Shown: positions 1 to 64,000 of the stretch, one piece after another
How the letters are laid out: each line of letters begins with the position of its first letter
Position numbering within the stretch: the stretch's first letter is position 1
Assembly (NCBI RefSeq): GCF_002159975.1
Contig: NZ_NFJR01000001.1
Coordinates: 310,001 to 374,000 of the forward strand
DNA length: 64,000 nucleotides
DNA from: Barnesiella sp. An22
GTDB lineage: Bacteria; Bacteroidota; Bacteroidia; Bacteroidales; Barnesiellaceae
Direction: 5' to 3'
Translations under genes and position numbers: made by a program
The notes under the pieces: generated by a model
What the model was told of the DNA's origin: nothing
What the model saw: only the letters and a program-made list of their open reading frames with translations
Databases searched by the model: none

Positions 1-1
1 C

Positions 2-511
2 GACAAGGCCAACATCCTGGCCACCTCGCGGCTCTGGCGCGAAGTGACACAAGAGATTGCCGCCGAATATCCCGAAGTAGAGACCGAGTTTCTCTTCGTC
101 GACAACGCCGCCATGCGCATGATTCAATGGCCCAAGAGCTTCGACGTCATCGTGACCGAAAACATGTTCGGCGACATCCTCACCGACGAGGGGTCGGTCA
201 TCACCGGCTCGCTGGGCATGCTGCCCTCGGCCTCGATCGGGCTGCACACCTCGGTATTCGAGCCCATACACGGCTCCTACCCGCAAGCCGCCGGCAAAGA
301 CATAGCCAACCCGCTGGCCACGATTCTGTCGACCGCCATGATGTTCGAATACGCCTTCGATCTGAAAGCCGAGGCCGACCTCATCAGGCAAGCCGTAGCC
401 GAGTCGATGAAAGCCGGCATCGTGACCGAGGATATTGCCGACCCGGGAGCCCCCACCTGCCACACCCACGAGGTAGGCGAGTGGATTGTAAAATGGATTG
501 AGCAACATTAA
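2..511 (+). CDS. leuB: 3-isopropylmalate dehydrogenase, C-terminal part (5' end outside window)
   Basis: Oxidative decarboxylation of 3-isopropylmalate in cytoplasmic leucine synthesis. The open frame runs in from the window edge, with [15 protein letters not shown] ahead of the first in-window start-like codon, so the first GTG is not the true start. Family motifs visible are [32 protein letters not shown] (metal and substrate binding), the LGMLPSAS loop and [20 protein letters not shown] (NAD-binding region). About 170 residues remain of a family length near 350. It ends just before a hairpin shared with the convergent OmpA gene. The rest of a leu operon would lie upstream, outside the window. 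Identification is firm. Confidence 0.95.
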
Positions 512-542
512 GACAGAACCGAGTCGCACTACCGACATACAA

Positions 543-577
543 AAAGCGGGTGACCTGCACACAAGGTCATCCGCTTT
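543..577. terminator. Bidirectional hairpin between convergent leuB and OmpA-family gene
   Basis: A 14-bp stem (AAAGCGGGTGACCT against AGGTCATCCGCTTT, one G/T-type mismatch) with a 7-base loop, flanked by A-rich and T-rich sequence. It lies between the stops of two convergent genes and could terminate both. Confidence 0.75.
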
Positions 578-600
578 CGCATTAAAAACAGACTCTGTTA

Positions 601-1794
601 TCACTGGGCCGAACCGGCAAAGACGACGATGCGATTCCAGTTATTGTTCTTCGGATACAGTTGCGAGTCGCTGCCGTTAGCTACGATTTGTATCCGTTTT
701 TTATCGATGTTGTATTTCCCGGTGAGCAGCTTTACCACCGATTCGGCACGGCGTTGGCTCAGTTGCTTGTTATACTCGGGAGTACCCGTATCCTTGTCGG
801 CATACCCTATCACCGAGATATTGCACGAGGGGTTGCTCTTGAGCCACTGGGCGATGTTGTAGACGTTGACCATCTCTTCGTCGGAGACCACGGCACTGTT
901 GATGGTGAAGCGTACCACACCGGTCAACTCCTGGTTGCAGCCGGCCGGCTCAACAACCGTTACCTCCTCGACAACCGGTTCGGGACAGGGCGGGCACTCT
1001 ACCTCTTGCGACTCACACTCCTCGAGCTGGCCTCTCAACCGGTTCACTTTGTTGTTCAGCTGGTTAATCATCATCTGGTCGGCATACGCATCATAAGCTT
1101 TGAAGCGCTCTTTACCGAACTTGATCGAGAAACCGCCGACAGCCGAAACGACACTCTCAACCTCTTTTCCCTCGACAATACCGTTGAAGTGGTCGCCAAT
1201 GAGGTTGCCACGACCTTCGAGGAAGAAGTCGACATAGTGCGACAATCTGAAATTCAACTTGATACCGGCCGTAATGGGGAAAGCATAGGTCTTGCTGCCA
1301 TACGGCGTATTGTGGAACGAATAGATACCACCGGCACCGGCAAAAGGAATAATCGAGAAGACACGACGCTCGTTATAGCCGTGGAAGGTGTTGAACATAT
1401 CCCACATCAAATCGCCATAGACTGCAGCGTAACGCATGTGCGTCATCACCCCTTCGGAGAATGGCCAATTGGTATGCAGGGCTCCACCCATAGCCGACAG
1501 ACGGAATCCCAGATAAGGGCTTATCCACTTGCCTACGGCAAAGTTCATGGCCAAGGTATATTGAGCATCGCCCGTGTGCTCGGTCAAGAAAGTCTGACCA
1601 CCGGCACCCAACGAAATGAACCAGTTGTTTTTATGGCTATCGGAGTAGTATCGAGGCTTGCCGGGCAGAACCTCGGTCACCGAAACATCTTCTTCGACGA
1701 TAATCGCTTGTGCCGAAGCCGATTCGACATATCCGCAAAGCGATGTTGTAGCCGCAGCTACTGCTAAAAAAAAGAATTTTGTTTTCATCTTCAT
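601..1794 (-). CDS. OmpA-family outer membrane protein with N-terminal beta-barrel
   Basis: Predicted outer-membrane porin-like protein anchored to peptidoglycan. Residues 1 to about 29 are a Sec signal peptide ending ASAQA. Residues about 50-235 have alternating aromatic/polar strands (NNWFISLGAGGQTF, ISPYLGFRLSAMGG, HYVDFFLEGRGNL) typical of an 8-stranded barrel. A short helix (QMMINQLNNKVNRLRGQLEECE) leads into a Cys/Pro hinge (ECPPCPEP). Residues about 290-397 form the OmpA C-terminal domain, with VRFTINSAVVSDEE and SVIGYADKDTGTPEYNKQLSQRR carrying the peptidoglycan-binding Asp and Arg. Length 397 aa is usual for Bacteroidales OmpA proteins. It is monocistronic and convergent with leuB. 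The start could be Met1 or Met3. Confidence 0.88.
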   Translation of the reverse strand: MKMKTKFFFLAVAAATTSLCGYVESASAQAIIVEEDVSVTEVLPGKPRYYSDSHKNNWFISLGAGGQTFLTEHTGDAQYTLAMNFAVGKWISPYLGFRLSAMGGALHTNWPFSEGVMTHMRYAAVYGDLMWDMFNTFHGYNERRVFSIIPFAGAGGIYSFHNTPYGSKTYAFPITAGIKLNFRLSHYVDFFLEGRGNLIGDHFNGIVEGKEVESVVSAVGGFSIKFGKERFKAYDAYADQMMINQLNNKVNRLRGQLEECESQEVECPPCPEPVVEEVTVVEPAGCNQELTGVVRFTINSAVVSDEEMVNVYNIAQWLKSNPSCNISVIGYADKDTGTPEYNKQLSQRRAESVVKLLTGKYNIDKKRIQIVANGSDSQLYPKNNNWNRIVVFAGSAQ

Positions 1795-2002
1795 GCGTTT
1801 TAGTTATACAATTTTGCTGTTTACAGTTCAAAAAGAGAGCAGCCGGTCGTCGCTACTATCTGTTTTTGTAACCTAAAACAACCGGATAAAAGAATGTGTT
1901 CACCGGCCGAAGAGAAAAGAATAGGAAAAATCCATACTATTTAGCCCTTGTAAGCGTCTCATAAAAAATGAAAACAGCATATAGCGGTTGGTAATAAATT
2001 AC

Positions 2003-2010
2003 TAAATTTG
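2003..2010 (+). promoter_or_regulatory. Bacteroidetes-type -7 box upstream of the LytM protein
   Basis: TAAATTTG matches the TAnnTTTG consensus. It lies 54 bases before the ATG at 2065, which argues for that start rather than the upstream in-frame Met at 2008. No good -33 element at the expected distance. Confidence 0.5.
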
Positions 2011-2064
2011 CACGTAGCCGATGAATATCATACCTTTATAGTAGCAAACAGAGTCATAGAATCT

Positions 2065-2934
2065 ATGAAACGAAATAAAAAGAGTTCCGATTTCTTTCCC
2101 CGGAAACGCTCCAAATACAAACTGACCTTCTTCAACGAGAGTTCGCTGGAGGATGTGTGGACCATCTGTTTCTCGCGGACGGGAGCCATCATAACCGCCA
2201 TACTACTCGTTGCCCTTATCGTCATAGCCATACTCTCGATTATCGTAGGTACCCCGGTGAGGAATCTGCTGCCCGGCTACCTGAAGACCGAAGAGCGTAT
2301 CGAGATGGTCGACAAAATCCTGCGGGTCGACTCGCTGGCTGCCGAGGTGCAACGGCGCGATGCCTACATCGAGAACCTCGCGGCCATACTCACGGGCGAA
2401 ATCAAAATCGACTCCATCGGCCAGCAGGCCGACAGTCTGCTCTCGACCCGCAGAGATACCCTGCTGCCCCAGTCGCAACGGATGAAAGAGTATGTAAAGC
2501 AGTACGAACAGGAAGAGAAATATACCCTCAACGTCTTTACCCCCACCACCCCTATCGACGGCAAACTCTTCTACACGCCGCTGAAGGGCGAAATCGTGCA
2601 GGGCTACGACCCGCATGCGGGACACTTCGGCGTAGAGGTGCAGTGCCCGCGCAATACGGCTGTATCGTCGGTGCTCGACGGGACCATCGTTTCGGCCGGA
2701 TACACTCCCGACTATGGCTATGTGGTGGCCATACAGCACAGCAACAACTATCTGTCTATCTACAAATACAACTCGGGCATCCTGAAAGCTATCGGCGAAA
2801 AGGTGCTGGGCGGCGAGAAAATTGCCGTTACCGGCTGGGGAAAGGGCAAATCGTCGAAACAATCGTGCACAGCCGAATTTCAGTTATGGCACATGGGACA
2901 ATCGCTCGACCCCGAAAAATATATTACTTTCTGA
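2065..2934 (+). CDS. Membrane-anchored M23/LytM-domain protein, probably non-catalytic
   Basis: Start at MKRNKKSSDFF is chosen because a -7 promoter box overlaps the longer reading. The protein (289 aa) has a basic N-terminus, a transmembrane helix at about residues 41-61, a helical periplasmic stalk (residues about 70-150) and a C-terminal LytM fold (GHFGVEVQCPRNTAVSSVLDG, then YGYVVAIQHSNNYLSIYKYNS). In active M23 endopeptidases the first motif is HxxxD and the last is HxH (YAHLS). Here the Asp is Glu and the first His of HxH is Lys (IYKYN), so zinc-dependent hydrolysis is unlikely. Known degenerate LytM proteins (EnvC/NlpD type) activate amidases or scaffold the envelope; a similar role here is inference. 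Confidence 0.82.
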   Translation: MKRNKKSSDFFPRKRSKYKLTFFNESSLEDVWTICFSRTGAIITAILLVALIVIAILSIIVGTPVRNLLPGYLKTEERIEMVDKILRVDSLAAEVQRRDAYIENLAAILTGEIKIDSIGQQADSLLSTRRDTLLPQSQRMKEYVKQYEQEEKYTLNVFTPTTPIDGKLFYTPLKGEIVQGYDPHAGHFGVEVQCPRNTAVSSVLDGTIVSAGYTPDYGYVVAIQHSNNYLSIYKYNSGILKAIGEKVLGGEKIAVTGWGKGKSSKQSCTAEFQLWHMGQSLDPEKYITF

Positions 2935-2965
2935 CCTCGATTCGCAGAAGATGGACTTTATTTTA

Positions 2966-2973
2966 TACCTTTG
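2966..2973 (+). promoter_or_regulatory. -7 promoter box for dxr
   Basis: TACCTTTG fits TAnnTTTG and sits 38 bases before the dxr ATG, in the 76-bp gap after the LytM gene. Suggests the dxr-rseP-methyltransferase-M49 run has its own promoter. Confidence 0.55.
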
Positions 2974-3010
2974 CATAGTTTAACCCGAGGATTCTGACAT
3001 CTTAACCCGA

Positions 3011-4162
3011 ATGAAAAAACAATTAGCCATATTAGGTTCGACAGGCTCGATCGGCACCCAGACTCTGGACGTGGTTGCCGAATATCCCGACCTGTTCGAA
3101 GTATATACCCTGACAGCCAACAACAACGTAGAGCTGCTTATCGAACAAGCCAAACGATTCAACCCCGACTCGGTAGTCATTGCCAACGAGGCCCACTACC
3201 CCCGGTTGAAAGAGGCCTTGAAGGAGTATCCCATCAAGGTCTATGCCGGCGACGAGGCCATAGCCCAAATCGTCGAGGCTGCCCCCATCGACATCGTGGT
3301 TACCGCCATGGTGGGCTACGCGGGGCTGAGACCGACCATCCGCGCCATCGAGGCTCACAAGACCATAGCCTTGGCCAACAAGGAGACCCTGGTTGTGGCG
3401 GGCGACCTCATCAAACAGCTCGCGCTCGAATACCACGCCCCCATTATTCCCGTCGACTCGGAGCACTCGGCCATCTTCCAATGCCTGGTAGGCGAGTGGG
3501 ACAACCCCATCGACAAGATTATCCTCACCGCTTCGGGCGGCCCCTTCAGAGAGTTGACAGCCGAACAGATGAAACACGTCACCAAAAACGACGCCCTCAA
3601 GCATCCCAAGTGGAACATGGGGCATAAAATCACCATCGACTCGGCCACTCTGATGAACAAGGGATTCGAGATGATTGAGGCCAAATGGCTTTTCGACGTC
3701 GACCCCAAAGACATAGAGATAGCCGTGCACCCGCAATCGATCGTGCACTCGATGGTACAGTTCAAAGACGGTACGGTGAAGGCTCAGCTGGGCGTGCAGG
3801 ACATGAGGCTGCCCATACGCTACGCCCTCTCCTACCCGGCACGACTCGAGAGCCCCAACTCGAAACTCACTCTCGAGCAGTATGCCCACCTCACCTTCGA
3901 GCGTCCCGACCTCGAGCGGTTCCCCCTGCTTCGCTATGCCTTCGACGCCGTAGCCGAGGGGGGCAACATGCCCTGCATCATGAATGCCGCCAACGAAATA
4001 GCCGTGGCTGCCTTCCTCCACGATGCCATCGACTACCCCAGCATTGCCCGCATCGTGGCCGAAACGATGGCTCACATCGAGTTCATCGCCTCGCCCCGAT
4101 ACGAAGATTACGTACACACCAACCAGCTGGCTCGCGACTATGCGACCACGCTGCTTCAATAA
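3011..4162 (+). CDS. dxr: 1-deoxy-D-xylulose 5-phosphate reductoisomerase
   Basis: Second step of the MEP isoprenoid pathway: NADPH-dependent rearrangement of DXP to MEP in the cytoplasm. The N-terminal Rossmann motif LGSTGSIGTQTLDVV, LANKETLVVAG, the catalytic metal-binding PVDSEHSAIFQCL, the flexible-loop region LTASGGPFR and the NKGFEMIEAKWLF motif are all present. Length 383 aa is normal. A -7 promoter box lies 38 bases upstream. The rseP start follows 26 bases after the stop, a pairing common in bacteria (dxr-rseP), so they are probably cotranscribed. Confidence 0.97.
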   Translation: MKKQLAILGSTGSIGTQTLDVVAEYPDLFEVYTLTANNNVELLIEQAKRFNPDSVVIANEAHYPRLKEALKEYPIKVYAGDEAIAQIVEAAPIDIVVTAMVGYAGLRPTIRAIEAHKTIALANKETLVVAGDLIKQLALEYHAPIIPVDSEHSAIFQCLVGEWDNPIDKIILTASGGPFRELTAEQMKHVTKNDALKHPKWNMGHKITIDSATLMNKGFEMIEAKWLFDVDPKDIEIAVHPQSIVHSMVQFKDGTVKAQLGVQDMRLPIRYALSYPARLESPNSKLTLEQYAHLTFERPDLERFPLLRYAFDAVAEGGNMPCIMNAANEIAVAAFLHDAIDYPSIARIVAETMAHIEFIASPRYEDYVHTNQLARDYATTLLQ

Positions 4163-4188
4163 CCCGCTAAAACAATTTGTATACGCCG

Positions 4189-5511
4189 ATGGAAACATTC
4201 CTCATAAAAACCGTACAACTCCTGTTGAGCCTCTCGATACTGGTCATCGTACACGAGTTCGGACACTTCATCTTTGCCCGCCTGTTCAAGGTTCGAGTCG
4301 AGAAGTTCTACCTCTTTTTCGACCCCTGGTTCTCGCTCTTCAAGTTCAAGCCCAAAAACAGCCACACCGAGTATGGCGTGGGCTGGCTGCCGCTGGGCGG
4401 ATATGTGAAGATTGCCGGCATGATAGACGAGTCGATGGACCGCGAGCAGATGAAACAGCCCCCCAAACCGTGGGAGTTCCGCTCGAAACCGGCCTGGCAA
4501 CGGCTGCTCATCATGGTGGCCGGCGTGGTCTTCAACTTCATCCTGGCCATCTTCATCTACTCGATGATTGCCTATACGTGGGGCACCACCTACATCCCGT
4601 TCAAAAATGCCTACGCCGGCATGGAGTATTGCCAGTCGGCCAAAGAGATAGGATTCCGCGACGGCGACATACCCTTGACGGCCGACGGGGCAGAGCTCGG
4701 ATTCATGTCGAGCGAGACCCTGCAGCAAATCGTAGAGGCCAAGCAGGTACAGGTGCTGCGCAACAACGACACGGTGACGATTGCCATACCCAAGGACTTC
4801 ATGCTGCGCCTTATCGACAAGGAGGAGCAGTTTGCCATGTACCGCATTCCGCCGGTCGTTTATGAAGCCTCGGCCAATACGGGTGCCCAACGGGCCGGAT
4901 TGCTGAAGGGCGACCGCATCCTCTCCATCGACAGCGTAGCCACCCCGTCGCTCGACGAGCTGCACCAGGTACTCTCGACTCGCCGCGACACCACCGTGAC
5001 CGTAGCCTACCTGCGCAACGGTGCGTTGCAGACCACGGCCGTAGCCACCGACTCGGTAGGCAACCTGGGCATTCTCATCTCGCCCCTGGTCGAAAGCTAC
5101 GAAGTGGTAACCGAGCACTACGGCTTCTGGGAGTCATTCCCCAAAGGTATCGAACTGGGTGTGAGCAAACTGACAAGCTACGTCAACAGCATGAAATATG
5201 TCTTCACCAAAGAGGGAGCGCAAAGCCTGGGGGGCTTCGGAGCCATTGGCAGCATCTTCCCCGAGCGGTGGGACTGGGAGTCGTTCTGGAGCATGACGGC
5301 CTTCCTGTCGGTCATCCTGGCCTTCATGAACATCCTGCCCATACCGGCCCTCGACGGCGGCCATGTGCTCTTCCTGCTCTACGAGGTGATAACCCGCCGC
5401 AAGCCCAACGAAAAATTCATGGAGTATGCCCAAATGTGCGGCATGATTTTCCTGCTGGCCCTGCTCATCTATGCCAACGGAAACGACATCGTCCGCTTCT
5501 TTTTCAAATAA
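4189..5511 (+). CDS. rseP: RIP metalloprotease RseP (site-2 protease)
   Basis: Integral inner-membrane zinc protease that cleaves transmembrane segments, classically of anti-sigma factors. The ATG at 4189 gives METFLIKTVQ and places the zinc motif HEFGH at residues 22-26 inside the first transmembrane helix, as in the family; the longer reading needs a TTG start. There are membrane segments near residues 105-130, 360-390 and 410-435, tandem PDZ-like domains between about 130 and 310, and the third zinc ligand in ALDGGH near the C-terminus. 440 aa. Because the Dma-like anti-sigma factor at 13382 has a single inner-membrane helix, RseP is a plausible but unproven processing enzyme for it. Confidence 0.95.
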   Translation: METFLIKTVQLLLSLSILVIVHEFGHFIFARLFKVRVEKFYLFFDPWFSLFKFKPKNSHTEYGVGWLPLGGYVKIAGMIDESMDREQMKQPPKPWEFRSKPAWQRLLIMVAGVVFNFILAIFIYSMIAYTWGTTYIPFKNAYAGMEYCQSAKEIGFRDGDIPLTADGAELGFMSSETLQQIVEAKQVQVLRNNDTVTIAIPKDFMLRLIDKEEQFAMYRIPPVVYEASANTGAQRAGLLKGDRILSIDSVATPSLDELHQVLSTRRDTTVTVAYLRNGALQTTAVATDSVGNLGILISPLVESYEVVTEHYGFWESFPKGIELGVSKLTSYVNSMKYVFTKEGAQSLGGFGAIGSIFPERWDWESFWSMTAFLSVILAFMNILPIPALDGGHVLFLLYEVITRRKPNEKFMEYAQMCGMIFLLALLIYANGNDIVRFFFK

Positions 5512-5517
5512 CCGATT

Positions 5518-6699
5518 ATGAACTATACGAAAATAACATTGAAACCGGGTAAGGAAGATTCGTTCCACCGCTTCCACCCGTGGGTATTTTCCGGCGCCAT
5601 ATACCGCTTTGAGAAACAGCCGGAAGAGGGAGAAATTGTCGAAGTGACCGACCACCAGGGCAACTTTATCGGTGTCGGGCAATATCAGATCGGCAGCATC
5701 GCCGTGCGCATCCTGTCGTTCAAACCCGAGACCATCGACGAGGCTTTCTATGTGAAGCGCCTGCAAGAGGCCTACAACGTGCGGCTCAGTCTGGCACTGC
5801 TCAACGAGCACAACAACACCTGCCGCCTGGTACACGGCGAGGGCGACAACCTGCCGGGCCTCATCGTCGACCTCTATGACCGCACGGCCGTCATGCAGGC
5901 CCACACGCCGGGCATGCACTATGCCCGTCACCAGATTGCCGAAGCGTTGAAAACCGTCCTGGGCGACCGCATCGACAACATCTACTACAAGTCGGAGACG
6001 ACCCTCCCCTACAAGGCCGAACTCGATGCCGAGAACGAATATCTGCTGGGAGGCGACGCCCCCAACATCGCCACCGAAAACGGACTGAAATTCTATGTCG
6101 ACTGGGTGCGCGGACAAAAAACCGGCTTCTTTGTAGACCAACGCGAGAACCGTGCCCTGCTCGAGCGGTATGCCCGCGGCCGTTCGGTGTTGAACATGTT
6201 CTGCTACACGGGTGGATTCTCGTTCTATGCCATGCGAGGCAATGCCAAGCTGGTGCACTCGGTCGACAGTTCGTCGAAAGCCATCGACCTCACCTGCCGG
6301 AACGTGGAGCTGAACTTCCCCGGCGACAGCCGTCACCAGGCCTTTGCCGAGGATGCGTTCAAGTTTCTCGACTCCATGGGCGACCAGTACGACCTCATCA
6401 TACTCGACCCACCGGCCTTCGCCAAACACAAGAAGGTGCTGAACAACGCCCTGCAAGGCTACCGCAAGCTCAATGCCAAGGCCATCGAGAAGATTCGCCC
6501 GGGCGGCATCCTCTTCACCTTCTCCTGTTCGCAGGTGGTAAGCAAGGAGAATTTCAGGCTGGCGGTCTTCAGCGCGGCGGCACAGACGGGGCGCAACGTG
6601 CGCATCCTGCACCAGCTCACCCAGCCGGCCGACCACCCCGTAAACATCTACCACCCCGAAGGCGAATACCTGAAAGGGCTGGTTCTCTATGTAGAATAA
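5518..6699 (+). CDS. PUA-domain class I SAM-dependent rRNA methyltransferase, RlmI-like
   Basis: Likely modifies a cytosine C5 in 23S rRNA, by similarity to the RlmI/YccW family. The N-terminal PUA domain (residues 1 to about 75) includes HPWVFSGAIYR. A central EEHP-like linker follows, then a Rossmann methyltransferase domain with the SAM motif NMFCYTGGFSFYAM, the acidic VDSSSKAID and the catalytic-loop DPPAFAKHKK, and FSCSQVVSKENF near the end. 393 aa is the family length. It begins 6 bases after the rseP stop, so it is in the same transcript. The target base cannot be read from sequence. Confidence 0.9.
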   Translation: MNYTKITLKPGKEDSFHRFHPWVFSGAIYRFEKQPEEGEIVEVTDHQGNFIGVGQYQIGSIAVRILSFKPETIDEAFYVKRLQEAYNVRLSLALLNEHNNTCRLVHGEGDNLPGLIVDLYDRTAVMQAHTPGMHYARHQIAEALKTVLGDRIDNIYYKSETTLPYKAELDAENEYLLGGDAPNIATENGLKFYVDWVRGQKTGFFVDQRENRALLERYARGRSVLNMFCYTGGFSFYAMRGNAKLVHSVDSSSKAIDLTCRNVELNFPGDSRHQAFAEDAFKFLDSMGDQYDLIILDPPAFAKHKKVLNNALQGYRKLNAKAIEKIRPGGILFTFSCSQVVSKENFRLAVFSAAAQTGRNVRILHQLTQPADHPVNIYHPEGEYLKGLVLYVE

Positions 6700-6721
6700 A
6701 CCAATTTCAAAATCACATTAT

Positions 6722-8770
6722 ATGAAAAAAATCGTTTGTACCATGGCTTCATTGCTAATCTTGGCCTCGTGTGCTACCCAAGAAAAGAAAGACGACTTCG
6801 ACTACACCGTAGAGTCGTTTGCCGATCTGGAAATCCTGCGCTACAAAGTACCGGGATTCGAAGAGTTGACACTTCAACAGAAAGAGCTGGTCTACTACCT
6901 CTCCGAGGCTGCCGCCTACGGTCGGGACATTCTCTATGACCAGAACGGAAAATGGAACCTGGCTATCCGCCGTACCCTCGAAGCAATCTATCAGGACTAT
7001 ACCGGCGACCGCCAAAGCGAAGACTTCAAGAACTTCGAAGTATACCTGAAACGGGTATGGTTCTCCAACGGTATCCACCACCACTACGGATGCGATAAAT
7101 TCGTGCCCGGTTTCTCGCAAGAGTTCTTTGTCGATGCCGTGAAATCGCTCGACCCGAAGAAACTGCCGCTCACCGAAGGTGCTACGGTCGACGACCTCCT
7201 CAATACGCTGGTGCCCGTTATCTTCGACCCTACGGTCATGCCTAAACGGGTGAACCAGGCTGCCGGCGAAGACCTCATCGCCACCTCGGCCTGCAACTAT
7301 TACGACGGGGTAACCCAAGCCGAAGCCGAGGCCTTCTACAGCAACATGAAGGACCCCAAAGACGAGACTCCCATCTCTTACGGACTGAACAGCCGTCTGG
7401 TAAAACGCGACGGCAAGATTATGGAAGAGACCTACAAAGTAGGCGGCCTCTACACCGAAGCTATCGAAAAGATCGTATTCTGGTTGCAGAAAGCAGCCGG
7501 CGTAGCCGAGAACGACCAACAGAAACAGGTCATCGAGAAACTCATCGAATATTACCAGACAGGCGACCTGAAAGACTTTGACGAGTACGCTATCCTGTGG
7601 GTAAAAGACCTCGATTCGCAAGTCGACTTCGTAAACGGCTTTACCGAGACCTACGGCGACCCGCTGGGCATGAAAGCCAGCTGGGAGTCGATTGTCAACT
7701 TCAAGAACCTCGAAGCCTCGAAACGCACCCACACCATCAGCGAAAACGCCCAATGGTTCGAAGACCACTCGCCGGTAGATGCCCGCTTCAAGAAAGAGGA
7801 GGTAAAGGGTGTATCGGCCAAGGTCATCACCGCTGCCATGCTGGCCGGCGACTGCTACCCCTCGACACCGATCGGTATCAACCTGCCCAACTCCAACTGG
7901 ATTCGCCACCTGCACGGCTCCAAGTCGGTAACCATCGAAAACATTACCGAGGCTTACGAGAAGGCTGCCCAGGGTAACGGATTCAACGACGAGTTCGTAT
8001 GGAGCGACACCGAGCGCGACCTTATCAACAAATATCTGCTCCAGGCCGACAACCTGCACACCGACCTGCACGAGTGCCTGGGTCACGGTTCGGGCAAGCT
8101 GCTCCCCGGTGTAGACCCCGATGCCCTGAAGGCTTACAGCTCTACGCTCGAGGAGGCTCGTGCCGACCTCTTCGCTCTCTACTACATGGCCGATTCCAAA
8201 ATTCTGGAACTGGGTCTGCTCCCCTCGCCCGATGCTTACAAAGCTGCTTACTATCAATACATGATGAACGGTCTGATGACTCAGCTCACCCGCATCGAGC
8301 CGGGCAAGAATATCGAAGAATCGCACATGCGCAACCGTCAGCTCATCGCCCGCTGGGCCTATGAGCACGGCAAAGCCGACAAGGTAATCGAGTTTGCCAA
8401 ACGCGACGGCAAGACCTACGTGGTAGTGAACGACTACGAGAAACTGCGCACGCTCCTCGGACAACTGTTGGCCGAAGTACAACGCATCAAATCGGAAGGC
8501 GACTACGAGAGCGGTAAAAATCTGGTTGAACAATATGGTGTCATCGTCGACCCCGAACTGCACAAAGAGGTTCTGGCCCGTTACGAGAACCTGCACATCG
8601 CTCCCTACAAGGGATTTGTCAACCCCGTATACACGCCGGTTACCGATGCCAACGGCAACATTACCGACATCAAGATTTCGTACAACGAAGGTTATGCCGA
8701 GCAGATGCTGAGATACTCGAAAGATTACTCGCCGCTGCCCATCTGCACACCCTTCCCGGTTAAGAAATAA
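6722..8770 (+). CDS. Dipeptidyl peptidase III-type (M49) lipoprotein
   Basis: Zinc metallopeptidase expected to release dipeptides from peptide N-termini. The first 20 residues are a lipoprotein signal with lipobox LASC, so the mature protein is lipid-anchored in the envelope rather than cytosolic like eukaryotic DPP3. The M49-specific zinc motif with an extra residue (HECLGH, about residues 450-455, followed by GSGKLLPG) and the second motif EEARADLFALYYM are intact. 682 aa, typical of Bacteroidetes M49 enzymes; some databases mislabel this family as dihydrofolate reductase. It starts 22 bases after the methyltransferase and ends 20 bases before a strong terminator, closing the dxr transcript. 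Confidence 0.9.
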   Translation: MKKIVCTMASLLILASCATQEKKDDFDYTVESFADLEILRYKVPGFEELTLQQKELVYYLSEAAAYGRDILYDQNGKWNLAIRRTLEAIYQDYTGDRQSEDFKNFEVYLKRVWFSNGIHHHYGCDKFVPGFSQEFFVDAVKSLDPKKLPLTEGATVDDLLNTLVPVIFDPTVMPKRVNQAAGEDLIATSACNYYDGVTQAEAEAFYSNMKDPKDETPISYGLNSRLVKRDGKIMEETYKVGGLYTEAIEKIVFWLQKAAGVAENDQQKQVIEKLIEYYQTGDLKDFDEYAILWVKDLDSQVDFVNGFTETYGDPLGMKASWESIVNFKNLEASKRTHTISENAQWFEDHSPVDARFKKEEVKGVSAKVITAAMLAGDCYPSTPIGINLPNSNWIRHLHGSKSVTIENITEAYEKAAQGNGFNDEFVWSDTERDLINKYLLQADNLHTDLHECLGHGSGKLLPGVDPDALKAYSSTLEEARADLFALYYMADSKILELGLLPSPDAYKAAYYQYMMNGLMTQLTRIEPGKNIEESHMRNRQLIARWAYEHGKADKVIEFAKRDGKTYVVVNDYEKLRTLLGQLLAEVQRIKSEGDYESGKNLVEQYGVIVDPELHKEVLARYENLHIAPYKGFVNPVYTPVTDANGNITDIKISYNEGYAEQMLRYSKDYSPLPICTPFPVKK

Positions 8771-8790
8771 GTTCTTATCCCGATAACCCG

Positions 8791-8831
8791 CTCGGCCCGA
8801 CATTTCCAAAATGCCGGGCCGAGTTTTTTTT
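8791..8831 (+). terminator. Rho-independent terminator after the M49 gene
   Basis: A 15-bp stem (CTCGGCCCGACATTT against AAATGCCGGGCCGAG, one mismatch) followed by eight T residues. Strong intrinsic terminator. Confidence 0.93.
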
Positions 8832-8895
8832 GCCAACTATCTTGTGTGCTCCCTTGTTTTTAATTCGTATCTTGCGGAAAAATTCTGAAATCGTC

Positions 8896-9582
8896 ATGCA
8901 ACAAAAACTCAAAGAGATAAAAATCAAATTCCGGCATGCCATGAACGGCATCGTGTCGCACAACATGAGAAGCCAAGGTGCCGACTACAAAATAAACTTC
9001 GGGCTCACCCTGCCCCTGCTGAAACGGATTGCCGCCGAAACCCCGACCGATGCCCAACTGGCCAACGCCTTGTGGGCCGACACAGCCGTGCGCGAGTCGA
9101 TGATGCTGGCCCCGCTGGTCTATCCGATCGACGAGTTCACCGAGGCCGAGGCCAATCGTTGGGTGGAGACCATGCCCAACACCGAGGTGGCCGACATCTG
9201 TTGCAAATTCCTCTTCAGCCGGCTTCCTTTCGCACGGCAAAAGGCTTGCGAATGGAGTTGCAGCGACCGGCCGCTGACCCAATACACCGCCTTCCAACTG
9301 GCTACCGCCTGGCTCGTCGCTCACCCCGAAAACACCGAAGCCTCGAACCTCGGGCCGGTCATCGATGCCGCCATTGCCCAGGCCACGGGGCAGCGCGACA
9401 ACCGGGCTTTTGCTGCCGTCAACCTGCTGAAACAAGCCATGCACAACGACGCGTTGGCTGCCCACATTCTGCCCCTGTTACAGACCAAGGCCAAGGCCGA
9501 CACAGCGGCCCAACCACTGCTCGACACGCTGACCGAAGAGCAGACGCTGTACCGCGAATTTTCGGGCCGCGATTCCCGCTGA
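8896..9582 (+). CDS. DNA alkylation repair protein, AlkD-like HEAT-repeat family
   Basis: Predicted DNA glycosylase-like protein acting on alkylated bases. The ATG at 8896 gives MQQKLKEIKIKFRHAMNG, the usual family start; the longer frame from 8830 runs back into the terminator. The sequence is a helical repeat solenoid (GLTLPLLKRIAAETP, AVRESMMLAPLVYP, WVETMPNTEVADICCKFLF, AFAAVNLLKQAM) matching the short Bacteroidetes AlkD branch. 228 aa. No clear promoter match; TATCTTG at 8869 is a weak candidate. Catalytic Trp/Asp residues of AlkD could not be assigned without an alignment, so enzymatic activity is inference. Confidence 0.82.
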   Translation: MQQKLKEIKIKFRHAMNGIVSHNMRSQGADYKINFGLTLPLLKRIAAETPTDAQLANALWADTAVRESMMLAPLVYPIDEFTEAEANRWVETMPNTEVADICCKFLFSRLPFARQKACEWSCSDRPLTQYTAFQLATAWLVAHPENTEASNLGPVIDAAIAQATGQRDNRAFAAVNLLKQAMHNDALAAHILPLLQTKAKADTAAQPLLDTLTEEQTLYREFSGRDSR

Positions 9583-9587
9583 TTTTG

Positions 9588-9619
9588 TTTTGCTTGTAAT
9601 GCAAAAATCGCTAAATTTG
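9588..9619 (+). promoter_or_regulatory. Bacteroidetes-type promoter for fur-purA-DUF1015
   Basis: TTTTG (9588-9592), a 19-base spacer and TAAATTTG (9612-9619) give a near-consensus -33/-7 pair. It lies 18 bases upstream of the ATG at 9638, so the leader is very short. Confidence 0.78.
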
Positions 9620-9637
9620 TAACATAGGTTTTTGATC

Positions 9638-10114
9638 ATGCCAGAAGAAAAATCGAAAGAAACTGTAAAACAGTTGTTTATACAATTCTTGGAAGCCCGA
9701 AAATTGCGTAAGACTCCCGAGCGGTTTGCCATATTGGAAAAAATATATACCACTACCCAGCACTTCGATGTAGAGACACTGTACGAAGCCATGATCGAGA
9801 ACGGATACCGGGTGAGCAAAGCAACCGTCTACAACACGATAGATCTGCTGCTCGAGGCCAACCTGGTGCGCAAGCATCAGTTCGGCGGCAACCTGGCCCA
9901 ATACGAGCGGGTATACAATACCAACCACCATCACCTTATCTGCATCAAGTGCGGCAAGGTGCGCGAAGTGAAAGACCTGGACCTGATGTCGAGCCTGAAC
10001 ACCCGTAAATTCAACAAATTCACCACATCGTACTACACCCTCTATGTCTATGGCATCTGCAGCCGGTGTAACCAGAAGAGCAAAAAAGAGAAAGACAAAA
10101 ACGAAAAAAAATAA
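9638..10114 (+). CDS. Fur-family metal-responsive transcriptional regulator
   Basis: Dimeric DNA-binding repressor of the Fur/PerR/Zur group. The winged helix at residues about 15-85 includes RKTPERFAILEKIYTT and VSKATVYNTIDLLLEANLV. The dimerisation and metal region has HHHLICIKCGKV and a second CxxC (ICSRCNQK), together forming the structural Cys4 zinc site. The C-terminus is a highly charged Lys/Glu tail. 158 aa. ATG at 9638 is preferred over the TTG two codons earlier. It is the first gene of a likely transcript with purA (34-base gap). Which metal or peroxide it senses cannot be told from sequence. Confidence 0.9.
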   Translation: MPEEKSKETVKQLFIQFLEARKLRKTPERFAILEKIYTTTQHFDVETLYEAMIENGYRVSKATVYNTIDLLLEANLVRKHQFGGNLAQYERVYNTNHHHLICIKCGKVREVKDLDLMSSLNTRKFNKFTTSYYTLYVYGICSRCNQKSKKEKDKNEKK

Positions 10115-10148
10115 ACCCAATTTAAACATTCACGAAACACACTAAGTT

Positions 10149-11417
10149 ATGAAAGTAGATGTTCTCTTAGGATTGCAGTGGGGCGACGAAGGCAAAGGCA
10201 AAGTCGTCGATGTATTGACGCCCAGATATGATATTATCACCCGTTTCCAGGGAGGTCCCAATGCGGGTCACACATTGGAATTCAAGGGCGAAAAATATGT
10301 ATTGCGTTCCATTCCCTCGGGTATCTTCCAGGGTGGGAAAATCAACATCATCGGCAACGGTGTCGTATTGGACCCCGTCCTCTTCAAAGAGGAGGCCGAG
10401 AGCCTGGCTGCCAGCGGTCACGACCTGACCCAATGCCTGTGCATCTCGAAAAAGGCACACCTCATTCTGCCCACACACCGCATACTCGATGCAGCCTACG
10501 AGGCCGCCAAGGGTAAATCGAAAATCGGCACTACGGGCAAAGGCATCGGTCCCACCTACTCCGACAAGATAAGCCGCAACGGCGTGCGGGTTGGCGACAT
10601 CTTCCTCAACTTCAAGGAGATTTATGCCACGGCCAAAGCCAAACATGAGAACATACTGCGTTCGCTCAACTACGAATACAACATCGACGAGCTGGAGGCC
10701 AAGTGGTTCGAAGCCATCGAATACCTCAAACGCTTCCGCATCATCGACAGCGAACACGTCATCAACAACTACCTGAAAGAGGGCAAGTCGATTCTGGCCG
10801 AAGGAGCACAAGGCACGATGCTCGATGTCGATTTCGGCTCCTATCCCTTTGTCACCTCGTCAAACACCATCTGCGCCGGCGCCTGCACGGGTCTGGGCGT
10901 AGCTCCCAGCAAGATAGGCGAGGTATACGGTATCTTCAAAGCCTACTGCACCCGCGTAGGCAGCGGCCCGTTCCCCACCGAACTGTTCGACGAGACCGGT
11001 AAGACCATCCGGGCCATCGGTCACGAATATGGAGCCGTGACGGGTCGCGAGCGTCGCTGCGGCTGGATAGACCTGGTAGCTCTGAAGTATGCCATCATGA
11101 TCGACGGTGTGACCAAACTGATCATGATGAAGAGCGACGTGCTCGACAACTTCGACACCATCAAGGCCTGCGTGGCCTACCGCATCGACGGCAAGGAGGT
11201 GACCGAATTCCCCTACTCGATCGAAGAGGGCATCGAACCCGTATACGTAGAACTGCCGGGCTGGAAAACCGACATGACCAAGATTCACAGCGAAGCCGAA
11301 TTTCCGCAAAGATTCAAAGAGTACATCGCCTTCCTCGAAAAAGAGTTGCAGGTACCTATCTACATCGTATCGGTAGGTCCCGACCGCGAGCAGACGATTG
11401 TCCTCTCCAATAAATAA
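10149..11417 (+). CDS. purA: Adenylosuccinate synthetase
   Basis: GTP-dependent joining of IMP and aspartate, the first committed step to AMP. The N-terminal LGLQWGDEGKGKVVDVL contains the catalytic Asp and P-loop-like glycine motif. Also seen are GPNAGHTLEF with the catalytic His, STGKGIGPTYSDKISRNG-like IMP binding (GTTGKGIGPTYSDK), EGAQGTMLDVDFGSYPFVTSS and TGRERRCGWIDLVAL. 422 aa is normal. It sits between a Fur-family regulator and a DUF1015 gene with short gaps and is probably cotranscribed with both. Confidence 0.98.
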   Translation: MKVDVLLGLQWGDEGKGKVVDVLTPRYDIITRFQGGPNAGHTLEFKGEKYVLRSIPSGIFQGGKINIIGNGVVLDPVLFKEEAESLAASGHDLTQCLCISKKAHLILPTHRILDAAYEAAKGKSKIGTTGKGIGPTYSDKISRNGVRVGDIFLNFKEIYATAKAKHENILRSLNYEYNIDELEAKWFEAIEYLKRFRIIDSEHVINNYLKEGKSILAEGAQGTMLDVDFGSYPFVTSSNTICAGACTGLGVAPSKIGEVYGIFKAYCTRVGSGPFPTELFDETGKTIRAIGHEYGAVTGRERRCGWIDLVALKYAIMIDGVTKLIMMKSDVLDNFDTIKACVAYRIDGKEVTEFPYSIEEGIEPVYVELPGWKTDMTKIHSEAEFPQRFKEYIAFLEKELQVPIYIVSVGPDREQTIVLSNK

Positions 11418-11434
11418 CCTATAAACTTATTACT

Positions 11435-12679
11435 ATGGCAAAGATTAAACCGTTCAAAGGATTACGTCCGCCGAAAGAACTGGTCGAGCAAGTGGCCTCG
11501 CGCCCTTACGATGTGTTAAACTCCGAAGAGGCTCGCCAAGAGGCTCAAGGAAATGAAAAATCGCTCTACCACATCATCAAACCCGAGATCGATTTTGCCC
11601 CCGGTACCGACGAACACAGCCCCGAGGTATACCACAAGGCAGTAGACAACTTCAACATGTTCCAGCAGAAAGGGTGGCTGGTACAAGACAACAAGGAGCA
11701 CTACTACATCTATGCCCAGACGATGAACGGTCACACCCAGTACGGACTGGTCGTGGGGGCTAACGTCGACGACTACATGTCGGGCGTCATCAAGAAACAC
11801 GAACTTACCCGCCGCGACAAGGAGGAAGACCGCATGAAACACGTGCGCATCAACAACGCCAACGTCGAGCCGGTATTCTTCGCCTACCCCGACAACGACG
11901 AGCTCGACGCCATCATCAAACGCGAGACGTCGCGCGCGCCCGAGTACGACTTTATTGCCCCCGACGGATTCGGCCACCACTTCTGGGTCATCGACGACGA
12001 CAAGACGATAGGCCGCATCACCGAAATCTTTGCCCATATTCCCAGCCTCTACATTGCCGACGGTCACCACCGTACGGCTGCAGCGGCTCTGGTAGGCAAC
12101 GAGAAGGCCCAGCAGAACCCCGAGCATCGCGGCGACGAGGAGTACAACTACTTCCTGGCCGTATGTTTCCCGGCCTCGCAACTGAAAATCATCGACTACA
12201 ACCGCGTGGTAAAAGACCTGAACGGGCTCACTCCGCAAGAGTTTATCGAGAAATTGAAAGAGCACTTCACCGTCGAGGAGAAAGGCGAACAGATTTATCA
12301 CCCCGCCAAACTGCACAACTTTGCACTCTACCTCGAAGGTAAATGGTACTCCCTCACGGCCAAAGAGGGCACCTATGACGACAACGACCCCATCGGGGTA
12401 CTCGACGTCACCATCTCGTCGAACCTCATCTTGCGCGACATCCTGGGCATTACCGACCTGCGCACCGACAAACGCATCGATTTCGTGGGCGGTATCCGTG
12501 GCCTCGAAGAGTTGAAACGCCGGGTCGACAGCGGCGAGATGAAGATGGCCCTGGCTCTCTACCCCGTTTCGATGAAACAGCTGATGGACATCGCCGACAC
12601 GGGCAACATCATGCCGCCCAAAACAACGTGGTTCGAACCGAAGTTGAGATCGGGTCTCATCATCCACAAACTGGATTGA
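11435..12679 (+). CDS. DUF1015 family protein of unknown function
   Basis: A 414-aa soluble protein with no signal peptide. Conserved family features are the opening KPFKGLRPPKELVEQVASRPYDV, an HELTRRDKEEDRMKH stretch, and IADGHHRTAAAALVG, a glycine/histidine-rich motif reminiscent of a ParB/Srx-like nucleotide-binding fold. The family is widespread and often found beside serine-biosynthesis genes in other genomes, but here it follows purA by 17 bases, so context gives no clear role. It is closed by a strong terminator. I do not assign a reaction. Confidence 0.85.
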   Translation: MAKIKPFKGLRPPKELVEQVASRPYDVLNSEEARQEAQGNEKSLYHIIKPEIDFAPGTDEHSPEVYHKAVDNFNMFQQKGWLVQDNKEHYYIYAQTMNGHTQYGLVVGANVDDYMSGVIKKHELTRRDKEEDRMKHVRINNANVEPVFFAYPDNDELDAIIKRETSRAPEYDFIAPDGFGHHFWVIDDDKTIGRITEIFAHIPSLYIADGHHRTAAAALVGNEKAQQNPEHRGDEEYNYFLAVCFPASQLKIIDYNRVVKDLNGLTPQEFIEKLKEHFTVEEKGEQIYHPAKLHNFALYLEGKWYSLTAKEGTYDDNDPIGVLDVTISSNLILRDILGITDLRTDKRIDFVGGIRGLEELKRRVDSGEMKMALALYPVSMKQLMDIADTGNIMPPKTTWFEPKLRSGLIIHKLD

Positions 12680-12709
12680 CGCCAAAGACCCTGATTTCCT
12701 GAAATATAG

Positions 12710-12756
12710 AAATAGCGGTTCTTTGTATAATATTCTTTAACAAAGAACCGCTATTT
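12710..12756 (+). terminator. Rho-independent terminator after the DUF1015 gene
   Basis: A perfect 17-bp stem (AAATAGCGGTTCTTTGT against its complement) with a 13-base AT-rich loop and a run of T residues. It isolates the downstream sigma-factor operon from purA transcription. Confidence 0.95.
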
Positions 12757-12838
12757 ATTTTTTTACCCTCATGCAGCAAAAAGAGCTCGAATTACGTCTA
12801 CCTAATAGTAGTTGTTATTCGGGCCGAGTAAAATCGGT

Positions 12839-13369
12839 ATGGACGAGAAAAAGTTGATAGAAGCTTGCAAAAATAACGACTCTCGAGCGCAAAGGCAACT
12901 CTATGAAACCTTTGCGCGTAAAATGATGTCGGTATGTTTGCGCTATGCCGGCAATCGAGAAACCGCCGAAGACTTTCTGCAAGAGGGCTTTATCCGTGTC
13001 TTCTCGTCGATACAGAGTTACAACTACGAGGGTTCTTTTGAAGGTTGGATGCGACGTATTTTCGTGAACACGGCTTTGGAAGCGCTGCGCCGAAACGACT
13101 TGCTGCGCAACGGAGTAGAGCTGGAGGCACTCGAACCTCAGCAAGAGGCCGACTACTCGGCCGTAGACCGTATATCGGCCGACGAGTTGATGGAGCTTAT
13201 CGCCCAGCTACCGCCGGGATTCCGCACCGTATTCAATATGTTTGCTGTCGAGGGTTACTCCCACCGGGAGATTGCCCAGGCGCTGCACATTACCGAAAGC
13301 ACCTCGCGATCGCAATATACCCGGGCCAAAAGGCTGCTTCAAAAATGGATTCAAGAACTGGAACAATAG
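12839..13369 (+). CDS. ECF-type RNA polymerase sigma factor (Das-like, partner of the downstream Dma protein)
   Basis: A 176-aa group 4 sigma factor. Region 2 (residues about 8-80) contains the core-binding and -10 recognition helices (ETAEDFLQEGFIRVFSSIQSY, SFEGWMRRIFVNTALEALRR). A short linker follows, then region 4 (residues about 118-168) with LPPGFRTVFNMFAVEGYSHREIA and the recognition helix ITESTSRSQYTRAKRLL. ATG at 12839 is chosen over an upstream TTG because MDEKKLIEACKNND is the canonical start. It begins 83 bases after a terminator and is followed at 12 bases by a membrane anti-sigma candidate and then a NigD-like gene. This order matches the Das1-Dma1-NigD1 locus of B. thetaiotaomicron. 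Autoregulation is likely by family precedent but no operator was identified. Confidence 0.92.
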   Translation: MDEKKLIEACKNNDSRAQRQLYETFARKMMSVCLRYAGNRETAEDFLQEGFIRVFSSIQSYNYEGSFEGWMRRIFVNTALEALRRNDLLRNGVELEALEPQQEADYSAVDRISADELMELIAQLPPGFRTVFNMFAVEGYSHREIAQALHITESTSRSQYTRAKRLLQKWIQELEQ

Positions 13370-13381
13370 GTATTAACGACT

Positions 13382-14611
13382 ATGCAGATAGACGACCGAC
13401 AATTTGAAAAGACGATACAATCGAAACTGGCAGGACACGAAGCCGATGTCAGAGGCGATTTGTGGGCGGCTATCGAGTCGAAGTTACCCCAGAACGCTCC
13501 GCAGATTGCGACCCGTAGAGTTCCGCTCTACCGACGTATCATCGCCTACTCGGCAGCCGCTGCGGCTGTGGGTATAGTCGTCGCTGTCGTATGGTGGCAG
13601 ACGCCCGAGAAGCCTTTGGTTACCCCGATAGCCAACCAGCTATCGACTGAGGGTGTGGAGATGGTACAACCGGCAACAAACGACAGCGAGCAACCCCTCA
13701 TTGCAGCAGCTACTCAACCGCAAACCACACACCCGGCACCCCGGGTTGCCCACAGCAAAAGGGTAACAGCTCCCGAAACTCAATCGTTGTTGGGTCACGA
13801 AGCTCTTGCCCAACCGGCTAATCCGACGACTCCAACCCAGGTTGTCGCTCAACCCGAAGCAGCTACCTCCTCTACCGCTGCACAAAAATCGAACAACACC
13901 GACGCAGACTATCGCCGCAAGCTGGACCAGTTTGAAAACGACGGTCGGGAACTGAAAGAGAGCGGACTCACGGCCGACGAGTCGACGAAGAGAAAAGGCT
14001 CCGGCATTCAGATAGGCGTGATGGCAGCTAATGCCACTACCGACAAAAGCCAGAATACGGCAACGGCAATCCGCACCAAGACACCCATGCTGTTGTCGCG
14101 ACGCAATCCCGTCTACCACTTCGAGCACAGAATGCCCATATCGGCGGGTATCACCGTATCGAAGACCTTACCTAAAAACTGGGAACTGGAATCGGGATTG
14201 GTCTACACCTACCTCTATTCGAAATACAGTTCGACCAACGGCAACGGCAGCCAAGAGCTGCACTATCTGGGTATCCCCCTCAACGCAGTCTACCGCTTTG
14301 CCCGCATCAAGCGCCTGTCGTTCTACGCGGCAGCCGGCGGACAGGTAGATTTCTACCTGGCGGGGAGACAGAAAGACGAGGGATACGACGAGGGCATATC
14401 GGGTTCGGGATACAAGGAGCTGAAACACGAAAACGTGCAATTCTCAGTACAAGCCAATCTGGGCGCAGCCCTCACGCTGTACAAGCAGACCGAGCTCTAT
14501 CTGGAACCCTACATGGCCTACTACTTCGAAAACAAATCGGAAATACATAATATCTGGAAGGACAAGCCTTTCAACTTCGGCTTGACCTTTGGCATAAGAA
14601 CCGGATTTTAA
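13382..14611 (+). CDS. Predicted dual-membrane-spanning anti-sigma factor (Dma-like)
   Basis: 409 aa with an unusual trans-envelope layout. Residues 1 to about 48 are polar and helical (DLWAAIESKL) with basic residues (RRVPLYRR) just before a single hydrophobic helix at about 52-72, giving an N-in orientation. Residues about 73-205 are a low-complexity linker rich in Pro, Gln, Thr, Ala and Ser with no predicted fold. Residues about 206-409 are amphipathic strands (ISAGITVSKTL, ELESGLVYTYLYSK, FYAAAGGQVDFYL, QFSVQANLGAALTLY, FNFGLTFGIRTGF) ending in Phe, the usual signature for outer-membrane insertion. There are no Cys, so no zinc anti-sigma motif. The neighbours are an ECF sigma factor and a NigD-like lipoprotein, as for Dma1, reported in B. 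thetaiotaomicron to control vesiculation. Often annotated simply as a porin-family protein. Confidence 0.87.
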   Translation: MQIDDRQFEKTIQSKLAGHEADVRGDLWAAIESKLPQNAPQIATRRVPLYRRIIAYSAAAAAVGIVVAVVWWQTPEKPLVTPIANQLSTEGVEMVQPATNDSEQPLIAAATQPQTTHPAPRVAHSKRVTAPETQSLLGHEALAQPANPTTPTQVVAQPEAATSSTAAQKSNNTDADYRRKLDQFENDGRELKESGLTADESTKRKGSGIQIGVMAANATTDKSQNTATAIRTKTPMLLSRRNPVYHFEHRMPISAGITVSKTLPKNWELESGLVYTYLYSKYSSTNGNGSQELHYLGIPLNAVYRFARIKRLSFYAAAGGQVDFYLAGRQKDEGYDEGISGSGYKELKHENVQFSVQANLGAALTLYKQTELYLEPYMAYYFENKSEIHNIWKDKPFNFGLTFGIRTGF

Positions 14612-14660
14612 TCATAACCTAACTACCAAAATAGCAAACCAAACAATCTACAAGAAAACA

Positions 14661-15389
14661 ATGAAAGCATTGAAATTTGTATCGGCTCTATCGTTGCTTT
14701 GCGGCGTCTTAACCCTCTCAAGCTGTCTGGGCGAAGGTGGCAATACCTTGTCGGTATACACCACCGGCAGCATCTACAAAACCAATACGGGCACCTCGTA
14801 TATGTACCTCGACCGTACCGGACTGTCGGTCACAAGTAGCGAATTGCAAAGCGAAGATTGGGAAGAGGGCGACCGCCTGTTGGCCACAACGACTATCGAC
14901 TTCGACAACCAAGGTACCCAAGTGTCGAACTACATCTATAACGCCACCATCTCGGGTATTCATCAATTCGATTGCAAAGACTATCTGTACAATGGTGCCT
15001 TCGGTGCATTCCAGAGCGATACCCTCCCCTCGCTCTACTCGATAGAGCCCTTTATCAACTATCGCAAAGACGATACTATCCTCACCTTTGCCTATGTGAA
15101 ATACGAGGTTGAAAGCGGTGAAGCCGGTTCGCTGGAACTGATTCAGCCCAAGATGTTCGACTTCGAGACCAAGACCGATACTCTCTATCTCGTCTACAAC
15201 AAAGGAAATATCAAGGAGTCGAAAAGCTCGGACTACATCTCGTTCAAGCTGCCGCAATATCCGGTCAATACCGACATCAACGTGGTTGTGAGATACCAGG
15301 CAGCCAGCTCGAACTTCTCGACCGGTGGCAACGACAAGACCAGCAGATACTTCTCGTTCACCTACAACCGGCCCGAGACCTTGGAATAA
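14661..15389 (+). CDS. NigD-like lipoprotein
   Basis: 242 aa. The signal peptide has the lipobox LSSC at residues 19-22, so the mature protein begins at Cys22 and is lipid-anchored. The body is all-beta (YMYLDRTGLSVTSSELQSED, DRLLATTTIDFDNQG, YISFKLPQYPVNTDINVVV), matching the two-domain NigD family (OB-like N-terminal, beta-sandwich C-terminal), which is restricted to Bacteroidota. It lies 49 bases after the Dma-like gene with no terminator between and a terminator about 50 bases after its stop, so it is the last gene of the sigma operon. In B. thetaiotaomicron a NigD protein is the effector through which Dma1 loss causes hypervesiculation; the same role here is inference. Confidence 0.85.
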   Translation: MKALKFVSALSLLCGVLTLSSCLGEGGNTLSVYTTGSIYKTNTGTSYMYLDRTGLSVTSSELQSEDWEEGDRLLATTTIDFDNQGTQVSNYIYNATISGIHQFDCKDYLYNGAFGAFQSDTLPSLYSIEPFINYRKDDTILTFAYVKYEVESGEAGSLELIQPKMFDFETKTDTLYLVYNKGNIKESKSSDYISFKLPQYPVNTDINVVVRYQAASSNFSTGGNDKTSRYFSFTYNRPETLE

Positions 15390-15436
15390 AATCGAAAAAA
15401 AGCAACTTTTATTTTTGATGTTTATAATTTCAGACG

Positions 15437-15467
15437 GGGGTGTCCGTGAGGATACCTCTTTTTTTAT
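15437..15467 (+). terminator. Probable terminator of the sigma/Dma/NigD operon
   Basis: Short stem (GGGTGTCC against GGATACCT with G-T wobbles, GTGA loop) followed by seven T residues. Weaker than the terminator upstream of the operon but correctly placed about 50 bases after the NigD stop. Confidence 0.7.
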
Positions 15468-15743
15468 ACCCTCTCGCGACCCGGGATGCCATGAAATAGA
15501 GCAATCTTTAAGCCTATCAGCACAAGTCTGTCTTCAGAATTGCCGGCTCGACCCGGCGAAAGAATTGATTGCGCCATATCCCAGATGCGGTCTGCATCAA
15601 TATAAGCACACACTACATCAACACCTCGAAATAAAAGCTCAACCTACTTATATTGGAGTTAGGCCGGTTTCCTCACGAATTGCCCGCCAACACGATCGCA
15701 ACGAAAAGTACCTTATTCTTTTAACAGCCCGAAAAAACTTCTA

Positions 15744-15751
15744 ACTTTGTA
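15744..15751 (+). promoter_or_regulatory. -7 promoter box for the unknown lipoprotein gene
   Basis: TAACTTTG fits TAnnTTTG and lies 54 bases before the ATG at 15806. Confidence 0.55.
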
Positions 15752-15805
15752 CCATCAAAAGCAGAACGGGGACATAAAAAAACTTTCAGTATAAAATTAT
15801 ACCTG

Positions 15806-16942
15806 ATGAAGAATCACAGAAAAATCGTATACCTATTGCTCTGCATGGCAATTCTCGGGAATTCCTGCCGTCCGGAACAGCAATCAGAAACTCAGTTTAT
15901 CGATAAGACTCAACAGTTATTGACCCTGAATGACGAAGGTATCATACCCGATACGGCGATAGACCAATTTTTTGATTGGATTCGAGAGAATCCTCAATCC
16001 TTGGATTCTCAATTAACCGATAGGAACCATAACATAGAGTCCATGGAGATAGCCACCTCGCCCGATGGCAATATGCGAACATACAGCATCGAACTATATG
16101 GCTTTGGCGGAATACCTTCGTATGGATTCGAGACTCGCACCTTGCTTCAATATCGGGCCAACGATTCGGTCGTTTGTTTGGAACTGGACAGCATTCAAGG
16201 ATATGTATCCCAGATAATCCGAATAGAGCCTTCGAAATCGCTATATATGCTTGCCGACTGCGAAGAGTTTAACACGCAAGGGTCTCATGTTTACATGAAT
16301 CTGTGGGGCCTGCAGATAACCGACCAAGGAACTATTGCTCCGGCTCCGATATTTAAGAAGGAGACACATCTATTGACACATCTCGATTGGAGATGGGACG
16401 AATATGGTTACAATGACGAAACCGACCAAATCATCTTCTCGGCCGAGTTGTCCGAGCCGTATGAAATAGCTTATGATACCGTTTCGAACGAATTACATCT
16501 TCCTTATATCGTAACACATGGCGAATATTCCATAGCTACAGAAGCACATCGGGTATACCGGTGGAATGGAAAATATTTTGTAGACAAAGGGGTTGCTCCC
16601 CTGTTCGATTTGCATAGTGACGACTTCCATATTATCATCGATATACAGGCCAATGGCAATTACCGATATAGGTGTTGGAATAAGGGACGCAAAATCGATG
16701 ACAAACCCGACTTGCAAATTGAAAACGGCATTAGAAAATGTTGGGACCAAGACGGAGAAGTCTTTGATTACAATGCTTTTTGTGAAAATTTTCAAGCCAA
16801 GCCTGCCGGAAAAATATATCTATTTTATAACCAGGGCTTTCGATATGAATATCACATGGGAGATATTCAAGGTAAAGTCGTCAACAAGTTGTGTATCTAT
16901 AATCCTCAGAACAATCTGATTTACGAGCAATCTTACGATTGA
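15806..16942 (+). CDS. Unknown lipoprotein
   Basis: I do not recognise a family. 378 aa; residues 1-21 form a lipoprotein signal with Cys at 21 (LGNSC). The rest is a soluble, mostly beta protein rich in acidic and aromatic residues, with VYRWNGKYFVDKG (a short phrase common in Bacteroidetes secreted proteins), RTLLQYRANDSVVCLELDSI and a C-terminal NPQNNLIYEQSYD. Base composition is more AT-rich than the flanking housekeeping genes, suggesting recent acquisition. It has its own promoter box and is separated by a terminator from the NigD gene, so it is probably not part of the sigma operon. Periplasmic or surface location is inferred from the lipobox. Confidence 0.75.
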   Translation: MKNHRKIVYLLLCMAILGNSCRPEQQSETQFIDKTQQLLTLNDEGIIPDTAIDQFFDWIRENPQSLDSQLTDRNHNIESMEIATSPDGNMRTYSIELYGFGGIPSYGFETRTLLQYRANDSVVCLELDSIQGYVSQIIRIEPSKSLYMLADCEEFNTQGSHVYMNLWGLQITDQGTIAPAPIFKKETHLLTHLDWRWDEYGYNDETDQIIFSAELSEPYEIAYDTVSNELHLPYIVTHGEYSIATEAHRVYRWNGKYFVDKGVAPLFDLHSDDFHIIIDIQANGNYRYRCWNKGRKIDDKPDLQIENGIRKCWDQDGEVFDYNAFCENFQAKPAGKIYLFYNQGFRYEYHMGDIQGKVVNKLCIYNPQNNLIYEQSYD

Positions 16943-16973
16943 CGTCCATCACTGGGAAGCCACAGGAAAACAA

Positions 16974-17012
16974 CGACAGCCAACCGATTCAGAAAGAACC
17001 GATTGGCTGTCG
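16974..17012 (-). terminator. Terminator of gmd-fcl (minus strand)
   Basis: A 17-bp inverted repeat around a 5-base loop. Its two mismatches are G-T wobbles only when read on the minus strand, and a T-rich tract follows on that strand. It therefore fits termination of the leftward polysaccharide transcript best, 26 bases after fcl. Confidence 0.82.
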
Positions 17013-17038
17013 CTATATGACTGTAAAGGAATTACGGA

Positions 17039-18127
17039 TTACCGATACATCTCGGCATGATCGGCCGTGTACCAGTCGTACATCTTCTGTACGCCCTCCT
17101 CGATTTCGATTTTGTGGTGCCAGCCCAGGTTGTGCAGTTTGGTCACATCGGTGAGCTTGCGCATGGTACCGTCGGGTTTCTCAGGGTTGAAGCGAACCTC
17201 GCCCTTGTACCCGATAACCTCCTGGATGCGATGAGCCAGAGCGGCGATGGTAATCTCCTTGCCGGTACCGATGTTGATGTGGCAGTTGCGCACCTCGGGA
17301 TTGTCGCCCTTAACATCGGCAAAATCGACATGCTCGAGAATATAGACCGAAGCGTCGGCCATCTCCTCGCTCCACAGAAACTCACGCAGCGGTTTGCCCG
17401 TACCCCACAGCTCTACCCGGTCGGGATAGATGCCATACTTGGCCAGCACGGCAAGGATAGCCTCGTTGGTAACTTTACCGTCTACGCCCTCGACAGGTCG
17501 CAACGAGAGGTCTTTGCGCACAGCCTCCCAATCGTTTTCCATCAGACACTTGGCCAAATGTATTTTACGAATCATAGCCGGGAGCACATGGCTGCGCTCG
17601 AGGTCGAAGTTGTCGTTGGGCCCGTAAAGGTTGGTGGGCATCACGGCGATATAGTTGGTACCATATTGCAGGTTGAAGCTCTCGCACATCTTCAGTCCGG
17701 CAATCTTGGCAATGGCATAGGGCTCGTTGGTATACTCCAGCGGCGAGGTGAGCAGCGCATCCTCCTTCATCGGCTGCTGGGCATCGCGCGGATAGATGCA
17801 GGTACTGCCCAGGAAGAGCAGCTTCTTCACGCCATGACGGAAGCTCTCGCCGATGACGTTTTGCTGAATCTGCAAATTCTGATAGATGAAATCGGCCCGA
17901 TAGATGCTGTTGGCCATGATACCCCCCACATGAGCGGCGGCCAGAATCACATATTCGGGTTGCTCCTCGTCGAAGAAGCGTTTCACGGCTACCCCGTCGA
18001 GCAGGTCGAGCTCTTTGTGCGAACGGCCGATGAGATGGGTATACCCTTTGTCCTGCAAGTTTTTCCATATAGCCGAACCCACCAGACCGTGGTGACCGGC
18101 TACATAAATCTTGGCATCTTTTTCCAT
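17039..18127 (-). CDS. fcl: GDP-L-fucose synthase
   Basis: Bifunctional 3,5-epimerase/4-reductase that makes GDP-L-fucose from GDP-4-keto-6-deoxymannose. The Rossmann motif GHHGLVGSAIW, FLGSTCIYPRDAQQPMKED, the catalytic Tyr-Lys pair (YAIAKIAGLKMCE) and MPTNLYGPNDNFDLERSHVLPA are present. 362 aa, slightly longer than the E. coli enzyme (about 321) because of an internal insertion around residues 195-225, as in other Bacteroides Fcl proteins. It begins 12 bases after gmd and ends at a terminator. With gmd it supplies fucose for the surface polysaccharide and possibly for the general O-glycosylation and capsule fucosylation known in Bacteroides. Confidence 0.95.
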   Translation of the reverse strand: MEKDAKIYVAGHHGLVGSAIWKNLQDKGYTHLIGRSHKELDLLDGVAVKRFFDEEQPEYVILAAAHVGGIMANSIYRADFIYQNLQIQQNVIGESFRHGVKKLLFLGSTCIYPRDAQQPMKEDALLTSPLEYTNEPYAIAKIAGLKMCESFNLQYGTNYIAVMPTNLYGPNDNFDLERSHVLPAMIRKIHLAKCLMENDWEAVRKDLSLRPVEGVDGKVTNEAILAVLAKYGIYPDRVELWGTGKPLREFLWSEEMADASVYILEHVDFADVKGDNPEVRNCHINIGTGKEITIAALAHRIQEVIGYKGEVRFNPEKPDGTMRKLTDVTKLHNLGWHHKIEIEEGVQKMYDWYTADHAEMYR

Positions 18128-18139
18128 GATAAATATCTC

Positions 18140-19228
18140 CTATTTAACAATACCTTTTTCCAAATATTCGGCCAGGTTCATGCGAATCTCGTCGCCGGCA
18201 CGCTCGACAGCCACCTTGGCCATATCGGCATCGACCATAATCTTCACGAGCTCTTCGAACGAAGTCTTCATCGGGTCCCAACCCAACTCGCGCTTGGCCT
18301 TCGAGGGATCGCCCCACAGGTTCACCACGTCGGTCGGGCGATAGAAATCGGGCGAAACTTCTACGAGCACACGGCCGGTAGCCCGGTCGATGCCCTTCTC
18401 GTTCTCTCCCTCGCCTACGAAATCGAGTTCGATACCTACGTGATGGAAAGCCAACTGACAGAACTCACGAACGGAGTGCTGCACACCGGTAGCAATCACA
18501 AAATCTTCGGGCTTGTCGTTTTGCAGAATGAGCCACATGCACTCGACATAATCCTTGGCATAACCCCAGTCGCGCAACGACGAGAGATTACCCAGGTAGA
18601 GCTTGTCCTGTTTACCCTGAGCAATACGAGCGGCAGCCAGCGTAATCTTACGGGTTACGAAGGTCTCGCCACGACGCTCCGACTCGTGATTGAAGAGGAT
18701 ACCCGAGCAGCAGAACATGTTGTAAGCCTCGCGATACTCCTTCACAATCCAGTATCCATACAGCTTGGCTACGGCATACGGGCTATACGGGTGGAACGGA
18801 GTCTGCTCGTTCTGAGGCACCTGCTCTACCTTGCCATACAACTCGGAAGTCGAAGCCTGATAGATGCGACAGGTCTCGGCCAATCCGCATTGGCGAACGG
18901 CCTCCAGAATACGCAATACGCCTGTAGCGTCGACATCGGCCGTGAACTCGGGAGCATCAAACGACACCTGTACATGGCTCTGGGCGGCCAGATTGTAAAT
19001 CTCGTCGGGGCGCACTTTGCCTACGACCTGAATCAGACTCATCGAGTCGCCCAAGTCGGCATAATGCAGGTGGAAATGCGGACGGCCCTCCAGGTGGGCG
19101 ATACGCTCACGATAATCGACCGACGAGCGACGAATGGTTCCGTGCACGTCATAACCCTTTTCCAGCAGGAACTCTGCCAAGAACGATCCGTCTTGACCGG
19201 TAATACCGGTAATCAATGCTTTTTTCAT
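18140..19228 (-). CDS. gmd: GDP-mannose 4,6-dehydratase
   Basis: First step from GDP-mannose to GDP-fucose. Features are [19 protein letters not shown] (NADP-binding), a VHGTIRRSS loop, [23 protein letters not shown] and [10 protein letters not shown] with the [19 protein letters not shown] catalytic Tyr/Lys. 362 aa is normal. It is first of the gmd-fcl pair, with a -7 box about 57 bases upstream, so these two genes may be transcribed independently of the rest of the polysaccharide operon. The GC-rich codon usage matches the chromosome rather than the AT-rich capsule interior, which suggests it is a resident rather than imported gene. Confidence 0.97.
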
Positions 19229-19284
19229 AACAGTTTTAATTCCTAAATTACCTTTTTATACAATTTTACAAAAATATTCAATTC

Positions 19285-19292
19285 CAAATATA
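19285..19292 (-). promoter_or_regulatory. -7 promoter box for gmd-fcl
   Basis: Minus-strand TATATTTG (read as CAAATATA on plus) fits TAnnTTTG, 57 bases before the gmd start in the 106-bp gap after the WecG-type gene. No convincing -33 element. Confidence 0.5.
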
Positions 19293-19334
19293 ACAACAAC
19301 TTTCGTCAATTCTATAATCAAATAAATATATGAA

Positions 19335-20096
19335 TTATTCGACCTTGCCCGGCAACTTCTTGCGCCGGCGCTTACGATTCCACTCCTGAACGAGCAACTT
19401 GGGCAACGACTCGATAATCAGCCAGCAACGACGCAACTGCTTCTTGGGCTCGCAATAGATGCGATGCAGGAACTCGAGGTGGACCCGCACCATCCAATAG
19501 GGCGCCCGGTTCACATCGGTACCGCTGTAAAATTTAAAAGCAGCTCCCACGGCAATCATCACCCCACTCTTCAGGTAAGGCTTCAGCTTGCTCATAAAAA
19601 TCTCTTGCTTGGGAGCCCCCAGTGCTATCCAGATAATCTCGGCACGATCTTTCTCCAGCATCTGGGCAATGGCCGGATAGTCAAAATCGTCAACCGCCTT
19701 GTAGGGCAATGAGTAGAACCACATGTCGTTGATGCGCGGGTCAATCTCTGACAAATGACGTTTCAGCCCGTCCAGTGTCTGCTGTGTAGTACCCAGAAAG
19801 GCCATGCGATAGCGCCGCTGATGAATGATATCCATGAAAATCTCGCTACCGCAGTATTGCTTGCGCTCGATACCATAGATCCATCGCAAATACAACGGCA
19901 CATAACCGCTGTCGCAAATCGAGAACATCGACCCGTCTACCACCTGACAATAAGCCGGGTCGCGATTTACCGTGGCCAGAATCACACCGTCGGATACACA
20001 AATATACCCTGGCTTCTTCATTAACAACGCCTCGTCGATAGCCCGAAAAACTGCATGCTTGTCGAACTCGTACCTGATGTTGAAATACTTCTCCAT
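19335..20096 (-). CDS. WecG/TagA/CpsF-family glycosyltransferase
   Basis: Likely adds the second sugar (typically a ManNAc-type residue) to an undecaprenyl-PP-linked HexNAc on the cytoplasmic face of the inner membrane. The family core is visible: YICVSDGVILATVNRD, FLGTTQQTLDGL, IIWIALGAPKQEIFM (substrate-binding GAPKQE) and VGAAFKFYSGTDVNRAPYW followed by HLEFLHRIYCEPKK. A basic amphipathic C-terminus (WNRKRRRKKLPGK) probably attaches it to the membrane. 253 aa, GT26 family length. Last gene of the leftward capsule run before gmd-fcl. It pairs logically with the WecA-like initiator at 38023. Confidence 0.9.
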   Translation of the reverse strand: MEKYFNIRYEFDKHAVFRAIDEALLMKKPGYICVSDGVILATVNRDPAYCQVVDGSMFSICDSGYVPLYLRWIYGIERKQYCGSEIFMDIIHQRRYRMAFLGTTQQTLDGLKRHLSEIDPRINDMWFYSLPYKAVDDFDYPAIAQMLEKDRAEIIWIALGAPKQEIFMSKLKPYLKSGVMIAVGAAFKFYSGTDVNRAPYWMVRVHLEFLHRIYCEPKKQLRRCWLIIESLPKLLVQEWNRKRRRKKLPGKVE

Positions 20097-20296
20097 AAAA
20101 AATGATGTGTAAAGTTACCGTCGAGACTCCCCTAATCCCGACTACAAAACAATCTCGTCTCTTTTGGATGAAATCGAGTGAACAGATATTCGCTCCACTC
20201 GATATTCAAGTGAATTATACCTTATTTCTTAAAAATATCTATTTAATTACCAAGATAATAATCCGAACTTATATCCTTATGTCCCTTATCTCTCGT

Positions 20297-21253
20297 TCAC
20301 GCAATCTTCAACCAACGGAACAGTATATCCTTTGCCCATGCCATCACAAAGGAGCCGGCGAAAAGGATAGGCACTATTATAAAGAAATAGATTCCAAACT
20401 GCGACTGACTGACAAAATAGCGATCCATGAAATAGGGATAGACCAACGCATCGAATATATAACAACAAAGATACATATCGAGCGACAACAGCGAAATCTT
20501 AGTCAAACTTTTACGCAACACCAGCGACTTGAAATCGGTCTGATAGAACAACAAGAAAAAGGCTATTGCCACAACTGTCCCGAATACTCCCCAAGGGCCA
20601 CCGGCTATTTGAATAAGTGTATGATTGTGAACAAACAACACATTAAATACCGGATTGATCATACACAACAATAACATTATCAGCCACAACTTCCAACTAT
20701 CTACCCGAGGTCTATACTCGTGAATATACGAACCAGCAAAGAAGAATGTCAACGGATAGCACGATGCCCAAAAGCCAGGAACCAGATGCAATCCATATCG
20801 ATTAAACAAATCGGGCAAGGCGGTCATCACATATAGAGTCAATATCAAAATCTGTTTTTGTCGCTGAGTAGGTATCGCCTTGTACATCATATTCAAGAAA
20901 GGGATCAACAAAAACAACCCTATCCACATCTCGATGTACCAGGCATAAGGTATTGCCGAAAAATCGAATATCTTTAGAATCCACTTCAACCACGACAAAT
21001 CTTCGTGCAAATAATACTTACGAAACAGAATCGTTATGATCGAAAAGAAGAGGTAGGCAACCAATACCCGTATACAACCCTTGTAATATCGCTTCGATAC
21101 GATCTTATTCGTATTCAAATAACCTGTCAACAAAAGGAAAAGAGGAACACCAATTCCAAAAAACATACGAAAGATTGACTGGATAAACAATGCTGTTCCT
21201 TCAAAAATTGTATTCTTAAATGGGGTATTCAACCAAAAGTGCCCAGATATCAC
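20297..21253 (-). CDS. Acyltransferase 3 family membrane protein; N-terminus apparently frameshifted
   Basis: Predicted sugar O-acyltransferase with about 9-10 membrane helices (FFGIGVPLFLLLTGYL, LVAYLFFSIITILF, MWIGLFLLIPFLNMMY, WLIMLLLCMINPVFNVLFV). Listed from a GTG, but in the same frame upstream the conserved opening RIIGLDLIRSFAILFV is readable until a stop at about 21323, with no ATG. A good ATG exists at 21339, two bases after the stop of the preceding gene and behind AGGGAAAAAG, yet its frame stops at 21289. One extra base in the G5 run (21319-21323) or the A5 run (21311-21315) would join the two into a normal N-terminus. Either a real frameshift, phase variation or a sequencing error. 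The essential His (VISGH) is within the readable part. Confidence 0.75.
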   Translation of the reverse strand: MISGHFWLNTPFKNTIFEGTALFIQSIFRMFFGIGVPLFLLLTGYLNTNKIVSKRYYKGCIRVLVAYLFFSIITILFRKYYLHEDLSWLKWILKIFDFSAIPYAWYIEMWIGLFLLIPFLNMMYKAIPTQRQKQILILTLYVMTALPDLFNRYGLHLVPGFWASCYPLTFFFAGSYIHEYRPRVDSWKLWLIMLLLCMINPVFNVLFVHNHTLIQIAGGPWGVFGTVVAIAFFLLFYQTDFKSLVLRKSLTKISLLSLDMYLCCYIFDALVYPYFMDRYFVSQSQFGIYFFIIVPILFAGSFVMAWAKDILFRWLKIA

Positions 21254-21341
21254 AAACAGAATGGCAAAACTACGAATTAAATCCAGTCCTATAATTCGAG
21301 TTTGGCACGATTTTTGCTCCCCCTAATTTGTTGTATCATAA

Positions 21342-22352
21342 TTATACTTTTTCCCTTGTTATAGTCAATTTAAGTTTATTATATCCTCTAAAAACTACTA
21401 TTGATCCAACCATCGAAAAAACAGTAGAAAATACTAAATATACAAACATCAATCCTAAACTCTCTATTCGATGTGTATATAATTTCATAAATATCATAGC
21501 TATGCCTTGAATAAAGAACATATGCAGCAAATAAATATGAAAACAATTTTTTGAAATACTTACCAATGCATTTGCGGCAAATCTTATCTGTCTCAAGATA
21601 AAAGATAAACCATACATCGCTGGAATAGCCACAAAGCACAACCCAATATAAATAAATCGGTCCGGATAAACAAAAGCAAAAATTGTTAGCACAATAAATG
21701 CTATCAAACTAAATAATCCTAATACTTTCAACAAGGATAATTGTTTTTCTAAAAATGGGAAATACCAAGCCGCCATTATCCCTAAGATATAAAACAACAA
21801 ATACCCAGTCAAATAGTCCAAACAAAATATCGGTGTCGACACTGGATTCAAATAAAAATACCCACTTACCAATAACATCAACAGTTCAAAATAGCCCTTA
21901 TATTTCATTCTTATTTTAAAACATAAAGGATAAAGAGCATATAAAAAGAATAACAAATAGATATACCATAAAAATGTCGCATCCGATTGTTTGGGAGAAA
22001 CCAATAGATCAAGAAGATTCATCGATACAGTATTCCATCCTTTTTGCATGGCAGACAACAAAGTAACCACTACACCAATTAACACATAAGGAATAAAAAA
22101 TTTATGGAACTTTCGATATGTATATGTACTATATGCCTGTGATTTATACGAATATGCAATCAAAAAACTCGATATAAATATAAAAAATGGCATATGGAAT
22201 GAATAGATATAGTAGTGGATAGAACCATATACTGGAGGCATAAATGCCAATAAGTGATGGCCTACTACAACCCAAAGCATGGCAATGCCTTGCATCAGAT
22301 CTATAATAAGCAATCTCCGTTTTGGTTGAATATTTTGATTAAAATCCGACAT
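21342..22352 (-). CDS. Acyltransferase 3 family membrane protein
   Basis: Sugar O-acetyl/acyltransferase of the inner membrane. 336 aa with about ten hydrophobic helices. The opening RRLLIIDLMQGIAMLWVVVGHH carries the family His in the first helix and is followed by YSFHMPFFIFISSFL, the R/H-rich conserved block. It starts 5 bases before the end of the preceding glycosyltransferase spacer, and its stop is two bases from the ATG candidate of the next acyltransferase, implying translational coupling. Strongly AT-rich. The acyl group and sugar target are unknown. Confidence 0.88.
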   Translation of the reverse strand: MSDFNQNIQPKRRLLIIDLMQGIAMLWVVVGHHLLAFMPPVYGSIHYYIYSFHMPFFIFISSFLIAYSYKSQAYSTYTYRKFHKFFIPYVLIGVVVTLLSAMQKGWNTVSMNLLDLLVSPKQSDATFLWYIYLLFFLYALYPLCFKIRMKYKGYFELLMLLVSGYFYLNPVSTPIFCLDYLTGYLLFYILGIMAAWYFPFLEKQLSLLKVLGLFSLIAFIVLTIFAFVYPDRFIYIGLCFVAIPAMYGLSFILRQIRFAANALVSISKNCFHIYLLHMFFIQGIAMIFMKLYTHRIESLGLMFVYLVFSTVFSMVGSIVVFRGYNKLKLTITREKV

Positions 22353-22357
22353 AATAA

Positions 22358-23509
22358 TTATATCAATTCTTGAAATAATCTATCCCACTTCTTATAAATT
22401 ACCTCCGATGAGTATTCACATTGTAACTTTTCGAAAGCCATCTGACCTAACCGAGCTATTTCATCGGGAGCATGCCACAACGAAACGATTTGCCGTTCCA
22501 AATCGTCGAGATTATTAGGCTCGAACAATTTACCAATAGCCGAATCTCCTCGACCAATAATTTCGGTAAATCCCCCATGAGCTGGTCCGATTGTAGGCTT
22601 ACCATAGCAGGCAGCCTCGAGAATGGCCATGGGAAAGCCTTCGTAGCAACGACTGGGCATCACCACAAAACGAGCTTGATGAATAAAATCTGCCAACTCC
22701 GCTTTTTGTAGATACCCCATAAATTGCACATTATCGGGAATCTCAATATCGGTTTGTTCACGTTTGGCTCCAGCGAATCGGAACTGGATCGTCGGATTCC
22801 GACGGGCCACCTCTACCAACAGATCATATCCTTTTTCGTAACTCAACCGACCAATATAAGCGACATACGCACCCTCGGTCGACTCATAAGATACAGGAGC
22901 ATCTACACTATTAGGTATCACTCGTATCTTCTGCGCATCATACCCGGCTGCAATCAATTTCTGCCTTTGAAAATCGGTAATACAGGCATACGCATCGACA
23001 TTCTTCTGATAAGCCCCCGTCCAACGGGCATAGACATTGCGAAGGGTATATCCCAGCGATTTCAACCGACTATGTTCGCAGTTATATCGCACACAGCTCC
23101 ACTCATTCCCCCGTTCCAAACAAGTCTCACAAGGCATACCATCGCGCATGAACAAGCCCGTAGGACAAATCAATCGAAAGTTGTGAATCGTCATCACCAC
23201 CGGTACCCCAGCCTTTTTACACTCAAAGAGAGCCGCCGGACTAATAAAGGGATAAAGATTATGCACATTCACCACATCAGGGCGCTCCTGGCGCAAAACC
23301 TCTCGCATCCCCCGCACCCCTGAAGGAGAATAGATACCTGACAGAAAGCCGGCCACCTTGCCGCCCGCCGACTCTCTCACCCCCTCGGTCGTTCGACGAT
23401 AAAACGCCACCTCATGACCATGAGTAGAAAGCATCGCCGCCATCTTATCAACAACAGCCTCCTCACCACTATATTTCCCGTAATTGTTATGTACCAGAAG
23501 AATCTTCAT
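22358..23509 (-). CDS. Glycosyltransferase family 4
   Basis: Retaining GT-B enzyme of the cytoplasmic face that extends the polysaccharide repeat unit. The N-terminal domain has HNNYGKYSGEEAVVDKMA and VVMTIHNFRLICPTG. A cysteine cluster (CETCL, CVRYNCEHS) typical of one GT4 subgroup follows. The C-terminal donor-binding domain has VIPNSVDAP, YIGRLSYEKGYDLLVEVAR, MPSRCYEGFPMAILEAACYGKP and GGFTEIIG. 383 aa. Its start overlaps the stop of the upstream acetyltransferase by 4 bases. Donor and acceptor cannot be predicted. Confidence 0.92.
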   Translation of the reverse strand: MKILLVHNNYGKYSGEEAVVDKMAAMLSTHGHEVAFYRRTTEGVRESAGGKVAGFLSGIYSPSGVRGMREVLRQERPDVVNVHNLYPFISPAALFECKKAGVPVVMTIHNFRLICPTGLFMRDGMPCETCLERGNEWSCVRYNCEHSRLKSLGYTLRNVYARWTGAYQKNVDAYACITDFQRQKLIAAGYDAQKIRVIPNSVDAPVSYESTEGAYVAYIGRLSYEKGYDLLVEVARRNPTIQFRFAGAKREQTDIEIPDNVQFMGYLQKAELADFIHQARFVVMPSRCYEGFPMAILEAACYGKPTIGPAHGGFTEIIGRGDSAIGKLFEPNNLDDLERQIVSLWHAPDEIARLGQMAFEKLQCEYSSEVIYKKWDRLFQELI

Positions 23510-24021
23510 CTGTCATATTTGCTTATCAAATGTTCTCCCCATTCTCGAACATCTGCATATTTCTTCGCTGGATTTCCAATCATAATAGAATAATCTTCTA
23601 TATTTCCTTTAATCACAGCTCCTGCTCCTATTATACAATATTTGCCGATCTTTGTCCCTGGCAATACAATAGCACCGGCACCAATAAAACTATGCTCTCC
23701 AATAGTTACCGATTTGAATGCCATATCATTAAAACCAATATCTTCAGCGTTAATAGCTCGCATTCCAATTAAAAAAGACCAATCATGAGTTAAGATTACT
23801 GTCTTTGTTGATATAACACAACCATTTCCTATAACCAAACGGCCTCCGTTTCCAGGATTAGCATCTAGGAAAGCATCATAATGTATATATTCTGGAGCCC
23901 CTATAAATTCAACACCAACTCTTTTATGTGCCTTCATAATCAAAGGCATATACCACTTAGCACAAATACTACGACTTATAAAGGCTAATAATCGCAATAG
24001 ATAAAAAAGAATTCTATTCAT
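23506..24021 (-). CDS. Left-handed beta-helix acyltransferase (WcaF/hexapeptide type)
   Basis: 171 aa. The C-terminal half has imperfect hexapeptide repeats (KSVTIGEHSFIGAGAIVLPGTKIGKYCIIGAGAVIKGN), the trimeric acetyl-CoA-dependent transferase fold, ending IMIGNPAKKYADVREW. The N-terminus has a hydrophobic stretch. Likely O-acetylates a sugar in the polysaccharide. It is coupled by a 4-base overlap to the downstream glycosyltransferase and lies one base after the upstream one. Confidence 0.87.
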   Translation of the reverse strand: MNRILFYLLRLLAFISRSICAKWYMPLIMKAHKRVGVEFIGAPEYIHYDAFLDANPGNGGRLVIGNGCVISTKTVILTHDWSFLIGMRAINAEDIGFNDMAFKSVTIGEHSFIGAGAIVLPGTKIGKYCIIGAGAVIKGNIEDYSIMIGNPAKKYADVREWGEHLISKYDR

Positions 24022-24022
24022 A

Positions 24023-24943
24023 TCAATACTGCCGAATAATAAATAATCGAACCATCTTAGGGAGCATTGCCAAAAAGAAAAAAGGTATCACCTTCATATT
24101 AAATGGATAGTAAAACAATGATCTTAAGACCTCTTTCATTGTTTCTATTTTCTCCCCATAACGAATAGCTACAGAAGCTCTCATCTTATGCCAATGAGAA
24201 ATATACCTTTTCAACGCCATTTTTCCCGGATAAACAGATAACAATTTTACCAATTCTTTTCCTACCGGATCACCTTTATCTTGCCGACGAGGTGGTAAAT
24301 TTGTCAACACATAACCTTCTCCTAAATTATAGATAGCTTCTACTTCTTTTGAATAGGCAATTTCTCCTTTCACAGCCAATCTTGCCCAAGTCAATAAATC
24401 CTCTCCCGATTTAATTCCTAACGGGAATCCACCTATTGCCTGTATAGCCTGTGTTTTCACCATAACTGCAGAAGTCCATAAAGGAGGATGTGAGCAACTG
24501 GCCATCTCAAAATAATTAGAAAGGATTCCATCTTCTCCCGTAAATGGTAGCTTCCGAATAATCGTTGGAGTCACTTTCCCCTCCAGATTTTGGAACTCAT
24601 AATTACAAGCATAGATAAGACAATGAGGATATTTTTGAGAAAGGAGATACTGGGTAACCAAATACTCCGGCTTCCACTCATCATCAGCATCCAAAAATGC
24701 TATCAAATCACCTTTAGCCTCCTCAATACCCCGGTTTCGAGCAGCCGCTACGCCTGCATTCTTTTGGTGAATCAGTCGAATGCGAGAATCGCTGAATTTC
24801 TCCACCTCAGCTACACTACTATCAGTAGATCCATCGTCGACTACCACGACTTCAAAATCCTGAAAAGTCTGCTTAAAAACAGATTGTAAAGTATGAGCAA
24901 TCTGTTTCTCTTTGTTGTATAAAGGAATAACTACTGATATCAT
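24023..24943 (-). CDS. Glycosyltransferase family 2
   Basis: GT-A fold enzyme. The N-terminus MISVVIPLYNKEKQIAHTLQSV, VVVDDGSTDSS, the nucleotide-sugar Asp motif IAFLDADDEWKPEYL and AGVAAARNRGIEEA are textbook. 306 aa, with a hydrophobic C-terminal segment (FNMKVIPFFFLAMLP) likely associating with the membrane. It overlaps the SGNH-like gene by 4 bases. Sugar specificity is unknown. Confidence 0.93.
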   Translation of the reverse strand: MISVVIPLYNKEKQIAHTLQSVFKQTFQDFEVVVVDDGSTDSSVAEVEKFSDSRIRLIHQKNAGVAAARNRGIEEAKGDLIAFLDADDEWKPEYLVTQYLLSQKYPHCLIYACNYEFQNLEGKVTPTIIRKLPFTGEDGILSNYFEMASCSHPPLWTSAVMVKTQAIQAIGGFPLGIKSGEDLLTWARLAVKGEIAYSKEVEAIYNLGEGYVLTNLPPRRQDKGDPVGKELVKLLSVYPGKMALKRYISHWHKMRASVAIRYGEKIETMKEVLRSLFYYPFNMKVIPFFFLAMLPKMVRLFIIRQY

Positions 24944-25839
24944 TGTTCTATTTCTTTATTGAACTTTTTTGTAATTTCAGCATTGATTACCTTTTGTCCT
25001 CCAGAATTAAGATGTATCGGGTCAAAGAATAATTCATATTGCGTAGAAAATTGAGGATTAAAATCCCAATAATAAATCAATGGTGATGAAGCGGCTTTCT
25101 CACGAAAATATGAAATAATTTTCTGATACTGTTCCGGTTCATATTCATTCAATGGAGCAGCAATCGGCGTATTAACCAATATCACCTTAATCCCTTTTCG
25201 TGTAATAAGTTCCAATGTTTTCTCAAAGTAATCTATCAAATCTTGCTCAAAGTGAATATGTCGCTGTTGTCCTTTTCTAATTTGTTCTTTCAAAACTTCC
25301 ACATCAAGATATCCTACTTTATAATTGCGCCAATCATATCGATACCCTCGTATAGCACTATTGATAAGAGCATCGGAATATCGAGAAGTACAAATAAGTT
25401 TATGAACCCAATAATCTGAAAAATCAGCCGACTCTTTTATATATTCATTCATATTCTCTTCATCAATAAATGGATAGAACAATTTGTATGAATTTTTACT
25501 TAATCCAGCCCCCGTAAACATAAATTGATCTACCCCATAAAGCACAACCTGTAACGAATCGCTATATGGAGAAGATAAATATTGTTTTACCATTTCGTAA
25601 CGATCGGCAACATTTACACCCTCCCGGCAATACTTCGAGACCGAAAGTCCTATGCCTCTCTCAAAATTGGATTTATCGACGGCTAACATTAAATGAGAAT
25701 GGCCTATCAATAAAACTTCAGAATGTTGATTAAGCCCAAAATAACGATTCAATCCATTATTCAATAGCCACCCTATTCCTCGGTCAAGACCTATGAACAC
25801 AAGCACAAAGAGCAATATGGATAATATTCTTCGCTTCAT
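24940..25839 (-). CDS. SGNH-like membrane-anchored protein paired with MBOAT acyltransferase
   Basis: 299 aa. An N-terminal signal anchor (ILSILLFVLVFIGLDRGIGWLL) is followed by a periplasmic domain with LLIGHSHLMLAVD (block I, GHSH in place of GDS), VVLYGVDQFMF, VILVNTPIAAPLNEYEPEQY and a final DPIHLNSGGQ (Asp-x-x-His catalytic pair). This resembles the DltD/AlgJ/AlgX class, which finishes acyl transfer begun by an MBOAT protein. The MBOAT gene lies immediately upstream (6-base gap). Periplasmic O-acylation of the polysaccharide is the natural inference. Confidence 0.8.
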   Translation of the reverse strand: MKRRILSILLFVLVFIGLDRGIGWLLNNGLNRYFGLNQHSEVLLIGHSHLMLAVDKSNFERGIGLSVSKYCREGVNVADRYEMVKQYLSSPYSDSLQVVLYGVDQFMFTGAGLSKNSYKLFYPFIDEENMNEYIKESADFSDYWVHKLICTSRYSDALINSAIRGYRYDWRNYKVGYLDVEVLKEQIRKGQQRHIHFEQDLIDYFEKTLELITRKGIKVILVNTPIAAPLNEYEPEQYQKIISYFREKAASSPLIYYWDFNPQFSTQYELFFDPIHLNSGGQKVINAEITKKFNKEIEQ

Positions 25840-25845
25840 GAATAA

Positions 25846-27171
25846 TTAAAATTGGAAATAGACAAATTGATCACTTGAAACACCAAACAGACCTATTGCG
25901 AGTAAAAGGAAAAGATATTCCCAAGCAGATTTTTGAGGAAGTATATTTCTGTACATTAAATATTCTCGCAACATGAATATCCCCAATAAAAGCATGGTAA
26001 GTAATGTACTAAATGTAGAACTACCCCAATAGACAGGCGAAATGATGTCGCTACAAATACGCGTTACTACGTGCCACGCCTCTACACTGTTTTCTATCCG
26101 GAAAAATATCCATGCAAATGTAATCATCACAAACACCAACAAGTGATATAGGATATTCGGTCTCTTTGGGCCCCAAAAACGCTCAACCAAATAAAAAACT
26201 GCGTGCATTGCGCCCCATAGAACAAAAGACCAAGTCGCGCCATGCCAAATTCCACTCAACAGGAAAACCAACGAAATATTCAATATCCATCGAGCTTGAC
26301 TAACACGATTTCCGCCCAATGATATATATACATATTCTGTGAACCAAGATGTCAACGAGATATGCCACCGACGCCAAAACTCCTTGAACGTATTGACACA
26401 ATACGGAAAATTGAAATTCTGCATAATCTTAAATCCCATAACACGGCCAGAACCAATAGCCATATCGGCGTATCCACTAAAATCGCAATATATCTGGAAA
26501 CTGTAAAACAAGGCAGCAAGAGCCAATGTACTGCCCGAGTGAGATTCTGGAGAAAAATAAACCGCATTGACATATTCAGCCAAACGATCTGCTATAACCA
26601 CTTTTTTGAATACCCCCCAAATAAAAAGGCCTGCACCTCCCTTAAAGTTATCCCAACTAACAGAAGTTTTTTCTTTCAGTTGAGGAATTAAATTACGAGC
26701 TCTCTCTATGGGACCAGATAGTAATGTGGGGAAAAATGCAATAAATAAGGCTATATCTACCACATTCTTTTCTGGTTCTATTTTCTTCCGATATATATCT
26801 ATACTGTATGACAATGCTTGAAACGTAAAAAAGGACAATCCTACGGGTAATAAAATAGTCGGATTGGCCAAATAGGCATATTTGAAAAATACCAACTGAG
26901 CTATGGACAGTACAATGGCTGTAGTTACAAATCTCTTTCCGCTTTTCCCTTGTTGCTGATCTCGTGCAATCCACGACCCGCAAAAGTAATTGACTACAGT
27001 TGTATATATCAGCAATATAACAAACCAGCTATGTAACTGAGCATAAAAATAATATGATGCTGTTAAGAGAAACAAATTCCTTAACTTCAAGGTATTCTTG
27101 TTGTTAGTACTTACAAATAACAAAAATACAATACAAAAAAAGAATAAATATTCAAACGTATTAAACAACAT
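25846..27171 (-). CDS. MBOAT family O-acyltransferase (AlgI-like)
   Basis: Polytopic inner-membrane protein that passes acyl groups across the membrane for polysaccharide modification. ATG at 27171 (MLFNTFEYLFFFCIVFLLFV) is the standard family opening; a longer reading overlaps the upstream gene. About ten helices; conserved blocks are LPVGLSFFTFQALSYSIDIYR, GPIERARNLIPQL, FCGSW-like N-terminal loops, YCDFSGYADMAIG, FWRRWHISLTSWF and the catalytic His in SGIWHGATWSFVLWGAMHAVFY. 441 aa. It works with the adjacent SGNH-like protein, as AlgI does with AlgJ/X and DltB with DltD. Confidence 0.93.
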   Translation of the reverse strand: MLFNTFEYLFFFCIVFLLFVSTNNKNTLKLRNLFLLTASYYFYAQLHSWFVILLIYTTVVNYFCGSWIARDQQQGKSGKRFVTTAIVLSIAQLVFFKYAYLANPTILLPVGLSFFTFQALSYSIDIYRKKIEPEKNVVDIALFIAFFPTLLSGPIERARNLIPQLKEKTSVSWDNFKGGAGLFIWGVFKKVVIADRLAEYVNAVYFSPESHSGSTLALAALFYSFQIYCDFSGYADMAIGSGRVMGFKIMQNFNFPYCVNTFKEFWRRWHISLTSWFTEYVYISLGGNRVSQARWILNISLVFLLSGIWHGATWSFVLWGAMHAVFYLVERFWGPKRPNILYHLLVFVMITFAWIFFRIENSVEAWHVVTRICSDIISPVYWGSSTFSTLLTMLLLGIFMLREYLMYRNILPQKSAWEYLFLLLAIGLFGVSSDQFVYFQF

Positions 27172-27175
27172 ATTT

Positions 27176-28474
27176 CTAACCTCGTTTATATCCGGCAATC
27201 AAGCCCAACATCATTCCATAAAAGCCACAAGGGTAAGATAGTGTGGCCATAGTATAGTTAACTACATTATCGGTGTACATGGTCAATAATGTACCCGCCG
27301 CTGATGCTCCCGCCACAATAGCACAAAGATGTATCGCCGTATCGTAACGTCGATTTTGAAAAACAATAAAGCAGTGAAAAATCAGAGCTAAAAAACTTCC
27401 TCCGAAAAGTACAATCCCAATCAAACCATTATCACACAAAATCTGTACATAATCGTTATGACAAATTTTTATAGTTCCGAATGGATGTCGCAATGAGTAA
27501 AATACTTCTTGCAAATTTCCCGTGCCTGCACCTGTAAGTTCCTGATTATAGAAAAACTTATCTAAAGTCCATTTCCACATAGCAAAACGCCCATTACTAT
27601 TAATATCATCCATCGATATTTGTCCCGAATTCAGTTGCTCTATCCCCTTTCCACTATCATCATAAAACATTTTCTCTCGCACAGAAGGGATAGCAAATAC
27701 AGCCACAATAAACAAGATAAATACCGAAAATATTACAGGCAAAGATTTCAATCTATACTTAAAAAAGAAGAAGGTCATCAGAGCCAATGTCGTTCCCATA
27801 ATACTGGTACGGAATACCCACAATATACAAGGGAGCATAAATAGAATACAAAGCAAAAGATTCTTTCTCTTCTCCCGTGTATAATAAAACAGAGCTAAAG
27901 AGAACACACACATGGATATATAATTGATAGCACTAGCTGTACCATACCAGAATACTCCCGGGAAAAGACGGCCTACATATGGAATAAAAAATACACCGAT
28001 AGATATTAAAGCCACTATACGAGCCCCTATCCCAGCCTTAAGGAATACCTCCTTATCACGCACTGCAGTCGAAGCAAACAACATAATAAGTAGCGGATAG
28101 AGATACTTCAGAATAACCCGGAATCCATATCCGGGAGCTGGGGTATAACTCAAACCTATCACTAACCAGATAATATAAATCAGATAAAATATAATGGCTG
28201 GGCTCCATTGAGGAGATCGTTTACAAATGAACAGCCCTACTAAGCAAAACACCTCCAAAACCATCAGGCGAATGGCCATCAAATCCAATGCCCCAGGCGC
28301 AGAAAAAGCCAACAATCCGGTCGAAAAGGTCAGTACCCAAAACATCTCGGGTCCATCCATCACCATCTTCTGCTCCCGATTCAACGGGTTGGTCATCACG
28401 CCCTGCTTCATTGTCAGGAACTTTAACCCGACCAAGGTGATTATCAAGAAATATAGATAATTGAGTAGATACAT
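27176..28474 (-). CDS. O-antigen ligase/polymerase family membrane protein (Wzy/WaaL-like)
   Basis: 432 aa with about 11 hydrophobic segments and a large periplasmic loop (residues about 250-340) containing NSNGRFAMWKWTLDKFF and ICHNDYVQILCDNGLIG, the His-Asn-Asp region characteristic of the Wzy_C/O-antigen ligase family. As the only such gene in the locus it is the probable Wzy polymerase; a ligase role cannot be excluded by sequence. Its stop and the MBOAT start are 4 bases apart. Confidence 0.87.
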   Translation of the reverse strand: MYLLNYLYFLIITLVGLKFLTMKQGVMTNPLNREQKMVMDGPEMFWVLTFSTGLLAFSAPGALDLMAIRLMVLEVFCLVGLFICKRSPQWSPAIIFYLIYIIWLVIGLSYTPAPGYGFRVILKYLYPLLIMLFASTAVRDKEVFLKAGIGARIVALISIGVFFIPYVGRLFPGVFWYGTASAINYISMCVFSLALFYYTREKRKNLLLCILFMLPCILWVFRTSIMGTTLALMTFFFFKYRLKSLPVIFSVFILFIVAVFAIPSVREKMFYDDSGKGIEQLNSGQISMDDINSNGRFAMWKWTLDKFFYNQELTGAGTGNLQEVFYSLRHPFGTIKICHNDYVQILCDNGLIGIVLFGGSFLALIFHCFIVFQNRRYDTAIHLCAIVAGASAAGTLLTMYTDNVVNYTMATLSYPCGFYGMMLGLIAGYKRG

Positions 28475-28476
28475 AT

Positions 28477-29604
28477 TTATCTATTCAACGGTATCAACCG
28501 CTTATACAAATCGTTAAACAACTGAGAATATCGTTCGAAGCTATATTGCCCCACATACGCCATAGCCGCCTCTGAATAGTGCTGCAAAAGGGTTATATCA
28601 CCCTCCAACGAACCTATTTTATCGGCCATATCGTCGATAGATTCAGGAGCATGCAGCAGCCCCACTTCTTGATCGCGTACAACTTCGGGAAGACCACCTG
28701 TGCGAGATGCCACCACCACACACCCGTTAGCCATCGCTTCGATAGCAGTGAGTCCAAATCCTTCACTGCGCGAAGGCATCAGCACAATATCCATACGACC
28801 GTACCAATCAGACAGTTTCTCCTGAGGCTGTCGTCCGGCCCATTCAATGCCATCAACACAACCAAACTCTTGCGCCTGCTGCAGCATTCGTGTTCGTAAT
28901 GAACCATCACCCACTACAATCAAGCAAGTATCGGGATATTTTGCTCTTACCCGCGCCAAAGCCGGAACCACTAAATCCATACCCTTAATCTCTTCCAATC
29001 GACTGACAACACCTAATGTTATAGGTTGACTAAAACTACGAGTCTCCCGCCGAATCGAAAATCCAGCAGGGAGAGCATTGTAAATCGTAAAGTGATTACG
29101 CCGTTTCAATGGAGTATCCTCACTATATAGCTGCGAAGAACCGAAGAACGATTGCTCAGCCAACTCGGTAATGCAAGTAAATGCTCTCACGCAATATCGC
29201 TGAATGAAATGGACCAATCGCAGATTGGGATATATATCAGCTGCCGTGTGGGCCGTAGCTATAATTTGCCGAAGCCCCAATAATCGCAAAAGCAAAATAG
29301 GAATAGCCCCAGGCGCCATATATTGCACATGAGCTACATCGGGCTTATATCGTTTCAATACCTTTCGCAGACCTTTATAAAGAAACACGATTCCTCGCCA
29401 GCCCCCAACCCGCACACCGGTCGAGCTGAGGCATACGACATCACTGCCCGACCAACGAAACCGGGCGACCATATCATCGCTATACTCAAAATAGCAAACA
29501 GTCACCACCCGATGCCCTCCGGCTACCAGTGCCTGAACGAGATTCAACGTCTGTATCTCTGTCCCTCCCGTCAATAAGCAAGGTATGCAAACAAGAATGG
29601 TCAT
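28477..29604 (-). CDS. Glycosyltransferase family 4
   Basis: 375-aa GT-B enzyme. Visible motifs are LLTGGTEIQTLNLVQALVAGGH (acceptor side), VVSRLEEIKGMDLVVPAL, LIVVGDGSLR, MPSRSEGFGLTAIEAMANGC (EX7E-type donor-binding motif) and ASRTGGLPEVV. Less AT-rich than its neighbours. It is coupled by a 4-base overlap with the GT2 gene upstream and lies 2 bases before the polymerase. Confidence 0.92.
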   Translation of the reverse strand: MTILVCIPCLLTGGTEIQTLNLVQALVAGGHRVVTVCYFEYSDDMVARFRWSGSDVVCLSSTGVRVGGWRGIVFLYKGLRKVLKRYKPDVAHVQYMAPGAIPILLLRLLGLRQIIATAHTAADIYPNLRLVHFIQRYCVRAFTCITELAEQSFFGSSQLYSEDTPLKRRNHFTIYNALPAGFSIRRETRSFSQPITLGVVSRLEEIKGMDLVVPALARVRAKYPDTCLIVVGDGSLRTRMLQQAQEFGCVDGIEWAGRQPQEKLSDWYGRMDIVLMPSRSEGFGLTAIEAMANGCVVVASRTGGLPEVVRDQEVGLLHAPESIDDMADKIGSLEGDITLLQHYSEAAMAYVGQYSFERYSQLFNDLYKRLIPLNR

Positions 29605-30446
29605 GACTTTATAAAATAAATTCCTACTCTTTTCCCTAAATAATTTCTTAATCTCAAAACTCTATTTATTATTTTAAATGGTACAATCAATAAGAATTTA
29701 AAGAAATTGGACCTTGAAACAATCCAATATATACTATTGCTAATGAATTCCTCTTTTAACGACATGTAATCTTCTATAATGCGTGGGAATTTACCCCCCA
29801 AATATTTTTGGACCTCCAATAATCTTTGCTCTGTTGATGTAGAACTAACACCAAAACAATTAAATGAAGACAAAATGATTTTAGGGAATGAGATATAACT
29901 ACAATTATTTATGATTAATGCCTCTATAAAGAATATCCAATCTGATACAATTTTAGAATCTTCATTATATCCGCCAACCTGTAAAAAGATCTTCTTTGAT
30001 ATTAACGTAGAAGGATGAGCTAAAGACGAACCATCTATGAATGTATACAGAGATATCTTCCGAGGAGGAGTTTGTACACATATATTTTTCTTAGAATATG
30101 TATACAATGAACAGCTTACAATGTCCTCATGGAAGTTATTTTTAAACAAATTCTCAAGTGAATTTTTATTATACAGATAATCTCCTGAATTTAGAAACAA
30201 CAAATATTCGCCATTCGCAAAATAAGCTCCTTTATTCATTGCATTATATATTCCCGAATCAGGTTCCGAGATCCATTTATCAATATATTTATCATACTTT
30301 TCAAGGACATCCCGACTACCATCTGTTGAGTTCCCGTCAATGACTATATATTGAAAATCTCGATATGTTTGATTGATTACACTGACAATCGTTTCTTCTA
30401 ACCCTTGACCATTATTATAATTTATTGTTATAATCGATAATTTCAT
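29601..30446 (-). CDS. Glycosyltransferase family 2
   Basis: 281 aa. KLSIITINYNNGQGLEETIVSV, IVIDGNSTDGSRDVL and LLFLNSGDYLYNK (DxD-like motif as NSGD) match the WcaA/colanic-acid-type GT2 subgroup. EPDSGIYNAMNKGAYFANG is a strongly conserved block in that subgroup. AT-rich throughout. Specificity unknown. Confidence 0.92.
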   Translation of the reverse strand: MKLSIITINYNNGQGLEETIVSVINQTYRDFQYIVIDGNSTDGSRDVLEKYDKYIDKWISEPDSGIYNAMNKGAYFANGEYLLFLNSGDYLYNKNSLENLFKNNFHEDIVSCSLYTYSKKNICVQTPPRKISLYTFIDGSSLAHPSTLISKKIFLQVGGYNEDSKIVSDWIFFIEALIINNCSYISFPKIILSSFNCFGVSSTSTEQRLLEVQKYLGGKFPRIIEDYMSLKEEFISNSIYWIVSRSNFFKFLLIVPFKIINRVLRLRNYLGKRVGIYFIKS

Positions 30447-30451
30447 AAATG

Positions 30452-31018
30452 CTATTTTTTATAAACAGAAGCCGCAACCCCTATAACAACACTATTCTCA
30501 GGCACATCATGTACAACTGTACTCCCAGCTCCAATAACGGAATTAGATCCTATCCTAATATTTCCAATAACAATAGCTCCTGTAGAAATAGATACATTAT
30601 CTTCAATAACAGGTTTATCATTCTGCGGTAATGTTGTTTTTTTTCCAATCGTTGTTAAATGCCATATTTGACAATTCTCTCCTATTGACTCTGCATTAAT
30701 CACGGTTGAATACCCATGCCATATAACTAACCCTTTCCCTATTTTTGATGAGGGCGTATGAAAATATAAATTTGTTTGCCCTTTAGCAAAGAGAGAGAGG
30801 ATCTTACAATTTGTTCTATAATAAAACAAACTACGGTACTCTGGGAATATATTCAGAAGAAACAAAAAGCCTCGGACTCCATATTTCTTAAATCGATTCC
30901 TTTCAAGCCATAAGTCTCTCTCATAATTAAGAAGTTCTAAATTCTTCTTAGACTGCAAATAATACACTATCACATGAGGAAGATATCTCATAGATAGAAT
31001 CCAATTAAGAACTCTCAT
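30452..31018 (-). CDS. Serine acetyltransferase-like left-handed beta-helix transferase
   Basis: 188 aa. Hexapeptide repeats in the C-terminal half (VSISTGAIVIGNIRIGSNSVIGAGSTVV) and IGKGLVIWHGYSTVINA place it in the CysE/NeuD-like family. In a capsule locus it is more likely a sugar O- or N-acetyltransferase than a cysteine-biosynthesis enzyme. It directly abuts the upstream GT4 gene (stop at 31019, start at 31018). Confidence 0.87.
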   Translation of the reverse strand: MRVLNWILSMRYLPHVIVYYLQSKKNLELLNYERDLWLERNRFKKYGVRGFLFLLNIFPEYRSLFYYRTNCKILSLFAKGQTNLYFHTPSSKIGKGLVIWHGYSTVINAESIGENCQIWHLTTIGKKTTLPQNDKPVIEDNVSISTGAIVIGNIRIGSNSVIGAGSTVVHDVPENSVVIGVAASVYKK

Positions 31019-32215
31019 TTACTTATTTTTTATTATACTTTGATATAACATATAATACTCTTTTGCTTGTCTTTCTGGAGAGAAAAATTTATGTGCAATT
31101 CGGGATATCTTCTCATTATCAAAATTATAAAATTGTTCAATAAACTGATGTATAGCATCTTTTAAAGATTCTGTATCTATAGATTTTGCCATTATCCCAT
31201 TTATCCCATCCTCTATAATATCCACCATCCCACCCGTCGGCATTGTTATTACAGGCGTTCCACAACATAAAGACTCCAACATGGTATTCGGCAAATTATC
31301 TTCTCTACTAGGTAAAATAAAAGCATCTGCAGCAGAATAAATTAAAGCCATTAATTGCTCATCATGTATAGTTTGAAAGAAGCGGATATTAGCTTTCGTA
31401 TCAATATCAACAGTTTTTCCAACCACCATCAGATAACAGGAATTATCCAAATCTTTTATAGCTTCCAATAAAATATCAAAGCCTTTCCTTGGATTTGAAA
31501 CGCTCTGACTCACGAATAGAAAAATATATTTATCATTAGGAATATTAAAAATAGAGCGAATGTAATTTTTATTGTATAATTTATATATCTGTGTATTTAC
31601 ACTATTTCGTATAATATGCTGCGGATACTGTCTAAATGAATCTGACTGCATCGAATAATGTTTCATCCAATTACAAAGACAAACAATCTCTAAATGAGAA
31701 GAATGAGAAATCCATTTTGCTTTTTTTTGAGCAATTCTTTGTTCTAAATTTAGATCTAATGGATTTCTCTGGATATCACCCATATAATGAGCAAATCCTA
31801 AAAATGGATTCATATCATGTAGAGTCCAAATGATAGGCTTCTGAACCTTCTGGAAAAAAGACTTATAATTCAAAGTACTCCCTACCCAATGTAAATTTAT
31901 GACATCTGCTTTCTTTATCATGGGATGCTGACTAATACAATCGTACGCTTCAGGGAACGAAAGGCATTCATAATCCTTTCCATGTAAATCTATAAATCTT
32001 ATATATTTATTATTTCTAAATCGAATGGGCAATTTCTCTAAAAATTTTATATAGAGAGGCTTTCTAATGCAAATGACGTTAGGAACACTACGACTTTGTT
32101 TATGAAAGCAAAGTAAATATGATTCTACCCCAAACTCCAATAAAGCCTCATGCAACCTTAAAGCGGCTAAACCTGCTCCTCCACTATCTGAAAATGAAAT
32201 ATGAACAACTCTCAT
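31019..32215 (-). CDS. Glycosyltransferase family 4
   Basis: 398 aa. The N-terminal HISFSDSGGAGLAALRLHEAL and WTLHDMNPFLGFAHYM define a GT4 subgroup common in Bacteroidetes polysaccharide loci. The C-terminal domain has FVSQSVSNPRKGFDILLEAI, AFILPSREDNLPNTMLESL and TPVITMPTGGMVDII. Coupled to the pyruvyl transferase gene by a 4-base overlap. AT-rich. Specificity unknown. Confidence 0.91.
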   Translation of the reverse strand: MRVVHISFSDSGGAGLAALRLHEALLEFGVESYLLCFHKQSRSVPNVICIRKPLYIKFLEKLPIRFRNNKYIRFIDLHGKDYECLSFPEAYDCISQHPMIKKADVINLHWVGSTLNYKSFFQKVQKPIIWTLHDMNPFLGFAHYMGDIQRNPLDLNLEQRIAQKKAKWISHSSHLEIVCLCNWMKHYSMQSDSFRQYPQHIIRNSVNTQIYKLYNKNYIRSIFNIPNDKYIFLFVSQSVSNPRKGFDILLEAIKDLDNSCYLMVVGKTVDIDTKANIRFFQTIHDEQLMALIYSAADAFILPSREDNLPNTMLESLCCGTPVITMPTGGMVDIIEDGINGIMAKSIDTESLKDAIHQFIEQFYNFDNEKISRIAHKFFSPERQAKEYYMLYQSIIKNK

Positions 32216-33168
32216 ATAGATCTAAATTGAGATTTCCAAATATCTATATTCTCAAACGGGATATTCAACTTTAATATATATGGTTGATTCAATATTGCAG
32301 GTAGATTCCGAATTTCATCTATCTGGACAACAGGAAGAGAAAAATCTCTTCCCATCTCGACAGCTCGATTATCAATACCAACTATAAAACTACGCATTCC
32401 CATCTGTAAAGCCCTAATTCCTGTATGAAGCCGAGTACCCACATAATCAATATCTTTTTGCTGCAATATTTTATTGAAATACAACAATTGTGGAGATAGT
32501 AATACTACCTTATTGAAATAGCCCAATTCTTTTAAATAATTAATATCACCTGTTCCCTGAGGGAAATAATATATTTCATTATATGTACTCAAACAACTTT
32601 CTATTATCAATTGATCCCGTTCTTTATTCCGATTATAATCAGTCAATGTAAGCACCACTCGATTAGGCTTCACCTTAGGAATATCTTTTACAAACTCATT
32701 TGTTAAATTCCACAATGTAGGACAACCTGTATTTATTGACTTTATTCCTATTGACTCCAATTTCTGTTGAGTATAATAATCCCTTACTGAATGAATATAT
32801 CTATGAGAAAGTATCCTATTGAAAGCCCATTGAGTATATTTACTAACCACCCTCTCTTCATATTGAAACCAACCACACCCAAGAAGTACTATATTTTTCA
32901 GCAACAATATATTGTGCAAAGAGAAATCCATTTGTCTATACTTTCTAATATCAGAATTCAGTATATTTGTTCCCCCAATAAACGAAATCTTACTCATTGA
33001 ATTGTATCGTCGAGTATTAGCCTTTATATCCTCCACCGGGAGTTTTATCAAAAAATCTTCAGGAAACAAAGTCTCTATTGCTCGATCAACAGACTCCATA
33101 ATCACTTGATTACCTGAATTATAGGCAGCAATACTTGTATCAAATATAGATATAATATTATTCATCAC
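32212..33168 (-). CDS. Polysaccharide pyruvyl transferase family protein
   Basis: 318 aa. Resembles the CsaB/WcaK-type PF04230 fold: an N-terminal IISIFDTSIAAYNSGNQVIMES (GN-type phosphate loop), a central SFIGGTNILN, GTRLHTGIRALQMGM (the family's R-x-H-x-x-x block) and a C-terminal helix. Would add a pyruvate ketal from PEP to a sugar, giving an acidic polysaccharide. Overlaps both neighbours by 4 bases. Confidence 0.83.
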   Translation of the reverse strand: MMNNIISIFDTSIAAYNSGNQVIMESVDRAIETLFPEDFLIKLPVEDIKANTRRYNSMSKISFIGGTNILNSDIRKYRQMDFSLHNILLLKNIVLLGCGWFQYEERVVSKYTQWAFNRILSHRYIHSVRDYYTQQKLESIGIKSINTGCPTLWNLTNEFVKDIPKVKPNRVVLTLTDYNRNKERDQLIIESCLSTYNEIYYFPQGTGDINYLKELGYFNKVVLLSPQLLYFNKILQQKDIDYVGTRLHTGIRALQMGMRSFIVGIDNRAVEMGRDFSLPVVQIDEIRNLPAILNQPYILKLNIPFENIDIWKSQFRSI

Positions 33169-34661
33169 TTCATCAATATATTAAAAATTGTATTCCTTTC
33201 CTCTTTATTAATCCCTATAAAATAGATTGCCAATACACAAAATAAAATAGATGTTATTGTAGTAAAAATAAATTTATATAATTCTACTGTATATAAAGAA
33301 ACAATATATACTCCTAATCCCGAAATAATCGTAACAGACAAAGAAGGGAATAAAACGCCTCTTATATATTTTACAATTGAATATTGAATCTTAGGTAGGA
33401 CATATAAAATTCTAAAAATATACATTATTATACCCAATACAATCTTTATATAAAATATGGATTCTGCCGATGATTGATATTTAAGACTCAAATATGCAAA
33501 CGGAAGGTTTAGTATATTTATAGAACTAATTATTATTTGATATATTTTAATTCGGCCTATTGCCTGCATAGACATCCATAAAGGAGCTCCTATAGCCTCT
33601 ATTAATGAGAATATTATTATTAATTGGGTGAAAATAGTCGTCTTATCAGGAACATCTGTCAACCATATCTGTAAAATGAAATTCGTATTAACCAGTATAG
33701 GAAGAGCAATAATAAATAATAAATAATATGATAATCTTGAAGATCTTGATATTAATCTTCTATGGGCTTCCATATCTCCAGAGGAATACGATTGCACTAA
33801 TTGAGGATTAAATGCAACTTGAAAATTCGAAACGAAATTATAAACTGCACTATTTACTTGCTGAGCAATTCCCATTGCCGCATTCAAAATGACACCAAAA
33901 AATATATTTATAATCATATTTAGCCCCGTCGTAGAACCTATATATGCTATTTGCCCAAATAAACTCCAGCCAGAAAAAGATAATATTTCTTTAAACGCTT
34001 TACCTTCAAAATTTAATTTTATCTGACATATAGGAAACTCCTTAATACAATAGAACCATTTAACTCCACTTATTAATATACTAATAACCAATATTAAACT
34101 TGCATAATAAATCAATTTATCAAAGGGAGAAGCAATCAGCAAAAAAACAATTAGAAGCTTTAAGAATCCCTCTATTATTGAAATGTATGCATAAATAGAC
34201 ATTTTTTCATAAGCAACAATAGTAGAATCAAATGGAATTCCTATAATACCTATACACGTTGATACTATACTCAACTGGTATACCCAGTTCGCTGCATATA
34301 AACGATTCTCAGGAATATTCAAATATGTATTAAGGAACCAAAGCCCTATCGTTTCGCTTAATATAAAAATCAATATAGCAATCAATACATGAATAGAGAA
34401 ACAAACAGAAAATGTATTTCTTGTTTCTAACTCGTTCTGTTTTCCTAAACTAAAATTTAAGAATCGACGAGTTGCCCCTGTTAGGGCACTACTGATGAAG
34501 CCAAATAAAACAATAACACCTCCTACTATATTATATATACCATAATCTTCAAACCCCAATGTATTAAGAACAAGTCTTGATGTATATAAAGAAATCCCCA
34601 TTAACAGAAACATTCTTATATACAAAAACAAGGTATTCTTTACAATTCTTTTATTATTCAT
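33165..34661 (-). CDS. Oligosaccharide flippase (Wzx, MOP superfamily)
   Basis: 498 aa with about 14 hydrophobic helices. The opening RIVKNTLFLYIRMFLLMGISLYTSRLVLNTLG and YGIYNIVGGVIVLFGFISSALTGATRRFLNFSLG are a Bacteroidetes Wzx signature. Moves undecaprenyl-PP-linked repeat units across the inner membrane. It is the first gene of the AT-rich block downstream of wzc. The 103-bp gap before it shows no clear promoter, so it is probably transcribed with wzc. Confidence 0.9.
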   Translation of the reverse strand: MNNKRIVKNTLFLYIRMFLLMGISLYTSRLVLNTLGFEDYGIYNIVGGVIVLFGFISSALTGATRRFLNFSLGKQNELETRNTFSVCFSIHVLIAILIFILSETIGLWFLNTYLNIPENRLYAANWVYQLSIVSTCIGIIGIPFDSTIVAYEKMSIYAYISIIEGFLKLLIVFLLIASPFDKLIYYASLILVISILISGVKWFYCIKEFPICQIKLNFEGKAFKEILSFSGWSLFGQIAYIGSTTGLNMIINIFFGVILNAAMGIAQQVNSAVYNFVSNFQVAFNPQLVQSYSSGDMEAHRRLISRSSRLSYYLLFIIALPILVNTNFILQIWLTDVPDKTTIFTQLIIIFSLIEAIGAPLWMSMQAIGRIKIYQIIISSINILNLPFAYLSLKYQSSAESIFYIKIVLGIIMYIFRILYVLPKIQYSIVKYIRGVLFPSLSVTIISGLGVYIVSLYTVELYKFIFTTITSILFCVLAIYFIGINKEERNTIFNILMK

Positions 34662-34764
34662 CGCTTTTTGAAAGATTACAAAGGCTTTTTGACCCGCGAC
34701 TCTTGTTGAGGCATAGACTACTACTCTCTTACATACTACGATTAAAGTGATACTACTACCAAAA

Positions 34765-37182
34765 TTATCCTCTAAAAATACGCGCTATCTTATGCGCCCA
34801 TTTATAGACAACATTACGTTTTTTCTTTCGACCCTGATCGGCTCCATAACTGTAGCCATAGCCATAGCCATAACCGTAGCCGTATCCATAACCGTATTTC
34901 TTGCTCTCCATTTCAATGCCGTTGAGGACGACGGTGAGATTTTTGAATTTGTTATCTTGATAGAGTTTTTCCAATTCGGGCAGGTAACGACGATCCAAGA
35001 CTCCGGAGCGAATGACATATATTGTCAGGTCGGCTACACGACCAATGATACCAGCATCGGCAACAACCATGGCGGGTACACAGTCGAGGATGACATAATC
35101 GTACAATTTCTTCAACTCTTCGATCAAGGCCGGGAAACGGTCGCTCATAAGCAGTTCTGAAGGATTGGGCGGCATAATTCCGGCCGAAATCATATCGAAC
35201 TGTTTGTGAATATTACTGGGTTGTATCAGCTCGGCTACGTTGTTGTTTTTGCCCGACAGCCAAGTAGATACGCCATTTTTCGTAGTCAAGTCCAACGTCT
35301 TGCTCAAGGTCCGTTTACGCAAGTCCATATCGAGCAGGATAACTTTCTTGTTGGTCATGGCCAGTGTTACCGCAAAGTTACGAGAGACAAAGCTCTTACC
35401 CTCACCGGGAATGGTCGAAGTGAACATAATCACACGGGCTTTGGGCGCCACAAAATCCATATTGGAACGCAACAGACGGAACGACTCAGCTACACTGCTG
35501 GTCTTGTTCTCGGCCACGACAATAGCTCGCTCTCCCTTCTCCTCTTTCATTGATGGAATCTCGCCCAAGATAGGCATCGACGTATAGTCTTCCACATCCT
35601 TACGACCTCTTACGCTCGTATTCCACATCAGGCGCAGCAACTGGATAGCCAAGGGAATAATGAGACCTATGATAAATGCACCCATCAAGAACATTCTACG
35701 AGCCGGAGCTACGGGTGCCGACGAACCAAACGGAGTTTCTATCACTCGAATATTGGCTTCGGTAATAGCCAACTGCATGGCATTCTCTTCCCGTTTGTTC
35801 AGCAAGAAGGTATAGAGAGCCTCTTTTATGTTTTGTTGACGCATGATACCCAAGGCCTGCTTTTCCTGTTGGGGTACCGACTCGATATAATTCAAAGTTT
35901 GTTCCTCGACCTTGCGGGCCTTCTCCAGCTTCAGTTTCAACGTAGAGATGTAGTTGCTCAACGAAGAGGCCAAGTTGATTCTAACCGAAGCCAAGTTCTT
36001 GTCAAGATCGCGTACCAAGGGGTTGTTCTCTCCCGAATTGGCAGCCAGGCGCTCACGTTGCAGCAGCATCTCATTGTAGGCTTCTATCTGGCTTTGCAAA
36101 CCAGCATCGCCCACCCCCGACACATTCGGTATCAGCTGTTTATTGTCTTTATCATTGGTGAATGCCCGATGTACGGCTTGTGCGATGGCATACTCGGTTT
36201 CGAGTTGTACCAGTTCAGTACGCATCTGGCTGTTCTCACTCATAAACTGATTGGCTGAAGCATCGATACTGACAATACGATTTTTCTGTTTGAAATCGGT
36301 CAATTCATTCTCGACATCGCCCAACTCCCGGCTGATAATCTCAACCCGCTCGTTGATAAACTTGGCCGTACTGGTAGCTATGCGGTTTTTATCTTCGATA
36401 ATGGTTTCACGATACACATCGATTAAGGCCATCAGAATAGCTTCGGCACGAGAAATATTGGAGTCGACACAGTTAATCTGGACCAATGTCGTACGCTCAC
36501 CAGCCAAGGCAGCCGAAATCAACGAGTGATAAATATCGGCTGCCGTATTCAAATCCATACGGGAAACCTCGACCGGGACATTGTAATATGCCGGGAGGAA
36601 CTCGGGAACCGACTCAACTACAATGCGACCTGCATCCGAAACAAGGGTATCGCCAAAAGCAATCTGCTGGTTGCCTTCGTTGGTTTTCTTTCCTCCTACA
36701 TTCAACTCCTTCAACGCATAGTGATTCTCATCAATCGGCGATACTTTCATCGAAACCGGCAACGTATAGGCATCGAGGAAATGGGCCCGAAGGGGGGACT
36801 CGGCATATAACTGCTTGTTATGTAAGAAATCTTTTACCTGATAGGTTACGTCAAGATTCAGACGCTCCACAACCTCGCGCATCAGTTGACGCGATTGCAA
36901 AATATAGATTTCGTTTTCTACTCCGCTACCCGATATACCGCCATTCAACTCCAGGAGAGCCGACATATCGTTATTCGATTTATTTTCGGCCTTGACCAGC
37001 ATTACGGCACTCCGCTTGTACAGCGGTGTCTGCATGGCCAAATAGAACCAAGCAACCGAGACACACACGGCAACCGACAATACAATCCAATACCAGTTGT
37101 CGAATATCAACTCGACGATATCACGCAGGGTTATACCCCCTTCATTCTTCTTCTCGTTTTTATTTTCTTGAATGAGCTCCAT
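34765..37182 (-). CDS. Polysaccharide co-polymerase with tyrosine autokinase domain (Wzc-like)
   Basis: 805 aa inner-membrane protein controlling chain length and export. The Wzz domain is flanked by transmembrane helices at about residues 32-50 and 495-520 (MFLMGAFIIGLIIPLAIQLL), with a periplasmic coiled coil between. The cytoplasmic BY-kinase has Walker A (TSTIPGEGKSFVSRN), A' (VILLDMDLRKRT) and B (YDYVILDCVPAMVV). The C-terminal tail is a run of Tyr-Gly dipeptides followed by a basic stretch, the autophosphorylation cluster. The tail is encoded by near-identical hexanucleotides (34843-34898). GC content is higher than that of wzx onwards. 11 bases after wza. Confidence 0.95.
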   Translation of the reverse strand: MELIQENKNEKKNEGGITLRDIVELIFDNWYWIVLSVAVCVSVAWFYLAMQTPLYKRSAVMLVKAENKSNNDMSALLELNGGISGSGVENEIYILQSRQLMREVVERLNLDVTYQVKDFLHNKQLYAESPLRAHFLDAYTLPVSMKVSPIDENHYALKELNVGGKKTNEGNQQIAFGDTLVSDAGRIVVESVPEFLPAYYNVPVEVSRMDLNTAADIYHSLISAALAGERTTLVQINCVDSNISRAEAILMALIDVYRETIIEDKNRIATSTAKFINERVEIISRELGDVENELTDFKQKNRIVSIDASANQFMSENSQMRTELVQLETEYAIAQAVHRAFTNDKDNKQLIPNVSGVGDAGLQSQIEAYNEMLLQRERLAANSGENNPLVRDLDKNLASVRINLASSLSNYISTLKLKLEKARKVEEQTLNYIESVPQQEKQALGIMRQQNIKEALYTFLLNKREENAMQLAITEANIRVIETPFGSSAPVAPARRMFLMGAFIIGLIIPLAIQLLRLMWNTSVRGRKDVEDYTSMPILGEIPSMKEEKGERAIVVAENKTSSVAESFRLLRSNMDFVAPKARVIMFTSTIPGEGKSFVSRNFAVTLAMTNKKVILLDMDLRKRTLSKTLDLTTKNGVSTWLSGKNNNVAELIQPSNIHKQFDMISAGIMPPNPSELLMSDRFPALIEELKKLYDYVILDCVPAMVVADAGIIGRVADLTIYVIRSGVLDRRYLPELEKLYQDNKFKNLTVVLNGIEMESKKYGYGYGYGYGYGYGYSYGADQGRKKKRNVVYKWAHKIARIFRG
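34843..34898. repeat. Hexanucleotide microsatellite encoding the Wzc Tyr-Gly tail
   Basis: About nine imperfect copies of a six-base unit (CCATAG/CCGTAT/CCATAA on the plus strand) encoding alternating Tyr and Gly, broken by one Ser codon. Copy changes would stay in frame and add or remove one tyrosine per six bases. Confidence 0.85.
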
Positions 37183-37193
37183 ATATAGAGAAA

Positions 37194-37997
37194 TTACTTG
37201 TCTTTTAATACTATAATCATTGATACGATAGATAATACCGAAGCGATAACCGACAAGATACTGCTACTTGCCGAAACGAACGACAGGGTAGCACTACCCT
37301 TCACCCCTATCGACTTGTTGGGCTGTACATACACAACATCGTTTTGCTTCAAATAGTAACAGGGCGAAGTCAGTACCTTTTCGCTCGAAGTCAAATCGAC
37401 AACATAGCTTACTCGCTGGTCACCCTCCTCGCGGACAACCAGAATATTATCACGTTTTCCCGACGGAGTAAGGTCGCCCGCCATTGTCAAAGCTTCGAGA
37501 ATCGTCACCCGATCGCCTGATATAGCTTGAACTCCCGGACTGTTTACCTCACCCATTACCGTCACCTTGAAATCTTTAAGTTGAACTGTTACCGTCGGAT
37601 CATTCAGATACTCACCTTCAATCAATTTGGCTTCAATAGCCTTGGCCAGTTCACCGCGAGTCAATCCGGCAGCCTGCATCTCGCCCAAAATAGGAACCTC
37701 GATTTTCCCTTGCTTGTCGACCCGAAGGCCTATTGCCTCCTGAATATTTGACGAAGAGCCCGAACTTCCCAACACCTGACTATTGGCAAAGAGCTCCAAC
37801 AACTCTTCATCTTTGCTGCTGACCGTAATCAGCAACTGGTCATCGGGAACTATCTTCAACTCATAATTCTGTGCAATAGCTTGAGGAGTTTCTGACAACT
37901 CATCGGCTCCTTGCAGATAAATCATTTTCTTGGAAGGGACACACGATACCAGTCCTACAAGTATCATGCACATGAAAACTCTTGAAATATATTTCAT
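37194..37997 (-). CDS. Outer-membrane polysaccharide export lipoprotein (Wza-like)
   Basis: 267 aa from the ATG at 37997; the longer reading from 38021 places eight extra residues ahead of a good signal peptide. Lipobox LVSC near residue 19. A Poly_export domain (LKIVPDDQLLITVSSKDEEL, VDKQGKIEVPILGEM, LTRGELAKAIEAKL) is followed by SLBB domains (VTVMGEVNSPGVQAISG, TILEALTMAGDLT, LKQNDVVYVQPNK). It ends in a hydrophobic helix (SSILSVIASVLSIVSMIIVL) that could form the outer-membrane pore as in Wza. Works with the Wzc-like protein next door. Confidence 0.93.
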   Translation of the reverse strand: MKYISRVFMCMILVGLVSCVPSKKMIYLQGADELSETPQAIAQNYELKIVPDDQLLITVSSKDEELLELFANSQVLGSSGSSSNIQEAIGLRVDKQGKIEVPILGEMQAAGLTRGELAKAIEAKLIEGEYLNDPTVTVQLKDFKVTVMGEVNSPGVQAISGDRVTILEALTMAGDLTPSGKRDNILVVREEGDQRVSYVVDLTSSEKVLTSPCYYLKQNDVVYVQPNKSIGVKGSATLSFVSASSSILSVIASVLSIVSMIIVLKDK

Positions 37998-38022
37998 CAG
38001 ATAAAAAATAACTGTTAGCAAA

Positions 38023-39144
38023 TCAGTGTTTCGAATCGGAAGCTTCCTTTACCTGTTTTATCCGATGGGACAGATAAAGCTGCATCACGGTCCAAATAAA
38101 GATATCCAGGAACAACAGGACGTTGATATTTACATGAGTAAGCAACAACAAGTTCATGGCGGCAAATCCGGCAGAGATGAGCAGAATCGTAATCATGGCT
38201 GCCCGGTGTGTAAAACCTAATGCCAAGAACTTATGATGGATATGATTTTTGTCGGGACTGAAGATATTTTTATGAAAACGGGCCCGGTGCAAAATGACCC
38301 GAACCACATCGAATACGGGAGTAATCAATACCGAAAAGGCAATGACAATCGCATCAGGAACACGATGCAACACCGTGACATCGGACATACTGAAACGAAT
38401 AGCCAGGATACTCAACACAAAGCCAATCGTCAAAGAACCGGTATCGCCCATGAAGATTTTACGACCCCGAGCAGGGTTGCCGAACACATTGTAGTAAAAA
38501 AACGGAATAAGTGTACCCAGTGTCACAATCGCAAGCGAAGCATACAACCACTCTCGCTGATAGGCAAAGAGTACGGTAAAGAAGAGAAAAGCTATACCAC
38601 TCAATCCCGAAGCCAAGCCATCGATTCCATCAATCAGGTTAATGGCATTGGTAATAAATACAATTGCAAAAACGGTAAAGGGAATACCCACCGAAGCTGG
38701 CAACTCATAAATTCCGAAAATACCATACAGATTGTTTATCCACAATCCCGAGGTAACCAGCAATATGGCACAGAATATCTGAACAATGAACTTTTGATAA
38801 TAGCGAACGCCTATCAGATCGTCGGTAATACCGGTCAAATACAGAAGCAACAAGCTACTCAAACCAAACGAGAGTACGGCTGTATCACTGCCGCTAATTA
38901 TCGATGGGAATACTTCCGGACCGTAAATTCGATTCAGGCCAGTCATCAGCGCCAATGTAAAAACTACGGCCGGGAAAAACGAAACGCCTCCCAAGCGAGG
39001 AATCACGCCTTGGTGCACTTTACGCTCATCCGGTATATCGAACAGATGCTTTTTAAACGAAATCAATAAAATTCTTGGAATAATAAATATGGAAAATCCC
39101 AAACTGATAAAAAAAGACAACAACAAAATCGAAATATAACCCAT
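38023..39144 (-). CDS. Undecaprenyl-phosphate GlcNAc-1-phosphate transferase-like initiator (WecA/MraY family)
   Basis: 373 aa with about 10-11 transmembrane helices. Diagnostic motifs are DERKVHQGVIPRLGG, the metal-binding TGITDDLIGVRYYQK, NLIDGIDGLASGLSG, FMGDTGSLTIGFVLS and the HIHH substrate loop (DKNHIHHKFLALGF). Starts polysaccharide assembly by moving a HexNAc-1-phosphate onto undecaprenyl phosphate at the inner membrane. First gene of the leftward operon, preceded by about 800 bp without genes. Its pairing with a WecG-type transferase at the other end supports a HexNAc-ManNAc-like start of the repeat unit. Confidence 0.94.
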   Translation of the reverse strand: MGYISILLLSFFISLGFSIFIIPRILLISFKKHLFDIPDERKVHQGVIPRLGGVSFFPAVVFTLALMTGLNRIYGPEVFPSIISGSDTAVLSFGLSSLLLLYLTGITDDLIGVRYYQKFIVQIFCAILLVTSGLWINNLYGIFGIYELPASVGIPFTVFAIVFITNAINLIDGIDGLASGLSGIAFLFFTVLFAYQREWLYASLAIVTLGTLIPFFYYNVFGNPARGRKIFMGDTGSLTIGFVLSILAIRFSMSDVTVLHRVPDAIVIAFSVLITPVFDVVRVILHRARFHKNIFSPDKNHIHHKFLALGFTHRAAMITILLISAGFAAMNLLLLTHVNINVLLFLDIFIWTVMQLYLSHRIKQVKEASDSKH

Positions 39145-39415
39145 AAAAATATTAGATTTAATTCCTCATTTTACAATATATTTTCAACACATTGACCCAA
39201 TTTCCATGCAGAAATATTCTATTGAATTTACAAGCTTATTATCATCCCCTATTCTCCCTTCATAAAATCAGCTTCATCTGATAAAAAGCATTACAAACAT
39301 CCATTATGTTATTCTCAAACAAATGGTTAGTTCTAAGAACCTAGTTAAACACTTTTACATTCTCTGGGGACACCGAGAAGAGAATTTCCCGGTCTTCTAA
39401 CAAATCCAACACCAG

Positions 39416-39459
39416 CCAAATTCTCCTTTCCCTATCGCAGAAGAGAGGAGGCAATTTGG
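39416..39459 (-). other. Inverted repeat in the polysaccharide operon leader
   Basis: CCAAATT plus CTCCT on one side, AGGAG plus AATTTGG on the other, with a bulge and an 18-base loop. Candidate structured RNA in the leader; no known family recognised. Confidence 0.4.
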
Positions 39460-39613
39460 GTTTTGCAGTATGTTCTTTCATCTACCCAATTGATGATTGA
39501 CAAATCAATCAAATCTACCGATGTATAAGAACTTTATTCTCCAAAACAGGGATGCAAACAGTGAAACAATTAGGACTAATTATCTCATCTAATTCCCCTA
39601 TTTCCAACAGCTG

Positions 39614-39621
39614 CAAAGGTA
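39614..39621 (-). promoter_or_regulatory. -7 promoter box, polysaccharide operon
   Basis: Minus-strand TACCTTTG fits TAnnTTTG. No strong -33 element. About 470 bases upstream of the first gene. Confidence 0.45.
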
Positions 39622-39897
39622 AGGACAATTCTAAAAACCACCATAAAAAAACTTATAAAAATATTATTATTTTACACTTTTCTCATAAATATCTTATTTA
39701 TAGTAGATTATATAATCCCCCCATTTCTTGCAAAGCACCAACATACACCTAATTCACAAAATCGGCAGGCTCCATATGCAATTTATTTAGTTTAATTTTG
39801 TTAATATTATTTATATGTTTTCTTCCCGAAACATCTCTCTTTTCCTCTCTTGTCCCAATTCTTTCTCTGTGAAGGCTACAATAGCCCGACAAACTAT

Positions 39898-39905
39898 TAT
39901 CTTTG
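39898..39905 (+). promoter_or_regulatory. -7 promoter box for the hotdog thioesterase gene
   Basis: TATCTTTG, 35 bases before the ATG at 39941. It supports that start over an upstream Met at 39815. Confidence 0.5.
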
Positions 39906-39940
39906 ATCTCAAGTTTTACCGAATAAACACATTCACTACG

Positions 39941-40426
39941 ATGAAAAAGATTATAAACCCCTGGATTCGACTCGAAAACGAGGGATACAACTGCTTCGGC
40001 TGTGCCCCTCACAATCCCTACGGATTGAGAATGGAGTTTTACGAGGATGGCGACGACATCGTTTCGTTCTGGACTCCGACCGACAACTACCAAGGTTGGC
40101 TGCACACGCTGCACGGTGGCATTCAATCGCTACTCATCGACGAGATTGCCGGCTGGCTCGTAGCTCGAAAACTCCAAACCTCGGGCATGACTACCCACCT
40201 GGATGTCAAATTCAAAAAGTCTATCCCCACGGGGAGCGATATTACTCTGGAGATACGGGCGCATCTCACCGAAATCAAACACAACTTTGCCTTTATAGCC
40301 GCCCAAATCAGTTGCAACGGCCAGGTTTGTACACAGGGCGAACTGACCTACTTCTGCTTTTCGAAAGAGAAAGCCCAGTCGGAGTTCCACTTTACCCATT
40401 GCCCCACGATCGACGAGATTGAATAA
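39941..40426 (+). CDS. PaaI-type hotdog-fold thioesterase
   Basis: 161 aa. Start at MKKIINPWIRLENEGYNCFG; the longer frame from 39815 precedes a promoter box. CFGCAPHNPYGLRM is a Cys-rich opening common in this Bacteroidetes subfamily. The central hotdog helix LHTLHGGIQSLLIDEIAGW has the family HGG...D/E pattern, then VKFKKSIPTGSDITLEIRA. Likely hydrolyses an acyl-CoA; substrate unknown. It stands alone, convergent with the antiporter gene. Confidence 0.88.
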   Translation: MKKIINPWIRLENEGYNCFGCAPHNPYGLRMEFYEDGDDIVSFWTPTDNYQGWLHTLHGGIQSLLIDEIAGWLVARKLQTSGMTTHLDVKFKKSIPTGSDITLEIRAHLTEIKHNFAFIAAQISCNGQVCTQGELTYFCFSKEKAQSEFHFTHCPTIDEIE

Positions 40427-40439
40427 TCCCCTTTGAAAG

Positions 40440-40481
40440 CACACGGCCCCCACGAGTTGAAATTCTCGCGGAGGCCGTGTG
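40440..40481. terminator. Hairpin between thioesterase and antiporter genes
   Basis: A 9-bp outer stem CACACGGCC/GGCCGTGTG with an inner CGAG/CTCG pair. It lies between two convergent stops; the T tract is weak on both sides. Confidence 0.65.
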
Positions 40482-40537
40482 TCATATTCTCGATGCAGTC
40501 ACTCCTCTCCCATTTCCGAGAGAGATTAAGCGAACTC

Positions 40538-41497
40538 TTACAGTTGATAAATCAAATAACCGGTATAGATCACATAGGCAAGAATCATTACAATACCCTC
40601 GGCACGAGTAATCATGCGCTCCTTGTGGTACTTTCCTACGAAGAACATCAATACCGAAGCTCCCAACAGATAGAGCAGGTCGAAGTTGGTGATGCCACCC
40701 AGAGGCAGCGGCGAGATAGCGGCACTGGCCCCCAACACAAAAAAGACATTGAACAGGTTGGAACCTATCACATTACCGATGGCAATCTCGGGATTTTTCT
40801 TCAAAGCCGCGACCACCGAGGTTGCCAACTCGGGCAGCGAGGTTCCCATGGCCACCAGCGTCAGACCGATAATCGACTCGCCTACTCCCAGCGAACGGGC
40901 TATCTCGCTCGACCCGTCGACAAACAGCCGGCCGCCGAATATCAGAGCCGCAAGTCCGCCTATGATGTAAACCACACAACGCCACACGGGCAACGATTTG
41001 ATTTCGGCCGACTCCTCGTCGCTATGGTTATGGGCAATAGCAAACGTATAGCCCAGGAAAATCAAGAAGAAGCAGAGCATAAGTAACCCGTCGGCCCGGT
41101 TGATGACATTCTCGGTGCCGGTACCCAAAAACAGGTCATTGGCACAAATGAGCACGACTACCGACGAAAGTATCGCCAGCGGTATCTCTTTCGTCAGCGT
41201 ACCCCGGGTAATGCGAATCGGTGCCACTACGGCCGTCACCCCCACAATCATCAGGATATTGAAAATGTTGCTTCCCACCACATTACCAATTGCCAGTTCG
41301 GCACTGCCATTGATGGCCGAAACCACGCTCACCGTCAACTCGGGAGCCGATGTCCCGAAGGCTACAATCGTGAGACCTATCACCAGCGACGATATGTTGA
41401 AACGCTTGGCCAAAGCGGCAGCCCCGTCCGTCAAAAAATTGGCCCCCGACAGAATCAAAACCAACCCCACAAGCAGGAGTATCACATGTATTATCAT
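40538..41497 (-). CDS. Calcium/sodium antiporter, CaCA family (YrbG-like)
   Basis: 319-aa inner-membrane exchanger with two homologous halves of five helices. Each half has the alpha-repeat ion-binding motif: FGTSAPELTVSVVSAINGS followed by ELAIGNVVGSNIFNI, and MGTSLPELATSVVAALKKN followed by EIAIGNVIGSNLFNV. An acidic cytoplasmic loop (NHSDEESAEIK) separates the halves. Length is typical. Its promoter is formed by the adjacent edge of the 85-bp repeat array. Confidence 0.94.
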   Translation of the reverse strand: MIIHVILLLVGLVLILSGANFLTDGAAALAKRFNISSLVIGLTIVAFGTSAPELTVSVVSAINGSAELAIGNVVGSNIFNILMIVGVTAVVAPIRITRGTLTKEIPLAILSSVVVLICANDLFLGTGTENVINRADGLLMLCFFLIFLGYTFAIAHNHSDEESAEIKSLPVWRCVVYIIGGLAALIFGGRLFVDGSSEIARSLGVGESIIGLTLVAMGTSLPELATSVVAALKKNPEIAIGNVIGSNLFNVFFVLGASAAISPLPLGGITNFDLLYLLGASVLMFFVGKYHKERMITRAEGIVMILAYVIYTGYLIYQL

Positions 41498-41528
41498 ACC
41501 TATTCTTTTTTTATGTTTTATATGGGAA

Positions 41529-41560
41529 CAAAGATAGCGAAAGGCGAGAGCAGAGGCAAA
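41529..41560 (-). promoter_or_regulatory. Consensus promoter for the antiporter gene, formed inside a repeat unit
   Basis: On the minus strand TTTG (41557-41560), exactly 20 bases, then TATCTTTG (41529-41536). Predicted start of transcription near 41522, about 25 bases before the ATG at 41497. The -33 box, spacer and all but the last base of the -7 box belong to the first repeat copy. Confidence 0.78.
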
Positions 41561-41796
41561 TGGAAAACGAAGTTTTCAACATTTGACTATGCCAAGCCGC
41601 ATCTTATCTTATGTAAAGATAGCGAAAGGCGAGAGCAGAGACAAATGGAAAACGAAGTTTTCAACATTTGACTATGCCGAGCCGCATCCTATCTTATGTA
41701 AAAAAGATAGCAAAAGGTGAGAGGAGGTGAGAGGAGAAGCAAACCAAAATGAAATTTCGAGTTTGATTATTCCAAACCGCCTCCTATCTTATATAC
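41530..41796. repeat. Tandem array of three ~85-bp repeat units
   Basis: Copies at 41530-41614 and 41615-41702 are nearly identical (three or four changes plus a short A insertion). A third at 41703-41796 is diverged. Each begins AAAGATAGC and ends CTATCTTAT or TTATCTTAT, giving short terminal inverted repeats (AAGATAG/CTATCTT), and contains ATGGAAAACGAAGTTTTCAA, itself a hairpin. No coding potential. Looks like a dispersed intergenic element rather than a CRISPR (no spacers). Confidence 0.85.
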
Positions 41797-41873
41797 ATAA
41801 AGCAGAGAGGCAAAAAGAAAACGAGAGCTTTCCGTGTCCGGCATTACCATTCTCCCCTCTCCCGATACTGAAA

Positions 41874-41912
41874 AAGGCCGGCCCTCCCCGCAGAAAGGGA
41901 GGCTCCGGCCTT
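41874..41912 (-). terminator. Terminator of the gltB-gltD-asnB-glnN operon
   Basis: AAGGCCGG/CCGGCCTT outer stem continuing into CTCCC/GGGAG. On the minus strand it is followed by a run of T residues, 27 bases after the glnN stop. Confidence 0.85.
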
Positions 41913-41938
41913 CGTCCATCTAACCAAACTTAACTTAT

Positions 41939-44128
41939 TTATCTGATAAAAAGCAGTTCGCGGTATTTAGGCAACGTCCACATCTGATCATCGACAATCA
42001 ATTCCAGTTTGTCGATATGGTAACGTATCTGTTCCAACATCGGGGCAATCGTGTCGTGGTAGGCTATGGCCTTCTCACGCTCATCGGCAATCTTGTTGGC
42101 CACCTTGCGGGCATCGATCATCGAGTCGACATGCTCCTTGATGTAGCTGGTATGCTCGGCAATCTTGCGGATAATAGCCAGATTCTCGGCCGAGAGTTCT
42201 CGAGTCTCCTCTTCCGAGAAGAGTCCGCGCATCTTATACACGTTGTCAATCAACTTGGTCTGATACTCGGTAGCAACCGGTACAATGTGGTTCATCACCA
42301 GGTCGCCCAATACACGAGCCTCGATCTGAATCTTCTTCGTGTAGGTCTCCCACTTCACTTCGTTACGAGCCTCGAGCTCCTTGCGGGTCATTACTCCGGT
42401 CGACTCAAACATCTTGATGCTCGACATCGAGAGGTAGTTGTCGAAGATTAGTGGAACACTCGTCTCGCAATCGAGCCCACGACGTTCGGCCTCGGCCTTC
42501 CACTCATCGCTGTAACCGTTGCCGTCGAAGCGGATAGGTTTGCTCAGTTTGATATACTTACGCAACACTTGAATGATAGCCGGAATCTTCTCCTCGCCTT
42601 TTCCAATCAGTTCGTCTACCTCGTTTTTGAAGATGACGAGCTGCTCGGCCACGGCGGAGTTCAACGCTATCATAGCGCTGGCACAGTTGGCCTCGGAACC
42701 TACGGCACGGAATTCGAAGCGGTTGCCGGTGAAGGCAAAGGGCGACGTACGGTTACGGTCGGTGTTATCGATAAGCAATTCGGGGATTTGCGGAATATCG
42801 AGTTTCATGCCATGTTTGCCCGAGAGCACTACCAAATCGTCGGCGGAACTCTCTTCCATGTGGTCGAGTACCCGACTCAACTGCGTACCCAGGAACGACG
42901 AGATAATGGCGGGCGGTGCCTCGTTCGCACCCAGACGATGGGCGTTGGTGGCACTCATGATCGAGGCCTTCAGCAAACCGTTGTGACGATAAACCGCCAT
43001 CAGCGTATTCACCACGAAGGTGATGAAGCGCAGGTTCTCTTCAGGCGTCTTGCCCGGCGACATCAGCAAGATGCCCGTATCGGTACCCAGCGACCAGTTG
43101 TTGTGCTTGCCCGAACCGTTGACACCCTTGAAAGGTTTCTCGTGCAGCAGCACTCTGAAGCCGTGCGTGCGGGCTACCTTACGCATGAGCGACATCACCA
43201 GCATGTTGTGGTCGACGGCCAGATTGCACTCCTCGAAGATAGGAGCCAGCTCGAACTGGTTGGGGGCTACCTCGTTGTGACGGGTCTTAACCGGGATACC
43301 CAGCTCCAGAGCCTGTATCTCGAGGTCTTTCATAAAGGCGGCTACCCGCGTAGGAATGGCACCGAAATAGTGATCCTCGAGCTGCTGGTTTTTCGAAGCT
43401 TCGTGTCCCATCAGCGTGCGACCGGTCAAGAGCAGGTCGGGACGGGCAGCATACAGACCCTCGTCGACCAGGAAATACTCCTGTTCCCAACCCAGGTAGG
43501 CCATCACCTTCTTCACGTCGGGATTGAAATAGTGACATACGTCGACCGCAGCCTTGTCGACAGCGCGCAACGCTTTGAGCAACGGGGCCTTGTAATCGAG
43601 CGATTCGCCCGTATAGGCGATAAATACGGTGGGGATACAGAGGGTATCGTCTACCACAAAGACGGGCGACGAGGGATCCCAGGCGCTGTAACCGCGGGCT
43701 TCGAACGTGTTGCGGATACCACCGTTGGGGAACGACGAGGCGTCGGGCTCCTGCTGCACGAGCAACTTGCCCGAAAATTCTTCCATCATACCCCCTTTGC
43801 CGTCATGTTCGACAAAGGCATCGTGTTTCTCTGCCGTGCCTTCGGTCAAAGGCTGGAACCAGTGGGTATAGTGGGTTGCACCCAGTTCCATCGCCCACTT
43901 TTTCATTCCGCGTGCTACCTCGTCGGCCATATCGCGGTCGAGGGTGGCACCGTGGTCTATCACATCGACCAAGCGGTTGTAGGTCGATGTAGGCAGATAC
44001 TTGAACATCTTCTCCCGATTGAACACATACTTGGCGAAATAGTCGCTCGGGCGTTCGTTGGGTACCGATACCTCTACCGGTTTTGCCTGAAAGGCTTTCT
44101 CTACTACTCTAAATCTCAACGTTGACAT
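41939..44128 (-). CDS. glnN: Glutamine synthetase type III
   Basis: ATP-dependent ammonia assimilation into glutamine. 729 aa, the size of GSIII (about 700-730) rather than GSI (about 450). Characteristic blocks are FQPLTEGTAEKHDAFVEH, NGGIRNTFEARGYSAWDPSSP, GWEQEYFLVDE (catalytic Glu), HNEVAPNQFELAP, GVNGSGKHNNWSLGTDTG and NRTSPFAFTGNRFEFRAVGS. Transcribed with asnB, gltD and gltB as the last gene of the operon; 60 bases separate it from asnB. Clustering implies nitrogen-status control, but no regulator site was identified. Confidence 0.97.
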   Translation of the reverse strand: MSTLRFRVVEKAFQAKPVEVSVPNERPSDYFAKYVFNREKMFKYLPTSTYNRLVDVIDHGATLDRDMADEVARGMKKWAMELGATHYTHWFQPLTEGTAEKHDAFVEHDGKGGMMEEFSGKLLVQQEPDASSFPNGGIRNTFEARGYSAWDPSSPVFVVDDTLCIPTVFIAYTGESLDYKAPLLKALRAVDKAAVDVCHYFNPDVKKVMAYLGWEQEYFLVDEGLYAARPDLLLTGRTLMGHEASKNQQLEDHYFGAIPTRVAAFMKDLEIQALELGIPVKTRHNEVAPNQFELAPIFEECNLAVDHNMLVMSLMRKVARTHGFRVLLHEKPFKGVNGSGKHNNWSLGTDTGILLMSPGKTPEENLRFITFVVNTLMAVYRHNGLLKASIMSATNAHRLGANEAPPAIISSFLGTQLSRVLDHMEESSADDLVVLSGKHGMKLDIPQIPELLIDNTDRNRTSPFAFTGNRFEFRAVGSEANCASAMIALNSAVAEQLVIFKNEVDELIGKGEEKIPAIIQVLRKYIKLSKPIRFDGNGYSDEWKAEAERRGLDCETSVPLIFDNYLSMSSIKMFESTGVMTRKELEARNEVKWETYTKKIQIEARVLGDLVMNHIVPVATEYQTKLIDNVYKMRGLFSEEETRELSAENLAIIRKIAEHTSYIKEHVDSMIDARKVANKIADEREKAIAYHDTIAPMLEQIRYHIDKLELIVDDQMWTLPKYRELLFIR

Positions 44129-44188
44129 ACTGTCTTAAATTTTATGGTTGGTTATTTATATAGCTTTCGTTTTACGATTCTCCGGTTT

Positions 44189-45862
44189 TTACTTTTTCCC
44201 GTAGGCCTCTTCGTGCACACCGGTCACGGCCCGGCCGCTCGGCTCGTTCATGTGGGCAAACGAGGCATCCCAGGCCAGGGCTTCGGCCGTAGAGCAGGCT
44301 ACGCTGGGTACACTGGGCACACTGCGGGCTGCACTTTCGCTGGGGAAATACTCCTCGAAAATCGAGCGGTAGTAATACTCCTCCTTGTTTTGCGGCGGAT
44401 TGATGGGGAAACGCTCGGCGGCGTGCTGCATCTGCTCGTCGCTCACGGCCTGTGCGGTGACGGTCTTCAGGGTATCGATCCAACTGTACCCCACCCCGTC
44501 GCTGAACTGCTCCTTCTGTCGCCAGGCCACCGTGTCGGGCAGCATGTCGGCAAAGGCTTCGCGCACGATGCGCTTCTCGATGGTCTTGCCGGGGCACATC
44601 TTGGCCTGCGGATTGAGCCGCATGGCCACGTCGAGGAACTCCTTGTCGAGGAACGGTACACGTCCCTCCACCCCCCAGGCCGAGAGGGCCTTGTTGGCCC
44701 GCAGGCAGTCATAGAGGTAGAGCTTCGACAGCTTCCGCACGGTCTCCTCGTGGAATGCCCGCGCATCGGGTGCCTTGTGGAAGTAGAGGTAACCGCCGAA
44801 TACCTCGTCGGCCCCCTCGCCGCTCAGCACCATCTTGATACCCATGCTCTTGATGACCCGAGCCAGCAGATACATGGGCGTAGAGGCGCGCACGGTAGTG
44901 ACGTCGTAGGTCTCGATGTAATAGATGACGTCGCGCACGGCGTCGAGCCCCTCCTGTATGGTGTAGTTTATCTCGTGATGTACGGTGCCTATATAGTCGG
45001 CCACCTCGCGAGCCTTGGCCAGGTCGGGAGCTCCGCGCAACCCGATGGCAAAGGAGTGGAGCTGGGGCCACCAGGCCTCCTTCTGTCCGTCGGTTTCGAC
45101 CCGTCGGGCAGCGAATCGCTTGGCTATGGCCGAGATTACCGAACTGTCGAGCCCGCCCGAGAGCAACACCCCGTAGGGCACGTCGCTCATCAGTTGCCGA
45201 CGCACGGCCTCCTCGAGCGCTTCGCGCAACTCGAATACCGAAGCGGGATTGTCCTTGACGGCATCGTAGCGGGTCCATTCGCGTTTGTACCAACGGACCA
45301 TCTTCTTCTCGCGGCTCGAATAGTAGTGGCCGGGCAGGAAGGGTTCGTAGCGCTCGCAGAAACCCTCGAGCGCCTTCAGTTCGCTGGCACAATAGAGGGT
45401 GCCGTCGCTGTCGTATCCGATATACAACGGAATGACACCTATGGGGTCGCGGGCGATGAGAAACTCGTCGCGCTCTTCGTCGTAGAGGGCAAAGGCAAAA
45501 ATGCCGTTCAACTCCTCCAGAAAGTCGATACCCTTGTCGCGGTAGAGTGCCAGTATCACCTCGCAGTCGCTACCCGTCTGAAACTCGTATTGACCCGCAT
45601 ACCGTTGCCGGATTTCGCGGTGGTTGTAAATCTCGCCATTGACGGCAAGCACCTGCTTGCGGTCGGGCGAGTAGAGGGGCTGGCCTCCGCTCTGAGGGTC
45701 GACAATCGAGAGTCGCTCGTGGGCCAGGATGGCCGAGCTTCCGCAATAGATGCCGCTCCAGTCGGGGCCCCGATGACGAATCTTCTTGGCCATGGCCAAG
45801 GCTTTCTTACGCCACTCGGGCGATTGGCTCTTAATATTGAATATGGCTGCTATTCCACACAT
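44189..45862 (-). CDS. asnB: Asparagine synthetase B (glutamine-hydrolysing)
   Basis: 557 aa. Class II glutaminase domain begins with the catalytic Cys2 (MCGIAAIFN). The glutamine-binding RLSIVDPQSGGQPL and NGEIYNH are present. The synthetase domain has the ATP-pyrophosphatase loop VLLSGGLDSSVISAI and SGEGADEVFGGYLYFHKAP. Converts Asp and Gln to Asn and Glu. Lies between gltD (37-base gap) and glnN, tying amide-nitrogen transfer to GS/GOGAT. Confidence 0.97.
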   Translation of the reverse strand: MCGIAAIFNIKSQSPEWRKKALAMAKKIRHRGPDWSGIYCGSSAILAHERLSIVDPQSGGQPLYSPDRKQVLAVNGEIYNHREIRQRYAGQYEFQTGSDCEVILALYRDKGIDFLEELNGIFAFALYDEERDEFLIARDPIGVIPLYIGYDSDGTLYCASELKALEGFCERYEPFLPGHYYSSREKKMVRWYKREWTRYDAVKDNPASVFELREALEEAVRRQLMSDVPYGVLLSGGLDSSVISAIAKRFAARRVETDGQKEAWWPQLHSFAIGLRGAPDLAKAREVADYIGTVHHEINYTIQEGLDAVRDVIYYIETYDVTTVRASTPMYLLARVIKSMGIKMVLSGEGADEVFGGYLYFHKAPDARAFHEETVRKLSKLYLYDCLRANKALSAWGVEGRVPFLDKEFLDVAMRLNPQAKMCPGKTIEKRIVREAFADMLPDTVAWRQKEQFSDGVGYSWIDTLKTVTAQAVSDEQMQHAAERFPINPPQNKEEYYYRSIFEEYFPSESAARSVPSVPSVACSTAEALAWDASFAHMNEPSGRAVTGVHEEAYGKK

Positions 45863-45899
45863 GACAAGGGTTGTTTTATGCTGTTCTATACTCCTGTTT

Positions 45900-47249
45900 C
45901 TATCGTTGGCCGGTAGTGCAATACCGGTCTATCTCCTGCGCGGCACGATGTCCCGAAGCGATACATTTGACTACCAGACTGGCACCCGAGGCGGCATCGC
46001 CGGCCACGAATACATTCTCCGGCAGGTCGGGCAACTGAGGCTTGAGGAATCCCATCGCCAGCAACACCAGGTCGGCCTTCAAAATCTCTTTCCGTCCCGT
46101 AGGCCGCATCTGCGGGCGACCGCCGTCGGGAGCCGGCAACCAGTCGACCTCCTCGACCTCGACGCCGCACACCCGCCCGTTCTCACCGATAAAGCGGGTG
46201 GACGAGAGGCTCCAGCGACGTACGCATCCCTCCTCGTGGCTGCTGCTGGTCTTCAGCACAACAGGCCACTGGGGCCAGGGTGTCGCGGGGTTGTATCCTA
46301 CGGGCGGCTTCGGCATGATTTCTATCTGGGTCACGCTGGCCGCACCCTGCCGGTTGCTCGTGCCTATGCAGTCGCTGCCCGTATCGCCGCCACCGATTAC
46401 CAGCACATCCTTGCCGCGTGCCGTGATGCGCTCTTCGTCGCTGAAGGTCTGCCCGGCCAACACCCGGTTTTGCTGGGCCAGCATCTCCATGGCAAAATGG
46501 ATACCGGCCAAGTCGCGCCCCGGAATATTGAGGTCGCGGGCCTGGGGCGTACCCGTGCAGAGACAGTAGGCATCGAAACCCTCGGGCAGATGGTCGAGCT
46601 CGACGACATGGTTCACCTCGAAGGTGATGCCCTCGGCCTCCATCACCCGCACCCGACGGTCGATGATGGGCTTGTGCAGTTTGAAGTTGGGAATACCGAA
46701 ACGCAACAGACCGCCCACATACTCCAGCTTCTCGAATACGGTCACGTCGTAGCCCAGCCGGTTGAGCCGATTGGCCACCGAGAGCCCGGCCGGGCCCGAC
46801 CCGATGACAGCCACACGCCTGCCGTTACGCTTGTAGTGGTGAGGCTTGACGAGCCCCTCGCGGAAGGCGGCCTCGATGATGGCAGCCTCGTTTTCGCGAA
46901 TGGTCACCGGCGCCTCCATGCTCAGGTTGAGCACACAGCTCTTCTCGCACAGCGCCGGACAGATGCGCCCCGTAAACTCGGGGAAATCGTTGGTCTGGGT
47001 GAGCAGCCTGTAGGCCTCGTCCCATCGGCCCCGATAGAGGGCATCTTGAAATTCGGGCGGGCGGTTGCCCAGCGGGCAGGCCCAGTGGCAGAAAGGCACC
47101 CCGCAATCCATGCAACGCGAAGCCTGCAGCTTGCGTTCGCTGGTGTTGAGGGTCTGCTCCACCTCGCCGTAGTCCGAAATACGGTCGTGTACGGGGCGAT
47201 ATCCGGCCTCCTGCCGGGGTATGGTTAAGAATGCTTTCGGGTTTCCCAT
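45900..47249 (-). CDS. gltD: Glutamate synthase small subunit
   Basis: 449 aa NAD(P)H-dependent FAD/Fe-S subunit that feeds electrons to GltB. N-terminal cysteine clusters (CMDCGVPFCHWACPLG, CPALCEKSC) bind 4Fe-4S centres. AVIGSGPAGLSVANRL is the FAD Rossmann motif, VIGGGDTGSDCIG the NADPH motif, and FVAGDAASGASLVV the C-terminal FAD block. 47 bases downstream of gltB. Confidence 0.97.
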   Translation of the reverse strand: MGNPKAFLTIPRQEAGYRPVHDRISDYGEVEQTLNTSERKLQASRCMDCGVPFCHWACPLGNRPPEFQDALYRGRWDEAYRLLTQTNDFPEFTGRICPALCEKSCVLNLSMEAPVTIRENEAAIIEAAFREGLVKPHHYKRNGRRVAVIGSGPAGLSVANRLNRLGYDVTVFEKLEYVGGLLRFGIPNFKLHKPIIDRRVRVMEAEGITFEVNHVVELDHLPEGFDAYCLCTGTPQARDLNIPGRDLAGIHFAMEMLAQQNRVLAGQTFSDEERITARGKDVLVIGGGDTGSDCIGTSNRQGAASVTQIEIMPKPPVGYNPATPWPQWPVVLKTSSSHEEGCVRRWSLSSTRFIGENGRVCGVEVEEVDWLPAPDGGRPQMRPTGRKEILKADLVLLAMGFLKPQLPDLPENVFVAGDAASGASLVVKCIASGHRAAQEIDRYCTTGQR

Positions 47250-47296
47250 AATGCTTTTATCTTGCTATATCTAATCGTTCGTTTTTTTCGATAGGG

Positions 47297-50200
47297 TTAA
47301 TAATCTCTCTGTACTTCGGCAATCTTCTCCTGGAGCTTGCGCATCTGCTCTTCGGCCAGAACCTTCTTGAACTCGATGGGGGTTACCTGGATAAACTCGT
47401 CGACATAGCGGTTCCAGTTGTCGAGCATCGTGCGGGCCAGCGACGAGCTGGTGTAGAAGTAGTGCTGGCGGATGAGTTCGTGCAGCTCCTTGCGGGCAGC
47501 CGCATCTTCCAGCAGCGAGAGCTCGACCATATCCATGTTGCAGAAGTAGTCGAACTTGCGGTTCTTGTCCCACACGTAGGCCACGCCGCCGCTCATACCG
47601 GCAGCGAAGTTGCGGCCCGTCTCGCCCAGAACGACTACCCGACCGCCGGTCATGTACTCGCAGCAGTGGTCGCCCACCCCTTCGACTACGGCAATGGCAC
47701 CCGAGTTGCGCACGGCAAAACGCTCACCGGCCCGGCCGTTGATGTAGACCTCGCCCGAGGTGGCTCCATAGAGCAGCGTGTTGCCGGCTATCGTATTGTC
47801 TTCGGCAGCAAAGGTGCTGCGCACCGGCGGGTGTACCGCAATGCGGCCGCCGCTCAACCCCTTGCCCAGATAGTCGTTGGCCTCGCCCTCGAGCCGGAAG
47901 TTGATACCCCGGGTGAGGAAGGCTCCGAAACTCTGTCCGGCCGAACCTCTGAACTTGACCTGAATCGTATCGTCGGGCAAACCGGCCTCGCCATACCGCG
48001 AGGCAATGGCCCCCGAGAGCATGGCACCTACCGAACGGTCGGTATTGCCGATGGTATATTCGAGCGAAACCTCGCGTCGGTTCTCGATGGCTTCGCGAGC
48101 GGCTGCAATCATGGTTACGTCGAGTACCCCGTCGATGTCGTGCTGTTGGGGCATGACCCGATGCAGGGCCGTACCGTTGTCGACCCGGTGCAACATGCGG
48201 CTGAAGTCGAGCAGCGAGGCTTTGGTACCCGGTTCGGCGGGAGCTATCTCAATCAGGTCGGTGCGACCCACGATGTCGTTCAACCGGGTGAAGCCCATCT
48301 CGGCCAGATACTCGCGCACCTCTTGGGCCAGGAACTGGAAGTAGTTAACCACGTACTGGTAGTGACCTCTGAAACGCTCGCGCAACTTGGGGTCTTGCGT
48401 GGCCACGCCCACCGGACAGGTATTGGCATGGCACTTGCGCATCATCACGCAACCCAGCACAATGAGGGCGGCGGTACCAAAGGCAAACTCTTCGGCCCCG
48501 AGCAACGCCATGCTGATGATGTCGCGCCCGGTTTTGAGCTGCCCGTCGGTCTGCAGGCGCACCTTGCCGCGAAGGCCGTTCAGCACCAGCGTCTGCTGCG
48601 TGTCGCTCAACCCGATTTCGGGCGGGATACCGGCGTAGCGCATCGACGAGGCGGGCGAAGCACCCGTGCCTCCCTCGGCTCCCGAGATGACAATCAGGTC
48701 GGCCTTGGCCTTGGCCACACCGGCAGCGATGGTGCCCACCCCGCTCTCGGCCACCAGCTTGACGCTGATTTGGGCCCGGGGATTGACATTCTTCAGGTCG
48801 AAGATGAGTTGGGCCAAATCTTCGATGGAGTAAATATCGTGATGGGGCGGCGGCGAAATGAGCGAAATGCCCGGTATCGAATGGCGGGTGCGGGCAATCA
48901 CTTCGTCGACCTTGAAGCCCGGCAACTGTCCACCCTCGCCCGGCTTGGCGCCCTGTGCCACCTTGATCTGTATCTCTTCGGCATTGACCAGATATTCGGT
49001 AGTGACCCCGAAACGACCCGAAGCCACCTGCTTGGTCTTGCTGCAGAGCGAAATGCCGTCGTAGGTCTCGTGGAAGCGGACCGAATCTTCGCCACCCTCG
49101 CCCGTGTTGCTGCGGGTTCCCAGTTTGTTCATGGCCAAGGCAAGCGCCTCGTGGGCCTCCTTGCTGATGGCTCCGAACGAGATGGCCCCCGTCACGAAAT
49201 GTTTTACGATCGACTCGACCGGCTCTACCTGGTCGATGGAAATCGGGTTGCGTTTGAAGCGGAAGAAGTCGCGCAGGAAGATGGGGCTCTCCTTGTGGTC
49301 TACCGCCTGGGTAAACTGTTTGAATTTATCGTAACTGCCCAACCGGGTAGCCAGTTGCAGCAGGCTGATGGTCTCGGGATTCCAGGCATGTTTCTCGCCA
49401 TCCTTGCGATAGGAGAACTGCCCGATGTAGGGCAAGGGCTCGTCCTCGTCGTCGAGCCGATAGCCGGCATCGTGGAATGCCTCGTAGTCACGGGCAATCT
49501 CATCGAGACGGATACCGCCCACCGACGAACAACGGGTACCGAACCAGCGGTTCAGCAGCTCTTCGCTCAACCCCACGGCCTCGAAAATCTTGGCACCGCG
49601 GTACGAACGTATGGTGCTGATACCCATCTTGCTCATGATTTTGTAGAGCCCCTTGCACACGGCCTTGATGTAGTTCTTCTCGGCCGTCTCGTAGTTCATC
49701 TGCACGTCGCCACGCTTTACCAGATCGTCGAGCACGGCAAAGACCATGTAGGGATTGATGGCGCTGGCACCGTAGCCCAGCAACAGGGCGGCGTGCATCA
49801 CCTCGCGTATCTCGCCGCTCTCGACCACCAGAGCCGTCTGCACGCGCTTCTGCACCGAAATGAGGTGATGGTGCACGGCACTCACGGCCAGCAGGGCCGG
49901 TATGGCGGCGTGGTCGGCATCGATGTCGCGGTCGGTGAGGACGATGTAGTTTACCCCCTCGTCGACCGACTCCTCGGCCTTGCGGCAGAGGGCAACGAGC
50001 GCCTCTTCCAGTCCGGTTTTTCCCCGCCCGGCCTCGAAGAGCATGGGCAGTTTCACCGTCTTGAATCCCTTATAGCGGATGTTGCAGAGAATATCCAGTT
50101 GGGTGTTGTTGAGGATGGGATGCGGCAACCGCACCATCTTGCAGTGGCTCTCGTCGGGCAACAGAATGTTGTTGCCCACAGCGCCGATATACTCGGTGAG

Positions 50201-51814
50201 CGACATGACCAGCTCCTCGCGAATGGGGTCGATGGGCGGGTTGGTCACCTGGGCAAACTGCTGTCTGAAATAGTTGAAAAGCGATTGCGGACGTTCGGAG
50301 AGAACGGCCAGCGGCGTATCGTTACCCATCGAGGCGGTAGGCTCCGACCCGGTGGTACACATGGGCGTGATGGTGCGCTCCACATCCTCGCGGGTGAAAC
50401 CGAAGGCGCGCAACTTGCGTTCGTAATCGTCGACGGTATTCACCACCTTGCGGCCGCTCTTGAGGGTATCGAGCTCGATGCGGTTCTCGGCCAGCCACTG
50501 ACGGTAAGGCCGGGCCGAGGCGAGTTGCTGCTTCAGCTCCTCGTCGTAATAGATGCGACCCTCCTGCGTATCGACCAGCAGAATCTTACCCGGTTGCAGG
50601 CGACCCTTCTCGCGGATGGTCTCGGGGGCGAAGCTGATGACTCCCGCCTCGCTGGCCACCACCATCATGTCGTTACGGGTAATCAGGTAGCGGGCCGGGC
50701 GCAGACCGTTACGGTCGAGCATTCCGCCGGCATAGCGGCCGTCGCTGAAGAGCAGGGCGGCCGGGCCGTCCCACGGCTCCATCAAAATCGAATGGTATTC
50801 GTAGAAGGCCTTCAGGTCTTCGCTGATGGGGTTCTTGTCGTTGAACGACTCGGGCACGAGCATGGCCATGGCGTGCGGCAGGCTCAACCCCGACTGCACG
50901 AAAAACTCGAGCACGTTGTCGAGCGACGCACTGTCGCTCATGTCGGGTTGCAGAATGGGACGGATGTCCTTTACCGGTCCCAACAACGGTGTGGAGAGCA
51001 CACTCTCGCGGGCCTCCATCCAACCCCGGTTGCCACGGATGGTATTGATTTCGCCGTTGTGCGCCAACAGCCGGAAGGGCTGGGCCAACCCCCAAGTGGG
51101 GAAGGTGTTGGTGCTGAAACGGGAGTGGACAATGGCCAGACCGCTGGTGAAATAGGGCTGCGTGAGGTCGCAGAAGTATTCGCGCACCTGCACCGACGAC
51201 AGCATGCCTTTATAGATGATGGTCTTGCTCGAAAGCGAGACGATGTAAAAATCCTTGTGCGAAACCCGACGCTCTATCTTTTTACGAATGAGGTAGAGCT
51301 TGCGCTCCAGGTCGTCGGCCTCGCCGGTGATAAAAATCTGCTTGATGTCGGGCTCGGTCTCGGCGGCGCTCTTTCCCAGAATCGACGAATTGACCGGCAC
51401 CGAACGCACGTGCATGAGCGAGAGCTTCTCGCGCTCGATCTCCTCGGCCATGATGTCGAGTATCTCGGTCTGATCCTTCAGGCTCTTGGGCAGAAACACC
51501 AGCCCCGTGCCATATTTTCCCTTCTCGGGGACCGGGATACCTTGCAACAAAATGAACTCGTGCGGAATCTGCAACAGGATACCGGCACCGTCGCCGGTCT
51601 TGTTGTCGGCGCCCTCGGCTCCCCGGTGCTTCATGTTCTCGAGCACCTTCAGGGCCGAATCGACCAACTCGTGCGACTTGTTGCCGTGGATGTTGACAAT
51701 CATACCTACTCCGCACGCATCGTGTTCGTTGGCCGGGTCATACAGACCGGTCAATCCCCTCTGCGCTGCTTTCTCCTTTATCTCTTTACCTTTGACAAAT
51801 GTAGTACCCTTCAT
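47297..51814 (-). CDS. gltB: Glutamate synthase large subunit
   Basis: 1505 aa from the ATG at 51814; an open frame upstream to 51904 crosses the predicted promoter and start of transcription, so it is not used. A propeptide of about 33 residues precedes the catalytic Cys in HDACGVGMIVNI, which becomes N-terminal after processing. Class II glutaminase domain, central domain, FMN-binding synthase domain (residues about 830-1200; GAEGGTGASPASSMRYAG, KCHANTCPVGVATQD supplying the 3Fe-4S cysteines) and the C-terminal beta-helix (GRAGERFAVRNSGAIAVVEG, GDHCCEYMTGG) are all present. Makes two glutamates from glutamine and 2-oxoglutarate. First gene of the nitrogen operon. Confidence 0.97.
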   Translation of the reverse strand: MKGTTFVKGKEIKEKAAQRGLTGLYDPANEHDACGVGMIVNIHGNKSHELVDSALKVLENMKHRGAEGADNKTGDGAGILLQIPHEFILLQGIPVPEKGKYGTGLVFLPKSLKDQTEILDIMAEEIEREKLSLMHVRSVPVNSSILGKSAAETEPDIKQIFITGEADDLERKLYLIRKKIERRVSHKDFYIVSLSSKTIIYKGMLSSVQVREYFCDLTQPYFTSGLAIVHSRFSTNTFPTWGLAQPFRLLAHNGEINTIRGNRGWMEARESVLSTPLLGPVKDIRPILQPDMSDSASLDNVLEFFVQSGLSLPHAMAMLVPESFNDKNPISEDLKAFYEYHSILMEPWDGPAALLFSDGRYAGGMLDRNGLRPARYLITRNDMMVVASEAGVISFAPETIREKGRLQPGKILLVDTQEGRIYYDEELKQQLASARPYRQWLAENRIELDTLKSGRKVVNTVDDYERKLRAFGFTREDVERTITPMCTTGSEPTASMGNDTPLAVLSERPQSLFNYFRQQFAQVTNPPIDPIREELVMSLTEYIGAVGNNILLPDESHCKMVRLPHPILNNTQLDILCNIRYKGFKTVKLPMLFEAGRGKTGLEEALVALCRKAEESVDEGVNYIVLTDRDIDADHAAIPALLAVSAVHHHLISVQKRVQTALVVESGEIREVMHAALLLGYGASAINPYMVFAVLDDLVKRGDVQMNYETAEKNYIKAVCKGLYKIMSKMGISTIRSYRGAKIFEAVGLSEELLNRWFGTRCSSVGGIRLDEIARDYEAFHDAGYRLDDEDEPLPYIGQFSYRKDGEKHAWNPETISLLQLATRLGSYDKFKQFTQAVDHKESPIFLRDFFRFKRNPISIDQVEPVESIVKHFVTGAISFGAISKEAHEALALAMNKLGTRSNTGEGGEDSVRFHETYDGISLCSKTKQVASGRFGVTTEYLVNAEEIQIKVAQGAKPGEGGQLPGFKVDEVIARTRHSIPGISLISPPPHHDIYSIEDLAQLIFDLKNVNPRAQISVKLVAESGVGTIAAGVAKAKADLIVISGAEGGTGASPASSMRYAGIPPEIGLSDTQQTLVLNGLRGKVRLQTDGQLKTGRDIISMALLGAEEFAFGTAALIVLGCVMMRKCHANTCPVGVATQDPKLRERFRGHYQYVVNYFQFLAQEVREYLAEMGFTRLNDIVGRTDLIEIAPAEPGTKASLLDFSRMLHRVDNGTALHRVMPQQHDIDGVLDVTMIAAAREAIENRREVSLEYTIGNTDRSVGAMLSGAIASRYGEAGLPDDTIQVKFRGSAGQSFGAFLTRGINFRLEGEANDYLGKGLSGGRIAVHPPVRSTFAAEDNTIAGNTLLYGATSGEVYINGRAGERFAVRNSGAIAVVEGVGDHCCEYMTGGRVVVLGETGRNFAAGMSGGVAYVWDKNRKFDYFCNMDMVELSLLEDAAARKELHELIRQHYFYTSSSLARTMLDNWNRYVDEFIQVTPIEFKKVLAEEQMRKLQEKIAEVQRDY

Positions 51815-51869
51815 CGGTTTACAGTTTCTTTTTATTTCGTCGTTCAAAATAAGCATTTCAATTTGCTTG

Positions 51870-51901
51870 CAAAAATAAATAACAGCTTTCAAAAACACAA
51901 A
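51870..51901 (-). promoter_or_regulatory. Promoter of gltB-gltD-asnB-glnN
   Basis: Minus-strand TTTG (51898-51901), a 20-base spacer and TATTTTTG (51870-51877), a good -33/-7 pair. Start of transcription expected near 51863, giving a leader of about 50 bases. Confidence 0.65.
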
Positions 51902-52040
51902 CATATTGTAGATTTATTTGCAAAATAATCTATTTACAGTAAAACCTCTTACTTTTTACTACACTATATAATAGCAAGATATAGAGCTCTTAATTTTTAT
52001 TAAAACCCTGGGGTATATCCCTCGGGAAAAAAATAATAGC

Positions 52041-52048
52041 TAACTTTG
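52041..52048 (+). promoter_or_regulatory. -7 promoter box for the thiamine operon
   Basis: TAACTTTG fits TAnnTTTG and lies just ahead of the riboswitch, so the transcript would begin at about 52055 and include the whole aptamer. Confidence 0.65.
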
Positions 52049-52055
52049 TGGTGTA

Positions 52056-52132
52056 ACAAAGGGGTGCCTAAAAGCGGCTGAGATCATACCCTATGAACCT
52101 GATACGGATAATGCCGGCGCAGGAATTGTTCA
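52056..52132 (+). promoter_or_regulatory. TPP riboswitch (THI element)
   Basis: Conserved segments in order: GGGGTGCC, the CTGAGATCATACCC pyrimidine-sensing loop and GAACCTGATACGGATAATGCCGGCG, closed by CAAAGG and GGAATTG flanks. It is 55-60 bases upstream of thiD and senses thiamine diphosphate. No clear terminator hairpin follows, so control of translation initiation of thiD is the likelier mechanism. Confidence 0.95.
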
Positions 52133-52188
52133 TAGTCCTATCTGTTTCGATACGGTTTTAAGCTACCCCCGAAGATAAAGCGAACCGT

Positions 52189-53046
52189 ATGAAGACTTAT
52201 CCCGTCGTATTGACCATAGCCGGCTCGGACAGCAGCGGAGGAGCCGGGATACAAGCCGACCTGAAGACCATGTCGGCCATCGGTGTGTTCGGCACCTCGG
52301 CCATCACCGCCATTACGGCGCAAAACACCTGCGAAGTGCGGGCCATCCAGGGCATCGACCCGTCCATCGTGCGCCAGCAAATCGAGGCGGTGCTCGACGA
52401 CCTGCCCTGCCGCACGGTGAAGTTGGGCATGCTCTACGCCCGTCCCACCATCGAAGCCATTGCCGACTGTCTGGCGCACTATCCCCTCGACCACATCGTG
52501 CTCGACCCGGTAATGGTATCGACCTCGGGCTGCCGGCTCATCGAAGAGGAGGCCATCGAGGCGGTCAAATCGCTGCTGTTGCCCCGGGCTACACTCGTCA
52601 CCCCCAACATTCCCGAGACCGAAATTCTGAGCGGCCTGCCCGTCACCAACGAGCGGGATATGGAGCTGGCGGCCCAACGGCTCTTCCGCATCGGATGCCG
52701 GGCCGTACTCATCAAGGGAGGGCATCTGGAGGGGGCCGAGTCGTACGACCTGCTCTTCACCCCGCATGCCGACCCGGTGCGCTACACCTCGCCGCGGGTT
52801 GCCACGCGCAACACCCACGGCACGGGCTGCACCTTCTCGTCGGCCATTGCCTCGTACCTGGCCCTGGGCCGCACGCTGCCCGACGCCGTTGCCGCCGCCA
52901 AGCACTACCTGACCCAGGCTCTGCAAGCCGGGGCCGACGTGACGATAGGCCACGGCCACGGTGCCGTAAACCATCTGTTCGCCCCCTGTGTTTTAACCTC
53001 ACGGGACAACGAAGCACTGAACGAAAAAGAGAAACCCACTCATTGA
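52189..53046 (+). CDS. thiD: HMP/HMP-phosphate kinase
   Basis: 285 aa. Phosphorylates hydroxymethylpyrimidine twice to HMP-PP. The ribokinase-like fold has [20 protein letters not shown] at the N-terminus, [18 protein letters not shown], a [11 protein letters not shown] strand, LIKGGHLEG, and the anion-hole/catalytic [15 protein letters not shown]. The first gene under the TPP riboswitch. Its stop lies 7 bases before thiS. Confidence 0.97.
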
Positions 53047-53053
53047 TACAACA

Positions 53054-53254
53054 ATGAAAGTATATATCAACCAAAACGAAACCGAGGTACCCGAGGGCAT
53101 CACCGTAAAAGAGTGGCTCGACCGGCAGCAGATTGCCGCCGAGGGTACCGCCATTGCCATCGACAACAAACTGGTACCCAAGAGCGAATGGAGCAACCGC
53201 ACACTGGCCGACGGCGACAAGATTACCCTCATTCGCGCCACCTTCGGCGGATAA
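53054..53254 (+). CDS. thiS: Thiamine biosynthesis sulfur carrier ThiS
   Basis: 66 aa beta-grasp ubiquitin-like protein ending in the required Gly-Gly (LIRATFGG). ThiF adenylates this terminus, which then carries the thiocarboxylate sulfur to the thiazole made by ThiG. TVKEWLDRQQIAAEGTAIAI and SEWSNRTLADGDKITLI are typical. Confidence 0.95.
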   Translation: MKVYINQNETEVPEGITVKEWLDRQQIAAEGTAIAIDNKLVPKSEWSNRTLADGDKITLIRATFGG

Positions 53255-53277
53255 CCGGCAAAACCGAACGTAACGCG

Positions 53278-53868
53278 ATGAAATACATAGGTATCACACC
53301 CGAAGGTTTCTTGCCCGGCGAGGAGTGCTTGATAGCCGCTCTGCTCGACCACGGTCTGGACCGCCTGCACCTGCGCAAACCCGGGGCCTCGCACCACGAG
53401 GTGGAGCAACTGTTGCGCACGATTCCCGACCGCTGCTACAGCCGCATCGTACTGCACGACCACTTCGAGCTGGCCGCAACGTACAGGCTGGCCGGGGTAC
53501 ACCTCAACCGTCGCAACCCCGAGCCGCCCGCACCGGCTGACGGCTACACCCCCGCCCTATCGCGCTCGTGCCACACCATCGCCGAGCTGGCCCACGGCGA
53601 AGGGTATGCCTATCAGTTCCTGAGCCCTCTCTTCGACAGCATCTCGAAGCAGGGATATACCGCGGGCTTCATCCCCGACGAGCTGACGGAGGCCGCCAGC
53701 CAAGGCATCATCGGCGAGCGGGTAATCGCCCTGGGCGGCATCACCCCCGAACGGATGGCTGCCGTGCGGGCCTGGCACTTCGGCGGAGTAGCCCTGCTGG
53801 GCTACTTGTGGCAGGACCCCACCCCCGAGGGTGTGGTGGCCCGACTGAAACGAATACGAACTGTTTAA
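53278..53868 (+). CDS. ThiE/TenI-like TIM-barrel protein (second thiamine phosphate synthase homologue)
   Basis: 196 aa from ATG 53278. The TIM-barrel family motifs are partly kept: LDRLHLRKPGASHHEVEQLL (substrate-binding LRKP in place of QLRxK), VLHDHFELAATYRLAGVHLN, YQFLSPLFDSISKQGY and VIALGGITPERM. Divergence from the neighbouring canonical ThiE is large, so it may be a TenI-type thiazole tautomerase rather than a second synthase. It sits between thiS and thiE, 23 bases after thiS. Found at the same position in many Bacteroidetes thi operons. Confidence 0.85.
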   Translation: MKYIGITPEGFLPGEECLIAALLDHGLDRLHLRKPGASHHEVEQLLRTIPDRCYSRIVLHDHFELAATYRLAGVHLNRRNPEPPAPADGYTPALSRSCHTIAELAHGEGYAYQFLSPLFDSISKQGYTAGFIPDELTEAASQGIIGERVIALGGITPERMAAVRAWHFGGVALLGYLWQDPTPEGVVARLKRIRTV

Positions 53869-53878
53869 CACCATAGTC

Positions 53879-54504
53879 ATGTTACAATTCATTACACACC
53901 AAACCCTGCGCTTCGGCATTGTCGAAGGCGCTGTCGCCGCCCTGAACGGAGGCTGCAAATGGATACAGCTGCGCATGAAAGAGGCTCCCCTCGAAGAGGT
54001 CGAGAAGACGGCCCGGCAACTGATTTCGCTCTGCAAGGAGCACGAGGCGATACTCGTTCTCGACGACTATCCTCAACTGGCGGCCGACCTCGACGTAGAC
54101 GGCGTGCACCTGGGCAAACTCGACATGCCCGTATCGGAGGCCCGCCTGCTCATCGGCGAAAAGTACATCATCGGCGGTACGGCCAACACCTTCGACGACA
54201 TCCAGAACCTCGTACGTCAGGATGCCGACTATGTGGGTCTCGGCCCCTTCCGCTACACCGAGACCAAAAAGAACCTGAGTCCCATACTCGGGCTCGAGGG
54301 CTATGCCCGCATCATGCAGCAGTGCCGCGACAACGGGCTGAAGATTCCCGTGGTGGCCATCGGCGGCATCACGGCCGACGACATTCCGGCCATTATGGAA
54401 ACGGGTGTGGCCGGCATCGCCCTGTCGGGCACCATCCTGCAGGCCGAAGACCCCGAGGCCGAAACCCGAAAGATTATAGATTTACTCAACCAATATCGTA
54501 AAGC

Positions 54505-54508
<4 letters not shown>
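53879..54508 (+). CDS. thiE: Thiamine phosphate synthase
   Basis: 209 aa. Joins HMP-PP and thiazole phosphate. [21 protein letters not shown] (pyrophosphate-binding QLRxK), [58 protein letters not shown] and [12 protein letters not shown] are canonical. Overlaps thiG by 4 bases, indicating coupled translation. Confidence 0.96.
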
Positions 54509-57002
<2,494 letters not shown>

Positions 57003-57116
57003 CCCGCCCGGTGTACCCGCGAGTGCCGGTGGCGCAGTGCCATCGGCCTCGCCACAAGAGAGAATAGAAAAGAAATCGACCAACTACCAACGATTGAATA
57101 AAGAAAAAGAAGAAAG

Positions 57117-58226
57117 ATGTTTTCCGAAGAATTAGAAAAATATTCCTGGGACGACATAACCGCCTGCATCAACTCGAAACAGAGCCGCGACGTGGAGATT
57201 GCCTTGGGCAAGGAGCACTTGACCATCGACGACTTCATGGCCCTCGTTTCGCCGGCCGCAGCTCCCTATCTGGAGCCCATGGCCGCCCTGAGCCGGCGCT
57301 ATACCCAGGAGCGTTTCGGTAAAACGATACAGATGTATGTACCGCTTTATATCACCAACTCGTGCAACAACTTTTGCGTCTATTGCGGGTTCAACCACAA
57401 CAACCCCATCTCTCGCATCATCCTCACCGAAGAGGAGATCGAGAACGAATGCCGCGCCATACGCAAGCTGGGCCCCTTTGAGAACCTGCTCATCGTCACC
57501 GGCGAGAATCCGCGCGATGCCGGTGTAGACTATCTGGAGCGGGCTCTGCATGTAGCCCGCCCCTACTTTGCCAACCTCTCGATCGAGGTGATGCCGCTCA
57601 AGAGCGAAGATTACTACCGGCTCACCAAGTCGGGTCTCAACGGTGTGGTTTGCTTCCAGGAGACCTACCACAAGGATCGCTACAAGACCTATCACCCCAA
57701 GGGGATGAAATCGATTTTCGAATGGCGTGTCAACGGCTTCGACCGCATGGGTCAGGCCGGCGTGCACAAGATAGGCATGGGCGTGCTCATCGGGCTGGAG
57801 CCCTGGCGCACCGATGTGACCATGATGGCCATTCACCTGCAATACCTGCGCAAGCACTACTGGCAGACGAAATACAGCGTCAACTTCCCCCGCATGCGGC
57901 CGTCGGAGGGGCACTTCCAACCCAACGTGGTGATGAGCGACCGGGAGCTGGCCCAGCTGATTTTTGCCTTCCGTATCTTCGACCACGACGTGGATATTTC
58001 GGTATCGACCCGCGAGAACCCCAACTTCCGCAACCACATTGCCACGCTGGGAGCCACCTCGATGAGTGCCGGCTCGAAGACCGACCCGGGAGGCTACGCC
58101 ACCTATCCGCAGGCACTGGAGCAATTTGCCGTGAGCGACGAACGCACCCCGGCCGAGGTAGAGCAGGCCATCAAGGCCATGGGCTACGAGGTAGTATGGA
58201 AAGACTGGGATAAAATCTTCGATTGA
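57117..58226 (+). CDS. thiH: 2-iminoacetate synthase (tyrosine lyase)
   Basis: 369 aa radical-SAM enzyme that cleaves tyrosine to dehydroglycine for ThiG, the oxygen-sensitive route expected in an anaerobe. The cluster motif CNNFCVYCGFNHNN (CxxxCxxC) is at about residue 83. LLIVTGENPRDAGVDYLERAL, EVMPLKSEDYYRL, GVVCFQETYHKDRYKTYH and VNFPRMRPSEG are family blocks. Its stop overlaps the thiF start (TGATG). Confidence 0.96.
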   Translation: MFSEELEKYSWDDITACINSKQSRDVEIALGKEHLTIDDFMALVSPAAAPYLEPMAALSRRYTQERFGKTIQMYVPLYITNSCNNFCVYCGFNHNNPISRIILTEEEIENECRAIRKLGPFENLLIVTGENPRDAGVDYLERALHVARPYFANLSIEVMPLKSEDYYRLTKSGLNGVVCFQETYHKDRYKTYHPKGMKSIFEWRVNGFDRMGQAGVHKIGMGVLIGLEPWRTDVTMMAIHLQYLRKHYWQTKYSVNFPRMRPSEGHFQPNVVMSDRELAQLIFAFRIFDHDVDISVSTRENPNFRNHIATLGATSMSAGSKTDPGGYATYPQALEQFAVSDERTPAEVEQAIKAMGYEVVWKDWDKIFD

Positions 58227-58915
58227 TGAACGAGCGATACAGCAGACAGACGATGCTCCCCGAAATAGGCGAAGCGGGCCAGGAGCGGCTGCGCCAGGCG
58301 CGAGTGCTGATTGTGGGGGTGGGCGGCCTGGGTTCGCCCGTCGCCCTCTACCTGACGGCGGCCGGCGTGGGCTGCCTGGGGCTGGTCGACGACGATGTGG
58401 TGTCGGTGAGCAACCTGCAACGGCAGGTGCTCTATACCGAAGCCGAGGTGGGAGCCCCCAAGGTGGAGTGTGCCCGCCGGCGGCTGTCGGAGCTGAACAG
58501 CACGACCCGCATCGAGACCTACCCCACGCGGTTTACCCCCGAAAATGCCGCCGAACTCGTGGCCAACTACGACCTGGTGGTCGACGGCTGCGACAACGCG
58601 GCCACCCGCTACCTCATCGACGAGGAGTGCGCCCGCCAAGGCAAGCCCTACGTCTACGGCTCCATCGCCGCCTTCGAGGGACAGGTGTCGGTATTCAACT
58701 ACCGGGGAGGCCCCCGGTACAGCGACCTCTACCCGCGCCCGGCAGTAATGCCTGTGCCGCAACCGGGCGGCGTGGTCGGGTCCATTCCCGGCCTCATCGG
58801 TTGCCTGCAAGCCTCCGAAGCCATCAAGATAATTGCCGGGTGCGGCGAGGTGTTGAGCGGCAAACTCTACTGGACCAACCTGCTCACCCTGCAGCACCAG
58901 ATTATCGAACTATGA
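58226..58915 (+). CDS. thiF: ThiS adenylyltransferase ThiF (HesA/MoeB/ThiF family)
   Basis: 229 aa E1-like enzyme that adenylates the ThiS C-terminus. RYSRQTMLPEIGEAGQERL, the ATP-binding LIVGVGGLGSPVALYLTAAG, LVDDDVVSVSNLQRQVLY and VVDGCDNAATRYLIDEEC are conserved. The usual zinc CxxC pairs and the region of the E. coli Cys that links to ThiS are absent (PRYSDLYPRPAVMPVPQPGG has no Cys). Last gene of the thiamine operon, ahead of a terminator; ATG at 58226 overlaps the thiH stop. Confidence 0.92.
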   Translation: MNERYSRQTMLPEIGEAGQERLRQARVLIVGVGGLGSPVALYLTAAGVGCLGLVDDDVVSVSNLQRQVLYTEAEVGAPKVECARRRLSELNSTTRIETYPTRFTPENAAELVANYDLVVDGCDNAATRYLIDEECARQGKPYVYGSIAAFEGQVSVFNYRGGPRYSDLYPRPAVMPVPQPGGVVGSIPGLIGCLQASEAIKIIAGCGEVLSGKLYWTNLLTLQHQIIEL

Positions 58916-58990
58916 GTTCTTCGGCTCATAGTCTGTTGTATGGCTCAAAAGAGGTTTTCCAAAACCAATAGAGCGTTGACATAGAAACAA

Positions 58991-59030
58991 AAACGACAGC
59001 CTCGGCGATTTTCTGCCGAGGCTGTCGTTT
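58991..59030. terminator. Terminator of the thiamine operon
   Basis: A perfect 16-bp stem (AAACGACAGCCTCGGC and complement) around an 8-base loop, flanked by T- and A-rich ends. Could also serve the convergent nitroreductase transcript. Confidence 0.92.
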
Positions 59031-59190
59031 ATAAGTCAATTCGATATTCGATCTTCATCGTTGCTTACCACCAAAATTAAAAAGCCGGAATCTAATAAAA
59101 AACAATCGCAGCACTCTGTATTTGCGCAATTTTTCGATGATTTTACTCATTATGGCTAAGAAATTTTCTTGATTACATACTTTTATTCTA

Positions 59191-59835
59191 TCAATAGGCA
59201 TTCGCCCAGTTGTTCTTGCGAATGTTCTCGCGTTTCCACTTATCCTTGGGAGCAGTCTCGCCCTGCGGATAACCCATGGGGATGACGTTGAGCGGAATAA
59301 TCTGTGCCGGCAAACCGAGTACCGAGCGAATGGCTTTTACCCGGCTCATCATAGGATAGGCACCCGTCCATACGGCTCCCAGCCCCAGACCGTGAGCAGC
59401 CAACAGGATATTCTCGGTAGCGGCCGAGGCATCCTGTATCCAATAGGTAGCCCCCTCGCCCTCGATGGCTTTGCTCAAGTCGCCGCACACTACGATGGCC
59501 ACCGGAGCCGATGCCAGCATCTTGGCATTGGGCAGCGAGTCGGCCAACTGGGTCATCAGCGCCTTGTCGTCGATAACCACAAAGGCCCACGGCTGTTGAT
59601 TGCGGGCGGTAGGTGCCGCCATGCCGGCACGCAGAATCTGCTCGATTTTCTCGGGCTCCACGGCCTGGTCGGTATAGGCCCGCACACTGGCCCGGGTTTC
59701 GATAGCCTCGAGTACCGGCATACCCTCGCCGCTGCTCTTCGAATCGCTCTTGGTGGTCGAGAAGAACATCACGAACACGACTACCGTGAAGATGAACCAC
59801 ACGGCCAGAAAAATAAATAAAACTCGTTTCATCAT
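59191..59835 (-). CDS. Membrane-anchored nitroreductase-family protein
   Basis: 214 aa. The N-terminus is a hydrophobic helix (VLFIFLAVWFIFTVVVFVMFF, residues about 4-24) without a clear cleavage site or lipobox, so the enzyme domain is probably tethered to the inner membrane. The FMN-binding fold follows: IETRASVRAYTDQAVEPEKIEQIL, AAPTARNQQPWAFVVI, LLAAHGLGLGAVWTGAYP and LNVIPMGYPQGETAPKDKW. Substrate unknown; the family covers nitro-compounds, quinones and flavin-linked dehalogenation. Last gene of the leftward tsaB-DUF4290-murA-rimM run, 21 bases after rimM. The start may be either of two adjacent Met codons. Confidence 0.87.
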   Translation of the reverse strand: MMKRVLFIFLAVWFIFTVVVFVMFFSTTKSDSKSSGEGMPVLEAIETRASVRAYTDQAVEPEKIEQILRAGMAAPTARNQQPWAFVVIDDKALMTQLADSLPNAKMLASAPVAIVVCGDLSKAIEGEGATYWIQDASAATENILLAAHGLGLGAVWTGAYPMMSRVKAIRSVLGLPAQIIPLNVIPMGYPQGETAPKDKWKRENIRKNNWANAY

Positions 59836-59856
59836 ATCTTGTCTGTTTTTTTAAGT

Positions 59857-60375
59857 TTACAGCGTCAGCAGTCCCTCGGGAATACTCATGTAGAGCCGGC
59901 GGTTCTCCTCGTCGATTTCGCTCACAAACTCGTCGACGGCCGGCACCAGCAGCTCGCGGCCGGCGTGGTCTATCTCGAAGAGCACATTCTCGGTCGAGTC
60001 GTCGACGGCCACAATCTTGCCCAACTCGCCCAGCTCGCTGTCGACGACGGTAAACCCGATGAAGTAGTCGCTCGGGGCCTCCTCTTCGGCCTCCGTGTCG
60101 TAGTAGGATTTGGGGAAGTAGACATCGAGCAGCGAGAAAGCCCGGGCCTCGGTCTCATTGTCGACATCCTCGAGCTTTATCAAGGCCGTAGTGTCGCTCT
60201 TGAAGCGATACTCCTCGATGAAAAAGGGGACGAAGATACCGTCGATTTCGCAGACGATATAGGGACAGTCGGTGCGGTCGAACACATCGTCGGTAAAGGT
60301 GAAGGAGAGCTCCCCCTTCACCCCGTGCGGTTTGTTGAACCGCCCTATCTTGATCAATTCTTCACGTTCTATCAT
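59857..60375 (-). CDS. rimM: Ribosome maturation factor RimM
   Basis: 172 aa. Assists 16S rRNA processing and binds ribosomal protein S19. The N-terminal KIGRFNKPHGVKGELSF is the diagnostic RimM barrel motif, and the PRC-barrel domain starts around SDYFIGFTVVDSELGELGKI and ends LLVPAVDEFVSEID. Starts 16 bases after murA. Confidence 0.93.
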   Translation of the reverse strand: MIEREELIKIGRFNKPHGVKGELSFTFTDDVFDRTDCPYIVCEIDGIFVPFFIEEYRFKSDTTALIKLEDVDNETEARAFSLLDVYFPKSYYDTEAEEEAPSDYFIGFTVVDSELGELGKIVAVDDSTENVLFEIDHAGRELLVPAVDEFVSEIDEENRRLYMSIPEGLLTL

Positions 60376-60391
60376 GATTGTTTCTCTTGTT

Positions 60392-61696
60392 TTACAGCCG
60401 GGTGATGCGCGCCCCTATGGCATTGAGCCGCTTGTCGATGTCCTGATAGCCCCGGTCTATCTGGTCGATGTTGTGGATGCGGCTCGTACCGTCGGCACTC
60501 ATGGCGGCGATGAGCAGCGCGATACCGGCCCGGATATCGGGCGATACCATGTTGGCAGCCCGCAGCGTATGGGCGTGAGCCTGACCGATGACGGCGGCGC
60601 GGTGCGGGTCGCACAGGATAATCTGGGCCCCCATGTCGATGAGCTTGTCGACGAAGAAGAGTCGGCTCTCGAACATCTTCTGGTGGATGAGCACGCTGCC
60701 CTTGGCCTGGGTAGCCACCACGAGGAAGACACTCAGGAGGTCGGGGGTAAGTCCCGGCCACGGCGCATCGGCGAAGGTCATGATAGAGCCGTCGATAAAG
60801 GTCTCTATCTCGTACCCGTCGTGCTCGGGGATGTGGATGTCGTCGCCGTTTTGCTCGACGGTGATACCCATCCGGCGGAAGCTGTCGGGGATAATGCCCA
60901 GGTCGTTGTACGACACGTTTTTGATGGTGATGTCCGACCGGGTCATGGCAGCCATGCCGATGAAACTGCCCACCTCAATCATATCGGGCAGAATGGTGTG
61001 CTCGCACCCCTTGAGCGACGACACGCCGTGAATCGTGAGCAGGTTGGAGCCGATGCCCTCGATGCGGGCACCCATGCGGTTGAGCATCTTCGAGAGCTGT
61101 TGCAGGTAGGGTTCGCAGGCCGCGTTGTAGATGGTAGTGTCGCCCTCGGCCATGACGGCAGCCATGAGGATGTTGGCCGTACCCGTCACCGACGCCTCGT
61201 CGAGCAGCATGTAGCTGCCGGTGAGTTTGTCGGCCTTGATTTCGTAGCGTTGTGCCTTGGGGCAATAGGTGAACGTGGCCCCCAGTTTCTGGATACCCAG
61301 AAAGTGCGTATCGAGACGCCGGCGGCCAATCTTGTCGCCCCCCGGCTTGGGCAATACGGCATAGCCGAAGCGGGCAATGAGCGGCCCGATAATCATCACC
61401 GACCCCCGCAGGGCAGCTCCCTTCTGCAGGAACTCGTCGGTGTCGAGATAGTCGAGATTGATTTTATCGGCCTTGAAACTGTACGCATTCAACCCGATAT
61501 GCTTCACCGTCACACCCAGGTCGCGCAACAGTTGTATGAGGTTGTTTACATCGAGAATATCGGGGATATTGTATATCTTCACCTCTTCGGGGGTGAGCAA
61601 CGTAGCACAAAGGACTTCCAATGCCTCATTCTTAGCTCCTTGCGGTATCAACTCTCCATTCAGACGATGCCCGCCTTCAATAATAAAAGATGCCAT
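60392..61696 (-). CDS. murA: UDP-N-acetylglucosamine 1-carboxyvinyltransferase with Asp at the fosfomycin site
   Basis: 434 aa. First committed step of peptidoglycan synthesis, enolpyruvyl transfer from PEP to UDP-GlcNAc. N-terminal GGHRLNGELIPQGAKNEALEV has the catalytic Lys-Asn, followed by RGSVMIIGPLIARFG, KLTGSYMLLDEASVTGTAN and MTRSDITIKNV. At the position of the E. coli Cys115 loop (GGCTIG) the protein reads KPGGDKIGRRRLDTH: residue 121 is Asp (codon 61336-61334). Cys to Asp at this site keeps activity and gives fosfomycin insensitivity in other bacteria. Middle of an operon with tsaB, DUF4290 and rimM. Confidence 0.96.
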   Translation of the reverse strand: MASFIIEGGHRLNGELIPQGAKNEALEVLCATLLTPEEVKIYNIPDILDVNNLIQLLRDLGVTVKHIGLNAYSFKADKINLDYLDTDEFLQKGAALRGSVMIIGPLIARFGYAVLPKPGGDKIGRRRLDTHFLGIQKLGATFTYCPKAQRYEIKADKLTGSYMLLDEASVTGTANILMAAVMAEGDTTIYNAACEPYLQQLSKMLNRMGARIEGIGSNLLTIHGVSSLKGCEHTILPDMIEVGSFIGMAAMTRSDITIKNVSYNDLGIIPDSFRRMGITVEQNGDDIHIPEHDGYEIETFIDGSIMTFADAPWPGLTPDLLSVFLVVATQAKGSVLIHQKMFESRLFFVDKLIDMGAQIILCDPHRAAVIGQAHAHTLRAANMVSPDIRAGIALLIAAMSADGTSRIHNIDQIDRGYQDIDKRLNAIGARITRL

Positions 61697-61744
61697 ACTC
61701 TTTCTCTATTAAGGTTAATGAGGGAAAGATACAAAAAAAAGCGG

Positions 61745-62353
61745 TTATTTACCCGCTTTTTTCGAATTATTTTTCGACTTGTTGTTTCGCTGCGGCTGCA
61801 CGACGGGTTCCCTCACATCGCGCAGGTGATAGGTGGCGGGATCGAGGTCGATTACCCCGTGGGTATACTCCCGCAAATCCTTCAAAATCTTTTCGTCCTC
61901 GACCGAGTCCTTATTCCACTGGTAGTAGAGTTTCTTCATGTGGTTGGCCAGCATCGACACGAGGGCATCGCGCTCGGGTCCGGCAGGCATCTCCTCGGCC
62001 TTCTTCAACATCCCCTCCATGATTTTACCGTAATGACGGTATTTGATGGGGGTCGTGTGGTAAGGTATAGCATCGGGGTGCGTATGCAGATTCTCCTTTT
62101 TGACAATCTCGTAGGGATAGTCGATGTCGAGCTTGAAGTCGGACATGATGGCCAGGTGGTCCCACAACTTGTGCTTGAAGTCGTCGATGTCGCGCAAGTG
62201 AGGAAAGAGGTTACCCATAATATTGATAATGGTATTGGCGCAACGGGTACGTTCGGCACGATCCTCGATAGTCATGCAGTGGTCGACCATCTGTTGCACG
62301 TTACGCCCATACTCAGGCAGTATCAGTTTCTTTAAGTCCGAGGTATATTGCAT
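61745..62353 (-). CDS. DUF4290 family protein, unknown function
   Basis: 202 aa soluble protein found in Bacteroidetes and typically located next to murA. Mostly helical: KLILPEYGRNVQQMVDHCMTIEDR, CANTIINIMGNLFPHLRD, FKHKLWDHLAIMSDF, HYGKIMEGMLKKAEEMP and ANHMKKLYYQWNKDS. It ends in a basic Asn/Lys tail. No catalytic motif recognised. 48 bases upstream of murA in the same direction. Confidence 0.85.
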   Translation of the reverse strand: MQYTSDLKKLILPEYGRNVQQMVDHCMTIEDRAERTRCANTIINIMGNLFPHLRDIDDFKHKLWDHLAIMSDFKLDIDYPYEIVKKENLHTHPDAIPYHTTPIKYRHYGKIMEGMLKKAEEMPAGPERDALVSMLANHMKKLYYQWNKDSVEDEKILKDLREYTHGVIDLDPATYHLRDVREPVVQPQRNNKSKNNSKKAGK

Positions 62354-62378
62354 AATCTCTCTATATGATTTTCTTTAT

Positions 62379-63071
62379 TTACAATACTTTGTTTTTGGGA
62401 GTGGTGGCGATGAACTCTTTCAGGTAGAAGGGCTCGAAATAGGCCACATCCTCAAACTGACCTTGCCGGTAAGCCCGCTCGGCAAGTGCCAGCATATCGG
62501 TAGCCAGGGGTACGATGTCGTCGACAAAGATGGCATTCTCGTGGCGGATGACCTCCTTGCACTTGGCGGCTCCGTTGCCCGAGAAGACGACGCGACGGTC
62601 GGCCAACAAGTCGGCAAAGGAGTTTTCGTCGACCACACAGGCCTGCACGGGACGCACGGCGTTGAGCGCATTGTCGTAGACGGCGGTATAGACCTCCATG
62701 CGACGGGCGTCGATCATGGGACAATATAACACATCTTCGTCGAAATAGGTTTTAAACATGGTGGCGCAAGCCAGCAGTTCGAGGGTGTGCACGGCAATAA
62801 GGGGCACCTTCAGCCCGAAGCAAAGCCCCTTGGCCTCGGAGACCCCGATGCGCAGCCCCGTGTAGGAGCCCGGGCCGCTGCTCACCGCTACGGCATCGAC
62901 CTTTATCGACTTGTCGCGGGCAAAGGTCATCAACTCTTTTACATAGGCTCCCAGCAGCGAAGCGTGCGAGGGGCCGTCGAAGTTCTCGAAATGGCATTGT
63001 ACCACTCCGTCGGAAGAGAGCGCGGCCGAGCAGACCGACGTAGAGGTCTCTATATGTAGAATATTCGGCAT
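62379..63071 (-). CDS. tsaB: tRNA t6A modification protein TsaB
   Basis: 230 aa from ATG 63071 (MPNILHIETSTSVCSAALS), the usual family start; an upstream Met at 63089 adds six residues. Actin/ASKHA fold with VSSGPGSYTGLRIGVSEAKGLCFG (nucleotide-binding glycine loop) and PMIDARRMEVYTAVYD. It partners TsaD, TsaE and TsaC to make N6-threonylcarbamoyladenosine on ANN-decoding tRNAs. First gene of the leftward operon, divergent from the YicC gene. Confidence 0.94.
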   Translation of the reverse strand: MPNILHIETSTSVCSAALSSDGVVQCHFENFDGPSHASLLGAYVKELMTFARDKSIKVDAVAVSSGPGSYTGLRIGVSEAKGLCFGLKVPLIAVHTLELLACATMFKTYFDEDVLYCPMIDARRMEVYTAVYDNALNAVRPVQACVVDENSFADLLADRRVVFSGNGAAKCKEVIRHENAIFVDDIVPLATDMLALAERAYRQGQFEDVAYFEPFYLKEFIATTPKNKVL

Positions 63072-63209
63072 AATTTTATCGGTAAACATACTGCCTCTCT
63101 GCCCTTTCCCCGGGCAAAAAGGTAAACAAACGTATTACAATCGCGTTAATGAGTGTACAAAAATAGCTCTTTTTTTTCAATAATATTGCTTTGGCATCGG
63201 AAATAAGAT

Positions 63210-63217
63210 TAAATTTG
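63210..63217 (+). promoter_or_regulatory. -7 promoter box for the YicC-family gene
   Basis: TAAATTTG, 17 bases before the ATG at 63235. A TTTG at 63190 is present but at a shorter spacing than usual. Confidence 0.55.
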
Positions 63218-63234
63218 CAAAAACATTTACAGAC

Positions 63235-64000
63235 ATGATACAATCGATGACCGGTTTCGGTAAGTCCGTGGTGGAACTGCCGCACAAAAAAATAACCGTT
63301 GAAATAAAATCGTTGAACAGCAAGCAGCTCGATTTGTCGACCCGCATTCCCCAACAATACAGAGAGCTGGAGATGGAGATTCGCTCGGAGATTGCCCGGC
63401 GGCTGGAGCGGGGTAAAGTCGACTTTCTGGTATACAGCGAGTCGATAGGCAAAGGAACCTCGGCCCAGATAAACGTGCCGGTGCTGGAGGGCTACTACCA
63501 GCAGGTGAAAGAGGCTTCGGAAAAACTGGGCATTGCCATGCCCGAAGACTGTTTCTCGATTTTGCTGCGCCTGCCCGACGCCCTGAGTACCGATAGCCAG
63601 GAAATCGACGAAACCGAAATCAACGCGCTGAAGAAGGCGGTCGACGAGGCCATCACCCACCTCGAGGAGTTCCGTATCCAGGAGGGGGCCATGCTGCAAC
63701 ACCTCTTTGAAGAGAAGATTGCCAACATTGCCCAGCTGCTGAAGGAGGTGGAGCCCTACGAGAAGGAGCGCATCGAAAAAATCAAGGGACGCATCATCGA
63801 TGCCCTGACCAAAATCGACAACTTCGACTACGACAAAAACCGGTTCGAGCAGGAGATGATTTTCTATATCGAGAAACTCGACATCAACGAAGAGAAGCAC
63901 AGGCTCGACAACCACTTGAAATATTTTCTCGAGACCATGCAGGCCGGCAAGGGCCAGGGCAAGAAGCTGGGCTTCATCAGCCAAGAGATGGGTCGCGAAA
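63235..64000 (+). CDS. YicC-family endoribonuclease/RNA-decay protein, 3' end outside window
   Basis: 255 codons of an expected family length near 290. N-terminal YicC domain opens with the hallmark MIQSMTGFGKSVVELP and VEIKSLNSKQLDLSTRIPQ. The DUF1732 C-terminal domain includes RFEQEMIFYIEKLDINEE and RLDNHLKYFLETM, then GKGQGKKLGFISQEMGRE at the window edge. E. coli YicC acts in RNA turnover. Divergent from tsaB; a gmk gene usually follows but is not visible here. Confidence 0.95.
   Translation, partial: MIQSMTGFGKSVVELPHKKITVEIKSLNSKQLDLSTRIPQQYRELEMEIRSEIARRLERGKVDFLVYSESIGKGTSAQINVPVLEGYYQQVKEASEKLGIAMPEDCFSILLRLPDALSTDSQEIDETEINALKKAVDEAITHLEEFRIQEGAMLQHLFEEKIANIAQLLKEVEPYEKERIEKIKGRIIDALTKIDNFDYDKNRFEQEMIFYIEKLDINEEKHRLDNHLKYFLETMQAGKGQGKKLGFISQEMGRE

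Follow-up and report, generated by a model that had tools for sequence, protein, structure and literature searches.

Results

The Dma-like locus and its neighbourhood

The window analysed here, the whole 64,000-nucleotide stretch of DNA from Barnesiella sp. An22, contains adjacent forward-strand genes for an ECF sigma factor and a putative dual-membrane anti-sigma factor of the Dma type. The sigma factor (176 aa; positions 12839–13369) ends 12 bases 5' of its partner and matches the Pfam families Sigma70_r2 (E 1.6e-15) and Sigma70_r4_2 (1.1e-15) and the NCBIfam model TIGR02937 (3.9e-30); no ECF21-specific model is among the matches listed for it. The partner gene (13382–14611) encodes a protein of 409 aa, assigned as Dma-like from its open reading frame and a Pfam match to its barrel. 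A Pfam search with E up to 1 returned no FecR or CSS periplasmic domain in this protein, which does not class it with the FecR/CSS group, and NCBIfam gave nothing useful (best E 0.33). Immediately 3' on the same strand lies a gene for a NigD-like lipoprotein (242 aa; 14661–15389), named from a sub-threshold match to Pfam NigD_N-like (E 0.0013, 19 bits, under the cut-off of 24.6). Farther 3' of the operon, a lipoprotein-like open reading frame of 378 residues (15806–16942) has no family match in Pfam (best E 0.19) or NCBIfam.

The window also encodes an RseP-type site-2 protease on the forward strand (4189–5511; Peptidase_M50 5.4e-54, PDZ_2 7.8e-12), which gave the sole M50 match in a profile search of its own assembly. 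The matches over cut-off in that assembly further comprise four S41 (Prc-like) proteases and one of DegP type.

Counting the genome under study, a Dma-like orthologue was found in eight of the nine genomes of the genus searched, and a scan of genome contigs returned six loci, five of them from the same genus or near it. The same genome carries a second Dma-like protein, a group B paralogue (contig C45, locus L001, 2963–4312), whose gene sits behind its own ECF sigma open reading frame ending at 2976. Beside it on the minus strand is a divergent lipoprotein-like frame (1501–2259), and 3' of it are an ECF sigma-like frame (4487–4996) and a small frame with one transmembrane (TM) helix (4986–5450) that, judged by eye, resembles an ordinary anti-sigma factor.

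Domain organization of the Dma-like protein

The AF2 model of the 409-residue protein is weak overall (7-sequence alignment, mean pLDDT 46.6, pTM 0.41). It places helices at residues 5–20, 25–33, 49–72 and 173–194 and strands from 208 to 408, leaving residues 73–172 bare. The pLDDT is mostly 50–80 in the barrel from about residue 245, 34–42 in the N-terminus and membrane helix, 21–30 in the tether and about 55 in the helix preceding the barrel.

From these predictions and comparison with orthologues, the chain can be divided into six parts, all on the forward strand. The cytosolic N-terminal segment (residues 1–48; 13382–13525), with the first two predicted helices, matches no Pfam family over cut-off and is presumed to bind the sigma factor, a role carried over from the published Dma family. 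It is followed by a predicted inner-membrane helix (residues 49–72; 13526–13597; hydropathy 2.30 over 19 residues), a hypervariable tether predicted to be disordered (residues 73–172; 13598–13897), a predicted juxta-barrel helix (residues 173–194; 13898–13963) with a conserved motif at residues 177–193, a variable spacer (residues 195–207; 13964–14002) and a predicted 8-stranded outer-membrane barrel with a C-terminal Phe (residues 208–409; 14003–14608). Mean identity among the eight genus orthologues is 0.64 for the N-terminus, 0.19 for the variable part of the tether, 0.61 for the motif, 0.25 for the spacer and 0.80 for the barrel.

The barrel matches Pfam OMP_b-brl_2 (PF13568; 1.2e-9 over residues 245–367), and the best match identified by Foldseek is the OmpA transmembrane domain (9fzc; E 4.0e-6, TM 0.68 by target). 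In the genus orthologues surface loops 2–4 are as conserved as the strands (identity 0.85–0.90), with a lower value for loop 1 (0.62), which may point to a conserved ligand or partner at the surface. Weak matches to the barrel profile also occur in open frames of 215–264 aa, which leave no space for an additional membrane helix and tether and may be stand-alone barrels akin to the Dma barrel.

The original prediction, that a tether joins an inner-membrane helix to an outer-membrane barrel, is thus backed by structure prediction and comparison. The layout of sigma-binding end, membrane helix, 'intrinsically disordered tether-like region' and barrel has already been published for the Dma family (PMC13088901), and the protein is therefore a further member of that family and not a novel architecture.

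Composition and divergence of the tether

Residues 73–205 (13598–13996) had been described as a featureless, low-complexity linker lacking cysteine. Both the coordinates and the composition hold: residues 74–175 are rich in Ala (16.7%), Thr (14.7%), Pro (12.7%) and Gln (9.8%) and lack Cys, Phe, Trp and Tyr entirely. The fraction of order-promoting residues (FWYILVMC) is 0.157, and just 63 of 14,594 segments of 102 residues, drawn from 52 open reading frames, fall at or under this value, all 63 within this protein; this background is a rough one, because the frames were chosen greedily from the window and some sit on the wrong strand. The block-mean pLDDT is 30 at residues 71–80 and 21–27 from 81 to 170, which taken alone is weak evidence of disorder since pLDDT is low in the N-terminus and membrane helix too. 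A charge-hydropathy measure disagrees with the others and places residues 74–175 as marginally ordered (+0.025). No Pfam domain was found inside the linker. Among orthologues the variable part is 0.201 identical, versus 0.169 ± 0.014 for shuffled copies.

The featureless description therefore stands for residues 73–172, which lack predicted structure and evolve near chance identity, but not for residues 173–194, which are charged, predicted helical and conserved. Freedom from cysteine is widespread, being found in 108 of the 122 core homologues defined below.

The juxta-barrel helix

The helix at residues 173–194, overlooked in the original prediction, is rich in charged residues and has no proline. 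Its motif, YRRKLDQFENDGRELKE (residues 177–193; 18-residue block), is 61% identical in the eight Barnesiella orthologues, where the variable part reaches 19% and the barrel 80%. Beyond these orthologues the motif is rare. It was matched at p<=0.01 (200 shuffles each) in 6 of the other 145 tethers, a set comprising all but the eight group A orthologues and including nine Barnesiella group B paralogues, where chance alone would give one or two. The match is 26–31 residues before the barrel in five of these and elsewhere in the sixth; the motif is missing from the group B paralogues. Given how few other tethers match, the motif was rejected as a general cleavage site for the family.

The distant L050 tether likewise has a weakly predicted helix, and an LxNLEKGI-type segment precedes the barrel in nine of the ten tethers of one distant family, the tenth having a variant. 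Across tethers little is conserved beyond the genus-level juxta-barrel helix, save a weak juxtamembrane patch, so that no general cleavage motif is visible.

Tether length across homologues

Homologues were collected with barrel-dominated profiles. The full-length profile matched 74 of 295 genomes of the order, and a 48-row barrel profile matched 127 of 392 genomes of the order and, across the phylum, 23 of 392, of which six are from the order. Loci were taken from every open reading frame listed for the full-length profile, from 17 barrel-profile matches outside the order and from 40 further matches within it. Two core-level loci apparently cut by contig ends (G771:C269 and G696:C208), the weak matches of 215–264 aa, some other weak matches and any matches beyond those listed were left out. 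Removal of duplicates (L017, L045–L049) left 159 loci, from which three with no barrel match (L103, L104, L107) and three broken or masked ones were dropped, giving 153 measured tethers. The latter three were L042, with an in-frame stop in the tether, the broken L094, and L026, with a run of unknown residues. In L042 (minus strand, 1492–2757) the stop splits the membrane-helix part from the barrel part. In L094 (13–3114) separate frames encode a sigma-TM fusion and a shortened barrel next to a transposase-like frame, and this locus is probably a decayed Dma3-like gene.

A tether was counted as the residues lying between the membrane helix and the first strand, and homologues with a barrel score of at least 100 bits were designated core. 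The 122 core tethers have a mean of 133.4 residues (SD 18.5, median 131, CV 0.14) and range from 98 to 216, plus one doubtful value of 95. That value, for L034, comes with a bad strand score (-1.3); it is counted among the 122 and excluded from the n=121 model fit below. By length class, two core tethers are under 100 residues, five are 100–109, 107 are 110–159 and eight are at least 160, so that 115 of 122 reach at least 110. Two apparently short tethers of 65–66 residues (L087 and L092) were rejected, because their first strand had escaped the aligner; with an iterative strand profile they measure 129 and 128, and L031, L033, L072, L078 and L095 shifted as well.

The 31 distant homologues span 110–348 residues, some with tandem repeats. 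Ten of them form a single family, which we take to be Flavobacterium-like, with tethers of 214–348 residues and barrels 54–86% identical. Within two tethers (L116 and L122) neighbouring repeats of 32–33 residues are identical at 25 of 25 positions, suggesting recent length change by duplication; weaker repeats are seen in L118, L119 and L124.

The original prediction held the linker to be ample to span the periplasm, and no measured homologue is too short for an assumed gap of 20 nm. The comparison across all 153 also reveals variation in length of more than threefold.

Length evolution and chain mechanics

Pairwise length differences in the core amount to approximately 0.13–0.16 log units at barrel distances of 0.5–2 and 0.22 at 3–4. 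For the first 96 sequences a set-point model had a slight edge over drift (AIC -125.7 vs -123.9); with 121, drift was slightly ahead (-208.8 vs -207.0) and the two are not separable. In drift simulations the minimum stays at or above 98 residues in 8% of runs. Conserved length was accordingly rejected as proof of selection: the order of the models flipped between the two samples, and some drift runs keep the minimum. A minimum reach is the natural reading but not a proven one for the same reasons.

Treated as a worm-like chain (0.38 nm per residue, persistence length 0.4 nm), a tether of 132 residues stretched across 20 nm would bear a tension of about 9 pN, versus 15 pN for 98 residues and 2.6 pN for 348. 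On these assumed parameters the resting tension would differ about sixfold across homologues, and the stiffness of the 132-residue chain at 20 nm would be around 0.7 pN per nm. A system reading tension would, in such a model, need other means to set its threshold across the family.

The suggestion that tether length sets the pull on the sigma-binding end is thus not borne out, given lengths of 98–216 in the core and 110–348 in distant homologues, tandem duplications, drift performing about as well as a set-point, and the low stiffness. Judged from sequence, a leash with a minimum reach fits better than length as a force gauge, because none of the tethers is short, their length varies more than threefold and no clear preferred length emerges. 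This reading agrees with the periplasm-spanning segments of TonB and TolA, for which median lengths of 113 (TonB domain II) and 192 residues are given, with deletions in TolA tolerated until the segment cannot span; TonB domain II segments go down to 40 residues (PMC12204202). The survey separates two easily confused ideas, enough length and tuned length, and yields a testable threshold.

Sigma pairing and natural fusions

A sigma gene lies directly upstream in 141 of the 153 loci, is fused to the Dma-like gene in seven and was not found in five. The sigma match in each of the seven fusions stops no more than 5 residues from the TM helix; a gap of 1–5 residues separates the two in three of them, and the other four show an overlap of 1–4 residues with the start of the helix. 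Their tethers, at 105–128 residues, are inside the core range. As far as the sequences reveal, these fusions have no room for an anti-sigma domain, and retention at the membrane is the only visible inhibition. Release by proteolysis is favoured for this reason, and cutting is the simplest release for a sigma factor held in this way. The fusions suggest that the family works by cutting, in which case the entire signal path would be one disordered strap spanning the periplasm. Release in unfused members could instead occur through conformational change.

A precedent is provided by IutY of Pseudomonas putida, in which sigma and anti-sigma factor form a single chain; Prc first shortens its periplasmic part to about 50 residues, after which RseP cleaves the protein (PMC5411451). 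RseP, which the original prediction had put forward, is a plausible protease for the Dma-like protein, a role indirectly favoured by the sole M50 match in the genome and by the sigma-TM fusions. The open-access literature searched yielded no tether-length comparison, juxta-barrel motif or RseP cleavage for a Dma protein, and the available text of the published Dma accounts shows no cleavage of any Dma protein.

Discussion

A proposed mechanism for sigma release

The predicted architecture and disorder, the lack of short tethers among those measured, the wide variation in length and the pairing with sigma genes, as they appear from sequence and modelling, lead us to a reading in which residues 73–205 form the periplasmic leash in an anti-sigma factor of Dma/Reo type that works by being cut; we put its chances at about even. 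The leash would consist of a disordered chain of about 100 residues and the short juxta-barrel helix, set between the outer-membrane barrel and the sigma-binding inner-membrane helix. Its sequence would be nearly free to drift, the main need being enough length for the barrel to arrive at and fold into the outer membrane with the N-terminus remaining in the inner one. Some change affecting the barrel or the outer membrane may then expose the tether or the juxta-barrel helix to a periplasmic protease for site-1 cleavage. Trimming would leave a short stub, RseP would cut the membrane helix, and the sigma factor encoded at 12839–13369 would be freed.

Several other readings were weighed. The tether might be a mechanosensor, a spring whose length is tuned to the width of the periplasm and whose tension on the inner-membrane helix frees the sigma factor. 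Anchorage at both ends, the estimated 9 pN for the assumed chain, the fairly narrow range among close homologues and the slight lead of the set-point model on the first 96 sequences are in keeping with this. Set against it are the reversal of that lead with 121 sequences, the very long tethers of the ten distant homologues, two with perfect repeats, on barrels that remain alike, and the low stiffness near 20 nm; we consider such tuning improbable. A conformational relay, in which docking of the juxta-barrel helix, on or inside the barrel, is lost and this loss alters the membrane helix through the chain with no cutting, could draw on the position of the conserved helix 13 residues before the first strand, on the weak helix in L050 and on the LxNLEKGI-type segments. 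But some 100 disordered residues of varying length between the two helices would make a poor relay, and in the sigma-TM fusions a relay would have nothing to set free, which makes this route unlikely too.

A third alternative casts the barrel as a BAM client whose failed insertion would lead to degradation of unfolded barrel and tether and so free the sigma factor. It overlaps with cutting of the leash, because its trigger lies upstream of the same cutting step. The Phocaeicola sigma/anti-sigma pair is induced by the antibacterial toxin BcpT, and many BcpT-induced genes also respond to bacteroidetocin A, called a BamA inhibitor (PMC9308784); ecfO-reo are the most upregulated genes under BcpT or Bd-A, and the pair is proposed to sense outer-membrane stress (PMC13114119). 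A terminal Phe, Tyr or Trp, present in 68 of the 122 core proteins, is also in line with a reporter of barrel assembly, but the remaining 54 have no terminal aromatic residue, the conservation of loops 2–4 would not be needed by a mere folding reporter, and glycan sensing has been proposed for Dma2 (PMC13088901). We regard assembly reporting as possible, though doubtful. Also speculative, and held with limited confidence, is the idea that the tether itself is the switch. The disordered chain would be a protease-exposed fuse guarded by the juxta-barrel helix; the barrel would unmask the fuse upon damage to the surface or to assembly, and one cut would free the sigma factor. In the fusions, where no anti-sigma domain is visible, the double-membrane leash would then be the whole inhibitor.

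Comparison with known systems

In Bacteroidales, Dma/Reo systems affect the output of vesicles, resistance to toxins and fitness in the gut. The described systems closest to the window protein are Dma1–Dma3 of Bacteroides thetaiotaomicron, which share its sigma-binding N-terminus, TM helix, disordered tether, C-terminal barrel and adjacent ECF sigma factor; Dma3 bears its sigma factor at the N-terminus, as do the seven fusions, and Dma1/Das1 act through nigD1, a counterpart to the NigD-like gene near the window pair (PMC13088901). The likeness to Dma1, from a different genus, is one of described architecture, and the available text of that account makes no mention of the motif at residues 177–193. 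The EcfO-Reo pairs of Bacteroides fragilis and Phocaeicola vulgatus likewise have an anti-sigma factor that spans from cytoplasm to cell surface, and their regulon includes nigD genes, a resemblance by description (PMC13114119, PMC9308784).

Signalling of the IutY and FecR type also carries an outer-membrane signal to an ECF sigma factor, and the topology of IutY is like that of the seven fusions (PMC5411451). In those systems the outer-membrane part is a separate receptor, whereas in the window protein, which has no FecR match, barrel and anti-sigma factor are one chain. Domain II of TonB and TolA resembles the Dma tether in being anchored in the inner membrane, crossing the periplasm and varying in sequence (PMC12204202); it has no covalent outer-membrane anchor, whereas the Dma chain is predicted to be anchored in both membranes.
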